Assembly (NCBI RefSeq): GCF_000420325.1
Contig: NZ_ATUS01000001.1
Coordinates: 562,463 to 626,462, forward strand
Source of the DNA: Spongiibacter tropicus DSM 19543
GTDB lineage: Bacteria > Pseudomonadota > Gammaproteobacteria > Pseudomonadales > Spongiibacteraceae
DNA length: 64,000 bases
Direction of reading: 5' to 3'
The position numbers were made by a program, and so were the translations under genes. Within the stretch, counting starts at the first letter, position 1; every line of letters starts with the position of its first letter. A model generated the notes under the pieces. It was not told the origin of the DNA. It saw nothing but the letters and a program-made list of their open reading frames with translations, and did no database searches. This document shows, piece after piece, positions 1 to 64,000 of this stretch.

Positions 1-188
1 TAGGCTTCATTGATCTGCGAGGATTTTTGCACCGCCAGACGTCGCTCTCGGTCGCTGCCACCAGCGAAGCGATCAGGGTGCACACTGCGCTGCAGCTCTC
101 GGTAGGCGCGGGTCAGTGACGCTTCGTCCACGTCAAACTGACGCGGCACACCCAGCATACTGAAATAGTCTGCTGCCTGTTCGCTCAT
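1..188 (-). CDS. hscB: Co-chaperone HscB, N-terminal part (cut by window edge)
   Basis: HscB is the J-domain co-chaperone that delivers IscU to HscA for release of the nascent iron-sulfur cluster. The visible 62 residues begin MSEQAADYFSMLGVPRQF and hold the J-domain HPDRF motif near residue 40. The reading frame runs off the window start without a stop. The gene follows iscA on the same strand, the usual isc operon position, so hscA and fdx are expected next outside the window. The identification rests on the HPD motif and context. Confidence 0.93.
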   Translation of the reverse strand, partial: MSEQAADYFSMLGVPRQFDVDEASLTRAYRELQRSVHPDRFAGGSDRERRLAVQKSSQINEA

Positions 189-306
189 AACACCCTTCTC
201 CGCAACTGAGGGTTCACACCAGAGAGGCTGAAAATCACCTCCGCAAATATGCAAAAGGCGCGATCGGCCATCCACCGAAACGCGCCAGCACTCGCTCACA
301 CAGCCG

Positions 307-645
307 TTAAACCGTGAAGCTCTCTCCGCAACCGCACTCCGCAGAGACATTGGGGTTGTTAAATTTCAGCCCTTCGTTCAAGCCCTCTTTGACAAAATCC
401 AACTCCGTGCCATCGAGGTAAACCAGGCTTTTGGGATCGACATAAATCGACGCCCCAAAGGCTTGAAACACTTTATCTTCGGGCTGCGGCTCGTCGACAA
501 ACTCAAGGACGTATGCCATACCGGAACAGCCCGAGGTACGAACGCCCAGGCGAATACCCAGGCCACGCCCACGACCTTCCAACTGGCGTTTGATATGACC
601 AGCCGCAGATTCCGTCAGGCTGACTTTCATATCTACTTCAGCCAT
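307..645 (-). CDS. iscA: Iron-sulfur cluster assembly protein IscA
   Basis: IscA is an A-type carrier that receives iron-sulfur clusters from IscU and passes them to apo-proteins. The 112-residue protein has the three conserved cysteines: Cys40 in TSGCSGMAY and Cys104/Cys106 in the C-terminal [10 protein letters not shown] second in-frame ATG at residue 6 would give 107 residues, the usual family length, so the start is uncertain by five codons. It sits 5 bases after iscU and before hscB in the isc operon. Confidence 0.96.
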
Positions 646-650
646 CAGAC

Positions 651-1031
651 TCAGGCGCCTTTCTTCTTGCGATAATCGGAAACAGCGGCCTTGATCGCAT
701 CTTCAGCCAACACAGAGCAGTGAATCTTCACCGGAGGCAGAGCCAGCTCCTGCGCAATTTCCGTGTTTTTGATGTGTTCAGCTTCTTCCAGCGTTTTGCC
801 TTTAACCCACTCTGTGAGCAGTGAGCTGGAAGCAATCGCACTGCCGCAGCCGTACGTTTTGAACTTGGCGTCTTCGATGACACCCTCGTCGTTCACTTTG
901 ATCTGCAGACGCATCACGTCACCGCAGGCCGGCGCGCCGACCATGCCAGTACCGATTTCATCACTGTCATCGAATTTACCGACATTACGGGGGTTCTCGT
1001 AATGGTCCAGTACTTTTTCACTATATGCCAT
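651..1031 (-). CDS. iscU: Iron-sulfur scaffold protein IscU
   Basis: IscU is the scaffold on which IscS-derived sulfur and iron form [2Fe-2S] clusters. The 126-residue product has ligand cysteines at 36, 62 and 105 with the neighbouring Asp38 and His104, and the LPPVK motif (98-102) recognised by HscA. The start at [10 protein letters not shown] is chosen because a GAGGAGGG ribosome site lies just upstream. A longer reading frame to 1076 is open but has no such support and would overlap the end of iscS. Confidence 0.97.
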
Positions 1032-1056
1032 GGTTAATCCCTCCTCTTGAGTCGGC

Positions 1057-2271
1057 TCAGTGAGCCGCCCATTCAATGCTGTCCAGGTCGATACCGTCTT
1101 TGTACATATCCCACAGCGGCGACAATTCTCTCAGCTTGTCGACCGCCTTGCGAACCTGGGCAGCGGCGTAATCTACTTCCTCTTCAGTGGTAAAGCGACC
1201 GAAGGAAAAACGCAGCGAGCTGTGGGCGAGTTCATCGTTCAAACCCAGCGCACGCAGCACGTAAGAAGGCTCCAGACTGGCCGACGTACAGGCCGAACCG
1301 GATGATACCGCCAGATCTTTCAGCGACATGATCAGCGATTCGCCCTCAACAAACGCCAAGCTGATATTCAGGTTACCCGGCAAACGGTGCTCCAGCGAAC
1401 CGTTCACGTGCACCTGTTCGATATCCTTCAGTGCTTCCCAGAAACGGTTGCGCAAGGCCAGCGAGTGCGCCGCGTCTTTTTCCATCTCCAGGCGCGCCAG
1501 CTCACAGGCTTCGCCCATGCCCACAATCTGGTGGGTGGCCAGCGTGCCGGAGCGCATACCGCGCTCATGACCGCCGCCATGCATCTGCGCCTCCAGCCGA
1601 ACCCGTGGCTTGCGGCGTACATACAGCACACCAATGCCCTTCGGTCCGTAGAGTTTGTGCGCCGAAATGGACAGCAGGTCCACTTTCATCGCTTCCATAT
1701 CCACCGGAATCTTGCCGACACTCTGTGCGGCATCGACATGGAAAACGACTTTGCGTTCGCGGCACAACTCGCCGATGGCAGCGATATCACTGATCGTGCC
1801 GATCTCGTTGTTGGCGTGCATGATGCTGACCAACACCGTGTCATCGCGCATTGCCTGCTCGACGGCTTCAGGCGTGATAATACCGTCGGCATTGGGATCC
1901 AGGTAGGTCACGTCGAAACCTTCCCGCTCCAGCTGGCGGCAGGGGTCCAGCACAGCTTTGTGCTCAATTTTCGAGGTGATTATGTGTTTGCCCTTCTTGC
2001 TGTAGAAGTGGGCAGCACCTTTAATCGCCAGGTTATCGGACTCCGTCGCGCCCGAGGTCCAAACAATTTCGCGGGGGTCAGCATTAATCAGGTCAGCGAC
2101 CTGGCGACGGGCATTTTCCACCGCTTCTTCCGCTTTCCAGCCAAACAGGTGAGAACGCGACGCAGGGTTACCGAAATTCCCCGCGGTCGTGAGGCAGGTC
2201 ATCATTTTCTCGGCAACACGCGGGTCTACCGGCGTGGTTGCGGAGTAATCCAGATAAATCGGCAACTGCAT
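1057..2271 (-). CDS. iscS: Cysteine desulfurase IscS
   Basis: IscS is the pyridoxal-phosphate enzyme that takes sulfur from cysteine for iron-sulfur clusters, tRNA thiolation and other sulfur products. From the start [14 protein letters not shown] the protein is 404 residues, the same length as the E. coli enzyme. The PLP lysine is Lys206 (SAHKLYGP) and the sulfur-carrying cysteine is Cys328 ([10 protein letters not shown]). A GAGGAGAG ribosome site precedes this ATG. It lies between iscR and iscU. Confidence 0.98.
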
Positions 2272-2350
2272 AGCTCTCTCCTCATGTCGGCCGCACGGAA
2301 CATCAGCGCGGCCTGGTCGCTCACAGTTCAACTGTGACAAACCGTTAAGC

Positions 2351-2824
2351 CTATTCGATGGTTGTCAGCGCGATGGTCTGACCAGGTTGGCTGCGTCGTT
2401 GACGTGCAGACACGGCCTGCACGTCGCGGCGCTGCACGAGACTTGCCAGACTGATATCACTGAGAAAATGGTGTATCTGATCACTCAGGTCAGACCAGAG
2501 GTGATGGGTCAGACATGTGTGCCCATCCTGACAATCGCTGTTCCCGGAACAGCCGGTTGCGTCTACGCGCTCGTCAACAGCATCGATGATTTCGGCAACA
2601 AATATTTCTTCGCCGGGACGATTAAGACGATAACCACCGCCCGGGCCACGGATGCTGCGCACCAGCTCCCGACGTCGCAGCTTGGCGAACAGCTGCTCCA
2701 GATATGACAGTGAAATATCCTGTCGACCGGAAATATCGGCAAGGCTGATCGGCCCCTGGTCGCCATAAAGCGCCAGATCCAGCATCGCCGTTACCGCATA
2801 TCGTCCTTTGGTCGTCAGTCGCAT
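2351..2824 (-). CDS. iscR: Iron-sulfur cluster regulator IscR
   Basis: IscR is an Rrf2 family winged-helix regulator that binds a [2Fe-2S] cluster and represses its own operon when clusters are plentiful. The 157-residue protein starts [18 protein letters not shown] and has cluster ligands Cys92, Cys98 and Cys104 in a C-x5-C-x5-C array plus His107, the same numbering as in E. coli. It is the first gene of the isc operon. The autoregulatory site expected from the family is visible upstream (see 2851-2883). Confidence 0.97.
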
Positions 2825-2850
2825 AATCGTACCTACTCTCCGTAGGACAA

Positions 2851-2883
2851 ATTATGCAATAACCAAGTATTTCTATCAACTAT
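2851..2883 (-). promoter_or_regulatory. iscR promoter with overlapping type 1 IscR site
   Basis: On the minus strand a -35 TTGATA (2874-2879) and a -10 CATAAT (2851-2856) are separated by exactly 17 bases, with TTG just before the -10. A 25-base element at 2859-2883 has the type 1 IscR layout: ATAGTTGA at one end, TTGGTTAT at the other, A-rich centre. It covers the -35 and spacer, so the bound regulator would block RNA polymerase. The consensus is prior knowledge; the match was made by eye. Confidence 0.82.
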
Positions 2884-2935
2884 TTACCTGATTAAAACAC
2901 TCGGCTTTTGCCGATGGCAGCAAAAAACGGCGGCA

Positions 2936-3739
2936 TTATAGCGATTCATCGCTTTCCGCTCCATCGCCCTTCTGCGGGAGAGCCTCGCCGCGGGCCTTGC
3001 GCACCCAATATTGGGTGGACGTGAGAATGCCGCGCAAAATATTGACTTCCATTTCGTCCAAGCGGGTACGCTGGTACAGGCGACGCAGGCGCAACATCAA
3101 TTTCTTCGGCGCCTGCGGCCGCAGGAAATTAATGTCGTACAGCGTCTCCTCCAAGTGAACAAGATAGCGCTCCAGCGCCTCGGCATTCGCTACCGGCTGA
3201 TCCCACTCCGCCATCGCATTGGCATCCAGCTCACCCGATACCTGCAGCATCCGCAGCTCATAAGCCATCACCTGAACAGCCATGCCCAAATTCAGCGAAC
3301 TGTATTCCGGGTTGGAGGGAATATGCACATGCAGATTGCAGCGCTGCAGTTCTTCGTTGGTCAGTCCACGGTCTTCACGACCAAACATGAGGGCGATTTT
3401 GTGCCCACCCTGCGCTTCTCGGTAGGCCTCCTGCATGCAGTGACGCGGATCCAATAGCGGCCAGGGGACTGTACGCTCACGAGCACTGGTCCCCACCACC
3501 AACTGGCAATCGGCGATCGCCTCGTCGAGCGTTTCGCAGACCACGGCATTCTCAAGGATATCGGTGGCGCTGGCAGCACGCCATGTGGCCTCATCGTGGG
3601 GAAACTTGCGCGGCGCCACCAGATACAGCTGCGACAGACACATGTTTTTCATCGCACGCGCCACCGCGCCGATATTGCCCGGATGCGAGGTATTCACCAG
3701 TACGATGCGGATGTTGTCGAGTGAGTTTGTCTGAGTCAT
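2936..3739 (-). CDS. trmJ: tRNA (cytidine/uridine-2'-O-)-methyltransferase TrmJ
   Basis: TrmJ methylates the ribose of tRNA position 32 using S-adenosylmethionine. The 267-residue protein carries SPOUT family motifs in order: HPGNIGAVARAMKNM near residues 19-33, ALMFGREDRGLTNEE mid-protein and SSLNLGMAVQVMAYEL, which form the knotted cofactor site. A location just before iscR is known from E. coli and relatives. suhB, often a neighbour, is absent here. Confidence 0.95.
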   Translation of the reverse strand: MTQTNSLDNIRIVLVNTSHPGNIGAVARAMKNMCLSQLYLVAPRKFPHDEATWRAASATDILENAVVCETLDEAIADCQLVVGTSARERTVPWPLLDPRHCMQEAYREAQGGHKIALMFGREDRGLTNEELQRCNLHVHIPSNPEYSSLNLGMAVQVMAYELRMLQVSGELDANAMAEWDQPVANAEALERYLVHLEETLYDINFLRPQAPKKLMLRLRRLYQRTRLDEMEVNILRGILTSTQYWVRKARGEALPQKGDGAESDESL

Positions 3740-3741
3740 AA

Positions 3742-3766
3742 GCGCCGCCCTGTTTGCAAGCGGCGC
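3742..3766. repeat. 7-bp inverted repeat between tilS and trmJ
   Basis: GCGCCGC (3742-3748) and GCGGCGC (3760-3766) can form a stem with an 11-base loop. It ends about two bases before the trmJ start codon on the minus strand and has no T tract, so it is not a standard terminator. In RNA it could fold over the trmJ ribosome-binding region. That role is inference. Confidence 0.45.
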
Positions 3767-3791
3767 ATTCTATCAGAGGCCGGATGACGGG

Positions 3792-5120
3792 TCAGCGATC
3801 AGCGGCATCTTGCCAATGAAGCGCAACCCCCTGCTCACCGGGTTGCGCCAGATACCCCTCGCATATCGCAAGATCAGCAATCGCAGCCAATTGGCCGTCA
3901 CAATAGATCAACGGCAATCGCTCGCGACGGCGCGGGGCAAGCTGCCAAGCCTGAAGTAGCTTTTTCAGTGCCCGACTATGAGTTTCGCCCGCCAACTGGC
4001 AGCGCTCTCCGCCCTGCCGGAAGGCGACCTCCACCCGGCCGCGAGGCGCGAAGCTGCCGCCGGGGGCCGCACTCAGCCGCCCTTGAGGCAATTCCAAGGG
4101 CATATCGACTCCCCAAGACTGAACAGCAGGCAGCCCCTCTTGCGCCAGGGTTTCCGGCTCGGCGATCAACTGTCGGGCAAAGCGGTAGAACCGCCAACCG
4201 TCAACACAGACCTCTGGCACGGCATCCACATCCGCCGTCAAAAACTGCCCGGCAAAATCCTCAAGCTGCGGGCGACTCAACACGACTCCCCAGCAGCGCT
4301 CAAGATATCGCCGCAGCAAGGCGAGCTGACGATACTCAGCCAGATCACCGAGCGGCCCCAGTGACAGCGCCTTGCCATCGAGCAAAGGCGCCAGGTCAGC
4401 ATCCAGGTAGTCATTTAACAAGGCCTGACTGTCACGCAGATTCTCCGCCGCCCGCGACAGGGCTTGCCGGTAGCTCGACCAGCGCTCTGCCATGGCCGGC
4501 ATGACACGATGGCGAAGATAATTGCGGTCATAGCGCGCATCTTGATTACTGGGGTCTTCCAGCCACTTTAAATTTCGCGCGTGAGCGTAGACCTGAAGCT
4601 GTGAGCGCGGCGTCGTCAGCAGCGGCCGCAGCAGTCGCCCCTGACCCAAAGCGCGCCCATGAGGCATGGCCGCCAGTCCGGCCAACCCCGCACCACGCAG
4701 TAAGCGGAGCATCAGGGTTTCGCATTGATCATCGAGGTGATGGGCCTGCAACAGCAGTTCGCCGCGACCGAGCAGTGACTCAAACACCCGGTAGCGCGCC
4801 AACCGCGCTTCCGCTTCCGGCCCCTGCCCACCGGCCTGCGGACTCACCACGACCCGCTTAATCACACAGGGAAGGCCAAGCGTTTCAGCCACCACCAGAC
4901 AATGCTGAGCCCAGACTCCGGAGTCAGCCTGTAAGCCATGATCAACATGTATCAGAGAGAGCGGCGGGAAGTCGCTGCACTGTTCGCGCAGCTCCATCAG
5001 CAAAGACAGCAGTACCCGCGAATCCATGCCGCCGCTGAAGGCCAGCCACAACCGGGGAACAGGGAGAATATCGCGCAGCGACTGTTCGAGCTGCGCGATC
5101 AGTGTCGCGCCGTCAGCCAT
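3792..5120 (-). CDS. tilS: tRNA(Ile)-lysidine synthase TilS
   Basis: TilS attaches lysine to cytidine 34 of the minor isoleucine tRNA, changing its reading from AUG to AUA. The 442-residue protein has the ATP pyrophosphatase loop SGGMDS at 29-34, HVDHGLQ further on, and the longer bacterial C-terminal region that contacts tRNA. It follows accA by 18 bases on the same strand, the order seen in Pseudomonas and E. coli. Confidence 0.96.
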   Translation of the reverse strand: MADGATLIAQLEQSLRDILPVPRLWLAFSGGMDSRVLLSLLMELREQCSDFPPLSLIHVDHGLQADSGVWAQHCLVVAETLGLPCVIKRVVVSPQAGGQGPEAEARLARYRVFESLLGRGELLLQAHHLDDQCETLMLRLLRGAGLAGLAAMPHGRALGQGRLLRPLLTTPRSQLQVYAHARNLKWLEDPSNQDARYDRNYLRHRVMPAMAERWSSYRQALSRAAENLRDSQALLNDYLDADLAPLLDGKALSLGPLGDLAEYRQLALLRRYLERCWGVVLSRPQLEDFAGQFLTADVDAVPEVCVDGWRFYRFARQLIAEPETLAQEGLPAVQSWGVDMPLELPQGRLSAAPGGSFAPRGRVEVAFRQGGERCQLAGETHSRALKKLLQAWQLAPRRRERLPLIYCDGQLAAIADLAICEGYLAQPGEQGVALHWQDAADR

Positions 5121-5138
5121 GGCTCACAGCGCAAATCA

Positions 5139-6089
5139 TCAGACGGTGCCGTAGGACATCAATCGGTCGTAGCGGGTTTCCAGCAGTTCTTTCTCAGGAA
5201 GCGCCTGAAGCTTCTCCAGCTCCTTGAGAATATGCGCTTTAACCCGGCTGGCGCTCTCGTCGATGTCGCGGTGTGCGCCGCCCTGAGGCTCCGGAATAGT
5301 CGCGTCGACAATGCCCAGCTCTTCGAGCACCGTTGAAGTCAAACCCATTGCCTCGGCGGCATCAGGTGCGTATTCACTGCTCTTCCAGATGATATTCGCG
5401 CAGCCTTCTGGGGAGATAACGAAATAGGTCGAGTACTGAAGCATGGCGATATGATCGCCCACCCCGATCCCCAGCGCACCACCGGAGCTGCCCTCACCGA
5501 TAACAATGCAGATGATCGGCGTTTTGAGGCGGGACATCACTGCCAGGTTTTGCGCGATGGCTTCCGAAATGCCCCGCTCTTCGCTGTCGATCCCCGGATA
5601 GGCCCCCGGGGTGTCGATCAGAGTAACAATAGGTAAGTTGAACCGCTCGGCCATTTCCATCAGACGCAGCGCTTTGCGATACCCCTCAGGCTTGGGCATA
5701 CCGAAATTGCGTTTCACTTTTTCGGTAACACCGCGGCCCTTTTCCTGGCCGATCACCATTACCGGCTTGTCACCAATACGGCCAATACCACCGACTATCG
5801 CCGAGTCATCACCGAAGTGGCGATCACCGTGCAGCTCGTCAAAATCCGTGACAATGCGGCGGATATAGTCCAGCGCATAGGGACGCATAGGATGACGGGC
5901 AATCTTCACCACATCCCAGGGACGCAGCGAGGAGAAAATTTTCTCGGTCAGCTTGCTGCTCTTGTCCTTGAGCTTGGCGATTTCCTCACTGATATTAATA
6001 TCGTTGTCGTTGCCGACGAGTTGCAGCTCTTCAATCTTGGCTTCCAGCTCGGCGATTGGTTGTTCAAAGTCGAGGTAGTTCGGATTCAT
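5139..6089 (-). CDS. accA: Acetyl-CoA carboxylase carboxyltransferase subunit alpha
   Basis: AccA with AccD transfers the carboxyl group from carboxybiotin to acetyl-CoA, the first committed step of fatty acid synthesis. The 316-residue protein starts [19 protein letters not shown] and contains the crotonase-fold segment [15 protein letters not shown] that forms the oxyanion pocket. Family length is about 316-320. It lies downstream of dnaE and upstream of tilS, the conserved order. The 82 bases between accA and dnaE show no clear promoter. Confidence 0.97.
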
Positions 6090-6171
6090 TGCTCTGTTTT
6101 ATTCGCTCTGTTGACGTGTTGCCCACATAGTTTCAATGAGAAATGGGGACATTCATGCCGGTGATTATACG

Positions 6172-9100
6172 TTAATCGTATTTGATCACCACGTTATTTG
6201 CCCCACAGTCTTCGCGCAAGCGAATCAGCACATCTTCCTGTGGAAGTATGCGCCAGTCGCCACTCAATCTCAGCCGCGCCTCACCTTCTGGACGCCGGTA
6301 GCGGATCACCACGGGGCAGTTCCCCCCGCGCACACTGCCCAGCGCCGACTTGAGCCGCTGCAACTGTTCTGCACTGCTGTGCTCTGATTCGATCAACAGC
6401 TCAAGCTCCCGCGCGTGGTGCTCCCTGGCCTCGGCCAGACTGCGCAGGGATTTGACCCGCATTTTTTTGCCGCCGCTGTACTCGTCAAAGCTGCATACAC
6501 CTTCGACAACCAGCACCGCGTCTTTCACCAGTTTGTCTCGACACTCTTCATACACGTCACTGAACAGGGCCACTTCTATTCGGGCCGTGCGGTCATCCAG
6601 CAACAGGAAGGCCATGGTATCGCCGCGCTTGTTTTTCATGGTGCGCATATTCACCACGAGACCGGCAACGGTCTGCGCCTGCTTGTCGGGATTCAAATCG
6701 ACAATGCGGCGTGGCACAAACTGGCGCAGCTCCGCCTCGTAATCGTCGATGGGGTGGCCGGTCACGTACAGACCCAGCGTGTCCTTTTCCCCCTGCAGGC
6801 GCTCTTTGGTCGTCCAGCGCCGGGCATCGCGGTAAGGCTCATACACATCGCGATTATCCACCGCTAAAGTGTCACCAAAGAGATCAACCATGCCGATTTC
6901 GCTGTTGCGCGCGGCCTGCTCCGCCACTTGCACCGCTTCGGGCATGGCCGCCATCAATACCGCACGGTCTTCGCCGAGATCGTCAAAGGCGCCACTGCGA
7001 ATCAGTGCTTCAATCGCTCGCTTGTTGACCTTGCGCGGATCGGTGCGTTCGCAGAAATCGAACAGATTCTTGAAGGGGCCACCGCTGCTTCTTGCAGCAA
7101 TAATATTTTCTACCGGACCTTCACCCAGCCCCTTGATCGCCCCAAGACCGTAGACAATCTGTCCCCGGTCATTCACGGTGAACATATACTCGCCCTCGTT
7201 CACCGAGGGGAGTTTGTAATCCAGCTTCATCTCGCGGCATTCTTCGATGAACACCACGATTTTGTCGGTATTGTCGAGTTCGGAGCTCATTACCGCCGCC
7301 ATAAACGGCGCCGGGTAATGGGTCTTCAGCCAAGCAGTCTGATAGGAGACTAAGGCGTAAGCAGCCGAGTGCGACTTGTTAAAACCGTAGCCCGCGAACT
7401 TCTCCATCAGATCGAAGATGTTGGAGGCCAGCTCTTGATCAAAGCCCTTCTCTACCGCCCCGGCCAGGAACAAGCCCCGTTGCTTTTCCATCTCTTCGGG
7501 CTTTTTCTTACCCATCGCCCGACGCAGCAAGTCAGCGCCGCCCAGCGTATAGCCGCCCATTTCCTGCGCGATCTGCATAACCTGTTCCTGATACAGGATG
7601 ATGCCGTAGGTCGGCTGCAGTATCGGTTGCAGGCATTCGTGTTGATACTGGGGGTGAGGAAAAGCCAGTTCGGCGCGGCCGTGCTTACGATTAATAAAGT
7701 CGTCTACCATGCCGGACTGCAGCGGCCCCGGACGGAACAGGGCCACCAGTGCGACGATATCTTCAAAACAGTCGGGCAGCAGCTTCTTGATCAGCTCCTT
7801 CATGCCGCGTGATTCCAGCTGGAATACTGCCGTGGTTTCCGCGGACTTGAGCAGATCGAACGTCTTCTTGTCTTCCAGCGGAATCGCCATGATATCCAGC
7901 GGATCTTCGCTGACCTTGGCTCGCTGGGCATTAACGATTTTCAACGCCCAATCGATGATGGTCAGAGTCCGCAGACCGAGGAAGTCGAACTTGACCAGCC
8001 CGGCATCTTCAACGTCGTTCTTGTCGAATTGGGTCACCAGACCACTGCCGGTTTCGTCGCAGAACAGCGGCGCAAAATCCGTGAGCTTGCTGGGCGCAAT
8101 CACCACGCCCCCGGCGTGTTTACCCACACCTCGCACGACCCCTTCGAGCTGCTCCGCCATATCCCAGATTTCCTGAGCCTGTTCATCGGCCTCCAGAAAC
8201 TCCTTGAGAGCAGGCTCCTGCTCCAGCGCCTTACTCAACGTCATCCCCACTTCAAAGGGGATCAGTTTGGAGAGCTTGTCGGCCAGACCGTAGGACTTGC
8301 CCTGCACCCGCGCCACGTCCCGCACAACAGCCTTGGCGGCCATTGTGCCGAAAGTGATGATCTGACTCACCGCGTCACGACCGTAGTTATCGGCCACGTA
8401 ACTGATCACCTGATCGCGACCGTCCATACAGAAATCGACGTCGAAGTCAGGCATCGACACCCGCTCCGGATTGAGGAATCGCTCGAACAGCAGGTCGTAC
8501 TCAATCGGGTCGAGGTCGGTGATCTTCAGTGCATAAGCGACCAGCGACCCCGCACCGGAACCCCGACCCGGTCCGACTGGAATATCGTGGTCCTTGGCCC
8601 ACTGGATAAAGTCCATCACGATCAGGAAGTAGCCGGGGAACCCCATCTGCAGGATGATATCCAGCTCAAAATCCAGCCGCGCGCGGTATTCCTTTTCAGT
8701 ATCGGCAAAGCTTGGTGCGGCGCGATCGAAGAGAAAATCGAGCCGCTCATCCAAGCCCTTATGACACAACTCACGAAAGAACTGCTCCTGCGTCATACCT
8801 TCAGGAATCGGGTATTCAGGCAGGTAATAGGTGCCCAGCTTGACGGTCAGGTTACAGCGCCTCGCGATCTCAACACTGTTTTCCAGCGCCTCGGGAATGT
8901 CGCTGAACAGCTCAAGCATTTCCTCGGTACTGCGCAGGTATTGCTGATCACTGTAATTGCGTGGCCGACGTGGATCATCGAGCACCCGGCCATCGCGAAT
9001 GCATACTCGGGCTTCGTGGGCCTCAAACTCATCACTGTGGATAAAGCGCACATCATTGGTCGCCACCACCGGACACGATAGCTTAGCCGCCAGGGCAACA

Positions 9101-9654
9101 GCATCGTGAATGTAGTCCTCTTCGTAGGGCCGACCAGTACGCTGCAGCTCCAGGTAAAAGCGATCCCCAAACACCGACAGCCAGCGCGATAGCCGCGCCT
9201 CTGCCAGCTCACGCTTACCCGACACCAATAGCTGCCCGACATCGCCGTCACGCCCCGCCGACAGTGCAATCAAGCCCTCGCTCTGCTGCTCCACCCAGCT
9301 ACGGTAGACATAGGCCTTGCCCTGCCACTGTCCCTCCAGATAAGCGCGAGAAATCAGATCGGTAAGATTGTGATAGCCGGTCTCGTTCTGCACCAACAGG
9401 CATAAGGTGCTTATCTGTTCCGGGTCATCATCGTCGCGCAACAGCAGATCACTGCCGTATATGGGCTTAATCCCCGCCCCTTGCGCGGCCTTTTGGAACT
9501 TGATCAATGCATAGAAATTACACAGGTCAGTCAGTGCCACCGCAGGCATTCCCAACGCAGCGGTGTGCTTGCACAGGTCTTTGACCCGCACCAGGCCATC
9601 GACCAGCGAGTACTCGGAGTGCACGCGAAGATGAACGAAACTTTCATTCAGCAT
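6172..9654 (-). CDS. dnaE: DNA polymerase III subunit alpha
   Basis: DnaE is the replicative DNA polymerase. From MLNESFVHLRVHSEYS it has 1160 residues, the E. coli length. Domains in order: PHP domain at the N-terminus (HLRVHSEYSLVDG), the polymerase core with GPGRGSGAGSLVAYAL and the catalytic aspartates of PDFDVDF near residue 400, the segment GYGFNKSHSAAYALVS, and a C-terminal OB fold. In-frame starts at 9660 and 9678 also exist; 9654 is preferred because an AGG lies seven bases before it. Confidence 0.97.
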   Translation of the reverse strand: MLNESFVHLRVHSEYSLVDGLVRVKDLCKHTAALGMPAVALTDLCNFYALIKFQKAAQGAGIKPIYGSDLLLRDDDDPEQISTLCLLVQNETGYHNLTDLISRAYLEGQWQGKAYVYRSWVEQQSEGLIALSAGRDGDVGQLLVSGKRELAEARLSRWLSVFGDRFYLELQRTGRPYEEDYIHDAVALAAKLSCPVVATNDVRFIHSDEFEAHEARVCIRDGRVLDDPRRPRNYSDQQYLRSTEEMLELFSDIPEALENSVEIARRCNLTVKLGTYYLPEYPIPEGMTQEQFFRELCHKGLDERLDFLFDRAAPSFADTEKEYRARLDFELDIILQMGFPGYFLIVMDFIQWAKDHDIPVGPGRGSGAGSLVAYALKITDLDPIEYDLLFERFLNPERVSMPDFDVDFCMDGRDQVISYVADNYGRDAVSQIITFGTMAAKAVVRDVARVQGKSYGLADKLSKLIPFEVGMTLSKALEQEPALKEFLEADEQAQEIWDMAEQLEGVVRGVGKHAGGVVIAPSKLTDFAPLFCDETGSGLVTQFDKNDVEDAGLVKFDFLGLRTLTIIDWALKIVNAQRAKVSEDPLDIMAIPLEDKKTFDLLKSAETTAVFQLESRGMKELIKKLLPDCFEDIVALVALFRPGPLQSGMVDDFINRKHGRAELAFPHPQYQHECLQPILQPTYGIILYQEQVMQIAQEMGGYTLGGADLLRRAMGKKKPEEMEKQRGLFLAGAVEKGFDQELASNIFDLMEKFAGYGFNKSHSAAYALVSYQTAWLKTHYPAPFMAAVMSSELDNTDKIVVFIEECREMKLDYKLPSVNEGEYMFTVNDRGQIVYGLGAIKGLGEGPVENIIAARSSGGPFKNLFDFCERTDPRKVNKRAIEALIRSGAFDDLGEDRAVLMAAMPEAVQVAEQAARNSEIGMVDLFGDTLAVDNRDVYEPYRDARRWTTKERLQGEKDTLGLYVTGHPIDDYEAELRQFVPRRIVDLNPDKQAQTVAGLVVNMRTMKNKRGDTMAFLLLDDRTARIEVALFSDVYEECRDKLVKDAVLVVEGVCSFDEYSGGKKMRVKSLRSLAEAREHHARELELLIESEHSSAEQLQRLKSALGSVRGGNCPVVIRYRRPEGEARLRLSGDWRILPQEDVLIRLREDCGANNVVIKYD

Positions 9655-9699
9655 GGTCATACCTATGTCGTGATACACCGCCTTGATAGCGGCCAGAAA

Positions 9700-10329
9700 T
9701 TACGATTGGGCGCTTTCCAGCAGAGCCCTGACCGGCGCGTAGCTGCGGCGGTGAATCGGCGTAACACCCAGTGTACGCAGCGCTTCCAGATGAGCCTTGG
9801 TCGGATAACCTTTGTGCCCCGCCAGACCATAGCCGGGGTAACGGGCGTCAAGCTCACACATTTCCCGGTCGCGCACCACCTTGGCAAGAATCGACGCAGC
9901 AGCAATGGCTGCCACCTTGCTATCACCCTTCACAATGGCCTGAGCACGGTAGGACCAGCGCGGCAATCGATTACCGTCAACCAGTACCAGCTCCGGCGTT
10001 ATCGCCTGCCCCTGTCGCTGCAAGCCCTCAACCGCTCGGGTCATGGCCAGCATACTGGCATGCAGGATATTCAGCCTGTCGATTTCCTCGACGCTGGCTC
10101 GCGCCACACAAAACGCCAGCGCCTTGCCGCAAATTTCGTCAAACAGAGCCTCGCGACGCTTCTCCGTGAGCTTTTTGGAGTCGTTGAGGCCGGCGATAGG
10201 CTGCGCCGGATCAAGAATAACCGCAGCGGCAACCACGTCACCACACAGCGGCCCTCGCCCGACCTCATCAACACCGGCGGTCAAGGCAGGAAAATCGTCT
10301 ACCGCTGCAAACAGATCCGCCGTTTCCAC
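9700..10329 (-). CDS. rnhB: Ribonuclease HII
   Basis: RNase HII cuts RNA in RNA-DNA hybrids and starts removal of single ribonucleotides from DNA. The 209-residue protein has the signature [14 protein letters not shown] near residues 19-32, with the catalytic Asp-Glu pair, and a later aspartate in LVDGNRLP. The start codon is GTG and shares one base with the lpxB stop (TAGTG). A GAGGCGG ribosome site lies inside the end of lpxB, which suggests coupled translation. Confidence 0.96.
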
Positions 10330-11495
10330 TACTCAACCGCCTCATCGCGAGACGGCTTGCCAGCAACCTGCAAGACGACTTCAGCCGCCTGCTCGCTGGC
10401 GTTGCGCGCCAGATTCACATGAATACGCCGGAACTCGGCAATCAACGCCGCACGCTCATTGCTGTTGCTCAACTGTTCCAGAATCAGCGGCCCGATGACC
10501 TCGGCAGCCACCTCTTCCTGCAATAGTTCAGGCACCAGTGAGCGCTTGGCCAGTAAGTTGGGCAGTGAGAAGAACGGTGTTTTCACCAAGCGCGACAGCA
10601 AGGCGAACGACAGCTTGCCAAAACGGTAGCAGACCACCATTGGCCGCTTGAGTAACAGCGCCTCGAGGCTAGTTGTGCCGGACGCCATCAGCACTGCATC
10701 GGATGCCGCCATCACCGTGCGGGACTGCCCAAGTACCACCCTCACCGGCAAGTCAGCCGTCTGATTCGCGATAGCATCGAGAATCTGGCGACGGCGATCT
10801 TCATTGGCGGCAGCGACCATGAACTCAATGTTCGGCAATGCCCGTCTCAGCCACTGCGCCGACTCCAAAAACGTCGCGATCAACTGCGACACTTCGCCGC
10901 CCCGGCTACCCGGCAGCAGCGCCACCATTGGCTGATCACCCTCGATGTCCAGTTCGGTCCTGGCCTGCTCTCGCTGGTCGTCCAGAGAAATCTGGTCGGC
11001 CAGGGGATGCCCGACACAACTGACTGGCACACCATGCTCCCGATAGAAATCTTCCTCGAAGGGAAACAGGGTCAGCATATGGTCCACAGACTTGGCGATG
11101 TTTTTGATGCGCCCGCGCCGCCACGCCCAGACCGAGGGGCTGACGTAGTGCAGCGTAGGCACACCCTGGTTGCGCATAAAGCGCTCAACATTCAACGTAA
11201 AATCAGGAGAGTCGATACCAATCAGCACATCGGGCTGCCAGTTCAACAGGTGCTGTTTCAGATGGCGACGAATGCGCAGTAACTCCGGCAGACGCTTCAG
11301 CGGTTCTGAAAAGCCCATTACCGACAAGCGGTCCATATCGCAGATGCTGTGAAAGCCCTCCGCCAGCATCAGCGGACCACCGATACCTTCGAATCGCGCG
11401 TGGGGGTAGCGCCGCTTGATCGCTTTCATCAGGTCGGCACCGAGGATATCTCCGGATGCCTCACCCGCAACAAGCGCAATTTTCAATGAAGCCAT
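10329..11495 (-). CDS. lpxB: Lipid-A-disaccharide synthase LpxB
   Basis: LpxB is a peripheral inner-membrane glycosyltransferase that joins UDP-diacylglucosamine and lipid X to give the lipid A disaccharide. The 388-residue protein begins [19 protein letters not shown], the family's N-terminal signature, and has the conserved [14 protein letters not shown] segment and [11 protein letters not shown] further on. It is in the lpxD-fabZ-lpxA-lpxB run, with 39 bases between it and lpxA. Confidence 0.97.
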
Positions 11496-11534
11496 AGCAC
11501 ATCAGGCCGGCGGAGCCGGCTCCAGTATCAAGCG

Positions 11535-12332
11535 TTAGCGGACAATACCGCGTTGGGAGTTCTTCAGAGAGTCGGCCATCAGGCCCACGGTAGGCTGCTC
11601 ATCAATCAGCGGCTGCAACGCGGCCAGCGCTTCTTCCACAGTCAGGCCATGCCGGTAGATAATTTTATAGGCACGGCGGATAGCCGCGATGGCCTCCGCG
11701 GAAAAGCCTCGGCGCTTCAGGCCTTCCACGTTGATGGTTTTCGCCTCGGCAGGGCTGCCGCTAACCGTCACGTAGGCGGGTACATCTTTACTGATGTGAC
11801 AGCCAAAGCCGGAAAAACTGTGGGCACCAATATGGCAGAACTGGTGGACCAGCGAGTAGCCGCTCAGGATCGCCCAATCTCCCACTACAACGTGCCCGGC
11901 CAGCGATGCGTTATTCACCAGAATACAGTGATCGCCCACTACAGAATCATGCCCAATGTGGGCATAGGCCATAATCAGATTATCGCTGCCGATCACGGTC
12001 TTACCCTGATCCTGCACCGTGCCGCGGTGAATCGTGACGCCTTCGCGGATGATGTTGTTGTCGCCAACAATCAGTTCGGTGGGCTCACCTTTGTACTTGA
12101 GATCAGGGGTATCTTCACCCACCGTGGAGAACTGATAAATCGTATTGTTCTTGCCAATACGCGTAGGCCCGTTAAGCACAACATGAGAACGGATATCACA
12201 GCCTTCGCCCAACTCAACATGCGGACCAACAAGCGTCCATGGTCCGATCTTGACGTCGGCAGCAATGATCGCCGTGGGGTCAATAATCGCCCGAGGGTCT
12301 ATTTGCGCACTGGGGTGAATATGTCCCGACAT
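11535..12332 (-). CDS. lpxA: UDP-N-acetylglucosamine acyltransferase LpxA
   Basis: LpxA adds the first 3-hydroxyacyl chain to UDP-GlcNAc in lipid A synthesis. The 265-residue protein is mostly hexapeptide repeats of a left-handed beta helix, with the catalytic histidine in AYAHIGHDSVVG. The ATG at 12332 shares one base with the fabZ stop (TGATG), so translation is probably coupled. A GTG one codon earlier is an alternative start. Confidence 0.97.
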   Translation of the reverse strand: MSGHIHPSAQIDPRAIIDPTAIIAADVKIGPWTLVGPHVELGEGCDIRSHVVLNGPTRIGKNNTIYQFSTVGEDTPDLKYKGEPTELIVGDNNIIREGVTIHRGTVQDQGKTVIGSDNLIMAYAHIGHDSVVGDHCILVNNASLAGHVVVGDWAILSGYSLVHQFCHIGAHSFSGFGCHISKDVPAYVTVSGSPAEAKTINVEGLKRRGFSAEAIAAIRRAYKIIYRHGLTVEEALAALQPLIDEQPTVGLMADSLKNSQRGIVR

Positions 12333-12772
12333 CACTTCTTCCGATCAATACACAAAATGGACGCGGAACAGGCGAGCTGGTCTTCTACATAGGCCTGACA
12401 TTCAAATTTCCACAAGCCCCGGCGATCGGACACATACTGGGCTTTCAGGATCAACTGGTCTCCCGGCACCACCTGCCGCTTGAAGCGTGCGTTGTCGACA
12501 CCAGCGAACATATAGATCGAACCGTCTGACGGCTTTTTCTCCAAGGTTTTGAACCCGAGGATACCCGCGGCCTGAGCCATCGCCTCGATAATCAGTACGC
12601 CCGGCATGATCGGCATGCCGGGAAAATGACCGTTAAAGTGGTTCTCGTTGCCAGTCACGTTTTTGACGGCCACGATAGACTCACCGGGAGTCAGTTCAAT
12701 GACTTTATCGACGAGCAGAAACGGATAACGCTGAGGCAAATATTCCTGAACTTCATTAATGTCCATGAGCAT
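12332..12772 (-). CDS. fabZ: 3-hydroxyacyl-[ACP] dehydratase FabZ
   Basis: FabZ dehydrates 3-hydroxyacyl-ACP in fatty acid elongation and competes with LpxA and LpxD for the same substrate pool, so the neighbourhood is functionally sensible. The 146-residue hotdog-fold protein has the catalytic histidine in [21 protein letters not shown]. Two in-frame ATGs (12772 and 12766) are possible starts; neither has a clearly better ribosome site. Confidence 0.97.
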
Positions 12773-12775
12773 GGC

Positions 12776-13837
12776 TTAACTCTTGTCCTCATGTAGCTTT
12801 TTTAATTGTTTTTCCAAGGCTTGAACCTGGCGATACAGCTCGTCAAGTTTGCCGAAACGGGCGGAGTTTTTGCGCCACCTCGCTGTTTCCATCAAAGGGC
12901 TGCCACCACTGGAGTAGGTGCCCACCTGATCAATAGATTTGGTTACCAGACTGCGTGCCGTTAAATGCACGCCGTCGGCGATCTGAATATGACCGACCAC
13001 GCCGACATTCCCTGCCAAAGTACAGTGCTTGCCGATTTTTGCACTGCCCGCCACCTGGTTACAGGCAGCCATGGCCGTGCCCTCGCCCACTTCAACGTTG
13101 TGAGCGATCATCGTAAAGTCGTCCATGATAACGCCATCGCCAATTACCGTGTCATTCAGTGCGCCACGATCGATACAGGAGTTGGCACCGACTTCCACAC
13201 GATTGCCGATTCGTACACCACCCAACTGGTGAATTTTCACCCAGCCATCTTTTGACGGTGCAAACCCGAAGCCATCGCCACCAATCACCACACCGGAGTG
13301 GATAATGCACTCATCGCCGATGCTGACGCCGTGGTACACCGTGACATTGGCATGCAGGTAGCTGTACTTACCGATCTGGCTGCCGCGACCAATCACTGTT
13401 CCCGGTGCAATCACCGTGCCTTCGCCAATCTCGGCACCAGCCTCAATCACGCAGTTTGCGCCAATGCTGGCGCTGGGGTGCACTTGGTCGGACTCGACAA
13501 CGGCACTGGGGTGGACGCCAGCACGGGGTTTTTCCAGCGGCTCAAACAAGGCACTGGCTTTCGCATAGGCGAGATAAGGGTTGTCTGAGACCAATATCAC
13601 CCGGTCATCACCGGCGGCCTGAGCCTCTGCCAACAAGTCAGGGTGAACAATCACCGCTCCCGCCTGGGTCTCAGCCAGCAAGCGGCGATATTTAGCGTTT
13701 GCCAGAAAACTGAGCTGGTCGGCTTGGGCGCTGTCTAGTGCGCCGATTCCCCTGACCTGCCGCTGGCCATCGCCATGCAGCGACAACCCCAAAAGCCCGG
13801 CCACTTCGGCCAGGCTCAGTACTTTCTGGTCGGGCAT
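12776..13837 (-). CDS. lpxD: UDP-3-O-(3-hydroxyacyl)glucosamine N-acyltransferase LpxD
   Basis: LpxD adds the N-linked hydroxyacyl chain in lipid A synthesis. The 353-residue protein has an N-terminal uridine-binding domain (to about residue 100), a central left-handed beta helix of hexapeptide repeats with the active-site histidine in DDFTMIAHNVEVGEG, and a C-terminal helix rich in Lys, Gln and Leu. Only 3 bases separate it from ompH and from fabZ. Confidence 0.97.
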   Translation of the reverse strand: MPDQKVLSLAEVAGLLGLSLHGDGQRQVRGIGALDSAQADQLSFLANAKYRRLLAETQAGAVIVHPDLLAEAQAAGDDRVILVSDNPYLAYAKASALFEPLEKPRAGVHPSAVVESDQVHPSASIGANCVIEAGAEIGEGTVIAPGTVIGRGSQIGKYSYLHANVTVYHGVSIGDECIIHSGVVIGGDGFGFAPSKDGWVKIHQLGGVRIGNRVEVGANSCIDRGALNDTVIGDGVIMDDFTMIAHNVEVGEGTAMAACNQVAGSAKIGKHCTLAGNVGVVGHIQIADGVHLTARSLVTKSIDQVGTYSSGGSPLMETARWRKNSARFGKLDELYRQVQALEKQLKKLHEDKS

Positions 13838-13840
13838 GGA

Positions 13841-14350
13841 TTACTTCGCCTGATTCAGCTTATCAGCCACTTTGGCGGTGATATTGTAACCGGCATCTGC
13901 GTGCATAACGGCTTTGGCGGGCAGCAGCAGACCAATGTTTTCTTCCTTGATGATTTCGGGCAACAGTTTTTGCAGTTTGGGGCCGATTTCGGCCATGATG
14001 GTCTGCACTTCCTGCTGCTGAGCCGCTTCAATTTTACGTGCCAGATGCTCACCGTCAGAACGCTTGGTGTCGATTTTGTTCTTGGCCAGCTGACGTTGCT
14101 CGGCGCTGAGAATTTCCAGATCTTTCTGGAACTGCTCTACCAGCTTTTCGTAGTCTTTGCGCACCTGCTCCAGCTCTGAAACATTGTTCTTGAACTCTTT
14201 CTGGTTACGCAACGCGTTCAGGCGCTGTTTGGCAACGTCGGTGTTCAGTACAGCCGCTTCCAGATCGAAGACAGCGATGCGGCCCTGTGCCAACGCCACT
14301 GAACCCCAAAGCATGGCAAAAACCAGGACGGCAAATTTTATCGTTTTCAT
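13841..14350 (-). CDS. ompH: Periplasmic chaperone OmpH/Skp
   Basis: Skp holds unfolded outer membrane proteins in the periplasm on their way to the BAM complex. The 169-residue protein has a signal peptide (MKTIKFAVLVFAMLWGSVALA, cut before QGRIAVFD) followed by a charged coiled-coil region typical of the Skp tentacles. It lies between bamA and lpxD, the conserved position. It is also named skp. Confidence 0.94.
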   Translation of the reverse strand: MKTIKFAVLVFAMLWGSVALAQGRIAVFDLEAAVLNTDVAKQRLNALRNQKEFKNNVSELEQVRKDYEKLVEQFQKDLEILSAEQRQLAKNKIDTKRSDGEHLARKIEAAQQQEVQTIMAEIGPKLQKLLPEIIKEENIGLLLPAKAVMHADAGYNITAKVADKLNQAK

Positions 14351-14380
14351 GACAGACTCCTGAAACAGTTTTCGGATAAA

Positions 14381-16963
14381 TTAAAAAGTGCGACCGAGTG
14401 AGAACTGGAAAATCTCGGTCTCGTCGATTTTCTCATCGTTTAGGGCACGTCCCAGACTGAAGGTCAGCGGCCCGAAGCCGGTAATCCAAGTCACACCAAA
14501 ACCGGCCGAATAGCGTAACTCACTGGCTTTTGGCGATGAACAGTTCAGCTGAGTAGCACCACAACTGGTGCTGAACACATTACCCGCATCGATAAACAGA
14601 CCGCTGCGCACGGAACGCTGGTCTTTCACGAACGGGAGCGGGAACAGTAGCTCAATACTCCCCTCCACCAGCACGTTACCACCGAAGGGATCAGAGTCAT
14701 CGTCAAACGACGAGGTATTGACCTCCAGCTTGCCGGTATCGGGATTCAGCACATACGCACCCTGCGCTGACAAGGCGGTCGCATTACCGCTCGCATCGAT
14801 AGCTGTGGCGGCCTGACTGATACTGTAGATATCTGCCGGCGTGCTGCGCGGGCCCAAGGTATTGGCTCGGTAGCCACGCACTGAGCTGAAACCACCCGCA
14901 TAGAAGTGCTCGAAGAACGGCAGTTTATCGATATTCCCATAGCCGTCGCCATAGCCCAACTCGGTTCTGAAACGCAGGGTCAAGCTGTTGGTTACCGGCA
15001 CATAGAGCTGGCCATTGTAAGTCAGTCGGAAATACTCCAGATCGGAGCCGGGAATAGCGGCCTCGAGTGACACCGACTGAGAAGCACCACGGGTTGCCAG
15101 CAGACCGCGGTTCAGGGTTGACTGACGCCAGGAGATGCCTGCCGTGTAGTTATGGAATTCATCACCGTACTCATCGAGGAAACCCGGCTCCGTGCTGTCG
15201 ACGAGCGCACTGTCAGGCAGGTTTTCAAGGTCTTCCAAAACTTCCGCAACTGTATACCGACCCGTACTACTGTCCATCTGGCTGACAAAGTAGTGATCAA
15301 TCGCATCGAGAATACGCGGGCTGGTTTTAATTTCTTTTACTGCCGCCACACCCGCTTCGATCGTGGTGTAGGTATAGCCCAGCTCGAAGCCCAAGCGCTG
15401 TGTTTCTGAAATCGGATAGCCGAAATTCACACTGGTGCCGTAGGTATCAGTGGTGTAGCTGGCAACGTTGACTTCTTCATAGTCCGTCGCGCGGTAAAAT
15501 ACCGAGAAACCCCGGCTCACGCCGTCTTCTGTAAAGTAGGGGTCAACATAGTTAAAGCTGGCACTTTGCAGGAAGTCACTGCGCGACACGCCGAAACCTA
15601 CCTGCTTACCGGTGCCGAGGAAGTTGTTCTGCTGGATATTGGCACTCAGCAGCAGACCGCTGTCCTGAGAGAAACCCACACTGGCCCCCAGGCTGCCCGA
15701 GCTTTGCTCCTCGACCGTATAGGTCAGGTCAATCTGGTCGTCAGTGCCCGGAACTTCGTTGGTCTCGACCTGTGCACCTTTGAAGTAACCCAGCCGTTCG
15801 AGTCGAATTCGCGATAGCTCAATTTTGTCTGCGGACGCGGGTGCCGCCTCCATCTGGCGCATTTCCCGACGCAACACCTCATCGGCGGTTCGCGCATTAC
15901 CCTCAAAGCTGATGCGGCGAACATAGGTACGTTTACCCGGATCGACGAAGAACTTCAGGGCAACCGTGCCCGCCTCTTCATCCACTTCGGGAATGCCTCG
16001 GACCTTGGCAAAGTTATAGCCTTCGTTACCGAGGCGCTTCACCATGAATTCTTCGGTGCTGGTCACCAGGGCTTGCGAGAAAACCTGCCCTTCACGCACC
16101 AGAATAAAGCGTTTCAGATCGTCCTCGGGAAGCACCAGGTCCCCGGACAGCTCCGCGCCGCTCACGGTGTACTTATCACCTTCTGTGACATTGACGGTGA
16201 TGTACACGGATTTGCGGTCGGGACTGATCGATACCTGGATGGAATCGGTATTAAATTGCAGATAGCCGCGATCGAGATAATAGGAGTTAAGCTTTTCCAG
16301 ATCGCCTTTCAGCTTCTCCCTGGCGTACTTGTCACTGCTACTGAAAAAAGAAAAGAAGCCAGCAGGCTTCAATTCAAACTGTTCCAGGAGTGTTTCATCG
16401 TCAAAGACGGTATTGCCGACAATATTGATGTGCTTGATCGATGCCGTGCTGCCTTCATCGATATTGATGGAGATTGACACCCGGTTGCGAGGTTCAGCGA
16501 CAACATCTGTTTCGATACCCGCATCGTATCTTCCCTGAGACACGTACTGACGGGTCAGCTCCATGCGCATATTTTCAAGGGTCGCGCGCTTGAAGACCTG
16601 CCCCTCTGCAAGACCGGCATTTTTCAGGCCATCCATCAGCGCATCGGTTGCCAGAGCCTTGTTGCCTTCAATGTTGATCTTGCTGATAGAAGGACGCTCT
16701 TGAACCTTGACGACCAGCACGTCCTGATCGATACCTATGCGAATATCGTCAAAGTTGCCTGTCGCGAACAACGCTCGCGTCGAGCGAGAGATCGCTTCTT
16801 GCGTAACAAGGTCACCCACGTTCAACGGCAGGGCAGAAAACACGGTTTCCGCGGCGATACGCTGCAGGCCCTCTACCCGAATATCGTTAAGACGGGTCTG
16901 AGCGAGGGCATAGGGGCTTGTCAGACAAAAAAGAACTGCGTACAGGAAAATACGTTTCATCAA
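14381..16963 (-). CDS. bamA: Outer membrane assembly factor BamA
   Basis: BamA is the central beta-barrel that inserts proteins into the outer membrane. At 860 residues it is longer than the 810 of E. coli. A signal peptide (about 1-21) is followed by five POTRA domains (to about residue 420) and a C-terminal barrel. The barrel has the conserved SVRGYRANTLGP loop motif and ends in phenylalanine (SLGRTF). The extra length lies in acidic loop insertions: one near residues 555-610 and one after VRGY near residues 700-760. It follows rseP and precedes ompH. Confidence 0.97.
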   Translation of the reverse strand: MMKRIFLYAVLFCLTSPYALAQTRLNDIRVEGLQRIAAETVFSALPLNVGDLVTQEAISRSTRALFATGNFDDIRIGIDQDVLVVKVQERPSISKINIEGNKALATDALMDGLKNAGLAEGQVFKRATLENMRMELTRQYVSQGRYDAGIETDVVAEPRNRVSISINIDEGSTASIKHINIVGNTVFDDETLLEQFELKPAGFFSFFSSSDKYAREKLKGDLEKLNSYYLDRGYLQFNTDSIQVSISPDRKSVYITVNVTEGDKYTVSGAELSGDLVLPEDDLKRFILVREGQVFSQALVTSTEEFMVKRLGNEGYNFAKVRGIPEVDEEAGTVALKFFVDPGKRTYVRRISFEGNARTADEVLRREMRQMEAAPASADKIELSRIRLERLGYFKGAQVETNEVPGTDDQIDLTYTVEEQSSGSLGASVGFSQDSGLLLSANIQQNNFLGTGKQVGFGVSRSDFLQSASFNYVDPYFTEDGVSRGFSVFYRATDYEEVNVASYTTDTYGTSVNFGYPISETQRLGFELGYTYTTIEAGVAAVKEIKTSPRILDAIDHYFVSQMDSSTGRYTVAEVLEDLENLPDSALVDSTEPGFLDEYGDEFHNYTAGISWRQSTLNRGLLATRGASQSVSLEAAIPGSDLEYFRLTYNGQLYVPVTNSLTLRFRTELGYGDGYGNIDKLPFFEHFYAGGFSSVRGYRANTLGPRSTPADIYSISQAATAIDASGNATALSAQGAYVLNPDTGKLEVNTSSFDDDSDPFGGNVLVEGSIELLFPLPFVKDQRSVRSGLFIDAGNVFSTSCGATQLNCSSPKASELRYSAGFGVTWITGFGPLTFSLGRALNDEKIDETEIFQFSLGRTF

Positions 16964-17043
16964 AAACCAGCAACCAAGGCTAGGGGTTCACCCGCTCAGA
17001 TCCGGGCGAGCCACTGATTAAAAAATATCGCTAAGCTCGAATA

Positions 17044-18402
17044 TCAGAGGCGCAATACATCGTTATATAAAGCAAAAAACATGACACCGACCACCAACGC
17101 CAATCCGACTTGGTTTGCCAATGCCTGAACCTGTTCTGTTACCGGCTTGCCACGCAACCACTCCAGCGTCGCGTAAACAATGTGTCCACCGTCCAATATG
17201 GGAATCGGCAACAAATTTAATACCGCCAAACTGATGCTCAGCAAGCCCAGAAAATTCAGCCAGGAGAAAAACCCGTACTGTGCGGAAGAGCCGGCCACTT
17301 TAGCAATCGTTATCGGGCCACTCAAGTTTTTCGGCGACAACAGGCCGGTCAACATCTTCTTCAGCGATTCCAGAGTGAAGACACTCATCTGCCAGGTTTT
17401 GTTCAGCGCCGCCGTCATAGCCGAAACCGGGCCGTAGTGCATCTCTCGACGCATCTGCTCAGGCCACTCTGGAATTTCTGCTGCGACCCCAACAAAACCC
17501 ACAGCCACCCCATTATCTTCAAGCTTGCGCTCGGGCGTGAGGCTGATCGCCAGCGGCTGTCCGTCTCGCTCCACGGATAGCGCCAACGTTATCGACGGAC
17601 TCGCCCGAGCGATTTGCACCCAGCCCTGCCAGTCTTCAATGCGTTTACCGTCAACACTGACAATACGATCACCGGGCTTCAAACCCGCTCGCGCCGCCGC
17701 ACTGCCATCAACCACCTCACCAACAATTGGCAGAAACTCGGGCATATACAGCGTGACACCCAACTCCGACAGAGGGTTGGGCTCTTCCAGTCCCTGCATC
17801 CAGCGGTCAATCGCCACGGTATTCTGATAAGTGAGGTCACTATCGGGCCATTTTACCGACAGCGTCAGATTGCCGGTCTCACCAATCCGCTCCAGCAGCT
17901 GCATTTGCAGGCTTTCCCAGGTTGGCGTCTCTTCACCGTCTACGGCAACAATTTCCTGGCCGCTTTCCAGTCCTGCCCGCTCAGCCAGTGAGCCAGGCAT
18001 GACGTCACCGACGATGGGCGCAACACCGCCCACGCCATTCATGAAAATCGCCCAGTAGGCAACAATCGCCAACGCAAAATTAGCCAGCGGCCCAGCCGCC
18101 GCAATCGCGATACGGCGGGCGGGCGTTGCGCGGTTAAAGGCCATATGAGTCATATCTTCCGGCACGTCACCCTCGCGCTCGTCCAGCATTTTGACGTAGC
18201 CGCCCAGTGGTATCCCCGCCACCGCGTATTCAGTACCGGATTTATCGCGCCAGCTGAGCAGCGGCTTGCCAAACCCCACCGAAAACCGCAGCACTTTGAC
18301 ACCACAGCGGCGCGCCACCCAGAAGTGTCCGAACTCGTGGATAGAAACCAACACCCCAAGGGTGACAATGGTGATCAGTATGGTTTGAAGAATCTCTAGC
18401 AC
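17044..18402 (-). CDS. rseP: Intramembrane site-2 protease RseP
   Basis: RseP cuts the anti-sigma factor RseA inside the membrane and so releases sigma E during envelope stress. The 452-residue protein has the zinc motif HEFGH at about residues 22-26 in the first membrane segment, two PDZ domains in the middle and the LDGGH motif near the C-terminus. The start codon is GTG with a good GAGAGGTAGG ribosome site. Its place before bamA links it to outer membrane assembly. Confidence 0.97.
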   Translation of the reverse strand: MLEILQTILITIVTLGVLVSIHEFGHFWVARRCGVKVLRFSVGFGKPLLSWRDKSGTEYAVAGIPLGGYVKMLDEREGDVPEDMTHMAFNRATPARRIAIAAAGPLANFALAIVAYWAIFMNGVGGVAPIVGDVMPGSLAERAGLESGQEIVAVDGEETPTWESLQMQLLERIGETGNLTLSVKWPDSDLTYQNTVAIDRWMQGLEEPNPLSELGVTLYMPEFLPIVGEVVDGSAAARAGLKPGDRIVSVDGKRIEDWQGWVQIARASPSITLALSVERDGQPLAISLTPERKLEDNGVAVGFVGVAAEIPEWPEQMRREMHYGPVSAMTAALNKTWQMSVFTLESLKKMLTGLLSPKNLSGPITIAKVAGSSAQYGFFSWLNFLGLLSISLAVLNLLPIPILDGGHIVYATLEWLRGKPVTEQVQALANQVGLALVVGVMFFALYNDVLRL

Positions 18403-18413
18403 CGTCCTACCTC

Positions 18414-19592
18414 TCAGCCCCGTTTGTACTCAGGAATCAATGCTGCGGCTCGCTCTCTCGCCAGCCTATCCGCGGCTTTGACATCATCCAGCGATGTCGG
18501 TTCAACGTTCTCAAAGCACTCCATGACCGATTCCAGCACTCGCGGAATCGCTGTAAAAGGCAGGGATTCCGCGAGAAATGCCTCAACGGCGACTTCATTA
18601 GCCGCATTCAGCACGGCACTGGCCACCCCACCGGCTTCTGCGGCCTCTCGAGCCAGACGCAAACAGGGGAAACGCTGCTCATCCGGCGCTTCAAAGTCCA
18701 GCCTTGCCTGCATAATCAGGTCGAGAGTGGCCACTCCAGACTCCATTCGCCCGGGCCAGGCAAGCGCGTGGGCAATAGGCGTTCGCATATCCGGCTGCCC
18801 CATTTGCGCCAACACCGACCCATCAACATATTCCACCATTGAATGAATAACGCTTTGAGGGTGAACGACCACCTCGATTTTCTGTGGGGGACAATGGAAT
18901 AACCAACAGGCCTCAATCAGCTCCAAGCCCTTGTTCATCATGGTGGCAGAATCAACAGAAATCTTCCGCCCCATTGACCAGTTGGGATGAGCGCAGGCCT
19001 CATCGGGCGTCACCGCAGCCAGCGAATCCAGCGGACGCTGGCGGAAAGGACCTCCGGAGCCCGTCAGCAGAATGCGCCGCACCCCCTGCGCCCCCAGGCC
19101 GCGACGATCGATACCCGGCATGCATTGAAAAATGGCGTTGTGCTCGCTGTCGATCGGGAGCAGCGTCGCACCGTGATCCTCGACAGCCTGCATAAACAGT
19201 CGACCCGCCATAACCAGCGACTCTTTGTTCGCCAGCAGGACTTTGCCACCGGCCTTAACGGCTGCCAACGTAGGCATTAGCCCAGCCGCGCCTACAATTG
19301 CCGCCATGACCGTCTCGGCCTGACTGGCAACCTCACAGAGTCCCTGCTCGCCTTCCAACACCTCAGTGTCACTGCCCGCCTCTTTGAGACGCTGCCGTAG
19401 CTGGTTGGCAGAGGACTCATCCCGCAGCACCGCGTAGCGAGGCGCATGCGCCATGACCTGATCGAACAGCACATCGATACTGCGATTGGCGGTGAGCGCG
19501 AAAATTTCATACTGCGAGGGATGGCGCGCCAGTACGTCGAGCGTACTGACACCAATCGAGCCGGTAGACCCGAGAATGGCAACTTTCTCCAT
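18414..19592 (-). CDS. dxr: 1-deoxy-D-xylulose 5-phosphate reductoisomerase
   Basis: Dxr (IspC) makes methylerythritol phosphate, the second step of the non-mevalonate isoprenoid pathway. The 392-residue protein begins [20 protein letters not shown] with the NADPH-binding glycine motif, and has [10 protein letters not shown] and [19 protein letters not shown] for substrate and metal binding. The start overlaps the cdsA stop by one base (TAATG). uppS nearby uses the product of this pathway. Confidence 0.97.
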
Positions 19593-20428
19593 TACTGCCA
19601 GCCCACCGACATCAACCCAAGAGCGAAGACAGGCGATGCCGCCGTCAAGCTATCCACTCGGTCCATAATGCCGCCGTGCCCGGGCAAGATGTGGCTGCTG
19701 TCTTTAATCCCGCGATGGCGCTTGATCATGCTTTCGAGCAGATCCCCCAGCACTGACGCCAGGACCGTTATCGCAGCAACCACAAGCATCGGCAACAGCC
19801 CTACCGGCATCCCGGCAGGCCAAACAAGCCAAAGCACGGCCATCAGCGAAAGGCTGCACAGCACCCCGCCCCAAAATCCGGCCCAGGATTTACCCGGACT
19901 CACGGCCGGAGCCAACTTGGCCTTGCCGAATGCCTTGCCGAAAAAATACGCACCAATATCTGCCGCAGCGACCAAGGCCACCAGCATCACAATCATCCAG
20001 GCGCCATTTTGCATGGCGCGCAGGTAGCTCAGCGCAACCCAGGTGGGCAACAATACCAACACCCCGATAAACAGGCGCATCAGACGGGAGCCCCACAGGC
20101 CGGCACTGGCCGGGTAGCTTTTCACCCATAGCAGCGCGATGGCCCACCACAAACAGCCCGCAACAAGCACATCGCGGACCGGAAGCGGGTTAAGGGAATC
20201 ATAAAAACCAAGATGCATGGCCGTAGCAGCGATCAAGCCGCCGATACCGGCAACGTATAACAGCCGTGCAGGCAGGCCCTGCAAGCCACTGAGATCCGAC
20301 CACTCCCAGGCAGCCAGCAAAACAATCGCAGCAAACACGAGAGACAATTGCGAGGGAGACAGTCCAGCGATCGCCGCCAACAGCGCCACAACAATCAGAA
20401 CGGCGGTGATAACCCGCTGTTTGAGCAT
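19592..20428 (-). CDS. cdsA: Phosphatidate cytidylyltransferase CdsA
   Basis: CdsA makes CDP-diacylglycerol, precursor of all bacterial phospholipids, in the inner membrane. The 278-residue protein is very hydrophobic with roughly eight membrane segments. Its C-terminal signature runs from [20 protein letters not shown] to the aspartates of IMDRVDSL. It lies between uppS and dxr, the conserved order, and is likely co-transcribed with both. Confidence 0.96.
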
Positions 20429-20443
20429 ATACAGATCTCCGGT

Positions 20444-21202
20444 TTACTTGCCGTCGTCGTTATCGTTATCACGGCCACCGAAACGGCGTTCGCGATGCGC
20501 AAAAGCATCCAGGGCCTTGGCCATTTCCGCCTCGTTAAAGTCGGGCCACAGGCAGTCACAGAAATAAAATTCGCTGTACGCCAGCTGCCACAACATGAAA
20601 TTACTGATTCGCTGCTCACCCGCCGTGCGTATACACAAATCAGGTTTCGGCAAGTCCGCCAGCGCCAACTGCTGGTCAAAGAGCGTAATATCAATATCTT
20701 CAGCACGCAATTGCCCTGCCTCGACCTGCCGGGCAAGGCGGCGCGCCGCGCTGACAATATCCCACTGACCACCGTAATCCACGGCAATCACCAGCGTTGT
20801 CTGGGTGTTATTTCGGGTGAGCTGCTCGCTGTGCTCCATCTGCTTGCGAAGTCCGGCAGAAAAGCGGTCGCGCTCACCAATGAAGCGCATGCGCACACCG
20901 TCTTCATGCAACTGCGCGGTCTCGCTCTCCAGATAATTGGAAAACAGACGCATCAGCGCCTGAACTTCGAGACTCGGACGCTGCCAGTTTTCGCTGGAGA
21001 AGGCAAAAAGTGTGACCACCTCCACCCCGCGCTCGCGACAGCTTCTGAGCAGGCCCCGAATAACTTCAACACCAGCTCGGTGGCCGCCTGCCGCCTTCAA
21101 ACCCCGCTGCCGGGCCCAGCGATTGTTACCATCCATGATGATGGCGACGTGCTTCGGCGCGGCGGGGCCATCTGGGGCATTGCGCCCCTTACTTGCTACC
21201 AT
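20444..21202 (-). CDS. uppS: Undecaprenyl diphosphate synthase
   Basis: UppS (IspU) extends farnesyl diphosphate to the C55 lipid carrier used for peptidoglycan and O-antigen. The 252-residue protein has the catalytic aspartate in HVAIIMDGNNRWARQRG, where most relatives have Gly in place of the second Asn, and the FAFSSENWQRP segment. The last 20 residues are charged (RRFGGRDNDNDDGK). It is 23 bases downstream of frr. Confidence 0.96.
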   Translation of the reverse strand: MVASKGRNAPDGPAAPKHVAIIMDGNNRWARQRGLKAAGGHRAGVEVIRGLLRSCRERGVEVVTLFAFSSENWQRPSLEVQALMRLFSNYLESETAQLHEDGVRMRFIGERDRFSAGLRKQMEHSEQLTRNNTQTTLVIAVDYGGQWDIVSAARRLARQVEAGQLRAEDIDITLFDQQLALADLPKPDLCIRTAGEQRISNFMLWQLAYSEFYFCDCLWPDFNEAEMAKALDAFAHRERRFGGRDNDNDDGK

Positions 21203-21225
21203 GTAAAACGCTGCTTCTCGGCCGA

Positions 21226-21783
21226 TCAGATTTCCATCAGATCTTTTTCTTTCACCGCCAGAGCCTTGTCCACTTCAGCGATATACTTGTCAGTGATTTT
21301 TTGCACGTCATCCTGGGCACGACGCTCTTCGTCTTCACTGATGTCTTTTTCTTTCAACAGCTCTTTGATATCGGCAAGCACATCGCGACGCGTGTTTCGA
21401 ATAGATACGCGTGCGCTTTCCGCTTCCTGTCGAGCCTGTTTGATATAGCCCTTACGCGTCTCTTCAGTCAGCGCCGGCATCGGAATGCGGATCACCGCCC
21501 CGGCCGTGCTCGGATTCAAGCCCAGATCCGATTTCATGATCGCCTTTTCGACGTCGGGCACAATATTCTTTTCCCACGGGGTCACAGTCAGTGTGCGCGC
21601 ATCTTCAATACCGATGTTTGCCACCTGTGACAGCGGGGTTTCTGAGCCGTAATACGACACGCGAATACCGTCCAGCAAACTTGGGTGAGCACGTCCAGTA
21701 CGAATTTTATTGAAGTTTGATCCCAGCGCCTCAATTGTCTTAGCCATGCGCTCTTGCGCATCCTGCTTCAGTTCATCAATCAC
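21226..21783 (-). CDS. frr: Ribosome recycling factor
   Basis: Frr with EF-G splits the ribosome after termination. A GTG start at 21783, preceded by AGGAGACAG, gives 185 residues, the E. coli length, beginning with the family N-terminus [19 protein letters not shown]. The conserved [14 protein letters not shown] follows. A longer open frame upstream overlaps the end of pyrH and is not needed. Confidence 0.97.
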
Positions 21784-21814
21784 TATTCTGTCTCCTAGTT
21801 TCGCACCAACAGGA

Positions 21815-22546
21815 TCACTCCGCAGACACCAGCGTGCCGTCGCTACCACCCACAACAATGTTCAAGAGGGCGCCCTGCTGTTCCATCGCAAACACCCGCA
21901 ACGGCATATTGTGATCCCTGCACAGGCAAATTGCGGTGAGGTCCATCACTTCCAGCTTTTTATCGAGAACCTCGTCATAGGTCAGGTGCTCGTATTTTTC
22001 TGCGTCGGGGTCAATCATCGGGTCGGCACTGTACACGCCGTCAACCTTCGTGGCTTTCAATACGAGGTCGGCATCGACTTCAATGCCCCGCAGGCAAGCC
22101 GCCGAATCGGTCGTAAAAAACGGATTGCCCGTACCCGCGGCAAAAATCACCACTTCGCCACGACTGAGCGCGCGAATGGCCTTGCGGCGATCGTAGTGGT
22201 CGACCACACCGCTCATCGGAATCGCCGACATCACCGACGACTTGATATTGCTCCGCTCCAAGGCGTCGCGCATCGCCAGCGCATTCATCAGCGTCGCCAG
22301 CATTCCCATATGATCACCGGTCACCCGGTCCAGGCCTGCGCTCTGCAGCGCCGCTCCACGAAACAGATTACCGCCGCCGACAACCAGCCCGACCTGAACA
22401 CCAATACCGACCAGCTGCCCCACTTCAAGGGCCATGCGGTCCAGCACCTTGGGGTCAATACCAAAGCCCAGCTGCCCCATCAGGGCCTCGCCACTGAGCT
22501 TGAGAAGAATTCGTTTGTACTTTTTGTCCCGACTCTGAGTGGACAT
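21815..22546 (-). CDS. pyrH: Uridylate kinase
   Basis: PyrH phosphorylates UMP to UDP in pyrimidine nucleotide synthesis. The 243-residue protein of the amino acid kinase fold has [14 protein letters not shown] at residues 11-24 and GGGNLFRG in the nucleotide pocket. It lies between tsf and frr, the conserved order. A hairpin terminator (22591-22612) stands just upstream, so it may be transcribed by read-through and from its own promoter. Confidence 0.97.
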
Positions 22547-22590
22547 GCCTCACCCCATACACCGCATTAATTGAAGCTTATACACAAAGA

Positions 22591-22612
22591 AAAACGGGGC
22601 CCTGCGGCCCCG
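22591..22612 (-). terminator. Rho-independent terminator between tsf and pyrH
   Basis: Read on the minus strand, a 7-bp GC stem (CGGGGCC / GGCCCCG) with a 4-base loop is followed by five T residues and then CTTT. It stands 11 bases after the tsf stop and so would end rpsB-tsf transcripts. The short T tract suggests partial read-through into pyrH. Confidence 0.85.
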
Positions 22613-22623
22613 CTCGCGACTTA

Positions 22624-23487
22624 TCAGCCTTTGAGCTGCGCAGCCACTTCGGCTGCAAAGTCGACTTCTTCTTTCTCAATCCCCTCGCCCACTTCAAAGC
22701 GGATGAAGGTCTGAATCTCGGCACCGCCGTTTTTCAGCAGTTTGCCAACCGTCAGCTCGGGGTCTTTAACGAAAGGCTGATCAACCAGCGCATTCTCAGA
22801 CAGGAACTTACGGATACGGCCTTCGATCATCTTCTCGATAATCTCGGCGGGCTTGCCACTCTCTTGAGCCTGAGCGGTGAAGATTTCGCGCTCTTTATCC
22901 ACTTCCTCTTGCGGCATATCTTCCTGCTTGGCAACACGGGGGTTAACCGCGGCTACGTGCATAGCTACATCGCGTGCCAGCTCTGCGTCGCCGCCTTTCA
23001 GCGCAACGAGAACCGCAATGCGATTATTGGAGTGGACATAAGTGTCAACAACACCGCTATCAGCAGCCAGTACCGATACGCGGCGAACAGAAATGTTCTC
23101 ACCGATTTTTTGAACCAGCGCTTCGCGAGCTTCTTCCAGCTCACCAGCCATCAGCGCGGCAACATCGTCCTGCTTGTCGGCAAAAGCTTTGTTGGCGACT
23201 TTGTCTACAAACGCCAGGAAGCCGTCGTCGCGGGCAACGAAATCGGTTTCACTGTTCACTTCTACAACCACCGCATAGCTACCGTCTTCAGCGACTTTAG
23301 TTGCGACAACACCGTCTGCTGCAGTACGACCAGCTTTCTTAGCTGCCTTCATACCGCTGGACTTGCGCAGTTCTTCAATTGCCAGCTCAATATCACCATT
23401 GGCTTCGTTGAGCGCTTTCTTACACTCCATCATGCCAAGACCGGTGCGATCGCGGAGTTCTTTTACCATTGCTGCTGAAACAGCCAT
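22624..23487 (-). CDS. tsf: Translation elongation factor Ts
   Basis: EF-Ts recycles EF-Tu by exchanging GDP for GTP. The start [20 protein letters not shown], preceded by AAAGAGGATC, gives 287 residues. The N-terminal UBA-like domain (to about 55) holds the signature [16 protein letters not shown], and TDFVARDD lies in the core. It follows rpsB as usual, with a hairpin terminator in the gap. Confidence 0.97.
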
Positions 23488-23551
23488 CCTAAGATCCTCT
23501 TTGTATGGGCTAGTGCAGAGCGGCCTGTACCGCCCCACTCAATGGGTATCC

Positions 23552-23574
23552 AAAAAAAGGGGGCCTTGCCCCCT
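23552..23574 (-). terminator. Rho-independent terminator between rpsB and tsf
   Basis: On the minus strand GGGGGC and GCCCCC form a 6-bp stem with a 3-base loop and are followed by seven T residues. It lies in the 110 bases between rpsB and tsf. A partial terminator at this place is known in E. coli, where it sets the S2 to EF-Ts ratio; the same role is inferred here. Confidence 0.9.
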
Positions 23575-23597
23575 CTCGTAGCGAATGTACAGCCTGC

Positions 23598-24344
23598 TTA
23601 CTCAGCGGCCGCTTCGCCTGCTTCCTGTGCGACTTCAACGAACTCGTCACCAGCGACGGCTGCGTTGGCACTCGCATTAATAATCGTGTCGGCAACCGCA
23701 GTCACATACAGCTTGATAGCGCGAATCGCATCGTCGTTACCGGGGATAACGTAATCAACGCCTTCCGGGTTGCTGTTGGTATCAACGATACCGAATACCG
23801 GAATACCCAGTTTGTTAGCTTCCTGAATAGCAATACGCTCATGATCAACATCGATCACGAACAGCGCGTCAGGCAGGCCAGACATTTCTTTGATACCACC
23901 GATGGAACGCTCAAGCTTTTCCATGTCGCGGTGACGCATCAGTGCTTCTTTCTTGGTCAGCTTGTCGAATGTACCGTCCTGGCTTTGGGTTTCCAGCTCG
24001 CGCAGGCGACGTACTGACTGACGAATGGTTTTGTAGTTGGTCAGCATACCGCCCAACCAACGGTGGCTCACATAAGGCATGCCAGCACGGGCAGCCTGCT
24101 CGGCAACAATTTTACCGGCCGCGCGCTTGGTGCCAACAAACAATACTTTGTTTTTGTTAGCAGCCATTTTTGACAGGGCGTCCAGCGCACTGTTCATAGC
24201 GGGCACAGTGTGCTCGAGGTTAATGATGTGGATCTTGTTGCGGGCACCAAAGATGAACGGTGCCATTTTGGGGTTCCAGTAACGAGTCTGGTGACCGAAG
24301 TGAACGCCGGCTTGCAGCATTTCACGCATAGTGACGTGAGCCAT
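23598..24344 (-). CDS. rpsB: 30S ribosomal protein S2
   Basis: S2 binds the small subunit near S1 late in assembly. The 248-residue protein begins [25 protein letters not shown], the universal S2 signature, and has the conserved [15 protein letters not shown] and [14 protein letters not shown]. The C-terminus is rich in Ala and Glu. It is the first gene of rpsB-tsf and has a long leader and its own promoter upstream. Confidence 0.98.
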
Positions 24345-24484
24345 GGTATTTTTCCTTGCTTGTCATCGGGTTAGGAACTTGTACCCATCCCGCAACCCAA
24401 CTACAGCCTCGCTGCAGCACCCGGGATTACGTGTCGATGGATACGCGTCGTTTATGCCCCGCGCAGCGCACTGCGATTTCGGGG
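24345..24484 (-). ncRNA. rpsB 5' leader RNA (putative S2 autoregulatory region)
   Basis: About 140 bases lie between the predicted transcription start and the rpsB ATG. The segment can form several stems, including GCTGCAGC with its flanks, and holds a G-rich run (GGGTTGCGGGATGGG) about 40 bases before the start. A conserved rpsB leader through which S2 represses itself is known in Gammaproteobacteria. I infer that this is one; the fold was not computed. Confidence 0.5.
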
Positions 24485-24490
24485 CGCGTA

Positions 24491-24519
24491 TTTATACCAC
24501 AGCCCCCACCCCGCATAAA
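24491..24519 (-). promoter_or_regulatory. rpsB promoter with GC-rich discriminator
   Basis: The minus strand carries -10 TATAAA (24491-24496) and a weaker -35 TTTATG (24514-24519) at 17-base spacing. The bases right after the -10 are TACGCGCCCCG, a GC-rich discriminator typical of ribosomal protein and rRNA promoters under stringent control. Control by ppGpp is inferred from that pattern. Confidence 0.6.
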
Positions 24520-24633
24520 GCCCAAATAGAGAGAAAACAGCATTCTGCGCCACCGCAGTCATCGCCTCATCGACGGCGATAGTCTACAATGTGTCGCTTT
24601 CAGTATTTTGACAGCCCGGACCCGCCGTTACCC

Positions 24634-25425
24634 ATGAATGTAAGCATTAAAACGCCCGAAGAAATCGCCGCTATGCGCGTGGCAGGAAGACTCGCCTCCG
24701 ACGTACTGGAAATGATTAGCGAACACGTCCGCCCCGGCGTGAGCACTGCCGAGCTGGACAAAATCTGCCACGACTATATTGTCAATGTGCAACACGCCAT
24801 ACCCGCCCCTCTCAATTATCACGGTTTCCCCAAGTCCATCTGCACATCGGTCAACGAGGTGATTTGCCACGGCATTCCTTCAGACAGCAAAATCCTGAAG
24901 AACGGCGATCTGTTGAACATCGATGTCACCGTCATCAAGGATGGCTGGCACGGCGATACCAACCGCATGTATTACGTGGGTGACGTTCCCGAGCACGCCA
25001 AGCGCCTGTGCGTAGTGACACAGGAATGTCTCTACAAAGCCATTGATATGGTAAAACCTGGCACCAAACTCAGTGAAATTGGCACAGTGATCGCGAAACA
25101 CGCCCGCAACAATCACTACAGCGTCGTTGAAGAGTACTGCGGCCACGGCATTGGCCGAGGCTTCCATGAAGACCCGCAGGTACTTCATTACGGCGAGGGC
25201 TACCACCGCGGCAACGATCTGGTATTAAAGGAAGGCATGACCTTCACCATTGAACCCATGATCAACGCGGGAAAAAAGCAGACCAAACTCAACAAGAAAG
25301 ATGGCTGGACCGTAACCACGCGTGACCGCCGCCTGTCGGCACAGTGGGAACACACGCTGGCCGTCACCGCTGATGGCGTGGAGGTACTGACCGCCCGTCC
25401 CGACGAGCCGTTCTACAAGGGTTAA
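24634..25425 (+). CDS. map: Type I methionine aminopeptidase
   Basis: Map removes the initiator methionine from new proteins. The start MNVSIKTPEEIAAMRVAGRL gives 263 residues, against 264 in E. coli. Metal ligands lie in NIDVTVIKDGWHGDTNRMY, EEYCGHGIGRGFHEDP and MTFTIEPMI. The gene is divergent from rpsB. A TACAAT -10-like element is at 24585-24590, but its -35 is poor and there is no strong ribosome site, so initiation signals are uncertain. Confidence 0.97.
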   Translation: MNVSIKTPEEIAAMRVAGRLASDVLEMISEHVRPGVSTAELDKICHDYIVNVQHAIPAPLNYHGFPKSICTSVNEVICHGIPSDSKILKNGDLLNIDVTVIKDGWHGDTNRMYYVGDVPEHAKRLCVVTQECLYKAIDMVKPGTKLSEIGTVIAKHARNNHYSVVEEYCGHGIGRGFHEDPQVLHYGEGYHRGNDLVLKEGMTFTIEPMINAGKKQTKLNKKDGWTVTTRDRRLSAQWEHTLAVTADGVEVLTARPDEPFYKG

Positions 25426-25431
25426 TCCCAT

Positions 25432-28098
25432 ATGAGCAGTAGCCTGCTAAACACCGAGGCGCTGCGCGAAGCCGCAGCACAATCCAATACGATGATTTCC
25501 CTCTGCAAGCGCTATCTCGGCGAATTGCAGGATGAATTAAGAGCCCGCTTCTACGCGGACGAACCCATTCAGACACTGGTCCGGATGCGCTCCGAAAAGC
25601 TGGATATTCTGCTGCGATTCCTCTGGAGCCGCTATGACTGGGGCGATGACATTGCCCTGATTGCTGTCGGTGGCTACGGGCGCGGCGAACTGCACCCCCA
25701 CTCCGATATCGACCTGCTGATTCTCACCGATGACAAGGCCGCTGATTACCGCGAGAACATCGAGAGCCTGATCACTCTGCTGTGGGATATTAACCTGGAG
25801 ATCGGTCACAGTGTGCGGGGCGTGAGCGAGTGTCGCCAGGCCGCCATCGACGACATTACCATCGTCACCAATCTGATGGAGTCCCGCCCACTGAGTGGCA
25901 ACGCCGAACTTCACGAACAGCTGATGGCGCTGGTTGGGCCGGATCAAATCTGGCCGAGTGCCGAATTCTTCCGGGCGAAATGGGACGAGCAAATCCTTCG
26001 CCACCGTAAGTATGCCAACACCGAATACAATCTTGAGCCGAATATCAAAAGCTCTCCCGGCGGGCTGCGCGATATTCAAATGATTGGCTGGGTCATTAAG
26101 CGCCACTTCGGCGCGCAATCCATCGATGAACTTCGCGATCGCCTGTTCCTGAGCCAGGAAGAGCTGGACACCCTGAAAGATGGCCAGAATTACCTGTGGC
26201 GTCTGCGTTTCGCCCTGCACCTGATCACCGGTCGTGAAGAGGACCGGATGTTGTTTGATCACCAACGCACCCTCGCCGCGCAATTCGGCTACGAAGACGA
26301 CGACAACAAACTGGCCGTCGAGCGCTTTATGCAGCAGTACTACCGCTGGGCCCAGCATTTGGGCGAGCTGAACGACGTACTGATGCAGCACTTCGACGAA
26401 ACCATTCTACGGGCCTGCGAGGCGGAGACGGTGCTGGAAATCAATCCGCGCTTCCGCATCCGTAACGGCCACATTGAAGTAACCAACGACAAGGTCTTTG
26501 AAAAAACCCCGTCGGCACTGATGGAAATTTTTGTGCTGATGGCCCATCACGACGCGATAGATGGTGTGCGCGCCAGTACGATTCGCCTGATTCGTAAATC
26601 CCGCCACCTGATTGACGAGCAGTTTCGCGCCGACCCGCGCAATAAACGTTTCTTTCTGGAATTATTGCGTGCCCCTCAGCGGGTCGCACTGAACCTGCGT
26701 CGCATGAAGCGCTTCGGCGTATTGGGCAAGTTCATCCCGGCCTTCGGCAAAATCGTCGGCCAGATGCAGCACGACCTGTTTCATATCTATTCGGTCGATG
26801 CCCACACCTTGGAACTCATCAAGAACATCAGCCGCTTCCGCTATCCGGACATGGTCAAGCGCTACCCGATGGCCTGCCGTATCATGCAGCGGCTACCCAA
26901 GCCGGAACTGCTGTTTCTGGCCGGACTGTTTCACGACATTGCCAAAGGCCGCGGCGGAGACCACTCCACCCTCGGCGCAGTTGACGCTCGGGAGTTCTGT
27001 GAATACCTGGGTTTGAATCGACGCGACACCAATCTTGTATCGTGGCTGGTCGAAAAACACCTTGAGATGTCGTCCGTCTCCCAGCGCAAAGACATTCAGG
27101 ATCCCGATGTCATCCGCGACTTCGCTCTGATGGTGGGTGACCAGCAACACCTCGACTATCTCTTCTGCCTGACTATCGCCGACATCAACGCCACCAATCC
27201 GAATCTCTGGACCTCCTGGCGTGCCTCACTGATGCGCCAACTGTATGCCGAAACCCGCCGCGCCCTGCGCCGCGGGCTTGAAAACCCCATCGACAAGCAG
27301 GAATGGATTACCGAGACCCAGAACGAAGTGCTGGAAAAGCTTGAGGACTATGGCTTCACCGAAGCCGAAGTGCGCGAGCTGTGGGGAAACACCGGCGAAG
27401 ACTATTTCATCCGCGAGCAGGTGGACGATATCGTCTGGCACTGCCGGGCCATTGCCCAACGCACCTCTCCCCAGGCCTCGTTGGTTCTCGTTAAAAAAGG
27501 CGGACTACTCGACCACGAAGGCGCCACCCAGATCTTTGTGCACACGCCATCCAAGAAAGGCATCTTCGCCGTACTGGCCGGCGCCCTGGAGCAGCTCGAC
27601 CTGAGCATTCAGGATGCCCGTATATATAACTCTGGTACCGGCTATACACTGGATACCTTCTACGTGCTCGGAGCAAACGGCGAACCCATCGGCGACAATC
27701 CCGTGCGAATACAGGAAATTACCGACTACCTCGTTCAGCAGCTCAGTCAGCCAGAGGGGTCACCGGAGGAAGTGCACCGCCGCATGCCCCGTCAAATGCG
27801 CCTGTTTTCCACACCCACGCGCACGAGCATGGCGACCGACCTCAACAAGGGGCATACGGTACTGGAGGTCATCACCCCCGACCGACCTGGACTCCTCGCA
27901 CGACTCGGTACAATTTTCAACGACTACAATATCCGTCTGCAGAACGCCAAAATCGCCACCCTTGGCGAGCGGGTTGAGGACGTCTTCTTTATCACCGATG
28001 AAGAAGACCGCCCCATTAACGACCCCGATCTCTGCACCCAGATCCAGAAAGCCATCTGTCGCGAGCTGGATGAGAAAGCGAGCAAGCAAGCCCTATGA
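25432..28098 (+). CDS. glnD: Bifunctional uridylyltransferase/uridylyl-removing enzyme GlnD
   Basis: GlnD senses glutamine and adds or removes UMP on PII proteins, setting nitrogen control. The 888-residue protein has a nucleotidyltransferase domain (GGYGRGELHPHSDIDLLIL at 80-98), a central HD hydrolase domain (LFHDIAKGRGGDHS near 500) and two C-terminal ACT domains. The second ACT begins around VLEVITPDRPGLLARLG. It follows map by 6 bases and overlaps dapC by four (ATGA). Confidence 0.97.
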   Translation: MSSSLLNTEALREAAAQSNTMISLCKRYLGELQDELRARFYADEPIQTLVRMRSEKLDILLRFLWSRYDWGDDIALIAVGGYGRGELHPHSDIDLLILTDDKAADYRENIESLITLLWDINLEIGHSVRGVSECRQAAIDDITIVTNLMESRPLSGNAELHEQLMALVGPDQIWPSAEFFRAKWDEQILRHRKYANTEYNLEPNIKSSPGGLRDIQMIGWVIKRHFGAQSIDELRDRLFLSQEELDTLKDGQNYLWRLRFALHLITGREEDRMLFDHQRTLAAQFGYEDDDNKLAVERFMQQYYRWAQHLGELNDVLMQHFDETILRACEAETVLEINPRFRIRNGHIEVTNDKVFEKTPSALMEIFVLMAHHDAIDGVRASTIRLIRKSRHLIDEQFRADPRNKRFFLELLRAPQRVALNLRRMKRFGVLGKFIPAFGKIVGQMQHDLFHIYSVDAHTLELIKNISRFRYPDMVKRYPMACRIMQRLPKPELLFLAGLFHDIAKGRGGDHSTLGAVDAREFCEYLGLNRRDTNLVSWLVEKHLEMSSVSQRKDIQDPDVIRDFALMVGDQQHLDYLFCLTIADINATNPNLWTSWRASLMRQLYAETRRALRRGLENPIDKQEWITETQNEVLEKLEDYGFTEAEVRELWGNTGEDYFIREQVDDIVWHCRAIAQRTSPQASLVLVKKGGLLDHEGATQIFVHTPSKKGIFAVLAGALEQLDLSIQDARIYNSGTGYTLDTFYVLGANGEPIGDNPVRIQEITDYLVQQLSQPEGSPEEVHRRMPRQMRLFSTPTRTSMATDLNKGHTVLEVITPDRPGLLARLGTIFNDYNIRLQNAKIATLGERVEDVFFITDEEDRPINDPDLCTQIQKAICRELDEKASKQAL

Positions 28099-29285
28099 AC
28101 CCCCGTCTCCAGGCTCTTCAGGCCTACCCTTTTGAAAAGCTGCGCGCCCTGCTGGGCAGCAGCCGCAGCGAGCAGGCGCACATCCCGCTTTCTATCGGCG
28201 AACCTCGCCATCCCGCCCCGCAATTTGTGGCACAGACATTGGCCGCCGAACTGGGCCGTCTCAGCAATTACCCCAGCACCAAGGGGATTCCCGAACTGCG
28301 TGAGGCGATTCGCGAATGGGCCTGCCGCCGTTTTCAGCTTGCCGGGCTGGACGCCGAACATCAGGTGCTCCCGGTAAACGGCACCCGAGAGGCCCTGTTC
28401 GCCTTTGCTCAGGCAGTGATTGACCCCAACAGCGACGCCCTGGTTTGCAGCCCCAACCCCTTCTATCAGATCTACGAAGGGGCGGCACTGCTGGCTGGAG
28501 CACAACCCTATTTTCTACCCTGCCTTGCCGATAAGGGATTTATTCCCGACTACGACGCGGTTGCGCCTGAGATCTGGCAACGTTGCCAGCTGCTCTATTT
28601 GTGCACCCCCGGCAATCCCAGCGGCGCGGTCACCGATATCGCAACACTGCAGAAATTGATTCGACTGGCCGACCAATACGACTTCGTTATTGCCAGTGAC
28701 GAATGCTATTCCGAACTCTATTTTGACGAAGACGCGCCGCCACCCGGCCTGCTTCAGGCCTGCGCAGAGATGGGACGCAACGACTATCACCGCTGCGTGG
28801 TGTTCCATAGCCTGTCCAAGCGCTCCAATTTGCCGGGGCTGCGCTCTGGCTTTGTCGCGGGCGATGCCACGGTACTGGCGAGCTTCCTGCTGTACCGCAC
28901 CTATCACGGCTGCGCCATGCCCGTTCAGCACCAGCTCGCCAGCGTCGCCGCCTGGCAAGATGAAGACCACGTGAAGGAAAACCGCGATCGTTACCGGGAA
29001 AAATTTACCGCGGTTCTCGAGGAGCTGGACGGTTGTCTGGACGTCGCCCAGCCCGATGCCTCGTTTTATCTGTGGGCCAAAACCCCAATTGCCGATACCG
29101 ACTTTGCACAGCAGTTGTTTGAGCAACAGCATGTCACGGTACTGCCCGGCTCTTACCTCTCTAGAGAAGTCGATGGCCTCAACCCCGGTCGCGGCTATGT
29201 GCGTATGGCGTTGGTCGCCGAGCTGGACAACTGTGTAGATGCCGCCCGCCGAATTCGCCGCTTTGTCGAGGGGCTGCCCCGCTAA
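28095..29285 (+). CDS. dapC: Succinyldiaminopimelate aminotransferase DapC
   Basis: DapC transfers an amino group to N-succinyl-2-amino-6-ketopimelate in lysine and diaminopimelate synthesis. The 396-residue class I aminotransferase has IGEPRHPAP near the N-terminus, the substrate-side segment YPSTKGIPELREAI, and the PLP lysine in HSLSKRSNLPGLRSGF. Linkage to glnD and dapD matches the Pseudomonas order and supports DapC over other class I aminotransferases. Confidence 0.93.
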   Translation: MNPRLQALQAYPFEKLRALLGSSRSEQAHIPLSIGEPRHPAPQFVAQTLAAELGRLSNYPSTKGIPELREAIREWACRRFQLAGLDAEHQVLPVNGTREALFAFAQAVIDPNSDALVCSPNPFYQIYEGAALLAGAQPYFLPCLADKGFIPDYDAVAPEIWQRCQLLYLCTPGNPSGAVTDIATLQKLIRLADQYDFVIASDECYSELYFDEDAPPPGLLQACAEMGRNDYHRCVVFHSLSKRSNLPGLRSGFVAGDATVLASFLLYRTYHGCAMPVQHQLASVAAWQDEDHVKENRDRYREKFTAVLEELDGCLDVAQPDASFYLWAKTPIADTDFAQQLFEQQHVTVLPGSYLSREVDGLNPGRGYVRMALVAELDNCVDAARRIRRFVEGLPR

Positions 29286-29971
29286 TGTGTGAAGCCAGCA
29301 AAACAGCGCCCCGCAACCTGCTTAAGGCCGAGCGCGTCGCCTATATTCTGCAACGCCTCGACGAGCTCTACCCCGAGCAGCCCATCCCGCTGGATCACCG
29401 CGATGCCTACACGCTGCTGGTCGCCGTATTGCTGTCGGCACAGTGCACCGATGAGCGCGTCAACCAAGTGACCCCTGCACTGTTTGCGCTGGCCGACAAT
29501 CCCTTTGATATGGCTAAGCAAAGCGTTGAAGCCATTCGCGAGATTATTCGTCCCTGCGGCCTCTCCCCGCAAAAATCCAAAGCGATTAAACGGCTCTCGG
29601 AAATACTGGTAGAACAATACAACGGCGAAGTTCCACAGGACATGGATGCACTGGAAGAACTTCCCGGTGTCGGCCACAAAACGGCCAGCGTGGTAATGTC
29701 TCAGGCTTTTGGGGTCCCCGCTTTCCCCGTCGATACGCATATCCATCGTCTCGCTCAGCGCTGGGGGCTGAGCAGCGGTAAAAGCGTCGCGCAGACCGAG
29801 AAAGACCTGAAAAGATTATTTCCCAAAGACCGCTGGAATGCCCTGCACCTGCAGATCATCTATTACGGCCGGGAATACTGCAGCGCCCGCGGTTGCGATG
29901 GCACGGTCTGCGAAATCTGCCGACACTGCTTCCCTGCCCGCAGACATCCCAAGAAAACCCGCAAAGCCTGA
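29285..29971 (+). CDS. nth: Endonuclease III
   Basis: Nth is a DNA glycosylase and AP lyase that removes oxidised pyrimidines. The 228-residue protein has the helix-hairpin-helix with catalytic lysine (LPGVGHKTASVVMS) and the catalytic aspartate in PVDTHIHRLAQRWGL. The C-terminal [4Fe-4S] region reads YCSARGCDGTVCEICRHC. It has five cysteines with spacings of 4, 4, 2 and 2 residues, not the C-x6-C-x2-C-x5-C of E. coli. The start overlaps the dapC stop by one base (TAATG). Its insertion between dapC and the ArsC-like gene may be lineage specific. Confidence 0.93.
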   Translation: MCEASKTAPRNLLKAERVAYILQRLDELYPEQPIPLDHRDAYTLLVAVLLSAQCTDERVNQVTPALFALADNPFDMAKQSVEAIREIIRPCGLSPQKSKAIKRLSEILVEQYNGEVPQDMDALEELPGVGHKTASVVMSQAFGVPAFPVDTHIHRLAQRWGLSSGKSVAQTEKDLKRLFPKDRWNALHLQIIYYGREYCSARGCDGTVCEICRHCFPARRHPKKTRKA

Positions 29972-30044
29972 TGGCCTGTCGCCGTGAACCGTCGGCGGCT
30001 TTTTGCTATGATGTCGCGCCGTTTGAAACGCAGAAAACATAGCC

Positions 30045-30404
30045 ATGAGCATCACGCTATACGGAATCAAGAACTGCGACACTGTGCGCGCCGCCCGGCG
30101 CTGGCTGGAGCAGCATCAAATCGAGCACCGCTTTCAGGATGTCCGCGACGAATCCCTGAGCACTGAGCAGTTGCAACAGTGGCTCGCCGAACTGGGCAGC
30201 GACAAACTGGTAAACAAACGCAGTACCACCTGGAAACAACTGAGCGACAGCCAACGCCAAGCACTGAGCGATGACACGGCGGTCGCCCTGCTGCTGGAGC
30301 ACCCCACTCTGATGAAACGCCCGCTGCTGGACACCGGCAACGAGCGAGTACTGGGCTTTAAAGCCGACCAGTACCAAAACCTTTTTACCCATCACACGCT
30401 TTAA
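30045..30404 (+). CDS. ArsC/Spx-like reductase family protein (YffB type)
   Basis: The 119-residue protein starts MSITLYGIKNCDTVRAARRWL and has the thioredoxin-like fold of the ArsC/Spx/YffB family with a single active-site-type cysteine at residue 11. The segment DKLVNKRSTTWKQL matches the YffB subgroup. True arsenate reductase function is unlikely because no ars genes are near. YffB-like genes are commonly next to dapD or dapE, as here, 19 bases before dapD. Its role is unknown; glutathione-dependent thiol reduction has been proposed for the family. Confidence 0.88.
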   Translation: MSITLYGIKNCDTVRAARRWLEQHQIEHRFQDVRDESLSTEQLQQWLAELGSDKLVNKRSTTWKQLSDSQRQALSDDTAVALLLEHPTLMKRPLLDTGNERVLGFKADQYQNLFTHHTL

Positions 30405-30423
30405 GCCTGCAAGAGAGAATCTA

Positions 30424-31461
30424 ATGAGCGAATCACTTTTCAGCCTGGGCCTCGGCCTGGGTAGCCAAAACAGCAAAGGCGAATGGCTGGATATTTTCTA
30501 CCCCCAGCCGCTGGTACAACCCAGCGACGCCCTGTGCAAGGCCATTGCCCCCATCGTGGAATACAAAGGCGGCAATGCCGCTATTGCCGTCAACAGCGAG
30601 CAAATGAGCCGTGTGGCTGAAGCCGCCAAAGCCGCGGGCGACAGTGCCCAGGCCGATATCGCGGCACAATTGGCCAGCAGCTCCCAGCCGCTGGTGGTTA
30701 CCCTGTTGGCCGAAGACGCGGCCCCCAGCTCGGTGCCCGAGGGCTATCTGAAACTGCATCTGCTTTCTCACCGCCTCGCCAAGCCACATTCACTGGATCT
30801 GACCGGCCTGTTCGGCGTACTGCCCAATGTCGCTTGGACCAACCAGGGGCCGGTAGACCTGCGTGAACTGCCCCAGCGCCAGCTCGACGCCAGAATGAAA
30901 GGTGAGCTGCTGGAAATCATGTCAGTGGATAAATTCCCGAAAATGACCAACTACGTGGTTCCCGCCGGCGTGCGCATTGCTCACACCGCGCGTGTTCGTC
31001 TCGGCGCTTACCTCGGCGAAGGTACCACCATCATGCACGAGGGCTTCGTCAACTTTAATGCTGGCACCGAAGGCCCGGGCATGATCGAAGGCCGTATTTC
31101 GGCAGGTGTAATGATCGGTGCGGGCTCCGACCTCGGCGGCGGTTGCTCCACCATGGGTACGCTGTCCGGCGGCAACAATATTATTATTTCCATCGGCAAA
31201 GAGTGCCTCGTCGGTGCCAACGCCGGTGTGGGTATTCCGCTCGGCGACCGCTGCACGATCGAAGCCGGCCTTTACATCACCGCGGGCTCAGTCGTGGCGA
31301 TGATTGACGATAAAGGAGAGCAAGTCGGTACCGCCAAAGCCCGCGACCTGGCAGGCCAATCTGACCTGCTGTTCCGCCGTAACTCCAAGAACGGTGCTAT
31401 CGAAGTTCTCACCAACAAATCAGCCATCGCGTTGAACGAAATGCTTCACGCACACAACTGA
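30424..31461 (+). CDS. dapD: Tetrahydrodipicolinate N-succinyltransferase DapD
   Basis: DapD adds succinyl-CoA to tetrahydrodipicolinate in the lysine/diaminopimelate pathway. The 345-residue protein is of the long Pseudomonas type, not the 274-residue E. coli type. A left-handed beta helix of hexapeptide repeats occupies about residues 175-290 (RIAHTARVRLGAYLGEG onward). With dapC, dapE (42930) and dapA (55018) the window holds four steps of the succinylase route. Confidence 0.96.
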   Translation: MSESLFSLGLGLGSQNSKGEWLDIFYPQPLVQPSDALCKAIAPIVEYKGGNAAIAVNSEQMSRVAEAAKAAGDSAQADIAAQLASSSQPLVVTLLAEDAAPSSVPEGYLKLHLLSHRLAKPHSLDLTGLFGVLPNVAWTNQGPVDLRELPQRQLDARMKGELLEIMSVDKFPKMTNYVVPAGVRIAHTARVRLGAYLGEGTTIMHEGFVNFNAGTEGPGMIEGRISAGVMIGAGSDLGGGCSTMGTLSGGNNIIISIGKECLVGANAGVGIPLGDRCTIEAGLYITAGSVVAMIDDKGEQVGTAKARDLAGQSDLLFRRNSKNGAIEVLTNKSAIALNEMLHAHN

Positions 31462-31481
31462 CTTTCAATAAAAGCCCTTTC

Positions 31482-31517
31482 TCACCCGGCCCATAGAAGT
31501 ATTTGTGAGCCGGGTGA
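31482..31517. repeat. 9-bp inverted repeat downstream of dapD
   Basis: TCACCCGGC (31482-31490) and GCCGGGTGA (31509-31517) are perfect inverted copies with an 18-base loop, 20 bases after the dapD stop. There is no T tract, so this may be a transcript-end-stabilising hairpin rather than an intrinsic terminator. The rest of the gap up to 31753 is AT-rich and shows no clear gene. Confidence 0.5.
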
Positions 31518-31753
31518 CGACCATCCGCATACATCAAAAACCTAGCTATAAATTATCGACCTGACCAAAAGTGCTTTAGAAGAATTTTCCCATCTGACAC
31601 ACTGAAAAAGGCGCGACCTAAATGCGTTGACTAATGCACATATGTATGGAAAAGTTCCCTTACCTTCCCTCGCAAAGGATTTGCGAAGTCTCACTAGTCA
31701 TGTGAGCACTCCTACCATTGCGTGAACGTCACAACCACTAAAAGGATTTTTTC

Positions 31754-32479
31754 ATGCGATGTTTGCCACTCCACCTCATGGCGGTGTTCCTGCTTTCCGG
31801 CTGTGCCTCTATGATCAGTACAGGCGATCAGGAAATAGCTCTTCGCTCCGAACCTGCAGGAGCAGAGGTCTGGGTAGACGGGCTTAGGCGCGGCGTAACG
31901 CCGATGATGCTTGAGCTTGATCGCCAGAGCGATGACAGAAAACTGAGCCTGCAAAAATCTGGCTACGAAGCTTATGAAACAGTGTTAGAGAGCAGCTTCA
32001 ATGGCGTGGTTCTCGGTAATATCCTGCTAGGTGGCATCATTGGTCTTGCCGTGGATGGAATGACGGGAGCCTTCTGGCGATACGACGTCGACAGCATTGA
32101 TGCGGAACTGAAGCCCGGAAATGGTCAAATGGTGGTCGCATCCAACTCCACGCTTCCCCAACAATACGTCGGTACAACCCCCCCGGCAAATCCAGCCACG
32201 GACGAGGGGAAGACTTATACTCCCCGTCAGGTTCCCAGAAATGCCGCTATCGATGAAGATTACATCGCCAGGCAACGCGCCTATGTGGAAAGCAATACGG
32301 ACGCCATTCGTCAGGAACTCGAGAAGGGCTACCCAGGCGACGTACTCGGCATGATGCTGGTGAGCTTCAACGTCCCCGTCGCCGAAATCCCTCAAAATAT
32401 TCAGGTTCTTTCAGCAATTTCAGACCAGCACCCCAGCGACAGCAGTTTTGTAGATGCGGTAATGGATCACTACTACTGA
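31754..32479 (+). CDS. PEGA-domain lipoprotein of unknown function
   Basis: The 241-residue protein has a lipoprotein signal (VFLLSGCAS, lipidated Cys17) followed by a PEGA-like beta domain at about residues 28-75 (LRSEPAGAEVWVDGLRRGVTP). A glycine-rich hydrophobic stretch (GNILLGGIIGLAVDG, about 93-107) follows, then a polar tail. PEGA domains are found in surface and envelope proteins and bind cell-wall or carbohydrate partners in some cases. The start has an AAAAGGA site 7 bases upstream. It stands alone, and I cannot name a specific role. Confidence 0.75.
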   Translation: MRCLPLHLMAVFLLSGCASMISTGDQEIALRSEPAGAEVWVDGLRRGVTPMMLELDRQSDDRKLSLQKSGYEAYETVLESSFNGVVLGNILLGGIIGLAVDGMTGAFWRYDVDSIDAELKPGNGQMVVASNSTLPQQYVGTTPPANPATDEGKTYTPRQVPRNAAIDEDYIARQRAYVESNTDAIRQELEKGYPGDVLGMMLVSFNVPVAEIPQNIQVLSAISDQHPSDSSFVDAVMDHYY

Positions 32480-32512
32480 CCCCTGAGACATACGGCATCC
32501 ATGCTTTCATTC

Positions 32513-32538
32513 GTGCCTGAAAAAGACTTATCAGGCAC
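32513..32538. repeat. 8-bp inverted repeat downstream of the PEGA lipoprotein gene
   Basis: GTGCCTGA (32513-32520) and TCAGGCAC (32531-32538) are perfect inverted copies with a 10-base loop that holds AAAAGACTTA. No T tract follows. It is 33 bases after the stop of the lipoprotein gene and may end or protect its transcript. Confidence 0.5.
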
Positions 32539-32625
32539 GTAACACCTTGCCAAGCTCGGAAATTCATGTGAACTCTCCGCCCATCGTCTACTCTATTGTG
32601 TAAGCAAATAATGGGAGGAGAACAG

Positions 32626-32811
32626 ATGGAGTTGCAAATTACCGGCCTGCTTGGACTGCTGGTATTTATCGCCGATATCTGGGCCATTCTTAATATTGTT
32701 CAAAGTCGCAACAGTTCCGGCAGCAAGCTGCTGTGGATTGTGCTGATTCTTCTGCTGCCGGTGCTCGGACTGGCGATCTGGTTTTTTGCGGGGCCCCGGG
32801 AACCTCGCTGA
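32626..32811 (+). CDS. Small two-helix membrane protein, PLDc_N type
   Basis: The 61-residue protein starts at MELQITGLLG behind a strong GGGAGGAG ribosome site. It has two membrane helices, one near residues 5-24 and one near 36-55, joined by a polar QSRNSSGSK turn, and ends GPREPR. This matches the PLDc_N (phospholipase D N-terminal-like) small membrane domain, but there is no phospholipase. It is the first gene of a tight run with the MgtC-like and AI-2E genes. Function unknown. Confidence 0.8.
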   Translation: MELQITGLLGLLVFIADIWAILNIVQSRNSSGSKLLWIVLILLLPVLGLAIWFFAGPREPR

Positions 32812-32816
32812 ACCTT

Positions 32817-33296
32817 ATGACGTTATTGCCAGATATCAACTGGCCACTGATTGCTCACCACCTGACTCAACTCGCCATTGCCTATGTGTTGTCGGTTCCC
32901 ATCGGCTGGAACCGGGAAGCGGCATCACGCGGGGTAGGTCTGCGCACATTTCCGCTGGTCGCGATTGCCTGCTGCGCTTATCTGCTGATCGGTCGCGACG
33001 TCCTCAGTGGTTCAGAATCCCATGCGCGCTTAATGTATGGTCTGATGAGTGGCATCGGCTTTATCGGCGGTGGCGCCATTCTCAAACAAGAGGGCACGGT
33101 CAGTGGCACCGCCACAGCAGCAGCCATCTGGTCAACCGGTGCCATTGGCACAGCGGTTGCGTGGCAGCGCTATGAAATCGCCATTGTAGTAAGCATCATT
33201 ACAGTTATTACACTCAGGGCGCTAAGCCCGCTGAAACGCTTTGCTCACAGCAACGACAAACGCAAAAAGCGATACCGGGAGACACATGGAGAGTAA
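32817..33296 (+). CDS. MgtC/SapB family membrane protein
   Basis: The 159-residue protein starts MTLLPDINWPLIAHHLTQL, five bases after the PLDc_N gene. It has the family's conserved membrane region: IGWNREAASRGVGLRTFPLVAI, then GLMSGIGFIGGGAILKQEGTVSG and TAAAIWSTGAIGTA. MgtC relatives act in magnesium limitation or in control of the F-type ATPase in pathogens; the role of this short form is not established. The C-terminus is basic (HSNDKRKKRYRETHGE) and overlaps the next gene by 11 bases. Confidence 0.88.
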   Translation: MTLLPDINWPLIAHHLTQLAIAYVLSVPIGWNREAASRGVGLRTFPLVAIACCAYLLIGRDVLSGSESHARLMYGLMSGIGFIGGGAILKQEGTVSGTATAAAIWSTGAIGTAVAWQRYEIAIVVSIITVITLRALSPLKRFAHSNDKRKKRYRETHGE

Positions 33297-34368
33297 GCAA
33301 GCGAAGATCAACGACTGGGCCTTGGCGCTACTGGCCTTGCTCGCAGTGCTGTATACATTGCGACTGGCCAGGGACGTGCTGCTGCCAATCACACTGGCAT
33401 TGATCTTCGCCCTGCTGCTGGCCCCCGCCGTCAGTCGTCTTCAACAGTGGCGCGTTCCCCGCAGTCTTGCAGCGCTGCTGCTGATTGCCATCAGCGTCGG
33501 CGGTATTGGCGGCGGTTTTTATGCATTAGCTTCCCCGGCCAGCGAATGGCTTCAACGCGCACCGGAGGCCGTATCGGTGATTCGTGATCATCTGCACGAT
33601 GTGAACGGCGATACCGGCGACGTCGATGCGGCCACGGCCAGTCTGGATTCGCTCGCCAAGGAATTCTCCAGCCCTTCAGACCCCGAAATCAAGAAGGTAC
33701 TTATTGCCGACCCCGGCTGGCGGGGAGAAGTCTGGGAGACACTGAAGAATTTTGGTGTGTATGGCACGCTGAGCGTCATCATGTTGTTTTTTCTACTCAG
33801 CTCTGGCGAAGCGCTCATCCAACGCTTCATCAACAGCCTCCCCAGCCACCGCGACAAAACGACCGCCAAAGAACTGGTCGGGCAAGCGCAGCAGCAAATG
33901 TCTCGCTATCTGCTGACGATTACCCTGGTTAATGCAGCGGTCGGTGCAGTAACGGCCTTTGGTCTCTGGCTGATTGATTTCCCCGACCCGGCTCTGTGGG
34001 GCGCCTTAGCCGCCTTACTGCGTTACATTCCCTATCTTGGGGTCAGCATCACGGTCATGCTGCTGTGTATTGTCAGCGCGGTAAGCTTTGACAGCCTGAC
34101 GGGCATATTGATCGCGCCACTGGGCTACGCGCTTTTTACCGCGATGGTCGGACAATTTGTCGACCCCTTCGTGCACGGAATGCGTTTCAGCCTGAACCCT
34201 ATTGTGGTGTTTCTCTGGATCTTTTTCTGGGGCTGGCTGTGGGGTGCGCCCGGCGTCCTGCTGGCGGTGCCTCTGCTGACCCTGTTTCAGGTCGTCTGCC
34301 AACACGTAGAACGCCTGCAAGCTATCGCTCACATCATAGGAGAAGACGCTGATGTTTCCAGGTCTTGA
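33286..34368 (+). CDS. AI-2E family transporter
   Basis: The 360-residue protein starts MESKQAKINDWALALLALLA after a CGGGAGAC ribosome site inside the end of the MgtC-like gene. It has about eight membrane helices, arranged as two near the N-terminus, a soluble stretch near residues 85-150, and a C-terminal bundle with the conserved PYLGVSITV and LNPIVVFLWIFFWGWLWG. Members export varied small molecules or ions. The autoinducer name is historical and no substrate can be assigned. The end overlaps the amidoligase gene by 17 bases. Confidence 0.9.
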   Translation: MESKQAKINDWALALLALLAVLYTLRLARDVLLPITLALIFALLLAPAVSRLQQWRVPRSLAALLLIAISVGGIGGGFYALASPASEWLQRAPEAVSVIRDHLHDVNGDTGDVDAATASLDSLAKEFSSPSDPEIKKVLIADPGWRGEVWETLKNFGVYGTLSVIMLFFLLSSGEALIQRFINSLPSHRDKTTAKELVGQAQQQMSRYLLTITLVNAAVGAVTAFGLWLIDFPDPALWGALAALLRYIPYLGVSITVMLLCIVSAVSFDSLTGILIAPLGYALFTAMVGQFVDPFVHGMRFSLNPIVVFLWIFFWGWLWGAPGVLLAVPLLTLFQVVCQHVERLQAIAHIIGEDADVSRS

Positions 34369-35368
34369 GCAATACCGTGCCCAACTGTGGCCCCTGCCCC
34401 CGCAACGCGACACCCGCGAGGGGAAAGAGCGCCGCCTGGGCGTAGAGATTGAATTCACCGGCATGGATATGCCGGAGATTGCCCAGTGCATTACCGAGCA
34501 GTTTGGTGGCGAGATTCAGCGCGGCTCCGAGTATGAATACACCGTCGCCAATACCGAGTTTGGCGACTTCGGCATCGAACTTGACTCCGCCTACATCAAA
34601 CGCCTCGGCCGCGAGCGGGAAGAAGCCGGGCAGGCCAGCGAATTTGAAGAGCTGACAGAATCGCTGGTGGGACTGGTTGCCCGCCAGTTGGTGCCGTTTG
34701 AAATTGTGGCGCCACCAGTCGAAATCAGCCAGCTCTGGCGATTGGAAGATCTGTTCTTGATGTTGCGCAAAGAGGGCGCAGAAGGCACGCAGGCATCAGC
34801 AAAAAACGCGTTTGGCTTGCAACTGAATCCGGAGATGCCCGATTGCGAGGCGGACACCATTCTGAACTACTTACGGGCATTCCTGTGTCTATATGAGTGG
34901 TTGATCTGGCGCAGCCCCGTGGACTTCAGCCGCCGACTGACCAGCTATACCGATCCATTCAAGCGCGAGTATCTGCGACATGTCCTCGCGCCGGATTACC
35001 AACCGGATATCGGCACGCTGATCGACGATTACATTCGCTTTAATCCCACCCGCAATCGCGCCCTGGACTTGCTGCCACTGTTCGCGCACGTCGACGAAGA
35101 AAGGCTGCGCGCAAAAATTGACGACCCGCGAGTCAAAGCCCGACCAACACTGCATTACCGGCTACCGAACAGTTTGATTGGCGACCCGCAATGGGGGCTG
35201 ATTCACCCTTGGCGCGACTGGCTGCAAGTGGAGGCACTGGCTGCCGATACAACGCGACTCAATGCGGTATGTCGTCACTATCGAGAGCACATTGAGAGTG
35301 CAACCAGCGGTTTATTCAGCGATTGGGCGCAGCGAGTCAGCCTGCATTTGATACCGGAGCTGTTGTAG
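34352..35368 (+). CDS. Amidoligase family protein (glutamine synthetase-like COOH-NH2 ligase)
   Basis: The 338-residue protein matches the amidoligase family, a glutamine-synthetase-fold group predicted to form amide bonds with ATP. Visible motifs are GVEIEFTGMD at 30-39 (metal-binding glutamates), YEYTVANTEFGDFGIELD at 61-78, EIVAPPVE at 117-124 and AFGLQLNPE at 153-161. The start overlaps the upstream AI-2E gene. A class I glutamine amidotransferase-like hydrolase follows two bases later, a pairing noted for this family by Iyer and Aravind. Substrate unknown; a gamma-glutamyl-type amide or peptide is inferred. Confidence 0.82.
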   Translation: MFPGLEQYRAQLWPLPPQRDTREGKERRLGVEIEFTGMDMPEIAQCITEQFGGEIQRGSEYEYTVANTEFGDFGIELDSAYIKRLGREREEAGQASEFEELTESLVGLVARQLVPFEIVAPPVEISQLWRLEDLFLMLRKEGAEGTQASAKNAFGLQLNPEMPDCEADTILNYLRAFLCLYEWLIWRSPVDFSRRLTSYTDPFKREYLRHVLAPDYQPDIGTLIDDYIRFNPTRNRALDLLPLFAHVDEERLRAKIDDPRVKARPTLHYRLPNSLIGDPQWGLIHPWRDWLQVEALAADTTRLNAVCRHYREHIESATSGLFSDWAQRVSLHLIPELL

Positions 35369-35370
35369 AC

Positions 35371-36051
35371 GTGTCGATACTTCACCGCCACCACCCTGTT
35401 ATCGGCGTGACCGGCGAAGACCGCCGCCTGCCAATTTCCTGGTGGTTTATTCGCTCAGCGCTGCGACGCGTCGGTGCGCAGGCGATTCACCTGACTCCAG
35501 CTCACAAGGAGATACCCCTGCACCTGGATGGCCTGATTATCAGTGGCGGCGACGATATTGATCAGGGCCTGTATTTACCCGAAGCGCCGGAAGTGGCGCC
35601 GATGAATCCGCGGCGTGACCGCTTCGAGATTGCGGTGCTGGAGCGGTTTCTTCCACGCTCACTACCTATTCTCGGTATTTGCCGGGGAGCGCAGCTGCTG
35701 AACGTGGTGCTCGGCGGCAGCCTGCATGTCGACCTGCGTCACTTGCGTCGACGCACCAGCAATCGCCGCATGCTATTACCCCATAAAACACTGATGCTGG
35801 ATGCGGGCAGTCATATGGAGGAAATCCTGGGGACTGAACGCTGCCACATCAATAGCCTTCACCATCAGGCCATCGACCGTCTCGGCGAAGGCATGGTGGT
35901 CAGCGGACGAGACCTTGACGGTATTACGCAGGCCGTCGAGGCCGCCGACGGGCATTTCCGCATGGGTGTGCAGTGGCACCCGGAGTACCTTCCCTTTCAG
36001 CGTCCCCAGCGCCGCCTGTTCAAAGCCCTGTGCGAGGCCGCGAGCCAATGA
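35371..36051 (+). CDS. Class I glutamine amidotransferase-like (peptidase C26) protein
   Basis: From a GTG at 35371 the protein has 226 residues and the peptidase C26 layout: GLIISGGDDIDQGLY at 55-68, nucleophile Cys104 in GICRGAQLLN, and His203/Glu205 in GVQWHPEYLP. Relatives cut gamma-glutamyl amides, as PuuD does in putrescine use. The GTG is chosen because an ATG at 35323 would overlap the amidoligase gene by 46 bases. It could hydrolyse or proofread the amidoligase product. It overlaps the YqaA gene by four bases (ATGA). Confidence 0.85.
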   Translation: MSILHRHHPVIGVTGEDRRLPISWWFIRSALRRVGAQAIHLTPAHKEIPLHLDGLIISGGDDIDQGLYLPEAPEVAPMNPRRDRFEIAVLERFLPRSLPILGICRGAQLLNVVLGGSLHVDLRHLRRRTSNRRMLLPHKTLMLDAGSHMEEILGTERCHINSLHHQAIDRLGEGMVVSGRDLDGITQAVEAADGHFRMGVQWHPEYLPFQRPQRRLFKALCEAASQ

Positions 36052-36476
36052 TCAGTCAATATCTCCTGCTGTTCGCTGCGGCTTTTGGCGCCGCGACCCT
36101 GCTGCCCTTCTATTCAGAAATTCTGTTAATTGCGCAACTGGAGTCCGGACTCACTCCCCTTTGGCTGTGGCTGGCGGCCAGCGCCGGCAATACCCTCGGC
36201 GCCGGGGTTAACTGGTGGATGGGTATGAAGTTGAGCCACTACGCCGATCGCCGCTGGTTTCCCGCCCGCAAAAAAGACCTGGAACGCGCACAAGGCTGGT
36301 TCGGCCGCTACGGCAAGTGGACATTGCTCATGTCCTGGCTGCCGGTGGGTGGTGATGCCCTGACAGTGGTGGGCGGTATCATGCGCGTCCCGCTGCCGAG
36401 CTTCTTCTTGTTAGTCGCCACGGGCAAAAGTCTGCGCTATGCCATTCTCATCCTCGGGTACAATGCAGCGGTTTAA
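36048..36476 (+). CDS. YqaA family inner membrane protein
   Basis: The 142-residue protein starts at MISQYLLLFAAAFGAATLLP, overlapping the stop of the amidotransferase-like gene. It has four to five hydrophobic segments and the DedA/YqaA-type sequences PFYSEILLIAQL, SAGNTLGAGVNWWMG and FGRYGKWTLLMSWLPVGGDALTVVGG. Members of this superfamily are thought to move lipids or ions across the inner membrane. Tight coupling to the amidoligase pair suggests a shared task. Confidence 0.88.
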   Translation: MISQYLLLFAAAFGAATLLPFYSEILLIAQLESGLTPLWLWLAASAGNTLGAGVNWWMGMKLSHYADRRWFPARKKDLERAQGWFGRYGKWTLLMSWLPVGGDALTVVGGIMRVPLPSFFLLVATGKSLRYAILILGYNAAV

Positions 36477-36493
36477 ACTTCAGGACGTGAGTC

Positions 36494-37048
36494 ATGGCAC
36501 TGAGCGCCAGTATTTTTAAAGCCGATATCGATATCAGTGACCTTCGTCGCCATTACTATCATTCACACAGCCTCACCCTCGCCCGCCATCCGTCAGAGAC
36601 CAACGAGCGAATGATGCTGCGTCTGCTCAGCTTCGCGCTGTTTGCCGATGAACAGCTGAGCTTCACCCGCGGCCTCAGCAATGACGATGAACCCGACCTC
36701 TGGCTGAAGGAATTACACGGCGGCATTCGGCTGTGGATCGAACTCGGCCAACCCAGTGCCAAACGACTCCGCCGCGCACGCAGCCAGGCAGAACATGTTG
36801 TCGTTATCAGCTACGGCGGCCGCCCGGCTTCGCAGTGGTGGCAGGATGAAGGAGAACAGCTATCGAAGGAAAACTGGCTGAGCGTGCTGGAAATCCCCAG
36901 CGATGCCTCCCAAGCACTGGCGGAGTGGGCGCAACGCGGTATGCAGCTGCAACTCACGCTGGATGAAGACAGTATCTGGGTGTCCAGCGCCGAGCAGTCG
37001 TTACAAATTCAGCCTGTGCTACGCTGTGGCAACATCCTCAACCACTGA
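36494..37048 (+). CDS. yaeQ: YaeQ family protein
   Basis: The 184-residue protein starts MALSASIFKADIDISDLRRHYY and matches the YaeQ family along its length (LARHPSETNERMMLRLLSFALFA, PDLWLKELHGGIRLWIELGQPS, VVVISYGG). The fold resembles a PD-(D/E)XK nuclease. YaeQ was linked to suppression of RfaH loss, but its role is not defined. It follows the YqaA gene by 17 bases and may be co-transcribed. Confidence 0.92.
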   Translation: MALSASIFKADIDISDLRRHYYHSHSLTLARHPSETNERMMLRLLSFALFADEQLSFTRGLSNDDEPDLWLKELHGGIRLWIELGQPSAKRLRRARSQAEHVVVISYGGRPASQWWQDEGEQLSKENWLSVLEIPSDASQALAEWAQRGMQLQLTLDEDSIWVSSAEQSLQIQPVLRCGNILNH

Positions 37049-37057
37049 TCGGACATC

Positions 37058-37474
37058 ATGATTCATATTCAAGGCATTGATCACGTCGTGCTCCGCTGCG
37101 CGCGCATCGATACCACCCTCGCGTTCTATCGCGACACGCTCGGCGCAACCGTGGAGCGCACACTCGAAGAACTCGGGCTTTACCAGCTTCGCGTCGGCAC
37201 AGCCCTCATTGATCTGGTACCGGTAGACAGCCCCTTGGGGCAGGAAGGTGGTGCCGCGCCGGGACTGGAGGGGCACAACATGGACCACCTGTGTTTGCGC
37301 CTGGAACCCTTCGACGGGGCCGCCATTCTCAACTACCTGGATCAGCAACAGATTCCCCATGGCGGCCTTGAACGGCGCTACGGCGCGAGCGGTTTTGGTC
37401 CATCCATTTACTTGACCGACCCCGAAGGCAACCGTATTGAATTGAAAGGCCCTGCCGACTCACTGCAAAAGTGA
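37058..37474 (+). CDS. VOC (glyoxalase/dioxygenase superfamily) protein
   Basis: The 138-residue protein is one vicinal-oxygen-chelate module: IQGIDHVVLRCARIDTTLAFY at the N-terminus with a first metal-type histidine, GHNMDHLCLRLEPFD in the middle with a second, and YLTDPEGNRIELKGP near the C-terminus with a glutamate ligand. It is 10 bases after yaeQ. The substrate cannot be predicted; lactoylglutathione lyase is unlikely because the flanking motifs differ. Confidence 0.9.
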   Translation: MIHIQGIDHVVLRCARIDTTLAFYRDTLGATVERTLEELGLYQLRVGTALIDLVPVDSPLGQEGGAAPGLEGHNMDHLCLRLEPFDGAAILNYLDQQQIPHGGLERRYGASGFGPSIYLTDPEGNRIELKGPADSLQK

Positions 37475-37540
37475 CAGGAATAGGTCATGAACATCAAAAA
37501 TTCATGACAAATTCATATAAAAACCGACGTTGAAACAAAT

Positions 37541-37558
37541 TCGTCATCAAGATGTAAC
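37541..37558 (+). promoter_or_regulatory. Pho-box-like PhoB site
   Basis: TCGTCATCAAGATGTAAC has the Pho box layout of two direct half-sites (GTCAT and GTAAC) spaced 11 bases apart. By eye it matches 13 of 18 positions of the CTGTCAT-type consensus. Upstream, TTCAT at 37501 and 37512 repeats with the same 11-base spacing, so a second weaker unit is possible. The next gene downstream is the small exported protein at 37657. Control by PhoB is inferred. Confidence 0.5.
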
Positions 37559-37656
37559 AGACGCCCCGCATACTGCGCAGCATCGAAAAGCCTTTGTGCC
37601 GATTCCATTATTTCATTGAACCGACAGGCTGCCCGCGCAGCTATAGGGAGCGTTTT

Positions 37657-37863
37657 ATGTCACTGATCTCTACATGCAAAAAACTGATCGCCGGTGCTGC
37701 ACTGGCTGCGGCGTCACTGCTGGCCGTTGCCGATGAGCCGCAACTGCTGCTGGAAGAAGTGACCGTTATCGGTGCCGTTCGCGCGTCCGATGCCGTTCGC
37801 GTTGACAACATTGACGTCGCTGGCGACGAGCAACTGGTCGAGATGCCGGTCGCGTACGAGTAA
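37657..37863 (+). CDS. Small exported protein with a TonB-box-like motif
   Basis: The 68-residue protein starts at MSLISTCKKLIAGAALAA behind an ATAGGGAGC ribosome site. A clear signal peptide ends near LLAVA-DE. The acidic mature part, about 43 residues, begins DEPQLLLEEVTVIGA. The EEVTVIG stretch resembles the TonB box at the N-terminus of TonB-dependent receptors, but no receptor body follows because the next gene ends here on the other strand. A Pho-box-like site lies about 100 bases upstream. Function unknown. Confidence 0.7.
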   Translation: MSLISTCKKLIAGAALAAASLLAVADEPQLLLEEVTVIGAVRASDAVRVDNIDVAGDEQLVEMPVAYE

Positions 37864-37868
37864 GGGCA

Positions 37869-39380
37869 TCACGGCTCGGCGGGACGGCTTCTCAGCTGTA
37901 CCGCCGAATCAATACTCAGCGTATCCAACAAGGCATTCATTGCCAGAAAACTGGCCTGATCGCCTTCAGCACTCAGCGCCAGCGCGATATAACCGGCGGT
38001 AAACGCACCCAAGCCGCTGTCAAAGCTTTCCCAGCGATCACCCGTCCAGGCCTGTACCCACATATGGGGCACAAACACAAAGCGCCTACCTAAAAAGCGT
38101 TCATTGTTATAGGCCAAGCCCATTACTAAACGGCTGGGAATTCCAGCGGCACGCCCCAGTGCCGCCAATAACAGCGCGTGCTCCGTGCAATCTCCATGGC
38201 CGGACTGCAGAGCATCCAACGCCGTGCCATAACCGCTGTAGGTAGCCACTTCATCCATATGCCCGGTAACAAAGCGGGTCAAGCGCTGCATGGCTGCTCG
38301 CGGGCTCAATTCCGCATCGCCAAGCACCTCCTCCACCACCCGCTGCATGGCGGAATCGTGGTGTGGCAGCCAGTAGTTGGCAGCCATCGCTGCCTGCAAT
38401 GGTCCTCTGTCGGGGGCTGATTCATCACCGCAATCGTCGCAAATGCTGACCAGCAACTTGTCGTCTTGCCGACGCACCTGCTGTTCACCTGTCGCAGGAA
38501 GCTCAGCATCAGCCACACCGCCAAGCTGGTAGCGGATCTTTCCGCGCAGCGCCTCATCACTGATGCGATAGGGAGAACGAATCAAACGCTGATACACATG
38601 CTGCGGCGGCTGTAGGGCCTGATCCCGGCAACGCTCGTCACAAGGCAGCAGCCAGAGATCACTCCCCGCCGAAAGATTGCGCTCGGCAATCGGCGTAAAG
38701 TTCACATCGCTGAACCATTCCGCTTGCCACTGCCAGCCCCGCTCTGTTTGCCGCTCACGATCGATGCGCCAAGCAATCTGCTGCAGCCAGGGCAGCAACA
38801 GCTCACGCTGCTCGGGATCCAGCGGAGACTGACTGATCGGTGTAAAACGGTAGCGAATGGTCTCCAGCGTCAAGCTCGAAAAACTCCACTCTCGGGTTAC
38901 CAAGGGAGCCTGCCCCCGGTTTTCCAACATGCTGCGCTGCAGTGCCACAGGAAACAGCGGGGCCGACTCCAGGCGGATCGCATTTCTGCGCTCGGCCTGT
39001 TGCAATTGCCAGCCATCCCCCTGCCTGATCAACTGCAAACGGTGATTAGCGGCCTTGGAGCGGAGTTGTTTGCTGGCTGATAACCCCTGTGCATCCCGCG
39101 ATTCCACATAATCCAGCCGCACACGACTGATACTGACCGGCGCACCCGGTTGCTGCACCGCAATATCCGTGACCTCACTGCTGAAACAGCGTTCGCCCGC
39201 GCAATAATGCCACTGCTGGCGACGGCCCAGTGGCTGACCATCGCGCTGTAATACCTGCCAGCGGCTTTCGACCCCGACCGGCGGCGACGGCGGCACGTTC
39301 GGCGCCGGGCTCGCCGCACAGGCACACAAAAAGACCGACAGGAGACTCACACCGCGACGAAACACCACTACACTACCCAT
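37869..39380 (-). CDS. Lipoprotein with transglutaminase-like domain
   Basis: The 503-residue protein has an N-terminal lipoprotein-type signal (VFLCACAAS, Cys21) and a C-terminal transglutaminase-like fold. The likely catalytic triad is Cys398 in GHGDCTEHA, His439 in VPHMWVQAW and Asp454 in SFDSG. The long middle region (about 40-340) lacks motifs I recognise and has a CDERC pair. Bacterial members of this fold are usually proteases or amidases rather than crosslinking enzymes. It is convergent with the small exported protein and divergent from the DUF1499 gene. Substrate unknown. Confidence 0.82.
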   Translation of the reverse strand: MGSVVVFRRGVSLLSVFLCACAASPAPNVPPSPPVGVESRWQVLQRDGQPLGRRQQWHYCAGERCFSSEVTDIAVQQPGAPVSISRVRLDYVESRDAQGLSASKQLRSKAANHRLQLIRQGDGWQLQQAERRNAIRLESAPLFPVALQRSMLENRGQAPLVTREWSFSSLTLETIRYRFTPISQSPLDPEQRELLLPWLQQIAWRIDRERQTERGWQWQAEWFSDVNFTPIAERNLSAGSDLWLLPCDERCRDQALQPPQHVYQRLIRSPYRISDEALRGKIRYQLGGVADAELPATGEQQVRRQDDKLLVSICDDCGDESAPDRGPLQAAMAANYWLPHHDSAMQRVVEEVLGDAELSPRAAMQRLTRFVTGHMDEVATYSGYGTALDALQSGHGDCTEHALLLAALGRAAGIPSRLVMGLAYNNERFLGRRFVFVPHMWVQAWTGDRWESFDSGLGAFTAGYIALALSAEGDQASFLAMNALLDTLSIDSAVQLRSRPAEP

Positions 39381-39463
39381 GTAAAACGATGCCTAAGCCT
39401 AACAGAAAACCCTTTTCAAACTGTGAACGTAACAACTGCATATCTGGCCCTGCGGAACCGACA

Positions 39464-39922
39464 ATGAAAATATCCTCTGCCCGCCACATTTTTCTCGCGC
39501 TGGCGCTGCCCGTCACTGTCAGCCTCGGCGCTTGCAGCGCGCCGCCTGCCGTTCAGCAGCTTGAAAAAGCCCCCGAGCTGGCCCCCTGCCCGCCCTCGCC
39601 CAATTGCGTATCCAGCCTCAGTCGTGACGACTCGCAGTATGTGCCCGCATTTACGGCAAATACCGCAGACGATTGGCAGCGCCTGCAATCACTGCTGCTA
39701 AGCTCACCGCGCAGCTATCCTTTGGCACGTGCCGATCACTATCTCCACGTTGAAGTACGCAGTGCACTGCTGCGCTTTCGCGATGATGTCGAACTTCGCT
39801 ACTTCCCGGAGCAGCAACGCATCGATGTGCGCAGCGCTTCTCGACTGGGGCACTACGATTTTGATGTAAATCGTCAGCGTGTCGATGCCTTGCGTGCCCG
39901 TTACGAGCAGCCGCCCCCCTAG
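39464..39922 (+). CDS. DUF1499 family lipoprotein
   Basis: The 152-residue protein starts MKISSARHIFLALALPVTV with lipobox LGAC (Cys24). It carries the DUF1499 motifs CPPSPNCVSSLS near residues 42-53 and RFRDDVELRYFPEQQRIDVRSASRLGHYDFDVNRQRV toward the end, given here only as the region about 105-140. The function of the family is not known. A longer frame to 39230 is open but overlaps the transglutaminase gene and adds no signal. Confidence 0.87.
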   Translation: MKISSARHIFLALALPVTVSLGACSAPPAVQQLEKAPELAPCPPSPNCVSSLSRDDSQYVPAFTANTADDWQRLQSLLLSSPRSYPLARADHYLHVEVRSALLRFRDDVELRYFPEQQRIDVRSASRLGHYDFDVNRQRVDALRARYEQPPP

Positions 39923-39959
39923 CGCAGTCAGCCGCAGCAGATTGTGCGACAATGCGGCC

Positions 39960-40253
39960 ATGCGCAAAACCGACAAACACCGCGAACGCCAGATTATCGA
40001 TGCCCTCAATACCGTGTGCGAGCGCGCACTGGAGCGGTCACTACCCGGCTTTACGTGGCTGACGCACCACGTCGACTACCAGCGCTTTCCCAACAGTCTG
40101 ACTGTCTTCTGCATCGTGGAAGGTAATGCCCCAAACAGCGAGGCCTGGTTGGTGGAAGCTGTCTGCAAAGCGCTGCGAGACTGCAACATCCCCTTGCCAT
40201 CGAGCCGCTGTCACTGCCTGGGTGAAGCCAGCTATCAGCAGCGCTTCGGCTAA
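39960..40253 (+). CDS. Small conserved protein, often labelled Fis family regulator
   Basis: The 97-residue protein starts MRKTDKHRERQIIDALNTVC. It resembles a short conserved family of Pseudomonas and relatives with the pattern VCERAL...GFTWLTHHVDY..FPNSLTVFCIV. That family is often named Fis-like, but I see no helix-turn-helix here, so the name is doubtful. It contains five cysteines. It lies 37 bases after the DUF1499 gene and 11 before the CYTH gene. Confidence 0.72.
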   Translation: MRKTDKHRERQIIDALNTVCERALERSLPGFTWLTHHVDYQRFPNSLTVFCIVEGNAPNSEAWLVEAVCKALRDCNIPLPSSRCHCLGEASYQQRFG

Positions 40254-40264
40254 CAGGACACAAC

Positions 40265-40768
40265 ATGAGTGAGCAGTACCTGGAAATCGAACGCAAATTC
40301 CGGCTGCGCGATGAGCGCTGGCGACACGCAGTGGACGGCCTTGAAGCCCAACGGCTGGTGCAGGGCTATCTCAGTCGCGATCCGCAGCGCAGCGTACGCG
40401 TGAGACTGGCTGGAGATACTGCATGGCTGACCGTCAAGGGCATGAGTGAAGGGGCCAGCAGGTTGGAGTTTGAATATCCTGTTCCTGCGGCGGACGCAGA
40501 GGCCATGCTGGCCCTGTGCGAAGGTCCCCTGATCGACAAGCAGCGCTACCGGCTGCCGATAGACAACGATACGCGGTACTGGGAAATTGATGAATTTTTC
40601 GGCGATAACGCCGGACTGGTCGTCGCCGAGCTGGAGCTGCACAGTGAAAACGAAACTGTCCCCCAGCCGTCATGGCTGGGAGAAGAGGTTACCGGCGATC
40701 CCAACTACTACAATTCCAGCCTCAGCCAGCGACCATTTGCGTACTGGACTGAGGAAGAACGCCGTTAG
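40265..40768 (+). CDS. CYTH domain protein (triphosphate tunnel metalloenzyme)
   Basis: The 167-residue protein starts MSEQYLEIERKFRLRDERW. The ExExK signature is at Glu7, Glu9 and Lys11, and alternating Arg/Lys strands (QRSVRVRLAG, AWLTVKG, RLEFEYPVP) line the tunnel. Many stand-alone bacterial members hydrolyse inorganic tripolyphosphate, but adenylate cyclase or thiamine triphosphatase activity also occurs in the family. The length fits the short YgiF-less type. Confidence 0.92.
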   Translation: MSEQYLEIERKFRLRDERWRHAVDGLEAQRLVQGYLSRDPQRSVRVRLAGDTAWLTVKGMSEGASRLEFEYPVPAADAEAMLALCEGPLIDKQRYRLPIDNDTRYWEIDEFFGDNAGLVVAELELHSENETVPQPSWLGEEVTGDPNYYNSSLSQRPFAYWTEEERR

Positions 40769-40953
40769 AGAACGTCGGTAATCACCGAACTGTTAATACC
40801 GACTGCACGATGAGGTAGAAAGCGCGGCCCTGACAGCTGCTCGATCTTGCCGCCCTTTTTCAGAAATGCATCGACCTGTCGGGAAATCTGTTCGCGCAGC
40901 GCGTGCTGATGATACTGGGAGTGCATGGACATCGAAGGGGTATTGCGGCGCAT
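40765..40953 (-). CDS. Small conserved basic protein of unknown function
   Basis: A 62-residue reading frame begins MRRNTPSMSMHSQYHQHALR after an AGAAGGAGC ribosome site. It contains REQISRQVDAFLKKGGKIEQL, a pattern met in short putative regulators of pseudomonads, and ends in a hydrophobic SSVITDVL. A longer frame to 41082 lacks a ribosome site. It is convergent with the CYTH gene and overlaps its stop by four bases. Confidence 0.62.
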   Translation of the reverse strand: MRRNTPSMSMHSQYHQHALREQISRQVDAFLKKGGKIEQLSGPRFLPHRAVGINSSVITDVL

Positions 40954-41093
40954 TGTCGGCTCCTTCTGGCATAAGCGTAAGTAATCAGCGGCAGCGACTC
41001 CGCTACCGGCACAGCAGATGCTAGCGAGTGGCAATGACAATCCCGCGATGCTTTTATGACAGACTGACAACAGCGCAGGCAATCAGACAGGCA

Positions 41094-41120
41094 TAAAAAA
41101 AGGCCGCCGAAGCGACCTTT
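41094..41120 (-). terminator. Rho-independent terminator after the acyl-CoA ligase gene
   Basis: On the minus strand AAAGGTCGC and GCGGCCTTT form a 9-bp stem, with one G-T pair, capped by a TTCG tetraloop and followed by a run of T. It lies 19 bases after the ligase stop. Confidence 0.92.
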
Positions 41121-41138
41121 CTCTGTCCCCCTGCTTTC

Positions 41139-42752
41139 TTACACAGCGGGCATTTCGTCGGCCATTTCACGCAGCTTATTCTTGGCGACTTTTTCCAGCG
41201 CAGCGCGCGGGAACTCGTCCACAAAGTACACCGCTCGGGGCACTTTGAAATCAGCCAGATTAGCTTTGCAATGATCGATGATCGCCTGAGCAAAGGCGTC
41301 CTCATCCTCCGGCGCGCCCCAGCCTTTGATCACAAAGGCGACCGCAACCATATCGAGCATCTCGTGGGATTTTGCGACCACAGCCACTTCGCCGATACCG
41401 CCACCGGGCACCTGCATGATGGTCTCTTCAACCTGGCGCGCCGATACGTTTTCGCCACCGACTTTCAGAGCGTCCTTATCGCGATCAGAGAAGTAGAAAT
41501 GCCCCTCATCGCCGATATGCACCATGTCACCGGTTTTAAACCAGCCATTGTCCGTAAATGACTTGGCCATCGCCTCGGGATTTTTGTAGTACTCGAGGAA
41601 GATGTTCACGCCGCGTACGCCGTGCACCCACAGCTCACCAATTTCACCTTTTTTGCAAGGCTCGCCGGTCTCGGGGTTCACGACCGCCAGGTGATACCCC
41701 GGCGTCGGCTTACCGATACTCCCCTGAGGCCATTCCTGCACGAAATCAGAGCGGGTCGCATGGGTTACGGTCTCGGTCATGCCCCAGCTTGCAAAGGGCT
41801 GAGCCTTCAGCCAGCCCTCGATTTCCTTCCAGATAATACCCATCGGCATCACTTTCAAGCTGTGCTGCTCGGGCACCGGCTGCGGGCCGATTGCCTTGAA
41901 GACAAACGGAATCATCGAGCAGTGGGTCACCTGATACTTGTCGATAATCTCCCAGAAGCGACTGGCGGAGAATTTCGGCAGCAGCACGGCGGTACCGCCC
42001 ACACCCAGCGAGCCCCAGAAAGCCCAGCTCTGACAGTTCACGTGGAAGAACGGCAGAAAGCCCAGGTAGACGCTGTCACGGTTCATGTTCATGCTCTGGG
42101 AACCCATAGTCCCTGACCACAGCGCATTAGCATGGGTATGCACCACCGCCTTGGGCAGCGAGGTGGTACCTGAGGTAAACATGATACCCGCAGGCAGCAT
42201 CGGCTCGGCAGGGCGCTCAGGAACCGTAGCCGGATCGCCGAAGAGGCTGCCGAATGTCGCTTCGTCATGCTCCTCACCAGCCTCGGCCGCTTCACCAGAA
42301 TTGTCGTCGGTCACCACAATCCACTGCACGTTCTTGGCATTGGCTTTGATCTCTTTGACAAATTTGGGCTGGGTAATCACCCCTACGGCTTCAGTGTGAT
42401 CGGCAAAGTATTCGATCTCACCACCCACACAGCGCGTATTGGTCGTCACCCCAACGGCACCCAGCTTGGCACAGGCATACCAGGCCAGTACCATTTCCGG
42501 GCAGTTTTCGGCGTGAATCATCACTTTGTCGTGTTTGCGAACGCCCTTGGCGTACAGGCCCGCAGCCACCTTGCTGGTTTCTTCGTCAAAGGCTTTGTAG
42601 GTCCAGCGCTGGTCTTCACCAGAACGCGGCTCCCAGATCATAAACGGGTGATCGGGGCGCACCTGGGCCCAGTGCCGCAGGCGTTGCGGAATATCCTGAT
42701 CGGCAAAATCAAACTGCGCAGCGGCAGCAGCAACGTCCAGATCCAAACTCAT
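41139..42752 (-). CDS. AMP-forming acyl-CoA ligase
   Basis: The 537-residue ANL-family enzyme activates a carboxylic acid with ATP and CoA. The AMP-binding loop reads TSGTTSLPKAVVHTH, with Ser where Gly is usual. Further motifs are ASWGMTETVTHA, NGWFKTGDMV, DRDKDALKVGGENVSA and the C-terminal catalytic-type lysine in EKVAKNKLREM. The general layout resembles CaiC-like and sterol- or fatty-acid-CoA ligases. The ATG at 42752 has AAGGAG five bases upstream; the GTG two codons earlier does not. The substrate is unknown; nearness to the ring-cleavage operon is only suggestive. Confidence 0.88.
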   Translation of the reverse strand: MSLDLDVAAAAAQFDFADQDIPQRLRHWAQVRPDHPFMIWEPRSGEDQRWTYKAFDEETSKVAAGLYAKGVRKHDKVMIHAENCPEMVLAWYACAKLGAVGVTTNTRCVGGEIEYFADHTEAVGVITQPKFVKEIKANAKNVQWIVVTDDNSGEAAEAGEEHDEATFGSLFGDPATVPERPAEPMLPAGIMFTSGTTSLPKAVVHTHANALWSGTMGSQSMNMNRDSVYLGFLPFFHVNCQSWAFWGSLGVGGTAVLLPKFSASRFWEIIDKYQVTHCSMIPFVFKAIGPQPVPEQHSLKVMPMGIIWKEIEGWLKAQPFASWGMTETVTHATRSDFVQEWPQGSIGKPTPGYHLAVVNPETGEPCKKGEIGELWVHGVRGVNIFLEYYKNPEAMAKSFTDNGWFKTGDMVHIGDEGHFYFSDRDKDALKVGGENVSARQVEETIMQVPGGGIGEVAVVAKSHEMLDMVAVAFVIKGWGAPEDEDAFAQAIIDHCKANLADFKVPRAVYFVDEFPRAALEKVAKNKLREMADEMPAV

Positions 42753-42896
42753 AGCCACTCCTTCGTTATTGGTTAGGCATTGTAGGGCGATAAAATAGCC
42801 TTGATCTTACCCAGCCACCTTGGCCGCCACTATGACAAAACCACTCATCCCAGTGACATTTTGAACAGTCCCCTGCCTGTGCTCCATCTCTGTTAA

Positions 42897-44066
<1,170 letters not shown>

Positions 44067-44828
44067 TCAGTCCTTGGGAAAGGCCTTGATCGGATAAACG
44101 TCGAAACGCACAGCCTTACCGTCGATACTGAACTGCGGCGCCCTGGGACCATCGATAACCGGTGCTCTGGGTGGCCGCTTCACCACCACCCGATAGCGGG
44201 CGGCACCCAGGGCCGCCGTCAACAGCGCGTCGGCGTCGTCATCCCTGCCCACCAACTGATGGAACATCTGCATTTCTTTTTTCACCAGCGCCGACTTACC
44301 GGACTCGGGAAACATCGGATCGAGATAAATCACATCGGCCAGTGGCTCTGCTACGGCCGCCGAGAGAAACGCAACGGCACTGCCTTCGATCAGCGACATG
44401 CGACTGACCACCGCATCGCTGTCATCTGTCCGACCCCGACGCAGACCGTCTGCCAGCAGCGCCGCCACGACCGGCTGACGTTCGCAGAGTGTCACCTCGG
44501 CTCCGTAGCTCGCGAGTAACAGACTGTCTCTACCCAGCCCTGCTGTCGCATCGATGACCGTCAGCCCGTCCCGGCGACCGCCGATGGCTTTCAACAACAG
44601 CTCCTTGCCGCGATGACGGTTGCGTAACTGCGCCGCAAAATCCACACATACCGGATTCTGCCGCGCCGCAGGTGACAGCCCCAGGCTCAACCGTCGATCA
44701 GCGTAAAAGACGTATTGTTGCGCCGGATCACTCTGCCATTCCGACACGCAGGACAAACCCAGACGCCCGGCAAGCTGCGGGACATCCTCGGGATCGCCAT
44801 CTTGAACATAAAAAAGTGGAGCGGGCAT
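44067..44828 (-). CDS. rsmJ: 16S rRNA (guanine1516-N2)-methyltransferase RsmJ
   Basis: RsmJ methylates G1516 of 16S rRNA. From MPAPLFYVQDGDPEDVPQLA the protein has 253 residues, against 250 in E. coli. It shows the SAM-binding TVIDATAGLGRDSLLLASYG, VIYLDPMFPESGKSALVKKE as the catalytic region and VVKRPPRAPVI. It is convergent with dapE and abuts it: the two stop codons touch. It follows the globin gene on the same strand with 82 bases between. Confidence 0.94.
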   Translation of the reverse strand: MPAPLFYVQDGDPEDVPQLAGRLGLSCVSEWQSDPAQQYVFYADRRLSLGLSPAARQNPVCVDFAAQLRNRHRGKELLLKAIGGRRDGLTVIDATAGLGRDSLLLASYGAEVTLCERQPVVAALLADGLRRGRTDDSDAVVSRMSLIEGSAVAFLSAAVAEPLADVIYLDPMFPESGKSALVKKEMQMFHQLVGRDDDADALLTAALGAARYRVVVKRPPRAPVIDGPRAPQFSIDGKAVRFDVYPIKAFPKD

Positions 44829-44910
44829 TGCGTGAAGACACCGAACGGATTTCGCCAGCGATTGTACCGCGCCGCTGGCAAAAACCACCAGCCGCAGCGG
44901 CTAAACCCGG

Positions 44911-45294
44911 TCAGGCCGTGGCTGTTTTGGCTTCCAGCATCCGGGTAATCGCCGCCAGTGGTGGCATCAGCATTTGTTTGAGCTGCTCCGCATCGTCGCG
45001 GTCTGACAGCGCATCGGCGAAGCAGTCCAGCCACTGCTGACTGTGCCGAGGCTGGATACCCAGCGGCTTGTGGGCAGCGGTGATGCACATGCTGCCTCGA
45101 GATTCCATATACACCGGCGGCCCACCCATCCAACTGATGAGATATTGAGAGAAATACTCGCGCACAGGTCCAAGGTCCTGCGCATGCATGGCGCGGATTT
45201 CTGCGTAGCGGGCCTCGCTGTCCATATACTGGTAAAACCGGTCGACCAGGTGGCGAATACCCGCTTCGCCCAACATCTCATAGGGAGATTGCAC
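44911..45294 (-). CDS. Group II truncated hemoglobin
   Basis: The 127-residue protein has the group II (TrHbO-type) pattern: LVDRFYQYMDSEARYAEIR with the B10 tyrosine, YLISWMGGPPVYME, the proximal-type histidine in ITAAHKPLGI, and the G8 tryptophan in QQWLDCFADAL. Such globins bind oxygen tightly. The GTG start has AGGAG eight bases upstream inside the end of the monooxygenase gene, 9 bases away. It is the last gene of the oxygenase operon. Supplying or buffering oxygen for the oxygenases is inferred. Confidence 0.9.
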   Translation of the reverse strand: MQSPYEMLGEAGIRHLVDRFYQYMDSEARYAEIRAMHAQDLGPVREYFSQYLISWMGGPPVYMESRGSMCITAAHKPLGIQPRHSQQWLDCFADALSDRDDAEQLKQMLMPPLAAITRMLEAKTATA

Positions 45295-45303
45295 GACTGA
45301 CTC

Positions 45304-46488
45304 CTACAGGAAAAAATCCGTGTTTTTGGCACCCAACAGGGTCGCCCCTAGGTTGCGCCCAAACTTGAAGGGATTGTTGGCCACGTGCTGGCGACCCGCA
45401 TTGATATCCAGCCACGCCCGATTCAGGGGATGCCCACGGAAAATACCCTGCGCCCCACAGGCAATAAAGAGTTCATTAACGGCGTCGGCGCATTTCTTGG
45501 AAATACTGGCCGCGTGGAAGCGACGCTGAATACGCTCACTCATTTCCAGACTTTCGCCGCGCTCGGCACTGTTAACAAAATAATTCAAATCATCGCGCAA
45601 GGTCGCCCGACATTCAGCCACCGCTGCCACCGCATTGGCCAGCGCCATCTGCACGTTCGGATCCTGAGCCACTTTGGCACCGTCATTCAGTCCCACGCGC
45701 TCGCGATTGACCTCGATGTAACTGTTGACGACGCCCTGCAAGGCACCGATGGAAGAGCAGGCTACCGCCCGCGTAAAAATCTGTCCAAAAGGCAGGGTAA
45801 ACAACGGACTGGTATTGACGGCGCAGCCGGGGTTTTCACCACTGAAGCCGTCCATGCTGCGATGCGTCCGGTGCTCCGGCACAAACACAGGCTCGTCGAT
45901 GACAATATCGTTGGAGCCCGTGCCCTGCAGGCCGCTTACATCCCAATTGTCGACAATACGGTAGTCACTAAGCGGCACCAGAAAGGTTCGATAATCATGT
46001 GCCTCGCCGGGTGTGGCGGGGGGCGCCATCCCGCCGAGAAACGCCCACTGACAGTGCTTGGAACCCGAGGAAAACCCCCAGTGTCCCGACAACATATAGC
46101 CGCCCTCAACGCGAGAGACCTTGCCGACCGGCATATACGATGAGGAAATCAGCACACTGCTGTCCTCGCTCCACACATCCTGCTGCGCACGGTCGTCGAA
46201 CATGCCGAGCTGCCAATTGTGGATCGCCACCACGCCCAGCACCCAGGCCGTGGACATACAGCCCTCCGCCAGGGTTTGCTGCACGTCAAAAAACACCTGC
46301 GGCGGCAGCTCAAAACCGCCATAGCGCTTGGGCTGCATGATGCGGAAAAAGCCACTGCGCTGCATATCGGCAATCGTTGCATCGGGCAGTCGCCCGAGTT
46401 CAGCCGCCTCAGCCTGGCGCTCGATCAGTGCCGGCACCAGTGCGCGGGCATCGGCCATCAGTTGGTTTACGCGATTGTGATCAGTCAC
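45304..46488 (-). CDS. Flavin-dependent monooxygenase, HsaA-like (acyl-CoA dehydrogenase fold)
   Basis: The 394-residue protein has the acyl-CoA dehydrogenase fold of group D flavin monooxygenases and the same length as mycobacterial HsaA. HsaA hydroxylates 3-HSA to the catechol 3,4-DHSA with reduced flavin from a partner reductase. Seen motifs are MQPKRYGGFELPP, GHWGFSSGSKHCQWAFLGG and IACGAQGIFRGHPLNRAWLD. The GTG start has GAGG nine bases before. No reductase (HsaB) gene is next to it. A general ring-hydroxylating monooxygenase is possible, but the extradiol and KshA neighbours favour HsaA-type work. Confidence 0.82.
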   Translation of the reverse strand: MTDHNRVNQLMADARALVPALIERQAEAAELGRLPDATIADMQRSGFFRIMQPKRYGGFELPPQVFFDVQQTLAEGCMSTAWVLGVVAIHNWQLGMFDDRAQQDVWSEDSSVLISSSYMPVGKVSRVEGGYMLSGHWGFSSGSKHCQWAFLGGMAPPATPGEAHDYRTFLVPLSDYRIVDNWDVSGLQGTGSNDIVIDEPVFVPEHRTHRSMDGFSGENPGCAVNTSPLFTLPFGQIFTRAVACSSIGALQGVVNSYIEVNRERVGLNDGAKVAQDPNVQMALANAVAAVAECRATLRDDLNYFVNSAERGESLEMSERIQRRFHAASISKKCADAVNELFIACGAQGIFRGHPLNRAWLDINAGRQHVANNPFKFGRNLGATLLGAKNTDFFL

Positions 46489-46521
46489 CTTGTTATCCTC
46501 TTTCTGAATTCGGGGGTAAAG

Positions 46522-47418
46522 CTATTGCCAGTGGTGTCCCCACTCCGAGGGACGGCGGCTAAACGTGGGCCGGTACTGCTGCCAGTCGAGCTGCAAGCCG
46601 TCGCAGCCAAATTCAATGGCAAAGCCTGCCGGGCTCTCGACGTACACGGAAATCATCTGGTCGTTGCAATGACGGCCCAATGTCGAAACGACGGGCACTT
46701 CATGCTCCCGGCAGCGATCCATAAACTGCCCCACCTCGTTGATATCCGTCACCTCAACCATCAGGTGAATACAGCCGTTATCCGGGGGCTGCGGCGCTTC
46801 GTAAATCGCCAGACTGTGATGCCGTGGGTTATCGACATGGAGAAAATGCAGACGCTGACCGCCGTCAGGGCCGTCAAAGTGCATGGAGTCGGTGCGCTCG
46901 AAGCCCAGCAACTCACGGTAAAAGGCGTAGCAAGCATCAAACTGACGGGTTGGCAGCACATAGTGGCCGAGCCCCATATCACCGTTAAAGCCCGTCTCAA
47001 ACCGCAACACATTGGCGGGACTTTGCAGGGGCTGGTAGTCGAGCGCACAGCTTTGCACCAGCTCCACGCACTGCCCGCTGGGGTCGAACAGACGCAGCCC
47101 CGCCGCCACATTGCGCAGCGCGCAATCGCTGTCTGAAAGCGGCTCAACGATTTGTCCAGCCGCGCGCAAATCCTCGGCGACATCGTTCAAAGCCAGTTCG
47201 GGGTCCAGCTCCCAACCCGCGGTATGCAAGCGCTCCCGATCACCGGGCACCACAGCCAGGCGCCAGCAGTAGGCGTCCATCTTGAAACGCAGCCAGCCGG
47301 AAGATTCCGCCGCCAGGGGCATCATGCCCACCACCTCGGCCAGAAATGGCTGCCATCGATGAGGCTGTGCTGACTCAATCAGCAAATAGGCCAGCGCGTT
47401 AACGTTGCAAACCGCCAT
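46522..47418 (-). CDS. Type I extradiol ring-cleavage dioxygenase (BphC/HsaC-like)
   Basis: The 298-residue two-module VOC enzyme opens a catechol ring next to the hydroxyls. Iron ligands are His152 (GLGHYVLP), His218 (CIHLMVEV) and Glu269 (FAIEFGCDG). Catalytic-type His201, His250 and Tyr259 are also present. Family members cleave 2,3-dihydroxybiphenyl or the steroid catechol 3,4-DHSA. The ATG overlaps the stop of the KshA-like gene by one base (TGATG). With the neighbours, 3,4-DHSA dioxygenase is the favoured role. Confidence 0.88.
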   Translation of the reverse strand: MAVCNVNALAYLLIESAQPHRWQPFLAEVVGMMPLAAESSGWLRFKMDAYCWRLAVVPGDRERLHTAGWELDPELALNDVAEDLRAAGQIVEPLSDSDCALRNVAAGLRLFDPSGQCVELVQSCALDYQPLQSPANVLRFETGFNGDMGLGHYVLPTRQFDACYAFYRELLGFERTDSMHFDGPDGGQRLHFLHVDNPRHHSLAIYEAPQPPDNGCIHLMVEVTDINEVGQFMDRCREHEVPVVSTLGRHCNDQMISVYVESPAGFAIEFGCDGLQLDWQQYRPTFSRRPSEWGHHWQ

Positions 47419-48491
47419 CAGTGCTGCTCCCGGCCGCGACGCGGTTTAATCTTGGTTTCGTGTTCCTTGTGTACCGTCAGCGCCGCTGGAATTTCCGCCA
47501 CGTCCATATAGAACTGGCTGTACCACTTACGGAGCATGTGTACCGGGCCATCGCCATCACACATCAGCGGATTGTCGATACGGACTTTGTTGTTCCAGAT
47601 ATCCACGTCCTGAATAAAGGAATCCACGCTCATCTGGGTGTAGGCGTCGACCATCGCAGCATTTTCGGCTTCGCTCAGTGAGGGGTCTTTGCGCACCATC
47701 ACCCCCAGTCGAATCACGAAATTTTCCATATCGATAGGCACGTGACTGACCAGCAAGTGCGTCGTCACCTCCCTGCCGTCCATCGAGCCGGTCATGGTGG
47801 TCGTCATATACGCCGGGCCTTCATAGGTGGCGACGGAGGTAAAGCCCTGCCCCTCATCCGCGAGAATATCGTGGCCGCCTGTCATCACCTGAGTATAGGT
47901 GTGACCGTCCTGAATATTTTTGAAGGTCTGTACCTGGGAGTAATGTACCGGTCCAAAGTGCGCCATATCGGCCATGTTATCCACCAGTTCACGGCAATTG
48001 GAATGGATGGTGAATTCCGCCATTTTCCAGTCCGACCACTCGCCGGAAAAATAGTCCTCGTTGCGCCGGGGGCGTTGCTCGGCAATCGGCGGCTGCCCCT
48101 CGGGGTCATGCCACACAAACGCCAGACCATTTTCTTCCAGCACGGGCATCGCCGGGATAACGGCCTTGGGAGGAATACGGTCCGCGTAGGGAATATCGTC
48201 GCAAACACCGTCACCGCCCCAGCTCCAGTGATGAAAGGGGCACTGCAGAGAGTTTCCGCAGACTTTGCCACGACTGAGGTCCGCGCCCATATGGGGGCAA
48301 TAGGAGCCCACCACATACAACTGACCGTCCTCTTCCCCCCGGTAGGCCACCCACTTACTGCCAAAGTAATTCATGGCTCGAGGCTCGCTGCCAAAACTGT
48401 CGGCTTTGCCAATACAATGCCAGCCGCGGGCATAACGCTCAGGCAGAGGCTTGGTTTCAATAATATAGGGCTTGCGAAGGGCTTGGTTCAT
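47418..48491 (-). CDS. Rieske oxygenase, KshA-like (3-ketosteroid 9-alpha-hydroxylase type)
   Basis: The 357-residue protein has the Rieske ligands Cys65-x-His67 and Cys84-x2-His87 and a non-heme iron site in DNMADMAHFGPVH (His178, His183). The AHFGPVH... TFKNI layout is that of KshA, which hydroxylates C9 of 3-ketosteroids and so opens ring B. The ATG at 48491 has AGAGG nine bases upstream; the ATG at 48500 is too close to it. It is first in a four-gene operon. The reductase KshB and the dehydrogenase KstD are not in the window. Confidence 0.83.
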   Translation of the reverse strand: MNQALRKPYIIETKPLPERYARGWHCIGKADSFGSEPRAMNYFGSKWVAYRGEEDGQLYVVGSYCPHMGADLSRGKVCGNSLQCPFHHWSWGGDGVCDDIPYADRIPPKAVIPAMPVLEENGLAFVWHDPEGQPPIAEQRPRRNEDYFSGEWSDWKMAEFTIHSNCRELVDNMADMAHFGPVHYSQVQTFKNIQDGHTYTQVMTGGHDILADEGQGFTSVATYEGPAYMTTTMTGSMDGREVTTHLLVSHVPIDMENFVIRLGVMVRKDPSLSEAENAAMVDAYTQMSVDSFIQDVDIWNNKVRIDNPLMCDGDGPVHMLRKWYSQFYMDVAEIPAALTVHKEHETKIKPRRGREQH

Positions 48492-48515
48492 GGCGGCCAT
48501 CCTCTGATTCTTATG

Positions 48516-48536
48516 CTGTTACAGACTTTGCAACAG
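48516..48536. promoter_or_regulatory. 21-bp near-palindrome upstream of the oxygenase operon
   Basis: CTGTTAC (48516-48522) and GCAACAG (48530-48536) are inverted arms with one mismatch around a 7-base centre. It lies 24 bases upstream of the KshA-like start codon, where a repressor would block the promoter or early transcription. The size suits a TetR- or GntR-type operator. No regulator gene is adjacent. Confidence 0.5.
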
Positions 48537-48576
48537 TTCGTAAGACGCAGAGTAAGTGGCTCGTCAGGCTGCCAAT

Positions 48577-48590
48577 TTGATCTGGATCAA
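48577..48590. promoter_or_regulatory. FNR/Anr-type site
   Basis: TTGAT-CTGG-ATCAA is a perfect match to the TTGAT-N4-ATCAA consensus of the oxygen sensors FNR and Anr. It is centred about 92 bases upstream of the KshA-like start and is the only perfect copy I noticed in the window. It suggests oxygen-linked control of the oxygenase-globin operon. Confidence 0.65.
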
Positions 48591-48607
48591 GGGGCGGATA
48601 GCGCCCC
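48591..48607 (-). terminator. Hairpin downstream of the DUF3365 gene
   Basis: GGGGCG and CGCCCC form a 6-bp stem with a 5-base loop. It is 50 bases after the DUF3365 stop on the minus strand, directly before the FNR-type site. The following TTGATC gives only a weak T tract, so termination strength is doubtful. Confidence 0.45.
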
Positions 48608-48656
48608 TCCAAACGGATGACCTGCAAATAGACGAGGTCGACGCGGGTCGCAGCAG

Positions 48657-49223
48657 CTATTTGACCGGGTAACGAAGGCTGAAAGCGCCGCGAATATCGC
48701 CAAGCTGGTAGCCTCGCGCTTGATCGTTGGGGTAGTACTTGGCCAATGCCGCTTCTACATCGGGTGCCACCTCACTGCCGTGGCAAGCCAGGCACAAGCC
48801 CTCGGTGGGCTGCGCTTTCATAAAGCGGTATTCGCCATCGACCTCGGCACTGTAGGCCAATGTTTCCGGGGATTCGCCCACCGCACGACGGGCATCAAAG
48901 TCTTCCAGCACACGGCGCTCGAGGGTATCAGGCAGCGCATTGGGGTTGCGGGCCTTCAAGCTGACGCGCTTGATCTGCCAGCCGCTCTCCTCACTGAGCG
49001 CCCGGGCAATCGCCGGGGCCGCCTCAGAGCAGACACTGACAGCATGTACTGGACCACCCTCTTGCATGGCTTGCTTGAGACGGGGTTTCAGCTGCCCCGC
49101 AAACTGCTTTACCAAGCTGACCGCATCCGCCTTTAGCGCGGCCTCGTTACCAGCAGCATGGGCTGCCGTTACCGTACCCAAAAGCGATGCCAATAAGATT
49201 GGAAAAAACCTGTGATGCCTCAT
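48657..49223 (-). CDS. Periplasmic c-type heme protein, DUF3365/Tll0287-like
   Basis: From MRHHRFFPILLASLLGTVTA the protein has 188 residues with a signal peptide ending near AHA. The C-terminal half holds one c-type heme motif (CLACHG) and the DUF3365 context (AVSVCSEAAPAIA, YRFMKAQPTEGLC, GDIRGAFSLRYPVK). The family includes heme sensor and electron transfer domains. A GAGAGCCGGG site precedes the ATG; an earlier in-frame start lacks one. The partner is unknown. Confidence 0.85.
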   Translation of the reverse strand: MRHHRFFPILLASLLGTVTAAHAAGNEAALKADAVSLVKQFAGQLKPRLKQAMQEGGPVHAVSVCSEAAPAIARALSEESGWQIKRVSLKARNPNALPDTLERRVLEDFDARRAVGESPETLAYSAEVDGEYRFMKAQPTEGLCLACHGSEVAPDVEAALAKYYPNDQARGYQLGDIRGAFSLRYPVK

Positions 49224-49324
49224 CCCGGCTCTCCTTGACTGGGTCGTGAGCGCTACACGACTCACTGCCTGTCAACACTATACCGCTTAATAGGGCCGGA
49301 CAATGCGGCACGTTGCCGCAGCAT

Positions 49325-50668
49325 TCACTCCTGCGTCGTGACCGACGGCGGCAAGGTGTCGTCGCCCAGCACCCGCTCCATGACGACACAGGCGGTCAGA
49401 TCACCACTCACATTCACCGCCGTGCGACTCATATCGAGAATGCGGTCGACGCCGAGAATCAGGGCTATCCCCTCCGCCGGCACGCCCATGCCCTGAACAA
49501 TCGTCGCCAGAATTACGATCCCCACTCCGGGAGTACTCGGCGAACCAATGGACGCCCCCACCGTGGTCGCCGCCAGTAACGCCAGCTGAGGCAGGCTCAG
49601 ATCGACGCCGTAGACCTGGGTCAGAAAGACCGCGGCGACGACTTGGTAAAGCGCCGTGCCGTCCATATTGACGGTCGCCCCGAGGGGCACCACAAACTGG
49701 GATACCGACGGTGAAACGTTTAGTTTGGTCTCGGCGGTCTTCATTGACAATGGCATTACGGCTGCCGAACTGGAGGTGGAAAATGCCAGTAGCTGTACAC
49801 CGGAGATCGCCCGCAGAAAAGCCAGCGGTGAACGCCGAGCAAACAGCGCCACAATCACCATATAAAACATCAGCAGCAATAACAGACCCAGCAGGACAGT
49901 CCCCATATAGCTGGCAACGCCGACAATGGCATCGAAACCCACCTGCACACTGATTTGTGCGAGCAGTCCGAACACCGCCGCCGGTGCCAGGGCCATTGCC
50001 CAACTGACAATTTTCATGGAAATGTCCTGGACCGACACACACAAGTCCAACAGCGGTTTCGCACGACGATCGCTAATCGATACCAGCGCAATCGCGACAA
50101 AAATCGCCAATACGACAATCTGAAACATGGATTCCGACACCAGTGCACTGCTGGGATTGGCGGGAATTAAACCGATGATCTGATCGGGCAGCGATGCCAT
50201 CGACAGCGGCTCAGCCACACCGACGACCGACGCGGGGGCCTCCAGATTCTCGATCGTGATGTATTGGCCCGGCGCCAGCCACAGTGCCACCGCAGCCCCC
50301 AGTGCGACCGCGACACAGGTAGTGGCGAGAAAGTACGGCGCTATGCGAAACCCGATGCGGCGCAAAAAGTCCGCATCTCCCGAACTGGCGATGCCGAGGA
50401 TAATGGACGACAGCACCAGGGGAACCACCACCATCTGAATAATGGCCAGAAACAGACGACCCGGCAGTGCCAGCCAAGCCGCCAGCAAGTTGGCGGTAGA
50501 CGCCTCAACCAACGCACCGCCACTGGGTGCCAAACTCAAACCCAGACCAATACCCAGAGCCATCGCCAACAGGATTTGCGCCCAAAGACGGCGGCGAAGC
50601 AAAAAGTCCAGCCGCGAAGCCAAACGGTAGGGCGTGCTGGGTACCAGCGGCGTGGGAAACAGGCTCAC
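49325..50668 (-). CDS. Dicarboxylate/amino acid:cation symporter (DAACS family)
   Basis: The 447-residue membrane protein has the glutamate transporter fold: the serine-rich loop FSTSSSAAVMPLSMK, the PLGATVNMDGTALYQ motif and the substrate-site region near GVPAEGIALILGVDRILD. Family members import glutamate, aspartate or C4-dicarboxylates with sodium or protons. Translation starts at GTG after AGGTGAGT. It follows the VIT family gene by 27 bases and is probably co-transcribed with it. Confidence 0.94.
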   Translation of the reverse strand: MSLFPTPLVPSTPYRLASRLDFLLRRRLWAQILLAMALGIGLGLSLAPSGGALVEASTANLLAAWLALPGRLFLAIIQMVVVPLVLSSIILGIASSGDADFLRRIGFRIAPYFLATTCVAVALGAAVALWLAPGQYITIENLEAPASVVGVAEPLSMASLPDQIIGLIPANPSSALVSESMFQIVVLAIFVAIALVSISDRRAKPLLDLCVSVQDISMKIVSWAMALAPAAVFGLLAQISVQVGFDAIVGVASYMGTVLLGLLLLLMFYMVIVALFARRSPLAFLRAISGVQLLAFSTSSSAAVMPLSMKTAETKLNVSPSVSQFVVPLGATVNMDGTALYQVVAAVFLTQVYGVDLSLPQLALLAATTVGASIGSPSTPGVGIVILATIVQGMGVPAEGIALILGVDRILDMSRTAVNVSGDLTACVVMERVLGDDTLPPSVTTQE

Positions 50669-50695
50669 AAACTCACCTCTGTATCGTATGCAGGT

Positions 50696-51394
50696 CTACA
50701 ACGCGACACCAAACAGGCGCCCCACCAGACCGGTCAGCGCCATGGCGCCAGCGCCCCAAAAGGTCACTCTCAAACTGGCTCGCAGGATCGGCGCTCCGCC
50801 GACCCAGGCCGACAGGGCGCCCAACGCAGCAAGAAAAAGAATACAGGCGATGGGCATCACCGAGAGCAGCAGGCCGGGCTTGAGCATCAGAACCAGCGCG
50901 AGTGGCAAGGCCGCGCCCACGCTGAAACTCAAGCCAGATGATATCGCCGCCTGCATCGGTCTTGCCTTCTGCTCTGGCGAAATACCGATTTCGTCGCGGC
51001 TGTGGGCATCCAGGGCATCGAACTCCATCAACTGGGTCGCCACGATATCGGCGGTATCGGCATCCAGTCCCCGCTGCCGATAAATATGCGCCAACTCGGC
51101 ATGCTCCTGACTGGGGTTCGCCTCCAGCTCCTGGCGCTCAAACTCAATATCGGCGTGTTCGATATCCGCCTGAGAGCTGACCGATACGTATTCACCGGCA
51201 GCCATCGACATAGCCCCGGCCACCAGCCCCGCAACCCCGCTGAGCAGCAGTGTGCCGTTGCTCGCACCGGCAGCGGCCATGCCCAGCAGCAGGCTCGCGG
51301 TGGAAACAATGCCGTCGTTAGCCCCCAGCACCGAGGCACGTAACCAACCGGCACGCCCTGTTCGATGGGGTTCACTGTGTGCGCTCTGCACCAT
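50696..51394 (-). CDS. VIT1/CCC1 family metal transporter
   Basis: From MVQSAHSEPHRTGRAGWLRA after AAAGGAAAG the protein has 232 residues. It has about five membrane helices and the family sequences LGANDGIVSTASLLLGMAAAG and GLVAGAMSMAAGEYVSVSSQ. A charged cytoplasmic segment at about 77-130, rich in Glu and Asp, acts as a metal-binding domain in relatives. Iron or manganese is the expected cargo. It lies upstream of the symporter gene on the same strand. Confidence 0.92.
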   Translation of the reverse strand: MVQSAHSEPHRTGRAGWLRASVLGANDGIVSTASLLLGMAAAGASNGTLLLSGVAGLVAGAMSMAAGEYVSVSSQADIEHADIEFERQELEANPSQEHAELAHIYRQRGLDADTADIVATQLMEFDALDAHSRDEIGISPEQKARPMQAAISSGLSFSVGAALPLALVLMLKPGLLLSVMPIACILFLAALGALSAWVGGAPILRASLRVTFWGAGAMALTGLVGRLFGVAL

Positions 51395-51531
51395 AATCGC
51401 CTTTCCTTTGGAGAGAAAAACACGCGCTATCGCCTGCTCGCCTGTCGCTGACGGCACGCCGGAATAGTATTCATTAAAGCAAACTCGGAATGCCAGTTCC
51501 CGGGGAGCGCCAGCAGCCTTGAACTGGCGAC

Positions 51532-51566
51532 AAAAAAAAGCCCGGTGTGAATAACCGGGCTTTTTT
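51532..51566. terminator. Bidirectional Rho-independent terminator after purC
   Basis: AAGCCCGGT and ACCGGGCTT form a 9-bp stem with a short loop, flanked by eight A on one side and six T on the other, so it works for both strands. It lies 30 bases after the purC stop and separates purC from the VIT gene. Confidence 0.93.
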
Positions 51567-51596
51567 CATCATCTGCATCACTCGCCGCAATGATAA

Positions 51597-52316
51597 TCAG
51601 GCATCAAAGTTCATGCCCAGGCGGCGTCCGACCAGTTCGTAGGATTCGACAACATTGCCCAGATCCTGACGGAAGCGATCTTTGTCGAGTTTCTCACGGG
51701 TTTCCTTGTCCCAGATACGGCAACCGTCCGGCGAGAACTCATCGCCCAGATAGATTTCACCGTCACTGAAAACGCCAAACTCCAGTTTATAGTCGACCAG
51801 CAGCATGCCGGCATCGAGAAACAGCGCCTTGAGAATATCGTTCACCTGATAGGTCAACTCACGCATACGCGTCATCTGGGCATCGGTCGCCCAGCCAAAA
51901 CTGCGGATATGCGACTCATTGATCATGGGATCATGCAGCGCGTCGTTTTTCAGAAAGGTTTCGAAGGTCGGCGGATTCAGCTCCAGACCTTCCTGCACAC
52001 CCAGACGCTTGACGATGGAACCGGCCGCAATATTGCGCACCACACACTCGATGGGCAGCATATCCAGACGTTTCACCAGCGCTTCACTGTCGTTCAGCAG
52101 ACGCTCGAAGTGGGTGGGCACACCCGCCTGCTGCAGCTTTTCCATAATGAAAGCATTGAACTTGTTGTTGACCATGCCCTTGCGATCGAGCTGTTCAACC
52201 TTAACGCCATCGAAGGCCGATGTGTCGTTTCTGAAAGTGAGAATATAGCGATCCGGATCATCGGTTTTGTACACCGATTTCGCTTTGCCCGAATACAACT
52301 CCTCGCGTTTTTCCAT
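51597..52316 (-). CDS. purC: SAICAR synthetase
   Basis: PurC joins CAIR and aspartate in purine synthesis. From [20 protein letters not shown] the protein has 239 residues, close to the 237 of E. coli. It has [27 protein letters not shown] and LVDYKLEFG for nucleotide and substrate binding. The ATG at 52316 follows GAGGCAG; an earlier frame start at 52328 is less supported. It ends the dapA-bamC-MBL-purC run. Confidence 0.97.
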
Positions 52317-52333
52317 GGTCTGCCTCATTCGCT

Positions 52334-53092
52334 CTATGCGATATCCAGCCAGCCGAAGCCAGCTTCTTGATCTGCCGACAGCAATGCCTCGCTGTTGGCC
52401 AAACTCGGTACCACCGCCGCCCTGGCCAGGTCGGGGGTATTGTTCTGTTCACTCAGATGGGCCATCACCACATGCTGAAGGCGTTCCACCGTGACACTGT
52501 TCAGTAAATCCGCCGCCTGTTCATTGTTCAGGTGACCCCAGTCACCGCCGACCCGCCGCTTCAGCGACGCCGGGTAAGGCCCCTGCTGCAACATTGGCAC
52601 ATCGTGATTGCACTCCAACAGCAGGGCGTCACAGTGTCCATACTGTTCTCTGACGAATGGCGTAATACTACCCAAGTCGGTGAGCAGCCCGAAGGTCTTT
52701 TTTCGGTGACACAGCACAAACTGACAGGGCTCACGTGCATCGTGTGGCACCGCCACCGGCAGGACATCAATACCGGCAATATCGATGTGCCGCCCCAACT
52801 GCAGAGGCTGCCAGTGTGCGAACTTGCGCATCTCACCGTAATCGGCGGTGCCGAAACTGCTGAACACAGGAATGCCGTATTTGCGCGCCAGCGGCAACAC
52901 ACCCTTTATATGGTCGCTGTGTTCATGAGTCACTAGAATCGCGCTGAGATCATCGGCGCGACGACCGAGCCGCGCCAGCCGCCGCTCGGTTTCCTTGATG
53001 GTAAAGCCACAATCAATCAGCAGGCAGCTTTGCTCGGTCTCGACCAGCGTGGCGTTGCCTTTGCTGCCACTGCCGAGCGAGGCAAAACGCAT
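52334..53092 (-). CDS. MBL-fold metallohydrolase (YycJ/WalJ-like)
   Basis: The 252-residue protein has the metallo-beta-lactamase motif [19 protein letters not shown] with zinc ligands, [18 protein letters not shown] at the N-terminus and [12 protein letters not shown] further on. The N-terminal GSGSKGN is typical of YycJ-type phosphoesterases or exonucleases. The ATG overlaps the bamC stop by one base (TGATG). The dapA-bamC-MBL-purC order is common in Pseudomonas-type genomes. Exact substrate unknown. Confidence 0.9.
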
Positions 53093-54099
53093 CAGTGCAG
53101 ATATCCCATAATGCGGTTGAGCAAGGCCTCCCGCTCTTCGGCACGCAGACGGCGGCCCTTCTGGTAATTGAGGAATATCAGTGCTTCGCCTTCGGCCACC
53201 GGCTTGAGTTCAACCACGTAGCGGCTGCGCTTGTCGCGATTGGCGTTAAAGAAGCGGCCCATCCAGCTGTCACTCTCGTCTTCGGGTGCGATATAGCTGA
53301 GCCAGTATTTGTTTACCGCGGGCGCTTCGTCTTCAATTTCGAAGCCCGCCTTGGTCAGAGCCAGACCCAATGCCGCCCAGGCGCGTTCGTAGGGCAGGAA
53401 GAGACGAAGATGGCGATTTTCCGCAGGGCCTTCCAGGAAGATTTTACCTTTGCTCTTGGTACCGCGCTCAGCGAGGATAGAGACAGCCCCCTGATTTTCG
53501 CTGTCCGCCAGGAACTGCGCCAGCACACGGGCAACCTGCCCCTCACGCTGGAAATCAGTGGACTCGGCCGGCCAGCGCGATTCGGCGCCGCCCTGCTGCA
53601 CAAGAATGTGAACCTCACTGGTGCCAACCTGAACGCCGTGTTCTAGACGGAAACGGAAACGCTCCAGAGGCTGGCCTTTTTCCACTTCGCGCCACTGGGT
53701 TTCCAGAATACCCTGAGAGTTATCGACTCGGGCCAGTTGCATGCCCGTGCGTTCGAGGAAGGTACGCACTCGCGGCCAGACCTGTCCCGGCTCGCCATCC
53801 AGCAGAATCCACTGCCGATCACCCAGCCGCTGAATACGGACTTCAGCCGTGCCGACGCTCTTGCTCAACTGCTCCGGACGTGGCACCTCAAATTCCCCCG
53901 GCAGGGCATTGTGGTCGCGAATACCCGGCACCACATATTCATCGTCCAGCGCCGGAGCCTGAACGCCTTGAGGCAGCACCAGCGCTTCGCTGAGCTCAGC
54001 CCGGCGGTAATCGTTGGAGCGGTCCCTAAAGGCACTGCAAGCAGTCAGGGCCACCAGGCCCAACATCAGAACAGGGTAACGGATGGTGCTAAAACGCAT
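53092..54099 (-). CDS. bamC: Outer membrane assembly lipoprotein BamC
   Basis: BamC is an accessory lipoprotein of the BAM complex. From MRFSTIRYPVLMLGLVALTA the protein has 335 residues with lipobox LTAC. An unstructured N-terminal part follows (NDYRRAELSEALVLPQG), then two helix-grip domains. A GTG four codons earlier is an alternative start; the ATG at 54099 has AAGAAG before it. The position directly after dapA is as in E. coli. Confidence 0.93.
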   Translation of the reverse strand: MRFSTIRYPVLMLGLVALTACSAFRDRSNDYRRAELSEALVLPQGVQAPALDDEYVVPGIRDHNALPGEFEVPRPEQLSKSVGTAEVRIQRLGDRQWILLDGEPGQVWPRVRTFLERTGMQLARVDNSQGILETQWREVEKGQPLERFRFRLEHGVQVGTSEVHILVQQGGAESRWPAESTDFQREGQVARVLAQFLADSENQGAVSILAERGTKSKGKIFLEGPAENRHLRLFLPYERAWAALGLALTKAGFEIEDEAPAVNKYWLSYIAPEDESDSWMGRFFNANRDKRSRYVVELKPVAEGEALIFLNYQKGRRLRAEEREALLNRIMGYLH

Positions 54100-54142
54100 T
54101 CGCTTCTTCACTTGTGTCAGTTAGCGCCCGAAACCGGGCAGG

Positions 54143-55018
54143 TTACAGCAGGCCAGCCTGCTCCAGCGCTTCGCGCACCTGCGGCTGCGCCGCATCACTC
54201 AGCACAGTCAGCGGCAGGCGAATACCGTCCTCAATCCGGCCCATGGCAAACAGTGCCCATTTAACCGGAATGGGGTTGGCTTCCACAAACAAACGCTCGT
54301 GCAAAGCCAGCAGCGGTGCATTGGCCGCTTCCGCAGCCGCGCGATCGCCAGCCATGGCCGCGTCACACATTGCTTTCATAGCAGCGGGCGCAACATTGGC
54401 CGTCACCGAAATATTGCCCTTGCCACCCTGAAGCATCAGTTCCATGGCGGTGGCGTCATCACCGGACAACACATCCATTTTGTCGCCAACCATCTCGATG
54501 AGTTCCCGACCGCGATTCACATCGCCCGTCGCATCCTTGATAGCGATGATATTGGGATGCGTCGCCAGCCGGGCGACGGTCGCATTTTGCATATCGCAAG
54601 CGGTCCGACCGGGCACATTGTACAGAATCTGCGGAATCGCCACGGCGTCAGCAATGGCCATGTAGTGACGGTACAGACCTTCCTGAGTCGGCTTGTTGTA
54701 ATACGGTGTCACCAGCAAGCAGGCATCGGCACCCACTTCGCGAGCGACTTCGGTCAGTTCGATCGCCTCGCTGGTCGAGTTGGCACCGGTTCCGGCGATC
54801 ACCTTGGCGCGACCGGCCACCTGATCAACGCAGGCCTTGATGAACATCTTGTGCTCGTCCATACCCAATGTCGCGGACTCACCACTGGTGCCCACAGCAA
54901 CGATGCCATCGGTACCCTGTTCAATATGCCATTCGATCAAGCGTGACAACGCCTGCCAGTCGATGCTGCCATCGCTGTGCATGGGTGTCACAAGGGCGAC
55001 AATACTGCCGGTAATCAT
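54143..55018 (-). CDS. dapA: 4-hydroxy-tetrahydrodipicolinate synthase
   Basis: DapA condenses pyruvate and aspartate semialdehyde, the branch point to lysine and diaminopimelate. From MITGSIVALVTPMHSDGSID the protein has 291 residues. Schiff-base Lys161 (AIKDATGD) and Tyr133 (LYNVPGRT) are at the E. coli positions. GTSGESATL binds pyruvate. A longer frame to 55144 is open but lies over the divergent promoter region. Confidence 0.97.
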   Translation of the reverse strand: MITGSIVALVTPMHSDGSIDWQALSRLIEWHIEQGTDGIVAVGTSGESATLGMDEHKMFIKACVDQVAGRAKVIAGTGANSTSEAIELTEVAREVGADACLLVTPYYNKPTQEGLYRHYMAIADAVAIPQILYNVPGRTACDMQNATVARLATHPNIIAIKDATGDVNRGRELIEMVGDKMDVLSGDDATAMELMLQGGKGNISVTANVAPAAMKAMCDAAMAGDRAAAEAANAPLLALHERLFVEANPIPVKWALFAMGRIEDGIRLPLTVLSDAAQPQVREALEQAGLL

Positions 55019-55201
55019 GCTCGGAACTCCGAAATCTGGTGCAAGCCGCCAATGGTACTGGGCGGAGCTACACAGCTCAAGGAAGATTTGCGTGTGAAAC
55101 ACAAAGCGCCGGAGCGCGAAACATTGCCGCGCGGCGCAGGTCAAAAGCGTATAATCACTAAGCTGGGCGAATCGCCGTTAACAACACAGGGAGAGACCAC
55201 C

Positions 55202-55687
55202 ATGAAAGCGGTAGCCACCGTATTACTATGCCTGTTTGCCATTGCCGGCAACGCCGCGCAGTGGCGAACCGACCCTCTCACCCCGCTGGACCGCCAGTAC
55301 ATGGAACAGCGCCAGCAAGAACTGAACAGTCTGGCTCAGATGTCGATGGGACGCAGTTTCGGCCACGGCCGCGACAGTGACCTCCGGCTGATACAGGAAA
55401 TCCTGGACCGCAAGCTGGTAAAGAAAGATGAGATAGCCAAACTGCAGGCCATGGGCATCATCATGGGCGAACATCTGCGCCGCGAAAACGGCCTGCGCTG
55501 GGTCATCTACGTGGACGCCAAGGGGCGCAGCCGCGCCTTGGAAGTCCCCGCCAAGGATGAATTCCTGTTTCCGGTCACCCAGATATCCAGCCGGGTGATT
55601 GTCGACGCTGACGTGGACGTAAAAGCCATTTATCAGCGACTGGAAAAGGAAATCACTGAAATCAAGAAAAAGATCATCGTTCGCTGA
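55202..55687 (+). CDS. DUF3806 domain exported protein
   Basis: The 161-residue protein starts MKAVATVLLCLFAIAGNAAQ after AGGGAGAG. It has a signal peptide, a conserved LDRQYMEQRQQELNSLA segment and GIIMGEHLRRENGLRWVIYVDAKGRS in the middle, consistent with DUF3806. The C-terminus is a charged helix (YQRLEKEITEIKKK). It is divergent from dapA. Function unknown. Confidence 0.8.
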   Translation: MKAVATVLLCLFAIAGNAAQWRTDPLTPLDRQYMEQRQQELNSLAQMSMGRSFGHGRDSDLRLIQEILDRKLVKKDEIAKLQAMGIIMGEHLRRENGLRWVIYVDAKGRSRALEVPAKDEFLFPVTQISSRVIVDADVDVKAIYQRLEKEITEIKKKIIVR

Positions 55688-55697
55688 GCCTCGGTGA

Positions 55698-56585
55698 CTA
55701 TACCCCGAGATAGAGCAGCAACAGCGGTATGGTGATAAAGCTGATCAGCGTCGAACTGACCACCAGGCCCGCCACAATGGCGGGCTCCCGCTGGTATTGC
55801 ATGGCCAGCAGATAATTAAACACTGCCGCCGGCATGGCCGACTGCAACAAAATGACGTTGCGCAGCGTGCCCTCCAACTCCAGAACGTAAACCGTCGCGA
55901 ACCCCGCACTCACCCCCAGCAGCAAGCGCACAACCCCCAGCAACAGTGCCCGTCCGGCTACCGCTACCTGCAACGACCCCAGCGACACCCCCAGGGTAAT
56001 CAGCATCAAGGGAATGGAAAGATTGCCCAGTAATCCCAGGGTGTTCGCCGCCGTCTGGGGCAACTCCCAGCCGAAAAACACCATGCACGCTGCAAAGAGA
56101 CCGGCATAGATCACCGGAGACTGGCTGACGGCTTTCACGGCCGCTCGGCCATTGAGCACCGCGACACCAAAGGAGAAATGGCAGAGGGTCGTCGCCAGAA
56201 AAACCCCCAGCGCCAGTGCCAAACCCTCATCGCCAAACGCAAACAGGCAGATCGGCAGTCCCATATTACCGAAGTTGCCAAATACCAGAGGAATCAGAAA
56301 GTCTCTCAGCGAGAAGCCCGCCAAGCGGCAGAACAGGACAGCAAAAACGGCGTTGACAGCCAACAGCACCAGTGCGGCGAGCAACACCGTGCCCAACAAC
56401 TCGGGCGACATGTTGATGCGCCCAAGGGTGGCGACAATCAGTGCTGGCGCCCCCACCCACATTACCAGACGACGCACAAACTCCTGATCGAAAGGCTGAT
56501 TAAAACGCAGCCACAACCAGCCCAGCGACGCACACAATAATACCGGCATCATCACCGGCATCAGCGGGGAAATCAGAGAGATCAT
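55698..56585 (-). CDS. AEC family transporter
   Basis: The 295-residue membrane protein has about ten helices in two similar halves of the auxin efflux carrier family (MLPV-type start MISLISPLMPVMMPVLL, FGNFGNMGLPICLFAFG, NLSIPLMLITLGVSLG). Bacterial members move malate, malonate or other carboxylates, but the substrate cannot be set from sequence. It is convergent with the DUF3806 gene. 78 bases separate it from the SDR gene that ends the F420 operon. Confidence 0.9.
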   Translation of the reverse strand: MISLISPLMPVMMPVLLCASLGWLWLRFNQPFDQEFVRRLVMWVGAPALIVATLGRINMSPELLGTVLLAALVLLAVNAVFAVLFCRLAGFSLRDFLIPLVFGNFGNMGLPICLFAFGDEGLALALGVFLATTLCHFSFGVAVLNGRAAVKAVSQSPVIYAGLFAACMVFFGWELPQTAANTLGLLGNLSIPLMLITLGVSLGSLQVAVAGRALLLGVVRLLLGVSAGFATVYVLELEGTLRNVILLQSAMPAAVFNYLLAMQYQREPAIVAGLVVSSTLISFITIPLLLLYLGV

Positions 56586-56663
56586 AAGAACCAGGGACTC
56601 AACTCATCGCGAAACGGCAGCACCGCGATTATGCGCTGCCAAGTGAGCCCCTGCAAAGGCGAC

Positions 56664-57425
56664 TTAAAACGTGTCCGGCCGCAGCATGGCGTCATGACCA
56701 CCGTCGACAAACACGATCGATCCGGTCATGTAGTCCGCTCCGGGGCCGAGCAAAAACTCGACAACGCTGGCAATCTGCTCTGGCTGCCCCACCTTGCCCA
56801 GCGGCACACTGTCACCAAAATCCTTCATCACCTGCCCCAGCTCCGGATCGGCCAGCACTTTGTCGCTCAGCGGCGTCTGCACAATACCCGGCGCCACGGC
56901 GTTAATGCGCAGCCCCCGGCGGGCGAGATCGCCGCTCTGGCGTCGCAACCAGCAGCAGATGCCATGCTTGGAGCCCGCGTAGGCCGAGTGTGTATCGCGG
57001 CTATCCGCCAGCTCACAGGCCGCCTCTTCGTCGCCCGCCAGCAGCAGATCAATATAGTCGTTGTGCTCAATCATCGGCGCGGAGTTCGAGGCAATCATCA
57101 CAATGCGGCCACCGCGTTTTTCCAGCAAGTCCAGCAAACCGTCTGTCATCGTAGTCGCGGCAAAGTAATTGATGCGGGTGATCAGCGATGGCGGTCGCAC
57201 CGACGGCCCCACCCCCGCGCAGGGGATAAATCCGTCGAGCCCCTCCGGGCAACGCTGGCGAATACCGTCAACAGCGCGCTGACGCCCCGCGTAGTCGCTC
57301 AGGTCTGCGCAGATGTCAGCGTCTTTCAGGTCAACGACGATGACCTTATGTCCTGCGGCTTGAAGGGTCTTGCGAATCGCGGCGCCGATTCCGGTGGCGC
57401 CGCCGCTCATGGCATAGGTAGCCAT
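56664..57425 (-). CDS. SDR resembling 3-alpha-hydroxysteroid dehydrogenase/carbonyl reductase
   Basis: From MATYAMSGGATGIGAAIRKT after AACGAGGAG the protein has 253 residues. It shows the SDR cofactor motif GGATGIG (8-14), catalytic-type Ser113 or Ser115 (IASNSAP), Tyr149 and Lys153 (YAGSKHG). The overall pattern, including VDLKDADICADLS, GVGPS, INYFAAT and the C-terminal DAMLRPDTF, resembles HsdA of Comamonas testosteroni as I recall it. It follows fbiC by 65 bases on the same strand, so it may belong to the F420 operon. SDRs normally use NAD(P). Confidence 0.82.
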   Translation of the reverse strand: MATYAMSGGATGIGAAIRKTLQAAGHKVIVVDLKDADICADLSDYAGRQRAVDGIRQRCPEGLDGFIPCAGVGPSVRPPSLITRINYFAATTMTDGLLDLLEKRGGRIVMIASNSAPMIEHNDYIDLLLAGDEEAACELADSRDTHSAYAGSKHGICCWLRRQSGDLARRGLRINAVAPGIVQTPLSDKVLADPELGQVMKDFGDSVPLGKVGQPEQIASVVEFLLGPGADYMTGSIVFVDGGHDAMLRPDTF

Positions 57426-57490
57426 TGCTGTTCTCCTCGTTTTTATTATCAATGTGAGAGTTGCGTGTATCGGGAAGCGACAGCCGTCTC

Positions 57491-59938
57491 TCAGCCGCTG
57501 GCAATTAACCCGCGTTTGCTGCGCTCGTATTTACTGGCCGGCGTGTTGACGACATCCTTCAGACTCTCTGCACGAGCCGCTCGCTCACGCTGCGCCGGGT
57601 CCGCTTCGCCGTAAAGGGTATTGCGCTGACGCGGAGAGCGCGACATGGCGCGGATGCGCGCGTCCATCTCAGCCGGACCGACTTCCTCGCCGTGGCTGGC
57701 ACCTGCCGCACGGGTAATGGTTTCGTTCATCAGCGTGCCACCCAGATCATTGGCGCCCGCATTGAGGCAGGCCAACACCCCGGCCTCACCCATTTTCACC
57801 CAGGACGCCTGAATATTGTCGATCAGGCCATGCAACACCAGCCGGGCCACCGCATGCATCAACAACGATTCTCGGAACGTCGGGCCACGACGCGCGTTAC
57901 CCTTCAGATAAATCGGCGATTCGCTGGCCACAAAGGGCAGTGGCACCAACTCGGTAAAGCCGCCACTGCGGGCCTGCAGGTCGCGAATGGCCAGCAGGTG
58001 TCGTGCCCAGTGCTGATAACCATCAACGTGGCCGAACATAATGGTCGCGGTCGTCGGCAGCCCCACCCCGTGCGCGGTTTCCATTACCGTCAGCCACTGC
58101 TGAGTATTGATTTTGTCGGGGCACAATACCGCGCGCACCTCGTCGTCCAGTACCTCGGCAGCCGTGCCCGGCAGGCTGTTCAGGCCCGCGGCCTTGAGTT
58201 GACGCAGGAATTCCTCCAACGGCAGACCCAGGGTCTCAGCGCCCTGCCACACCTCCAGCGGAGAAAACGCGTGGATGTGCATATCGGGTGAGGCCGCTCG
58301 CAGCGTGGCCAGGATATCCAGATAGGTTTGCCCGGTGTACTCGGGGTGAATCCCGCCCTGCATACAGACTTCTGTCGCGCCACGCTGCCAGGCTTCATCG
58401 GCTCGCCGGGCGATTTCTTCCGCACTCAGGTCGTAGGGCCGCCCGCGCAGATTCTCACTGAGCTTGCCCTTGGAAAAGGCGCAGAACTGACACTTGAAGT
58501 AACAGACATTGGTGTAGTTGATATTGCGATTCACGACATAGCTGACGGTATCGCCGCACACTTGCTGGCGAAGCCGGTCCGCACTGCGACAGACGGCCGC
58601 AAAATCATCGCCGCGCGCAGCAAACAGTTGAACAATCTCGTCTTCGTCAAGGCGCTCCCCGGCTTCGGCACGGCGCAGAATCGCCGCGATCGGACGGCTG
58701 GCCGCCACGCGCTCTTTACGCAGCAGCGCCATGTCGCTGTCGGGCGCCGAATCACTCTGTCCGGTGAGCCAGTCGTCAACTCTGGGCATCCCCTGTCCAT
58801 CAACCGCCTGCAACAGGCGGGGCCGCAAGGCCTTATCCAGCCAGCGCTCGGCATCGCGAATATAGCGGGGATATATTGTCAGTCGTTCCTGAAGCAGCTT
58901 GCCACTCAAGGCCGTTTCCTTCACCAGCCGCTCCACATGGGGCCAAGGCGCCTCGGGATTGACGAAGTCAGGGGTGACCGGTGATACCCCGCCCCAGTCA
59001 TTGATTCCCGCCGCCACAATCTGTGGCAATACGCCGGGGCTGAGATTCGGCGGCGCCTGAATACTCATCTCTGCACCGAAGATCAACCGAGCAACGGCGA
59101 TGGTCCAGAGCAATTCGTCCAGGTCCGGTTCGGGAGCCGAAGCCATTTTGGTATCGGGCTTGGCGCGGAAATTCTGAATAATGATTTCCTGCAGATGGCC
59201 GTGCTGCTTATGCAGGGCTCTCAAGGCCAGCAGCGACTCAATCCGCTCGCGACGCGTTTCGCCGATACCAATCAAAATCCCGGAGGTGAATGGCACACAG
59301 GCCCGCCCCGCTCTGGCCAGCGTTTCCAGGCGCACGGCAGGAGCTTTGTCGGGTGACCCGTAGTGCGGCATCCCTTTCTCACAAAGACGCTCCGACGCAG
59401 ACTCCAGCATAATGCCCATCGATGCCGACACCGGCCGCAACATGGCAATCTCGTCATCGGTCATACAGCCCGCATTGATATGCGGCAGCACTGACGTTTC
59501 TTCCAGCACCCGCCCGGCAACATGGGCCAGGTATTCCAGCGTCGATGCAAAACCCATTTCCGCCAGCGCCTCACGCGCCGCGCGATAACGCAATTCCGGC
59601 TTTTCCCCCAAGGTAAACAGGGCTTCCTTGCAGCCCAGCTTTTCCGCCTCGCGGACCTGCGCCAAGACCTGCTCTACCGGCATATAGGCCTGCTCGATGC
59701 GCTTGGGCGTTTTGGCAAAGGTGCAGTAATGGCAGACATCGCGACACAGGTGTGTCAGCGGAATAAAAACCTTGCGGGAGTATGTCACAACGCCGCCGTA
59801 GCCGCGGTCGCGAAGCTCACCGGCAACCTCCGCCAGCGCGGCGGTGTCCGAATAGTCAGCCAGCGCCAATGCCTCTGAGTCAATGAGGGCACGCTGCCGG
59901 ACGGCATCGAGTATGGCGGGCATGGATGTTGTGCTCAT
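57491..59938 (-). CDS. fbiC: F420 precursor (FO) synthase, CofG-CofH fusion FbiC
   Basis: FbiC makes the deazaflavin FO from tyrosine and a ribityl-diaminouracil. The 815-residue protein has two radical SAM halves, each with its own cluster motif: Cys65, Cys69, Cys72 (CRDVCHYC) in the CofG half and Cys479, Cys483, Cys486 (CYFKCQFC) in the CofH half. The fused form is typical of actinobacteria and of Proteobacteria that have F420; archaea use two proteins. It overlaps cofC by four bases (ATGA). Confidence 0.96.
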   Translation of the reverse strand: MSTTSMPAILDAVRQRALIDSEALALADYSDTAALAEVAGELRDRGYGGVVTYSRKVFIPLTHLCRDVCHYCTFAKTPKRIEQAYMPVEQVLAQVREAEKLGCKEALFTLGEKPELRYRAAREALAEMGFASTLEYLAHVAGRVLEETSVLPHINAGCMTDDEIAMLRPVSASMGIMLESASERLCEKGMPHYGSPDKAPAVRLETLARAGRACVPFTSGILIGIGETRRERIESLLALRALHKQHGHLQEIIIQNFRAKPDTKMASAPEPDLDELLWTIAVARLIFGAEMSIQAPPNLSPGVLPQIVAAGINDWGGVSPVTPDFVNPEAPWPHVERLVKETALSGKLLQERLTIYPRYIRDAERWLDKALRPRLLQAVDGQGMPRVDDWLTGQSDSAPDSDMALLRKERVAASRPIAAILRRAEAGERLDEDEIVQLFAARGDDFAAVCRSADRLRQQVCGDTVSYVVNRNINYTNVCYFKCQFCAFSKGKLSENLRGRPYDLSAEEIARRADEAWQRGATEVCMQGGIHPEYTGQTYLDILATLRAASPDMHIHAFSPLEVWQGAETLGLPLEEFLRQLKAAGLNSLPGTAAEVLDDEVRAVLCPDKINTQQWLTVMETAHGVGLPTTATIMFGHVDGYQHWARHLLAIRDLQARSGGFTELVPLPFVASESPIYLKGNARRGPTFRESLLMHAVARLVLHGLIDNIQASWVKMGEAGVLACLNAGANDLGGTLMNETITRAAGASHGEEVGPAEMDARIRAMSRSPRQRNTLYGEADPAQRERAARAESLKDVVNTPASKYERSKRGLIASG

Positions 59939-60651
59939 GATCCTTGTTGCTCCCTGTTGAGCAGGTTCGGTTCAGTATTCATTTGCCGCAAACGGCGGGC
60001 GATACCACTGCGGTGAAGATAGGCCATCGTCTGTGGCGCACACTCCCGGTCCCCCTGACTGACCAGCGCCAACAGGTCGTCACGAGTGTCAATATCTTGC
60101 GCCAGGCAGGGGCTTTGCTGCACGTAAAAATGCAAGCCTGCGTACTCGGCTTCCTGTCGGTGGGCATCCAGACTATTTTCGCCGTAGCGCAGCGGGATGC
60201 GGCGCTGCAATGGCATTAACACGGCGTTACTGCCGCTGCCGTGACGGTCAGTGGCGATGGCAACCGCGTCGTCAGCATAGCCCTGCAGCGCGCAGAGCTG
60301 CTGCAATTCGCTGATATTCAATAACGGCAAGTCGCCGTGCACAATCATCACTCGACTCGGCGCGTCCGCCCGCGAAGCAATGCGGGAGAGCGCAGCCTCC
60401 AGCACCGCATTCAGGCCACTGCCCAGTTCGCTTTCGGGCCAGCAGTCGGCGGCAAAATGCTCCGCCAGCAGATGCGCGGCAGGGTCGTCCGAGACCAAAA
60501 TCAGCCGACGATTTTCAGGCAGCGTAGACAGCACGGCCATTACGTCTTCCACCATGTGCTGAAACAGCGCCCGCCGCTCTGCCACACTCAAGCAGCCCGA
60601 CAGGCGCTGCTTGGCTTTAACAAAATCTTTGAGAGGCAGAAGCAACCACAT
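59935..60651 (-). CDS. cofC: Phospholactate/phosphoenolpyruvate guanylyltransferase CofC
   Basis: CofC (FbiD) activates a three-carbon phospho acid with GTP to make the side-chain donor of F420. The 238-residue protein has the nucleotidyltransferase fold: LLLPLKDFVKAKQRLSGCLS at the N-terminus, VMIVHGDLPLLN and DRHGSGSNAVLMP. Depending on the lineage the substrate is 2-phospholactate, phosphoenolpyruvate or 3-phosphoglycerate; the sequence alone does not settle it. It lies 3 bases after cofD. Confidence 0.93.
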   Translation of the reverse strand: MWLLLPLKDFVKAKQRLSGCLSVAERRALFQHMVEDVMAVLSTLPENRRLILVSDDPAAHLLAEHFAADCWPESELGSGLNAVLEAALSRIASRADAPSRVMIVHGDLPLLNISELQQLCALQGYADDAVAIATDRHGSGSNAVLMPLQRRIPLRYGENSLDAHRQEAEYAGLHFYVQQSPCLAQDIDTRDDLLALVSQGDRECAPQTMAYLHRSGIARRLRQMNTEPNLLNREQQGS

Positions 60652-60654
60652 AGA

Positions 60655-61611
60655 TCAATGCAGCTCCGCTAGCAGGCTCAGGGTATCGACGGCGAGTTGG
60701 CGTTTACTGGCCAGATCCCTCATCAGGCTCTGGGCGGTACGACACTGGCGACGGGGATTGGCAATCTGCGCACACTGTTCTCGGTCGCAGTCATCGATAA
60801 TAAATCCATCAAGCAGATCGCCATAATAGTCCGCCACCGCGGCGGCAGTATTCGGCATATCCAGCTCTTCCATCAGCTTGGCTGCGGGCCCTTTTACCGC
60901 GCGCCCGGAAATAATCGGAGAAACGCCAACAACCGGCACACCGGCAGCGGCAATCGCCTCACGACAGCCGCGCAGGGACAGAATCGGATCAATGCTCAAA
61001 AACGGATTGGAAGGGCAAATCACAATGCCGGTCAGCGCCGGGTCTGCCAATGCCTCATGGACGGCCGGATTCAGTTCGGCCGCGTCAATGCCCTCGAAAA
61101 CGATGCGTTCAACTTTCGGCTCGCAGCGCTCACGAACAAAGTATTCCTGGAATGCCAGCTCACCCTGGTCGCTGTGAACCCGCGTTGCCACGCTCTGCTC
61201 GGTCATCGGCAGCAATCGGCAGGGGCTGCCCAGACGCTCTGCCAGCGCAGCGGTCACCGCGGTCAGCGATTCCCCTCGGCGCAGGGCCATGGTTCTGAAA
61301 AGGTGGGTAGCAAGATCCTGATCACCCAACTGGAACCACTCGTCTCCTGTCAGGCGCCGCATGGCAACCATGGTACGCCAGCTCTCGTCGCGCAGCCCCC
61401 AGCCACGCTCTTCGTCATTCAGGTCCGCGAGGGCGTAAAGAATCGAGTCGATATCGGGGCAGATGCGCAGGTCCCAGTAGTCGAAATCGTCGGCCGTATT
61501 CGCAACCACGGTCAGTTGATCGGGCGCCAGACATTCAGCCAGTCCTCTGGCCAGCTTGGCCCCGCCGACGCCACCGCTGAGCGCAACAATTTTCCCGGAA
61601 AAAACCTGCAT
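60655..61611 (-). CDS. cofD: 2-phospho-L-lactate transferase CofD
   Basis: CofD (FbiA) transfers the phospho-acid moiety to FO, giving F420-0 or its dehydro form. The 318-residue protein has VALSGGVGGAKLARGLAECL at residues 9-28, NTADDFDYWDLRICPDID in the active site and ICPSNPFLSIDPILSL for substrate binding. The ATG shares bases with the cofE stop. Length is normal for the family. Confidence 0.96.
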   Translation of the reverse strand: MQVFSGKIVALSGGVGGAKLARGLAECLAPDQLTVVANTADDFDYWDLRICPDIDSILYALADLNDEERGWGLRDESWRTMVAMRRLTGDEWFQLGDQDLATHLFRTMALRRGESLTAVTAALAERLGSPCRLLPMTEQSVATRVHSDQGELAFQEYFVRERCEPKVERIVFEGIDAAELNPAVHEALADPALTGIVICPSNPFLSIDPILSLRGCREAIAAAGVPVVGVSPIISGRAVKGPAAKLMEELDMPNTAAAVADYYGDLLDGFIIDDCDREQCAQIANPRRQCRTAQSLMRDLASKRQLAVDTLSLLAELH

Positions 61612-62381
61612 CAGCGGAACATGTCCTTATCTCGATCGCGCAACAGTGCGGCCGATCCCTGCTCGGCGGGACGCAATTTGGCACCGCGCATCAGCACAAC
61701 CGGACTGCCCTCGTCAGCCTGTCCCATAACGTAGGACGCCGCCGCCGCCAATTCATCGGCCACCGCAATTTCGGTCACTTCGAGCACACGGCCATACAGG
61801 TCGCGATCACCGATACGGTTCTCGACCACCTCGAAGCCCGCTGTTCCCAGCGCAAAGCCGATTGTGCCGTGACGCCAGGCGCGCCCGGCGCTGTCGTTAA
61901 TGATGACGGCAACATTCACGCCGCACTGCTCGGCCAGATAGCGCCGCAGCGCCGCCGCGCTGGCGTCGGGGTCCAACGGCAACAGGAGTACCTGCGGATC
62001 GTCCTCACTGCCGGGAATATTGGACTTATCGATACCGGCATTGGCCTGCACGACACCGTGGCGGGTTTCCACAATCACCACGCCAGGCCGAGCTCTAAGA
62101 ATCTCGCGAGACTCACGCAGCAACAGTTCCATCTGACGAGGATCTTTGTCGCAGCGCTCGGCCAGCTCTCTCGCCTGCTCTCCGGGTTCAACCTCGGCCA
62201 GCCGTGCATAGCGACCTTCGGCTTTGGAGACAATTTTCTGTGCCAGCACCAGTACATCGCCGTCCTGCAATGACAAGCCATTGTCATCCAGGCAGCGAAG
62301 AATCTGTGCACCGAGCTCATCCCCTGGTTCTACCAGCGGGTAGCCCTGCAAAGCCCAAAGTTGAAGTTGCGAACTGGCCAT
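61611..62381 (-). CDS. cofE: F420-0:gamma-glutamyl ligase CofE
   Basis: CofE adds glutamates to F420-0. The 256-residue protein has LQDGDVLVLAQKIVSKAEGR, VVETRHGVVQANAGIDKSN and NDSAGRAWRHGTIGFALG. It lacks the C-terminal FMN-binding domain of mycobacterial FbiB, so it is the short archaeal-like form. If phosphoenolpyruvate is the CofC substrate, some other enzyme would be needed to reduce dehydro-F420. It follows npdG by 8 bases. Confidence 0.95.
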   Translation of the reverse strand: MASSQLQLWALQGYPLVEPGDELGAQILRCLDDNGLSLQDGDVLVLAQKIVSKAEGRYARLAEVEPGEQARELAERCDKDPRQMELLLRESREILRARPGVVIVETRHGVVQANAGIDKSNIPGSEDDPQVLLLPLDPDASAAALRRYLAEQCGVNVAVIINDSAGRAWRHGTIGFALGTAGFEVVENRIGDRDLYGRVLEVTEIAVADELAAAASYVMGQADEGSPVVLMRGAKLRPAEQGSAALLRDRDKDMFR

Positions 62382-62389
62382 CGGAGACC

Positions 62390-63064
62390 TTACTGATCAG
62401 TACCGGTCAGCTTGATACCAGCGTGGCACTTGTACTGTTTGTTAATAAAGATAAGCAAGGACGTCATCGCCTCTACCGCCGCTGCATTGGCAATACTGCC
62501 TGCATGAAAACCGCGCAGCCCGGCGGCTTCCACCAACTCAATGACCGCAGCACGGGCGTCTTTACTGTCGCCGCACACCAGCACGTCACAATCCAGTTCT
62601 GACCCTTCCTGAAGGTGCACTGCCGCCACATTCTGGAAGGCGGAAACCACCTGCACGCCCTCACCGAGAATCTGCTGGGCAATCTGGCCAGCAGAACCTT
62701 CCTCAGGCAATTGCACGCGCGCAACCTTCGGCGGCACCAACGGCACGGTCACATCAATCAGAATTTTACCCTGCAATGCATTTTTCAGCAATTCCAAGGT
62801 ATCGCGCTGGTGAGCAAAAGGAACCGTCAGTGCAGCGATGTCCGCTGCCTCGGCGGCAGCCAGATTATCCATGGCCTCCACATTGACCGCATCAACGCCG
62901 CGCTCGGCCATCAGCGCCTTCAATTCGGCAACCGCCTGCTCGGCCTTTTCCTGAGTCCGAGAACCGATGATGACCCGGTAGCCCGCCTGCGCCCAGCGCC
63001 GCGCCAAACCCGTACCCAGATTGCCTGTACCGCCAAGAATCGCTATCACCGAATGCGTAGACAT
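62390..63064 (-). CDS. npdG: NADPH-dependent F420 reductase
   Basis: The enzyme (also called Fno) passes hydride between NADPH and F420. From MSTHSVIAILGGTGNLGTGL, after AAGGTGG, the protein has 224 residues. The Rossmann motif GGTGNLG and the NADP-phosphate contact in IIGSRTQEKA are clear, as are DVTVPLVPP and SIANAAAVEAMTSLLI. It is the first gene of the F420 operon and gives the cell a way to make reduced F420. An upstream in-frame GTG at 63151 is not supported. Confidence 0.93.
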   Translation of the reverse strand: MSTHSVIAILGGTGNLGTGLARRWAQAGYRVIIGSRTQEKAEQAVAELKALMAERGVDAVNVEAMDNLAAAEAADIAALTVPFAHQRDTLELLKNALQGKILIDVTVPLVPPKVARVQLPEEGSAGQIAQQILGEGVQVVSAFQNVAAVHLQEGSELDCDVLVCGDSKDARAAVIELVEAAGLRGFHAGSIANAAAVEAMTSLLIFINKQYKCHAGIKLTGTDQ

Positions 63065-63140
63065 AAATACCACCTTGTTATGATTGCTATAGCGCGGCGC
63101 CAAGTCATCTTGAAGCCACCACGCGCGATAAAGTCGAGCT

Positions 63141-63171
63141 AGTGTAACCACAGCCCCTGTGGGCGAACACT
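63141..63171. promoter_or_regulatory. Inverted repeat at the F420 operon promoter
   Basis: CCACAG and CTGTGG (63148-63162) are perfect inverted arms around CCC, and an outer pair AGTGT (63141-63145) and ACACT (63167-63171) extends the symmetry. The outer left arm overlaps TACACT on the minus strand, a possible -10 for npdG, though no good -35 matches it. This looks like an operator for the F420 operon. The regulator is unknown. Confidence 0.45.
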
Positions 63172-63286
63172 GACAAAACGAGTCAAATGCTTAGATAAAT
63201 ACGACCATATTAAAGCATGGGCTAACACGCTAAACTGTCGCCCGCGAAAAAACGCAGAAAATCGCCCGATTTAAAGAGGCGACATT

Positions 63287-63299
63287 AGAACATAATTCT
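63287..63299. promoter_or_regulatory. Small inverted repeat over a -10-like element before the second SDR
   Basis: AGAA and TTCT flank CATAA. The sequence CATAAT (63291-63296) could be a -10 for the downstream SDR gene, giving a 5' leader of about 30 bases. The -35 region is weak. An operator role is only a possibility. Confidence 0.3.
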
Positions 63300-63332
63300 C
63301 ATCACGACAGCGAACGAGGTAGGTAAGCGGCA

Positions 63333-64000
63333 ATGCAAAGCGCACTGGATTTTTCGGGTAAGGTAGTCATTGTTACAGGGGGCGGAAAAGGCGTTGGAAA
63401 AGGGATAAGCGAACGCTTTCTTGAGGCCGGTGCCGATGTCGCCATCTGCGGCCGTTCCGAACCGGAAAGCCTGCCCACAGCCAACGGTCGCACTGCATTT
63501 TACAGAGCTCTGGACGTCCGGGACCCCGATGCCGTTCAGGCTTTTGTCAGTGAAGTCGCCGAACATTTTGGGCGCATCGATGTTCTGGTGAATAACGCTG
63601 GCGGCGCGCCCTTTGCCGACGCCGCCACCGCGTCACCGCGCTTCTCGGAGTCCATTGTTCGCCTGAATCTACTCGCGCCACTGTTTTTTGCCCAGGCCTG
63701 CAATGCGGTTATGCAACAGCAGCAAAGCGGCGGCAGCATTGTGAACATCGCCTCAGTCAGTGCCCAACGCCCCTCTCCGGGCACCGCTGCCTATGGCGCC
63801 GCGAAGGCGGGACTGATGAGTCTCGGCACGTCGCTCGCCGTGGAGTGGGCACCCAAGGTTCGTTGTAACACGATTATTGCCGGACTGATTCGTACCGAGC
63901 AGTCGCACCTTCACTACGGCGATGAAGAAGGCATCGCGGCTGTCGGACGGACCATACCGCTGGGACGCATGGCCGTGCCGCAGGATATTGCCGATGCCTG
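63333..64000 (+). CDS. SDR family oxidoreductase (cut by window end)
   Basis: The visible 222 residues start MQSALDFSGKVVIVTGGGKG with the cofactor motif TGGGKGVG at 15-22. They also contain VLVNNAGGAP, catalytic-type Ser in NIASVSAQRPS and Tyr/Lys in AYGAAKAG. The frame is open at the window end and about 30 residues are probably missing. The sequence resembles SDRs found with steroid and F420 genes in actinobacteria, but I cannot name an ortholog. It is divergent from the F420 operon across 268 bases that hold two inverted repeats. Confidence 0.9.
   Translation, partial: MQSALDFSGKVVIVTGGGKGVGKGISERFLEAGADVAICGRSEPESLPTANGRTAFYRALDVRDPDAVQAFVSEVAEHFGRIDVLVNNAGGAPFADAATASPRFSESIVRLNLLAPLFFAQACNAVMQQQQSGGSIVNIASVSAQRPSPGTAAYGAAKAGLMSLGTSLAVEWAPKVRCNTIIAGLIRTEQSHLHYGDEEGIAAVGRTIPLGRMAVPQDIADA

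Follow-up and report, generated by a model that had tools for sequence, protein, structure and literature searches.

A 2021 review noted that experimental work had not yet reached any F420H2-dependent enzyme of the F420 producers among bacteria other than Actinobacteria, and that the role of the cofactor there was open (PMC8498797). In mycobacteria, Rv3520c is listed among the cholesterol genes in two papers (PMC6429209, PMC12855090). A figure legend for the cholesterol degrader Sterolibacterium places CofC, CofD and CofE genes beside steroid isomerase and acyl-CoA genes (PMC6678751), and isolates of the Spongiibacteraceae degrade steroids (PMC5790920). On the biosynthetic side, a missing dehydro-F420 reductase is termed 'CofX' in a further paper (PMC6450877).

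We analysed a 64,000-nucleotide stretch of the Spongiibacter tropicus DSM 19543 chromosome (the window), which carries an F420 operon in steroid-type surroundings. The reading that we favour, with a probability of roughly 0.6, is that the operon makes F420, that NADPH reduces it, and that part of its use is in the breakdown of steroids; its production and its steroid role are both deduced from sequence. The role of F420 outside the Actinobacteria thus becomes a concrete question, whether it serves steroid breakdown, and one answerable in cultured type strains of the genus.

Operon layout and flanking genes

The features of the window are listed below, with match scores in bits.

45304..46488, minus strand: HsaA-like 3-HSA hydroxylase oxygenase (NF045629 380.6, under the cut-off of 450)
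46522..47418, minus strand: HsaC/BphC-like extradiol dioxygenase (TIGR03213 241.4, NF045631 235.8; under both cut-offs, 366 and 450)
47418..48500, minus strand: KshA-like Rieske oxygenase (PDB 4qdc 312.9, 4qdf 302.4, 2zyl 275, all KshA)
56664..57425, minus strand: short-chain dehydrogenase (SDR) similar to 3-alpha-hydroxysteroid dehydrogenase, the sixth gene in the row (PDB 2dkn 199.5, 1fjh 182.7)
57491..59938, minus strand: fbiC, fused CofG-CofH FO synthase, 815 residues (NF006687 1151.9, cut-off 1018)
59935..60651, minus strand: cofC, phospho-acid guanylyltransferase (TIGR03552 133, cut-off 105)
60655..61611, minus strand: cofD, FO phospho-acid transferase (TIGR01819 297.7, cut-off 257.45)
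61611..62381, minus strand: cofE, F420-0:L-glutamate ligase (TIGR01916 284, cut-off 180.65)
62390..63064, minus strand: npdG, NADPH-dependent F420 reductase, Fno (TIGR01915 211.4, cut-off 149.8)
63333..64000, plus strand: divergent SDR of the PRK07856 family, ATG at 63333, extending past the window end (NF005893 343.8, cut-off 255, scored on the partial copy at the window edge)

The five F420 genes are close-packed on the minus strand in the order npdG-cofE-cofD-cofC-fbiC. A preliminary description had placed them on one strand with overlaps or gaps of at most 8 bases, and the coordinates agree: from npdG to fbiC the junctions are an 8-base gap, a 1-base overlap, a 3-base gap and a 4-base overlap. 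Its span, 56664..63151, needs revision at the right end. The npdG start is most likely not the GTG at 63151 but the ATG at 63064, to which a Shine-Dalgarno-like AAGGTGG belongs. At the left end, the span includes an SDR gene that went unmentioned.

All five proteins score above curated NCBIfam equivalog cut-offs, including the F420 reductase NpdG, whose inclusion in the set thus holds. The best PDB matches are 5n2i (reduced F420:NADP oxidoreductase) for NpdG and 2phn (CofE) for CofE, a single-domain protein of 256 residues that does not carry the FbiB C-terminal reductase domain; CofD matches 3c3d and 6uvx. All five genes are open reading frames and the motifs examined are intact: FbiC has CxxxCxxC twice, at residues 65 and 479, and CofC has its three Mg-binding Asp residues. 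The set looks functional, as had been proposed. Loci were fetched from 80 of the 102 CofD-positive genomes of the order; 51 of these loci show this arrangement, or 59 when cofC-fbiC fusions are counted, and since all five genes also pass equivalog cut-offs, the operon is not a chance assembly. Scans of the sequence found promoters at chance level (3 against 2.7 expected) and terminators below it (4 against 7.8).

The sixth gene lies 65 bases downstream of fbiC and has a ribosome-binding-site-like sequence. After 2dkn and 1fjh, its next PDB match reaches only 69.8 bits, and against NF009092 it scores 113.5 bits, under the cut-off of 242. A similar SDR follows fbiC in 12 of 14 fetched loci of the genus. 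The divergent SDR has 259 residues at full length (L252:1795-2574); an SDR of its family stands divergent to npdG in 28 of 73 loci of the order, spread over nine families, and the 15 compared are 63-86% identical.

Steroid-type surroundings

Genes resembling KshA, HsaA and HsaC flank the operon on both sides, and the outer KshA-like copy is 55% identical to the KshA-like protein of the window. The latter has no NCBIfam match at E<=1e-30, and its next PDB match after the KshA structures drops to 51.3 bits. The HsaA-like protein is closest in the PDB to 2rfq, a 3-HSA hydroxylase (270.5 bits), and an HsaD-like protein also falls under its NCBIfam cut-off.

Linkage between cofD and HsaA extends to other genomes. 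Among the listed HsaA matches (E<=1e-100), HsaA lies within 50 kb of cofD in 18 of 49 CofD-positive genomes, 21 of which have both on one contig, against about 2.3 expected by chance for assumed 4-Mb genomes; 11 of the 18 belong to the same genus. The distance is far under chance in three groups of genomes (f1, f40 and f47). At the same threshold, HsaA-like genes occur in 20 of 288 CofD-negative genomes and are absent from 53 of 102 CofD-positive ones, so F420 is neither required for nor restricted to steroid catabolism. An exclusively steroid role, which we considered, is too strong given this distribution across the order.

Candidate users of F420

The preliminary description saw no F420-dependent oxidoreductase in the window, and we noted none there. 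It took the users of the cofactor to be unknown, a statement that candidates elsewhere in the genome now replace. A genome-wide HMM search found both the luciferase-like (LLM, PF00296) and FDOR families, so the objection that no F420-dependent family exists in this genome falls away. There are 14 LLM genes, all outside the window, and 11 exceed an F420-named NCBIfam cut-off; seven of these belong to the broad family TIGR03619, and two LLM genes are of the Rv3520c family (TIGR03559; G000:C1:2322549-2323502 and 2439288-2440235). Two Ddn-type FDOR-A genes (PF04075) are also present, and a search of the genome for PNPOx-type FDOR-B (PF01243) gave zero matches. Their family membership predicts that the LLM and FDOR-A proteins bind F420.

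These families track the biosynthetic genes across the order. CofD occurs in 102 of 390 genomes, after 12 of 114 genomes with a match in a first survey (E of the 12 from 1.6e-5 to 7.1e-4) were dropped, their matches resembling the YvcK type. TIGR03559 (E<=1e-80) is found in 80/102 CofD-positive and 3/288 CofD-negative genomes and PF04075 in 75/102 and 5/288, with p-values that overstate the evidence because the genomes are related; counted by genus, the figures are 35/45 against 1/97 and 32/45 against 2/97. Eighteen CofD-positive genomes have neither family. The two CofD-negative members of the genus (G212 and G308) also have no FbiC, PF04075, TIGR03559 or HsaA match, and in another member (G023), CofD is accompanied by TIGR03559 while HsaA and PF04075 gave no match.

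Side-chain chemistry

CofC was aligned to 7p97 and 6bwg, and the position equal to Mycetohabitans M91 was read via L92 of the M. tuberculosis protein. At the equivalents of M91, C95, H145 and S162 the window CofC has Leu, Leu, Ser and Gly. Its residues are thus of the 2-phospholactate/PEP type and the 3-phosphoglycerate (3-PG) signature is absent. Ser or Thr at position 162, given as a mark of 3-PG use in a published study (PMC8764529), does not appear in any of the 75 CofC rows that could be read for the order, the window included.

The claim that all dedicated biosynthetic steps are present stands for the gene set; it does not extend to a dehydro-F420 reductase of the FbiB C-terminal or FbiE type, which was not found in the genome (best TIGR03553 score 56.9 bits, cut-off 249.55). 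The genome holds four PF00881 genes. With a nitroreductase profile (A1) built from 22 of 46 nitroreductase ORFs in 45 loci, its best score is 76 bits, against 135 for the M. tuberculosis FbiB C-terminal domain and 212 for T. roseum. No FbiE-type gene occurs in the 80 fetched operon loci. Together with the CofC residues, this leaves one step without an assigned enzyme unless 2-phospholactate is the substrate; a non-homologous enzyme may carry it out.

Matches to the A1 profile (E<=1e-20, at most eight candidates scored per genome) occur in at least 21/102 CofD-positive and at least 20/288 CofD-negative genomes (p 0.0003), a weak enrichment that speaks against the reading that no known-type reductase is encoded. 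We do not take these matches for FbiE, as 17 of the 20 fetched score at least 154 bits against a protein of the window genome that we take to be BluB-like, partly from its neighbours. The other three (L217, L221, L225) score 94-95 bits against it and come from one genus, one of the genomes being CofD-negative; they could be divergent FbiE.

More broadly, and only tentatively, marine Gammaproteobacteria may use F420 as a steroid-catabolism cofactor and build its side chain by a route with neither known solution. A route without a 3-PG-type CofC and without FbiB or FbiE would therefore call for a novel dehydro-F420 reductase or a bacterial source of 2-phospholactate. If this is right, F420 use in steroid catabolism would be shared in type with mycobacteria via the Rv3520c family. 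The question of side-chain reduction is sharpened by the betaproteobacterium Pusillimonas caeni (L058), which has the same five-gene order plus an FbiE-type gene.

Distribution and origin

The F420 set is ordinary for the relatives of this bacterium. Of the 17 genus members sampled, 15 have CofD, and the CofD proteins of the family form one clade (16 rows, support 100/92). The tree was built from 73 type I rows, one of them from the window, plus 7 split and 16 Chloroflexi rows, 11 from plasmids and 7 others, with L203 left out. The earlier picture of scattered occurrence, probably by transfer, does not hold at genus level. Recent horizontal acquisition, tested as nesting in a foreign clade with patchiness in the genus, was not borne out. 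At a deeper level, transfer of the operon is plausible: plasmids of Alpha- and Betaproteobacteria carry similar operons (12 of 39 records fetched), and the copy on a Paracoccus plasmid falls into one group with a second operon type. The CofD tree names no donor, because its backbone has open forks and it holds one actinobacterial row.

Proposed mechanism and alternatives

In the proposed mechanism, FbiC would make FO, and CofC and CofD would attach an activated phospho-acid, which the CofC residues suggest is 2-phospholactate or PEP and not 3-phosphoglycerate; a dehydro intermediate arising from PEP would then require reduction. CofE would add the glutamate tail and NpdG would reduce F420 with NADPH. 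The F420H2 would be consumed by enzymes encoded elsewhere, chiefly the LLM proteins, two of them of the Rv3520c family, and the Ddn-type FDOR-A proteins, and part of this use probably lies in steroid catabolism.

A somewhat unlikely alternative is that F420 supports a wide range of reductions, of xenobiotics or quinones or in secondary metabolism, and that the steroid surroundings are incidental, catabolic genes being clustered here. The predominance of TIGR03619 among the LLM genes above cut-off, the varied contexts of the LLM and FDOR-A genes and the many CofD-positive genomes without HsaA fit such a role. It leaves aside the 3-alpha-hydroxysteroid dehydrogenase-like gene after fbiC, with its counterparts in the genus, the short cofD-HsaA distances in three groups of genomes and the co-occurrence of the Rv3520c-type family with CofD.

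It is improbable that the product is a side-chain variant, 3PG-F420 or dehydro-F420, instead of classical F420. This idea starts from the lack of a known-type reductase gene, with neither FbiB C-terminal domain nor FbiE found, and the best PDB match of the window CofC is a 3-PG enzyme; against it stand the Gly and Leu residues at the diagnostic positions, the uniform lack of Ser/Thr in the order and the lower stability ascribed to dehydro-F420 in one study (PMC8764529). There is almost no probability that the genes lie silent as a relic or yield FO alone as a photolyase antenna. Two of 17 sampled genus members do not have the operon and the promoter scan did not exceed chance, but the five genes are open with intact motifs, candidate users co-occur with CofD and 15 members keep the operon. 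FO production needs no CofD, CofC or CofE, and since all three are present we set an FO-only use aside.

Comparison with known systems

A plasmid of Paraburkholderia sp. PGU19 carries all five genes, arranged as in the operon of the window, and on Sinorhizobium meliloti pSymA a stretch with no listed gene separates npdG from cofD, cofC and fbiC; neither operon has a nitroreductase match nearby. Both are plasmid-borne, whereas the operon described here is chromosomal, kept in most sampled genus members and bordered on both sides by genes of steroid type. On Aromatoleum plasmid 2 the gene set is identical, but fbiC comes first. The PEP route of Actinobacteria and Thermomicrobium (FbiD-FbiA-FbiB or FbiE) uses homologous CofC, CofD, CofE and FbiC proteins, and the CofC residues here are compatible with it; its FbiB C-terminal domain and FbiE-type nitroreductase were not found in this genome. 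From the 3PG-F420 route of Mycetohabitans comes the CofC structure closest to ours (7p97, 69.7 bits), which differs at all four of the positions compared above. The likeness to mycobacterial cholesterol catabolism lies in the combination of Rv3520c-type LLM genes with HsaA- and KshA-like genes in one genome; unlike in mycobacteria, the host is a gammaproteobacterium, HsaA and HsaC fall under curated cut-offs, and the F420 operon adjoins the cluster.

Operon integrity and layout across the order

The five F420 genes (npdG, cofE, cofD, cofC and an fbiC that fuses CofG and CofH) lie tightly arrayed with open frames on the minus strand, where the preliminary description had placed them. All five exceed curated NCBIfam cut-offs, and both radical-SAM CxxxCxxC motifs of FbiC and the three metal-binding aspartates of CofC are intact. 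For npdG, position 63064 is the better choice of start. The span given in that description also takes in a gene that it left unnamed, the sixth on the strand (56664-57425), which encodes an SDR. The genome assembly is 3.95 Mb in 7 contigs with a completeness of 100, and the closest named CofD sequences found are those of Neomelitea salexigens (72%), Spongiibacter marinus (71%) and S. thalassae (67%); the host is here called Spongiibacter-like.

The gene order npdG-cofE-cofD-cofC-fbiC is found in 51 of 80 loci fetched from the host's order and recurs in 8 more where cofC forms the front part of a fused cofC-fbiC gene; 7 loci have a differing layout, and 14 hold a partial operon because of contig ends or genes located elsewhere. 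The cofC-fbiC fusion occurs in 14 loci in total: 10 order loci (L136, L153, L167, L175, L184, L188, L194, L196, L200 and L207), two of which lack npdG in the stretch, and L057, L059, L060 and L071. The fused frames, of about 1000-1110 aa, encode a three-domain CofC-CofG-CofH protein, no description of which was found in print in the portions covered of the matches listed. In the differing layout, separate cofG and cofH genes are followed by cofD, cofC, cofE and npdG, and then by an ORF of 333-336 aa that clusters as luciferase-like (LLM); on a Paracoccus plasmid with this layout, the corresponding LLM-like gene is annotated TIGR03842.

In a CofD tree rooted at its midpoint only, the seven differing loci separate from the rest (100/94) together with the copy from the Paracoccus plasmid and a Natrinema plasmid row on a long branch, and the window's family forms a single group of 16 (100/92). 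Taken with the two layouts, this grouping means that the order holds at least two F420 operon lineages. The preliminary description regarded F420 genes in Proteobacteria as scattered, probably by transfer. Transfer at some depth is likely, because operons of a similar kind occur on alpha- and betaproteobacterial plasmids, but within the window's family the operon has been inherited. The operon can also break up: two members of the genus keep cofE-cofD beside SDRs with no npdG called there (loci L152 and L172, genomes G192 and G252; also L236 and L237), and their fbiC is located elsewhere, accompanied by cofC in G252.

Candidate F420-dependent enzymes

CofD (TIGR01819, E<=0.001) was detected in 114 of 390 order genomes; discarding 12 weak matches left 102 CofD-positive genomes from 45 genera and 23 families. 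The host's genus has CofD in 15 of 17 sampled genomes, and its members G212 and G308 lack both CofD and FbiC. The users of the cofactor, which the preliminary description held to be unknown, now have candidate families from a genome-wide profile check: 14 LLM genes (PF00296) and two FDOR-A genes (PF04075, Ddn-type). Eleven of the LLM genes score above the cut-off of a model with 'F420-dependent' in its name (TIGR03619, seven; TIGR03559, two; TIGR03617 and TIGR03857, one each), one exceeds that of TIGR03558, whose name lacks F420, and two exceed none. Model names are annotations, and F420 use by these LLM and FDOR-A proteins is putative. A PF01243 search of the same genome gave no match. All LLM proteins scanned stay below the Fgd-type cut-offs (TIGR03554, TIGR03557), which points to NpdG as the likely reductase of F420.

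Across the order, PF04075 is present in 75/102 CofD-positive vs 5/288 CofD-negative genomes, and TIGR03559 in 80/102 vs 3/288. Counted by genus, the figures are 32/45 vs 2/97 and 35/45 vs 1/97. Co-occurrence with CofD is strong by genome and by genus, with counts that are non-independent.

The side-chain step

As described in PMC8764529 and PMC8498797, mycobacteria and Thermomicrobium use PEP to form dehydro-F420, which FbiB-C or FbiE reduces, and in Mycetohabitans the use of 3-PG makes this reduction needless. The window's CofE has no reductase domain. In a separate set of 80 genome-contig loci, 45, all labelled Chloroflexi or Anaerolineae, carry a clustered nitroreductase gene within the F420 region; it lies between cofE and cofD in 41/41 loci with both called. 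The A1 profile, built from 22 of these genes, finds FbiB-C as its best PDB match (4xom, 134.9 bits; next 106.2), and scores the T. roseum gene, which lies outside the profile, at 212 bits and the gene directly after fbiC in Pusillimonas caeni at 225.7 bits. Over the 390 order genomes its top score is 93.7 bits; the four nitroreductase-family genes of the window genome score 76, 56, 52 and 28 bits, and in the 80 order loci nothing matches the profile at E<1e-5.

At the CofC specificity residues M91, C95, H145 and S162 (Mycetohabitans numbering, PDB 7p97), the window's enzyme has Leu, Leu, Ser and Gly and is by residue of the 2-PL/PEP type; the M91 position was taken via the M. tuberculosis alignment, the phmmer pairing with 7p97 being gapped there. 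Position 162 is Ser or Thr in 0/75 readable order rows including the window (65 Gly, 9 Asp, 1 Asn; one row was unreadable and 5/80 loci have no cofC in the stretch). With no FbiB-C/FbiE-type reductase found and CofC residues not of the 3-PG type, neither known side-chain solution is seen at the level of sequence. The rows with Asp or Asn (L159, L162, L189, L190, L191, L201, L202, L204, L208 and L211) all belong to family f39; a loop such as FDGxSF there resembles the 3-PG enzyme loop FSGPSF, and the specificity of these enzymes may differ.

A second nitroreductase type adjoins cofD on Paenarthrobacter and Rhodococcus plasmids (L257:6179-6988, L262:6153-6983) and is perhaps another dehydro-F420 reductase; its low A1 score (26-27 bits) makes non-orthologous reductases possible. 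PMC6450877 postulates that archaea and some bacteria have a distinct enzyme, 'CofX'. Use of 2-PL as the CofC substrate would also close the gap. Nitroreductases in L217, L221 and L225 (G179, G200, G039; one genus) score 94-95 bits with A1, are not BluB-like, and are possibly divergent FbiE proteins.

Steroid-type genes and a conserved SDR beside the operon

Genes flanking the operon (L252 is a stretch of the same genome reaching past the npdG end of the window)
45304-48500, minus strand: HsaA-, HsaC- and KshA-like genes, 8.2 kb beyond the sixth gene
63333-64000, plus strand: PRK07856-family SDR, full gene L252:1795-2574
L252:6002-9324, minus strand: second KshA/HsaC/HsaA-like set, parallel to the first, on the opposite side of the operon

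In the PDB, the sixth gene's product most resembles two 3-alpha-hydroxysteroid dehydrogenase entries, at 199.5 and 182.7 bits against 69.8 for the next match, and a like SDR is present in 12/14 fetched genus loci, after fbiC in 10 and after cofD in 2 where fbiC has moved. The second set starts about 4.5 kb past npdG and comprises HsaA-like, HsaC-like and Rieske genes (the last 55% identical to the window's Rieske gene), an aldolase, an acetaldehyde dehydrogenase, a hydratase and an HsaD/BphD-like hydrolase; cut-offs are passed by the aldolase and acetaldehyde dehydrogenase only. Three HsaA-like genes (E<=1e-80) are present in the window genome. HsaA (E<=1e-100) lies within 50 kb of cofD in 18 of the 49 CofD-positive genomes that have it, with about 2.3 expected; the window's genus supplies 11 of the 18. 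This arrangement suggests that F420 is probably used in steroid catabolism. A strict link is opposed by the 20/288 CofD-negative genomes with HsaA and the 53/102 CofD-positive genomes without it.

The divergent PRK07856-family SDR adjoins npdG in 28 of the 73 loci where that gene was called, spanning 9 families. In the 15 of the 28 that were compared, it is more conserved than CofD (63-86% vs 44-71% identity to the window's proteins). It has no PDB match at E<=1e-40.

Steroid degradation by Spongiibacteraceae and Halieaceae isolates has been reported (PMC5790920), in a paper where the term F420 does not occur. In Sterolibacterium denitrificans, CofC, CofD and CofE genes adjoin steroid genes, as a figure legend of PMC6678751 shows. 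Judged by title and abstract start, none of the matches listed concerns F420 in gammaproteobacterial steroid breakdown; most subscription journals lie outside the scope of that search. The F420 finding is sound. As a gene set the operon is of a known and ordinary kind, and what makes it of interest are three points that can be tested: the probable use of F420 in steroid catabolism, the side-chain step and the conserved SDR.
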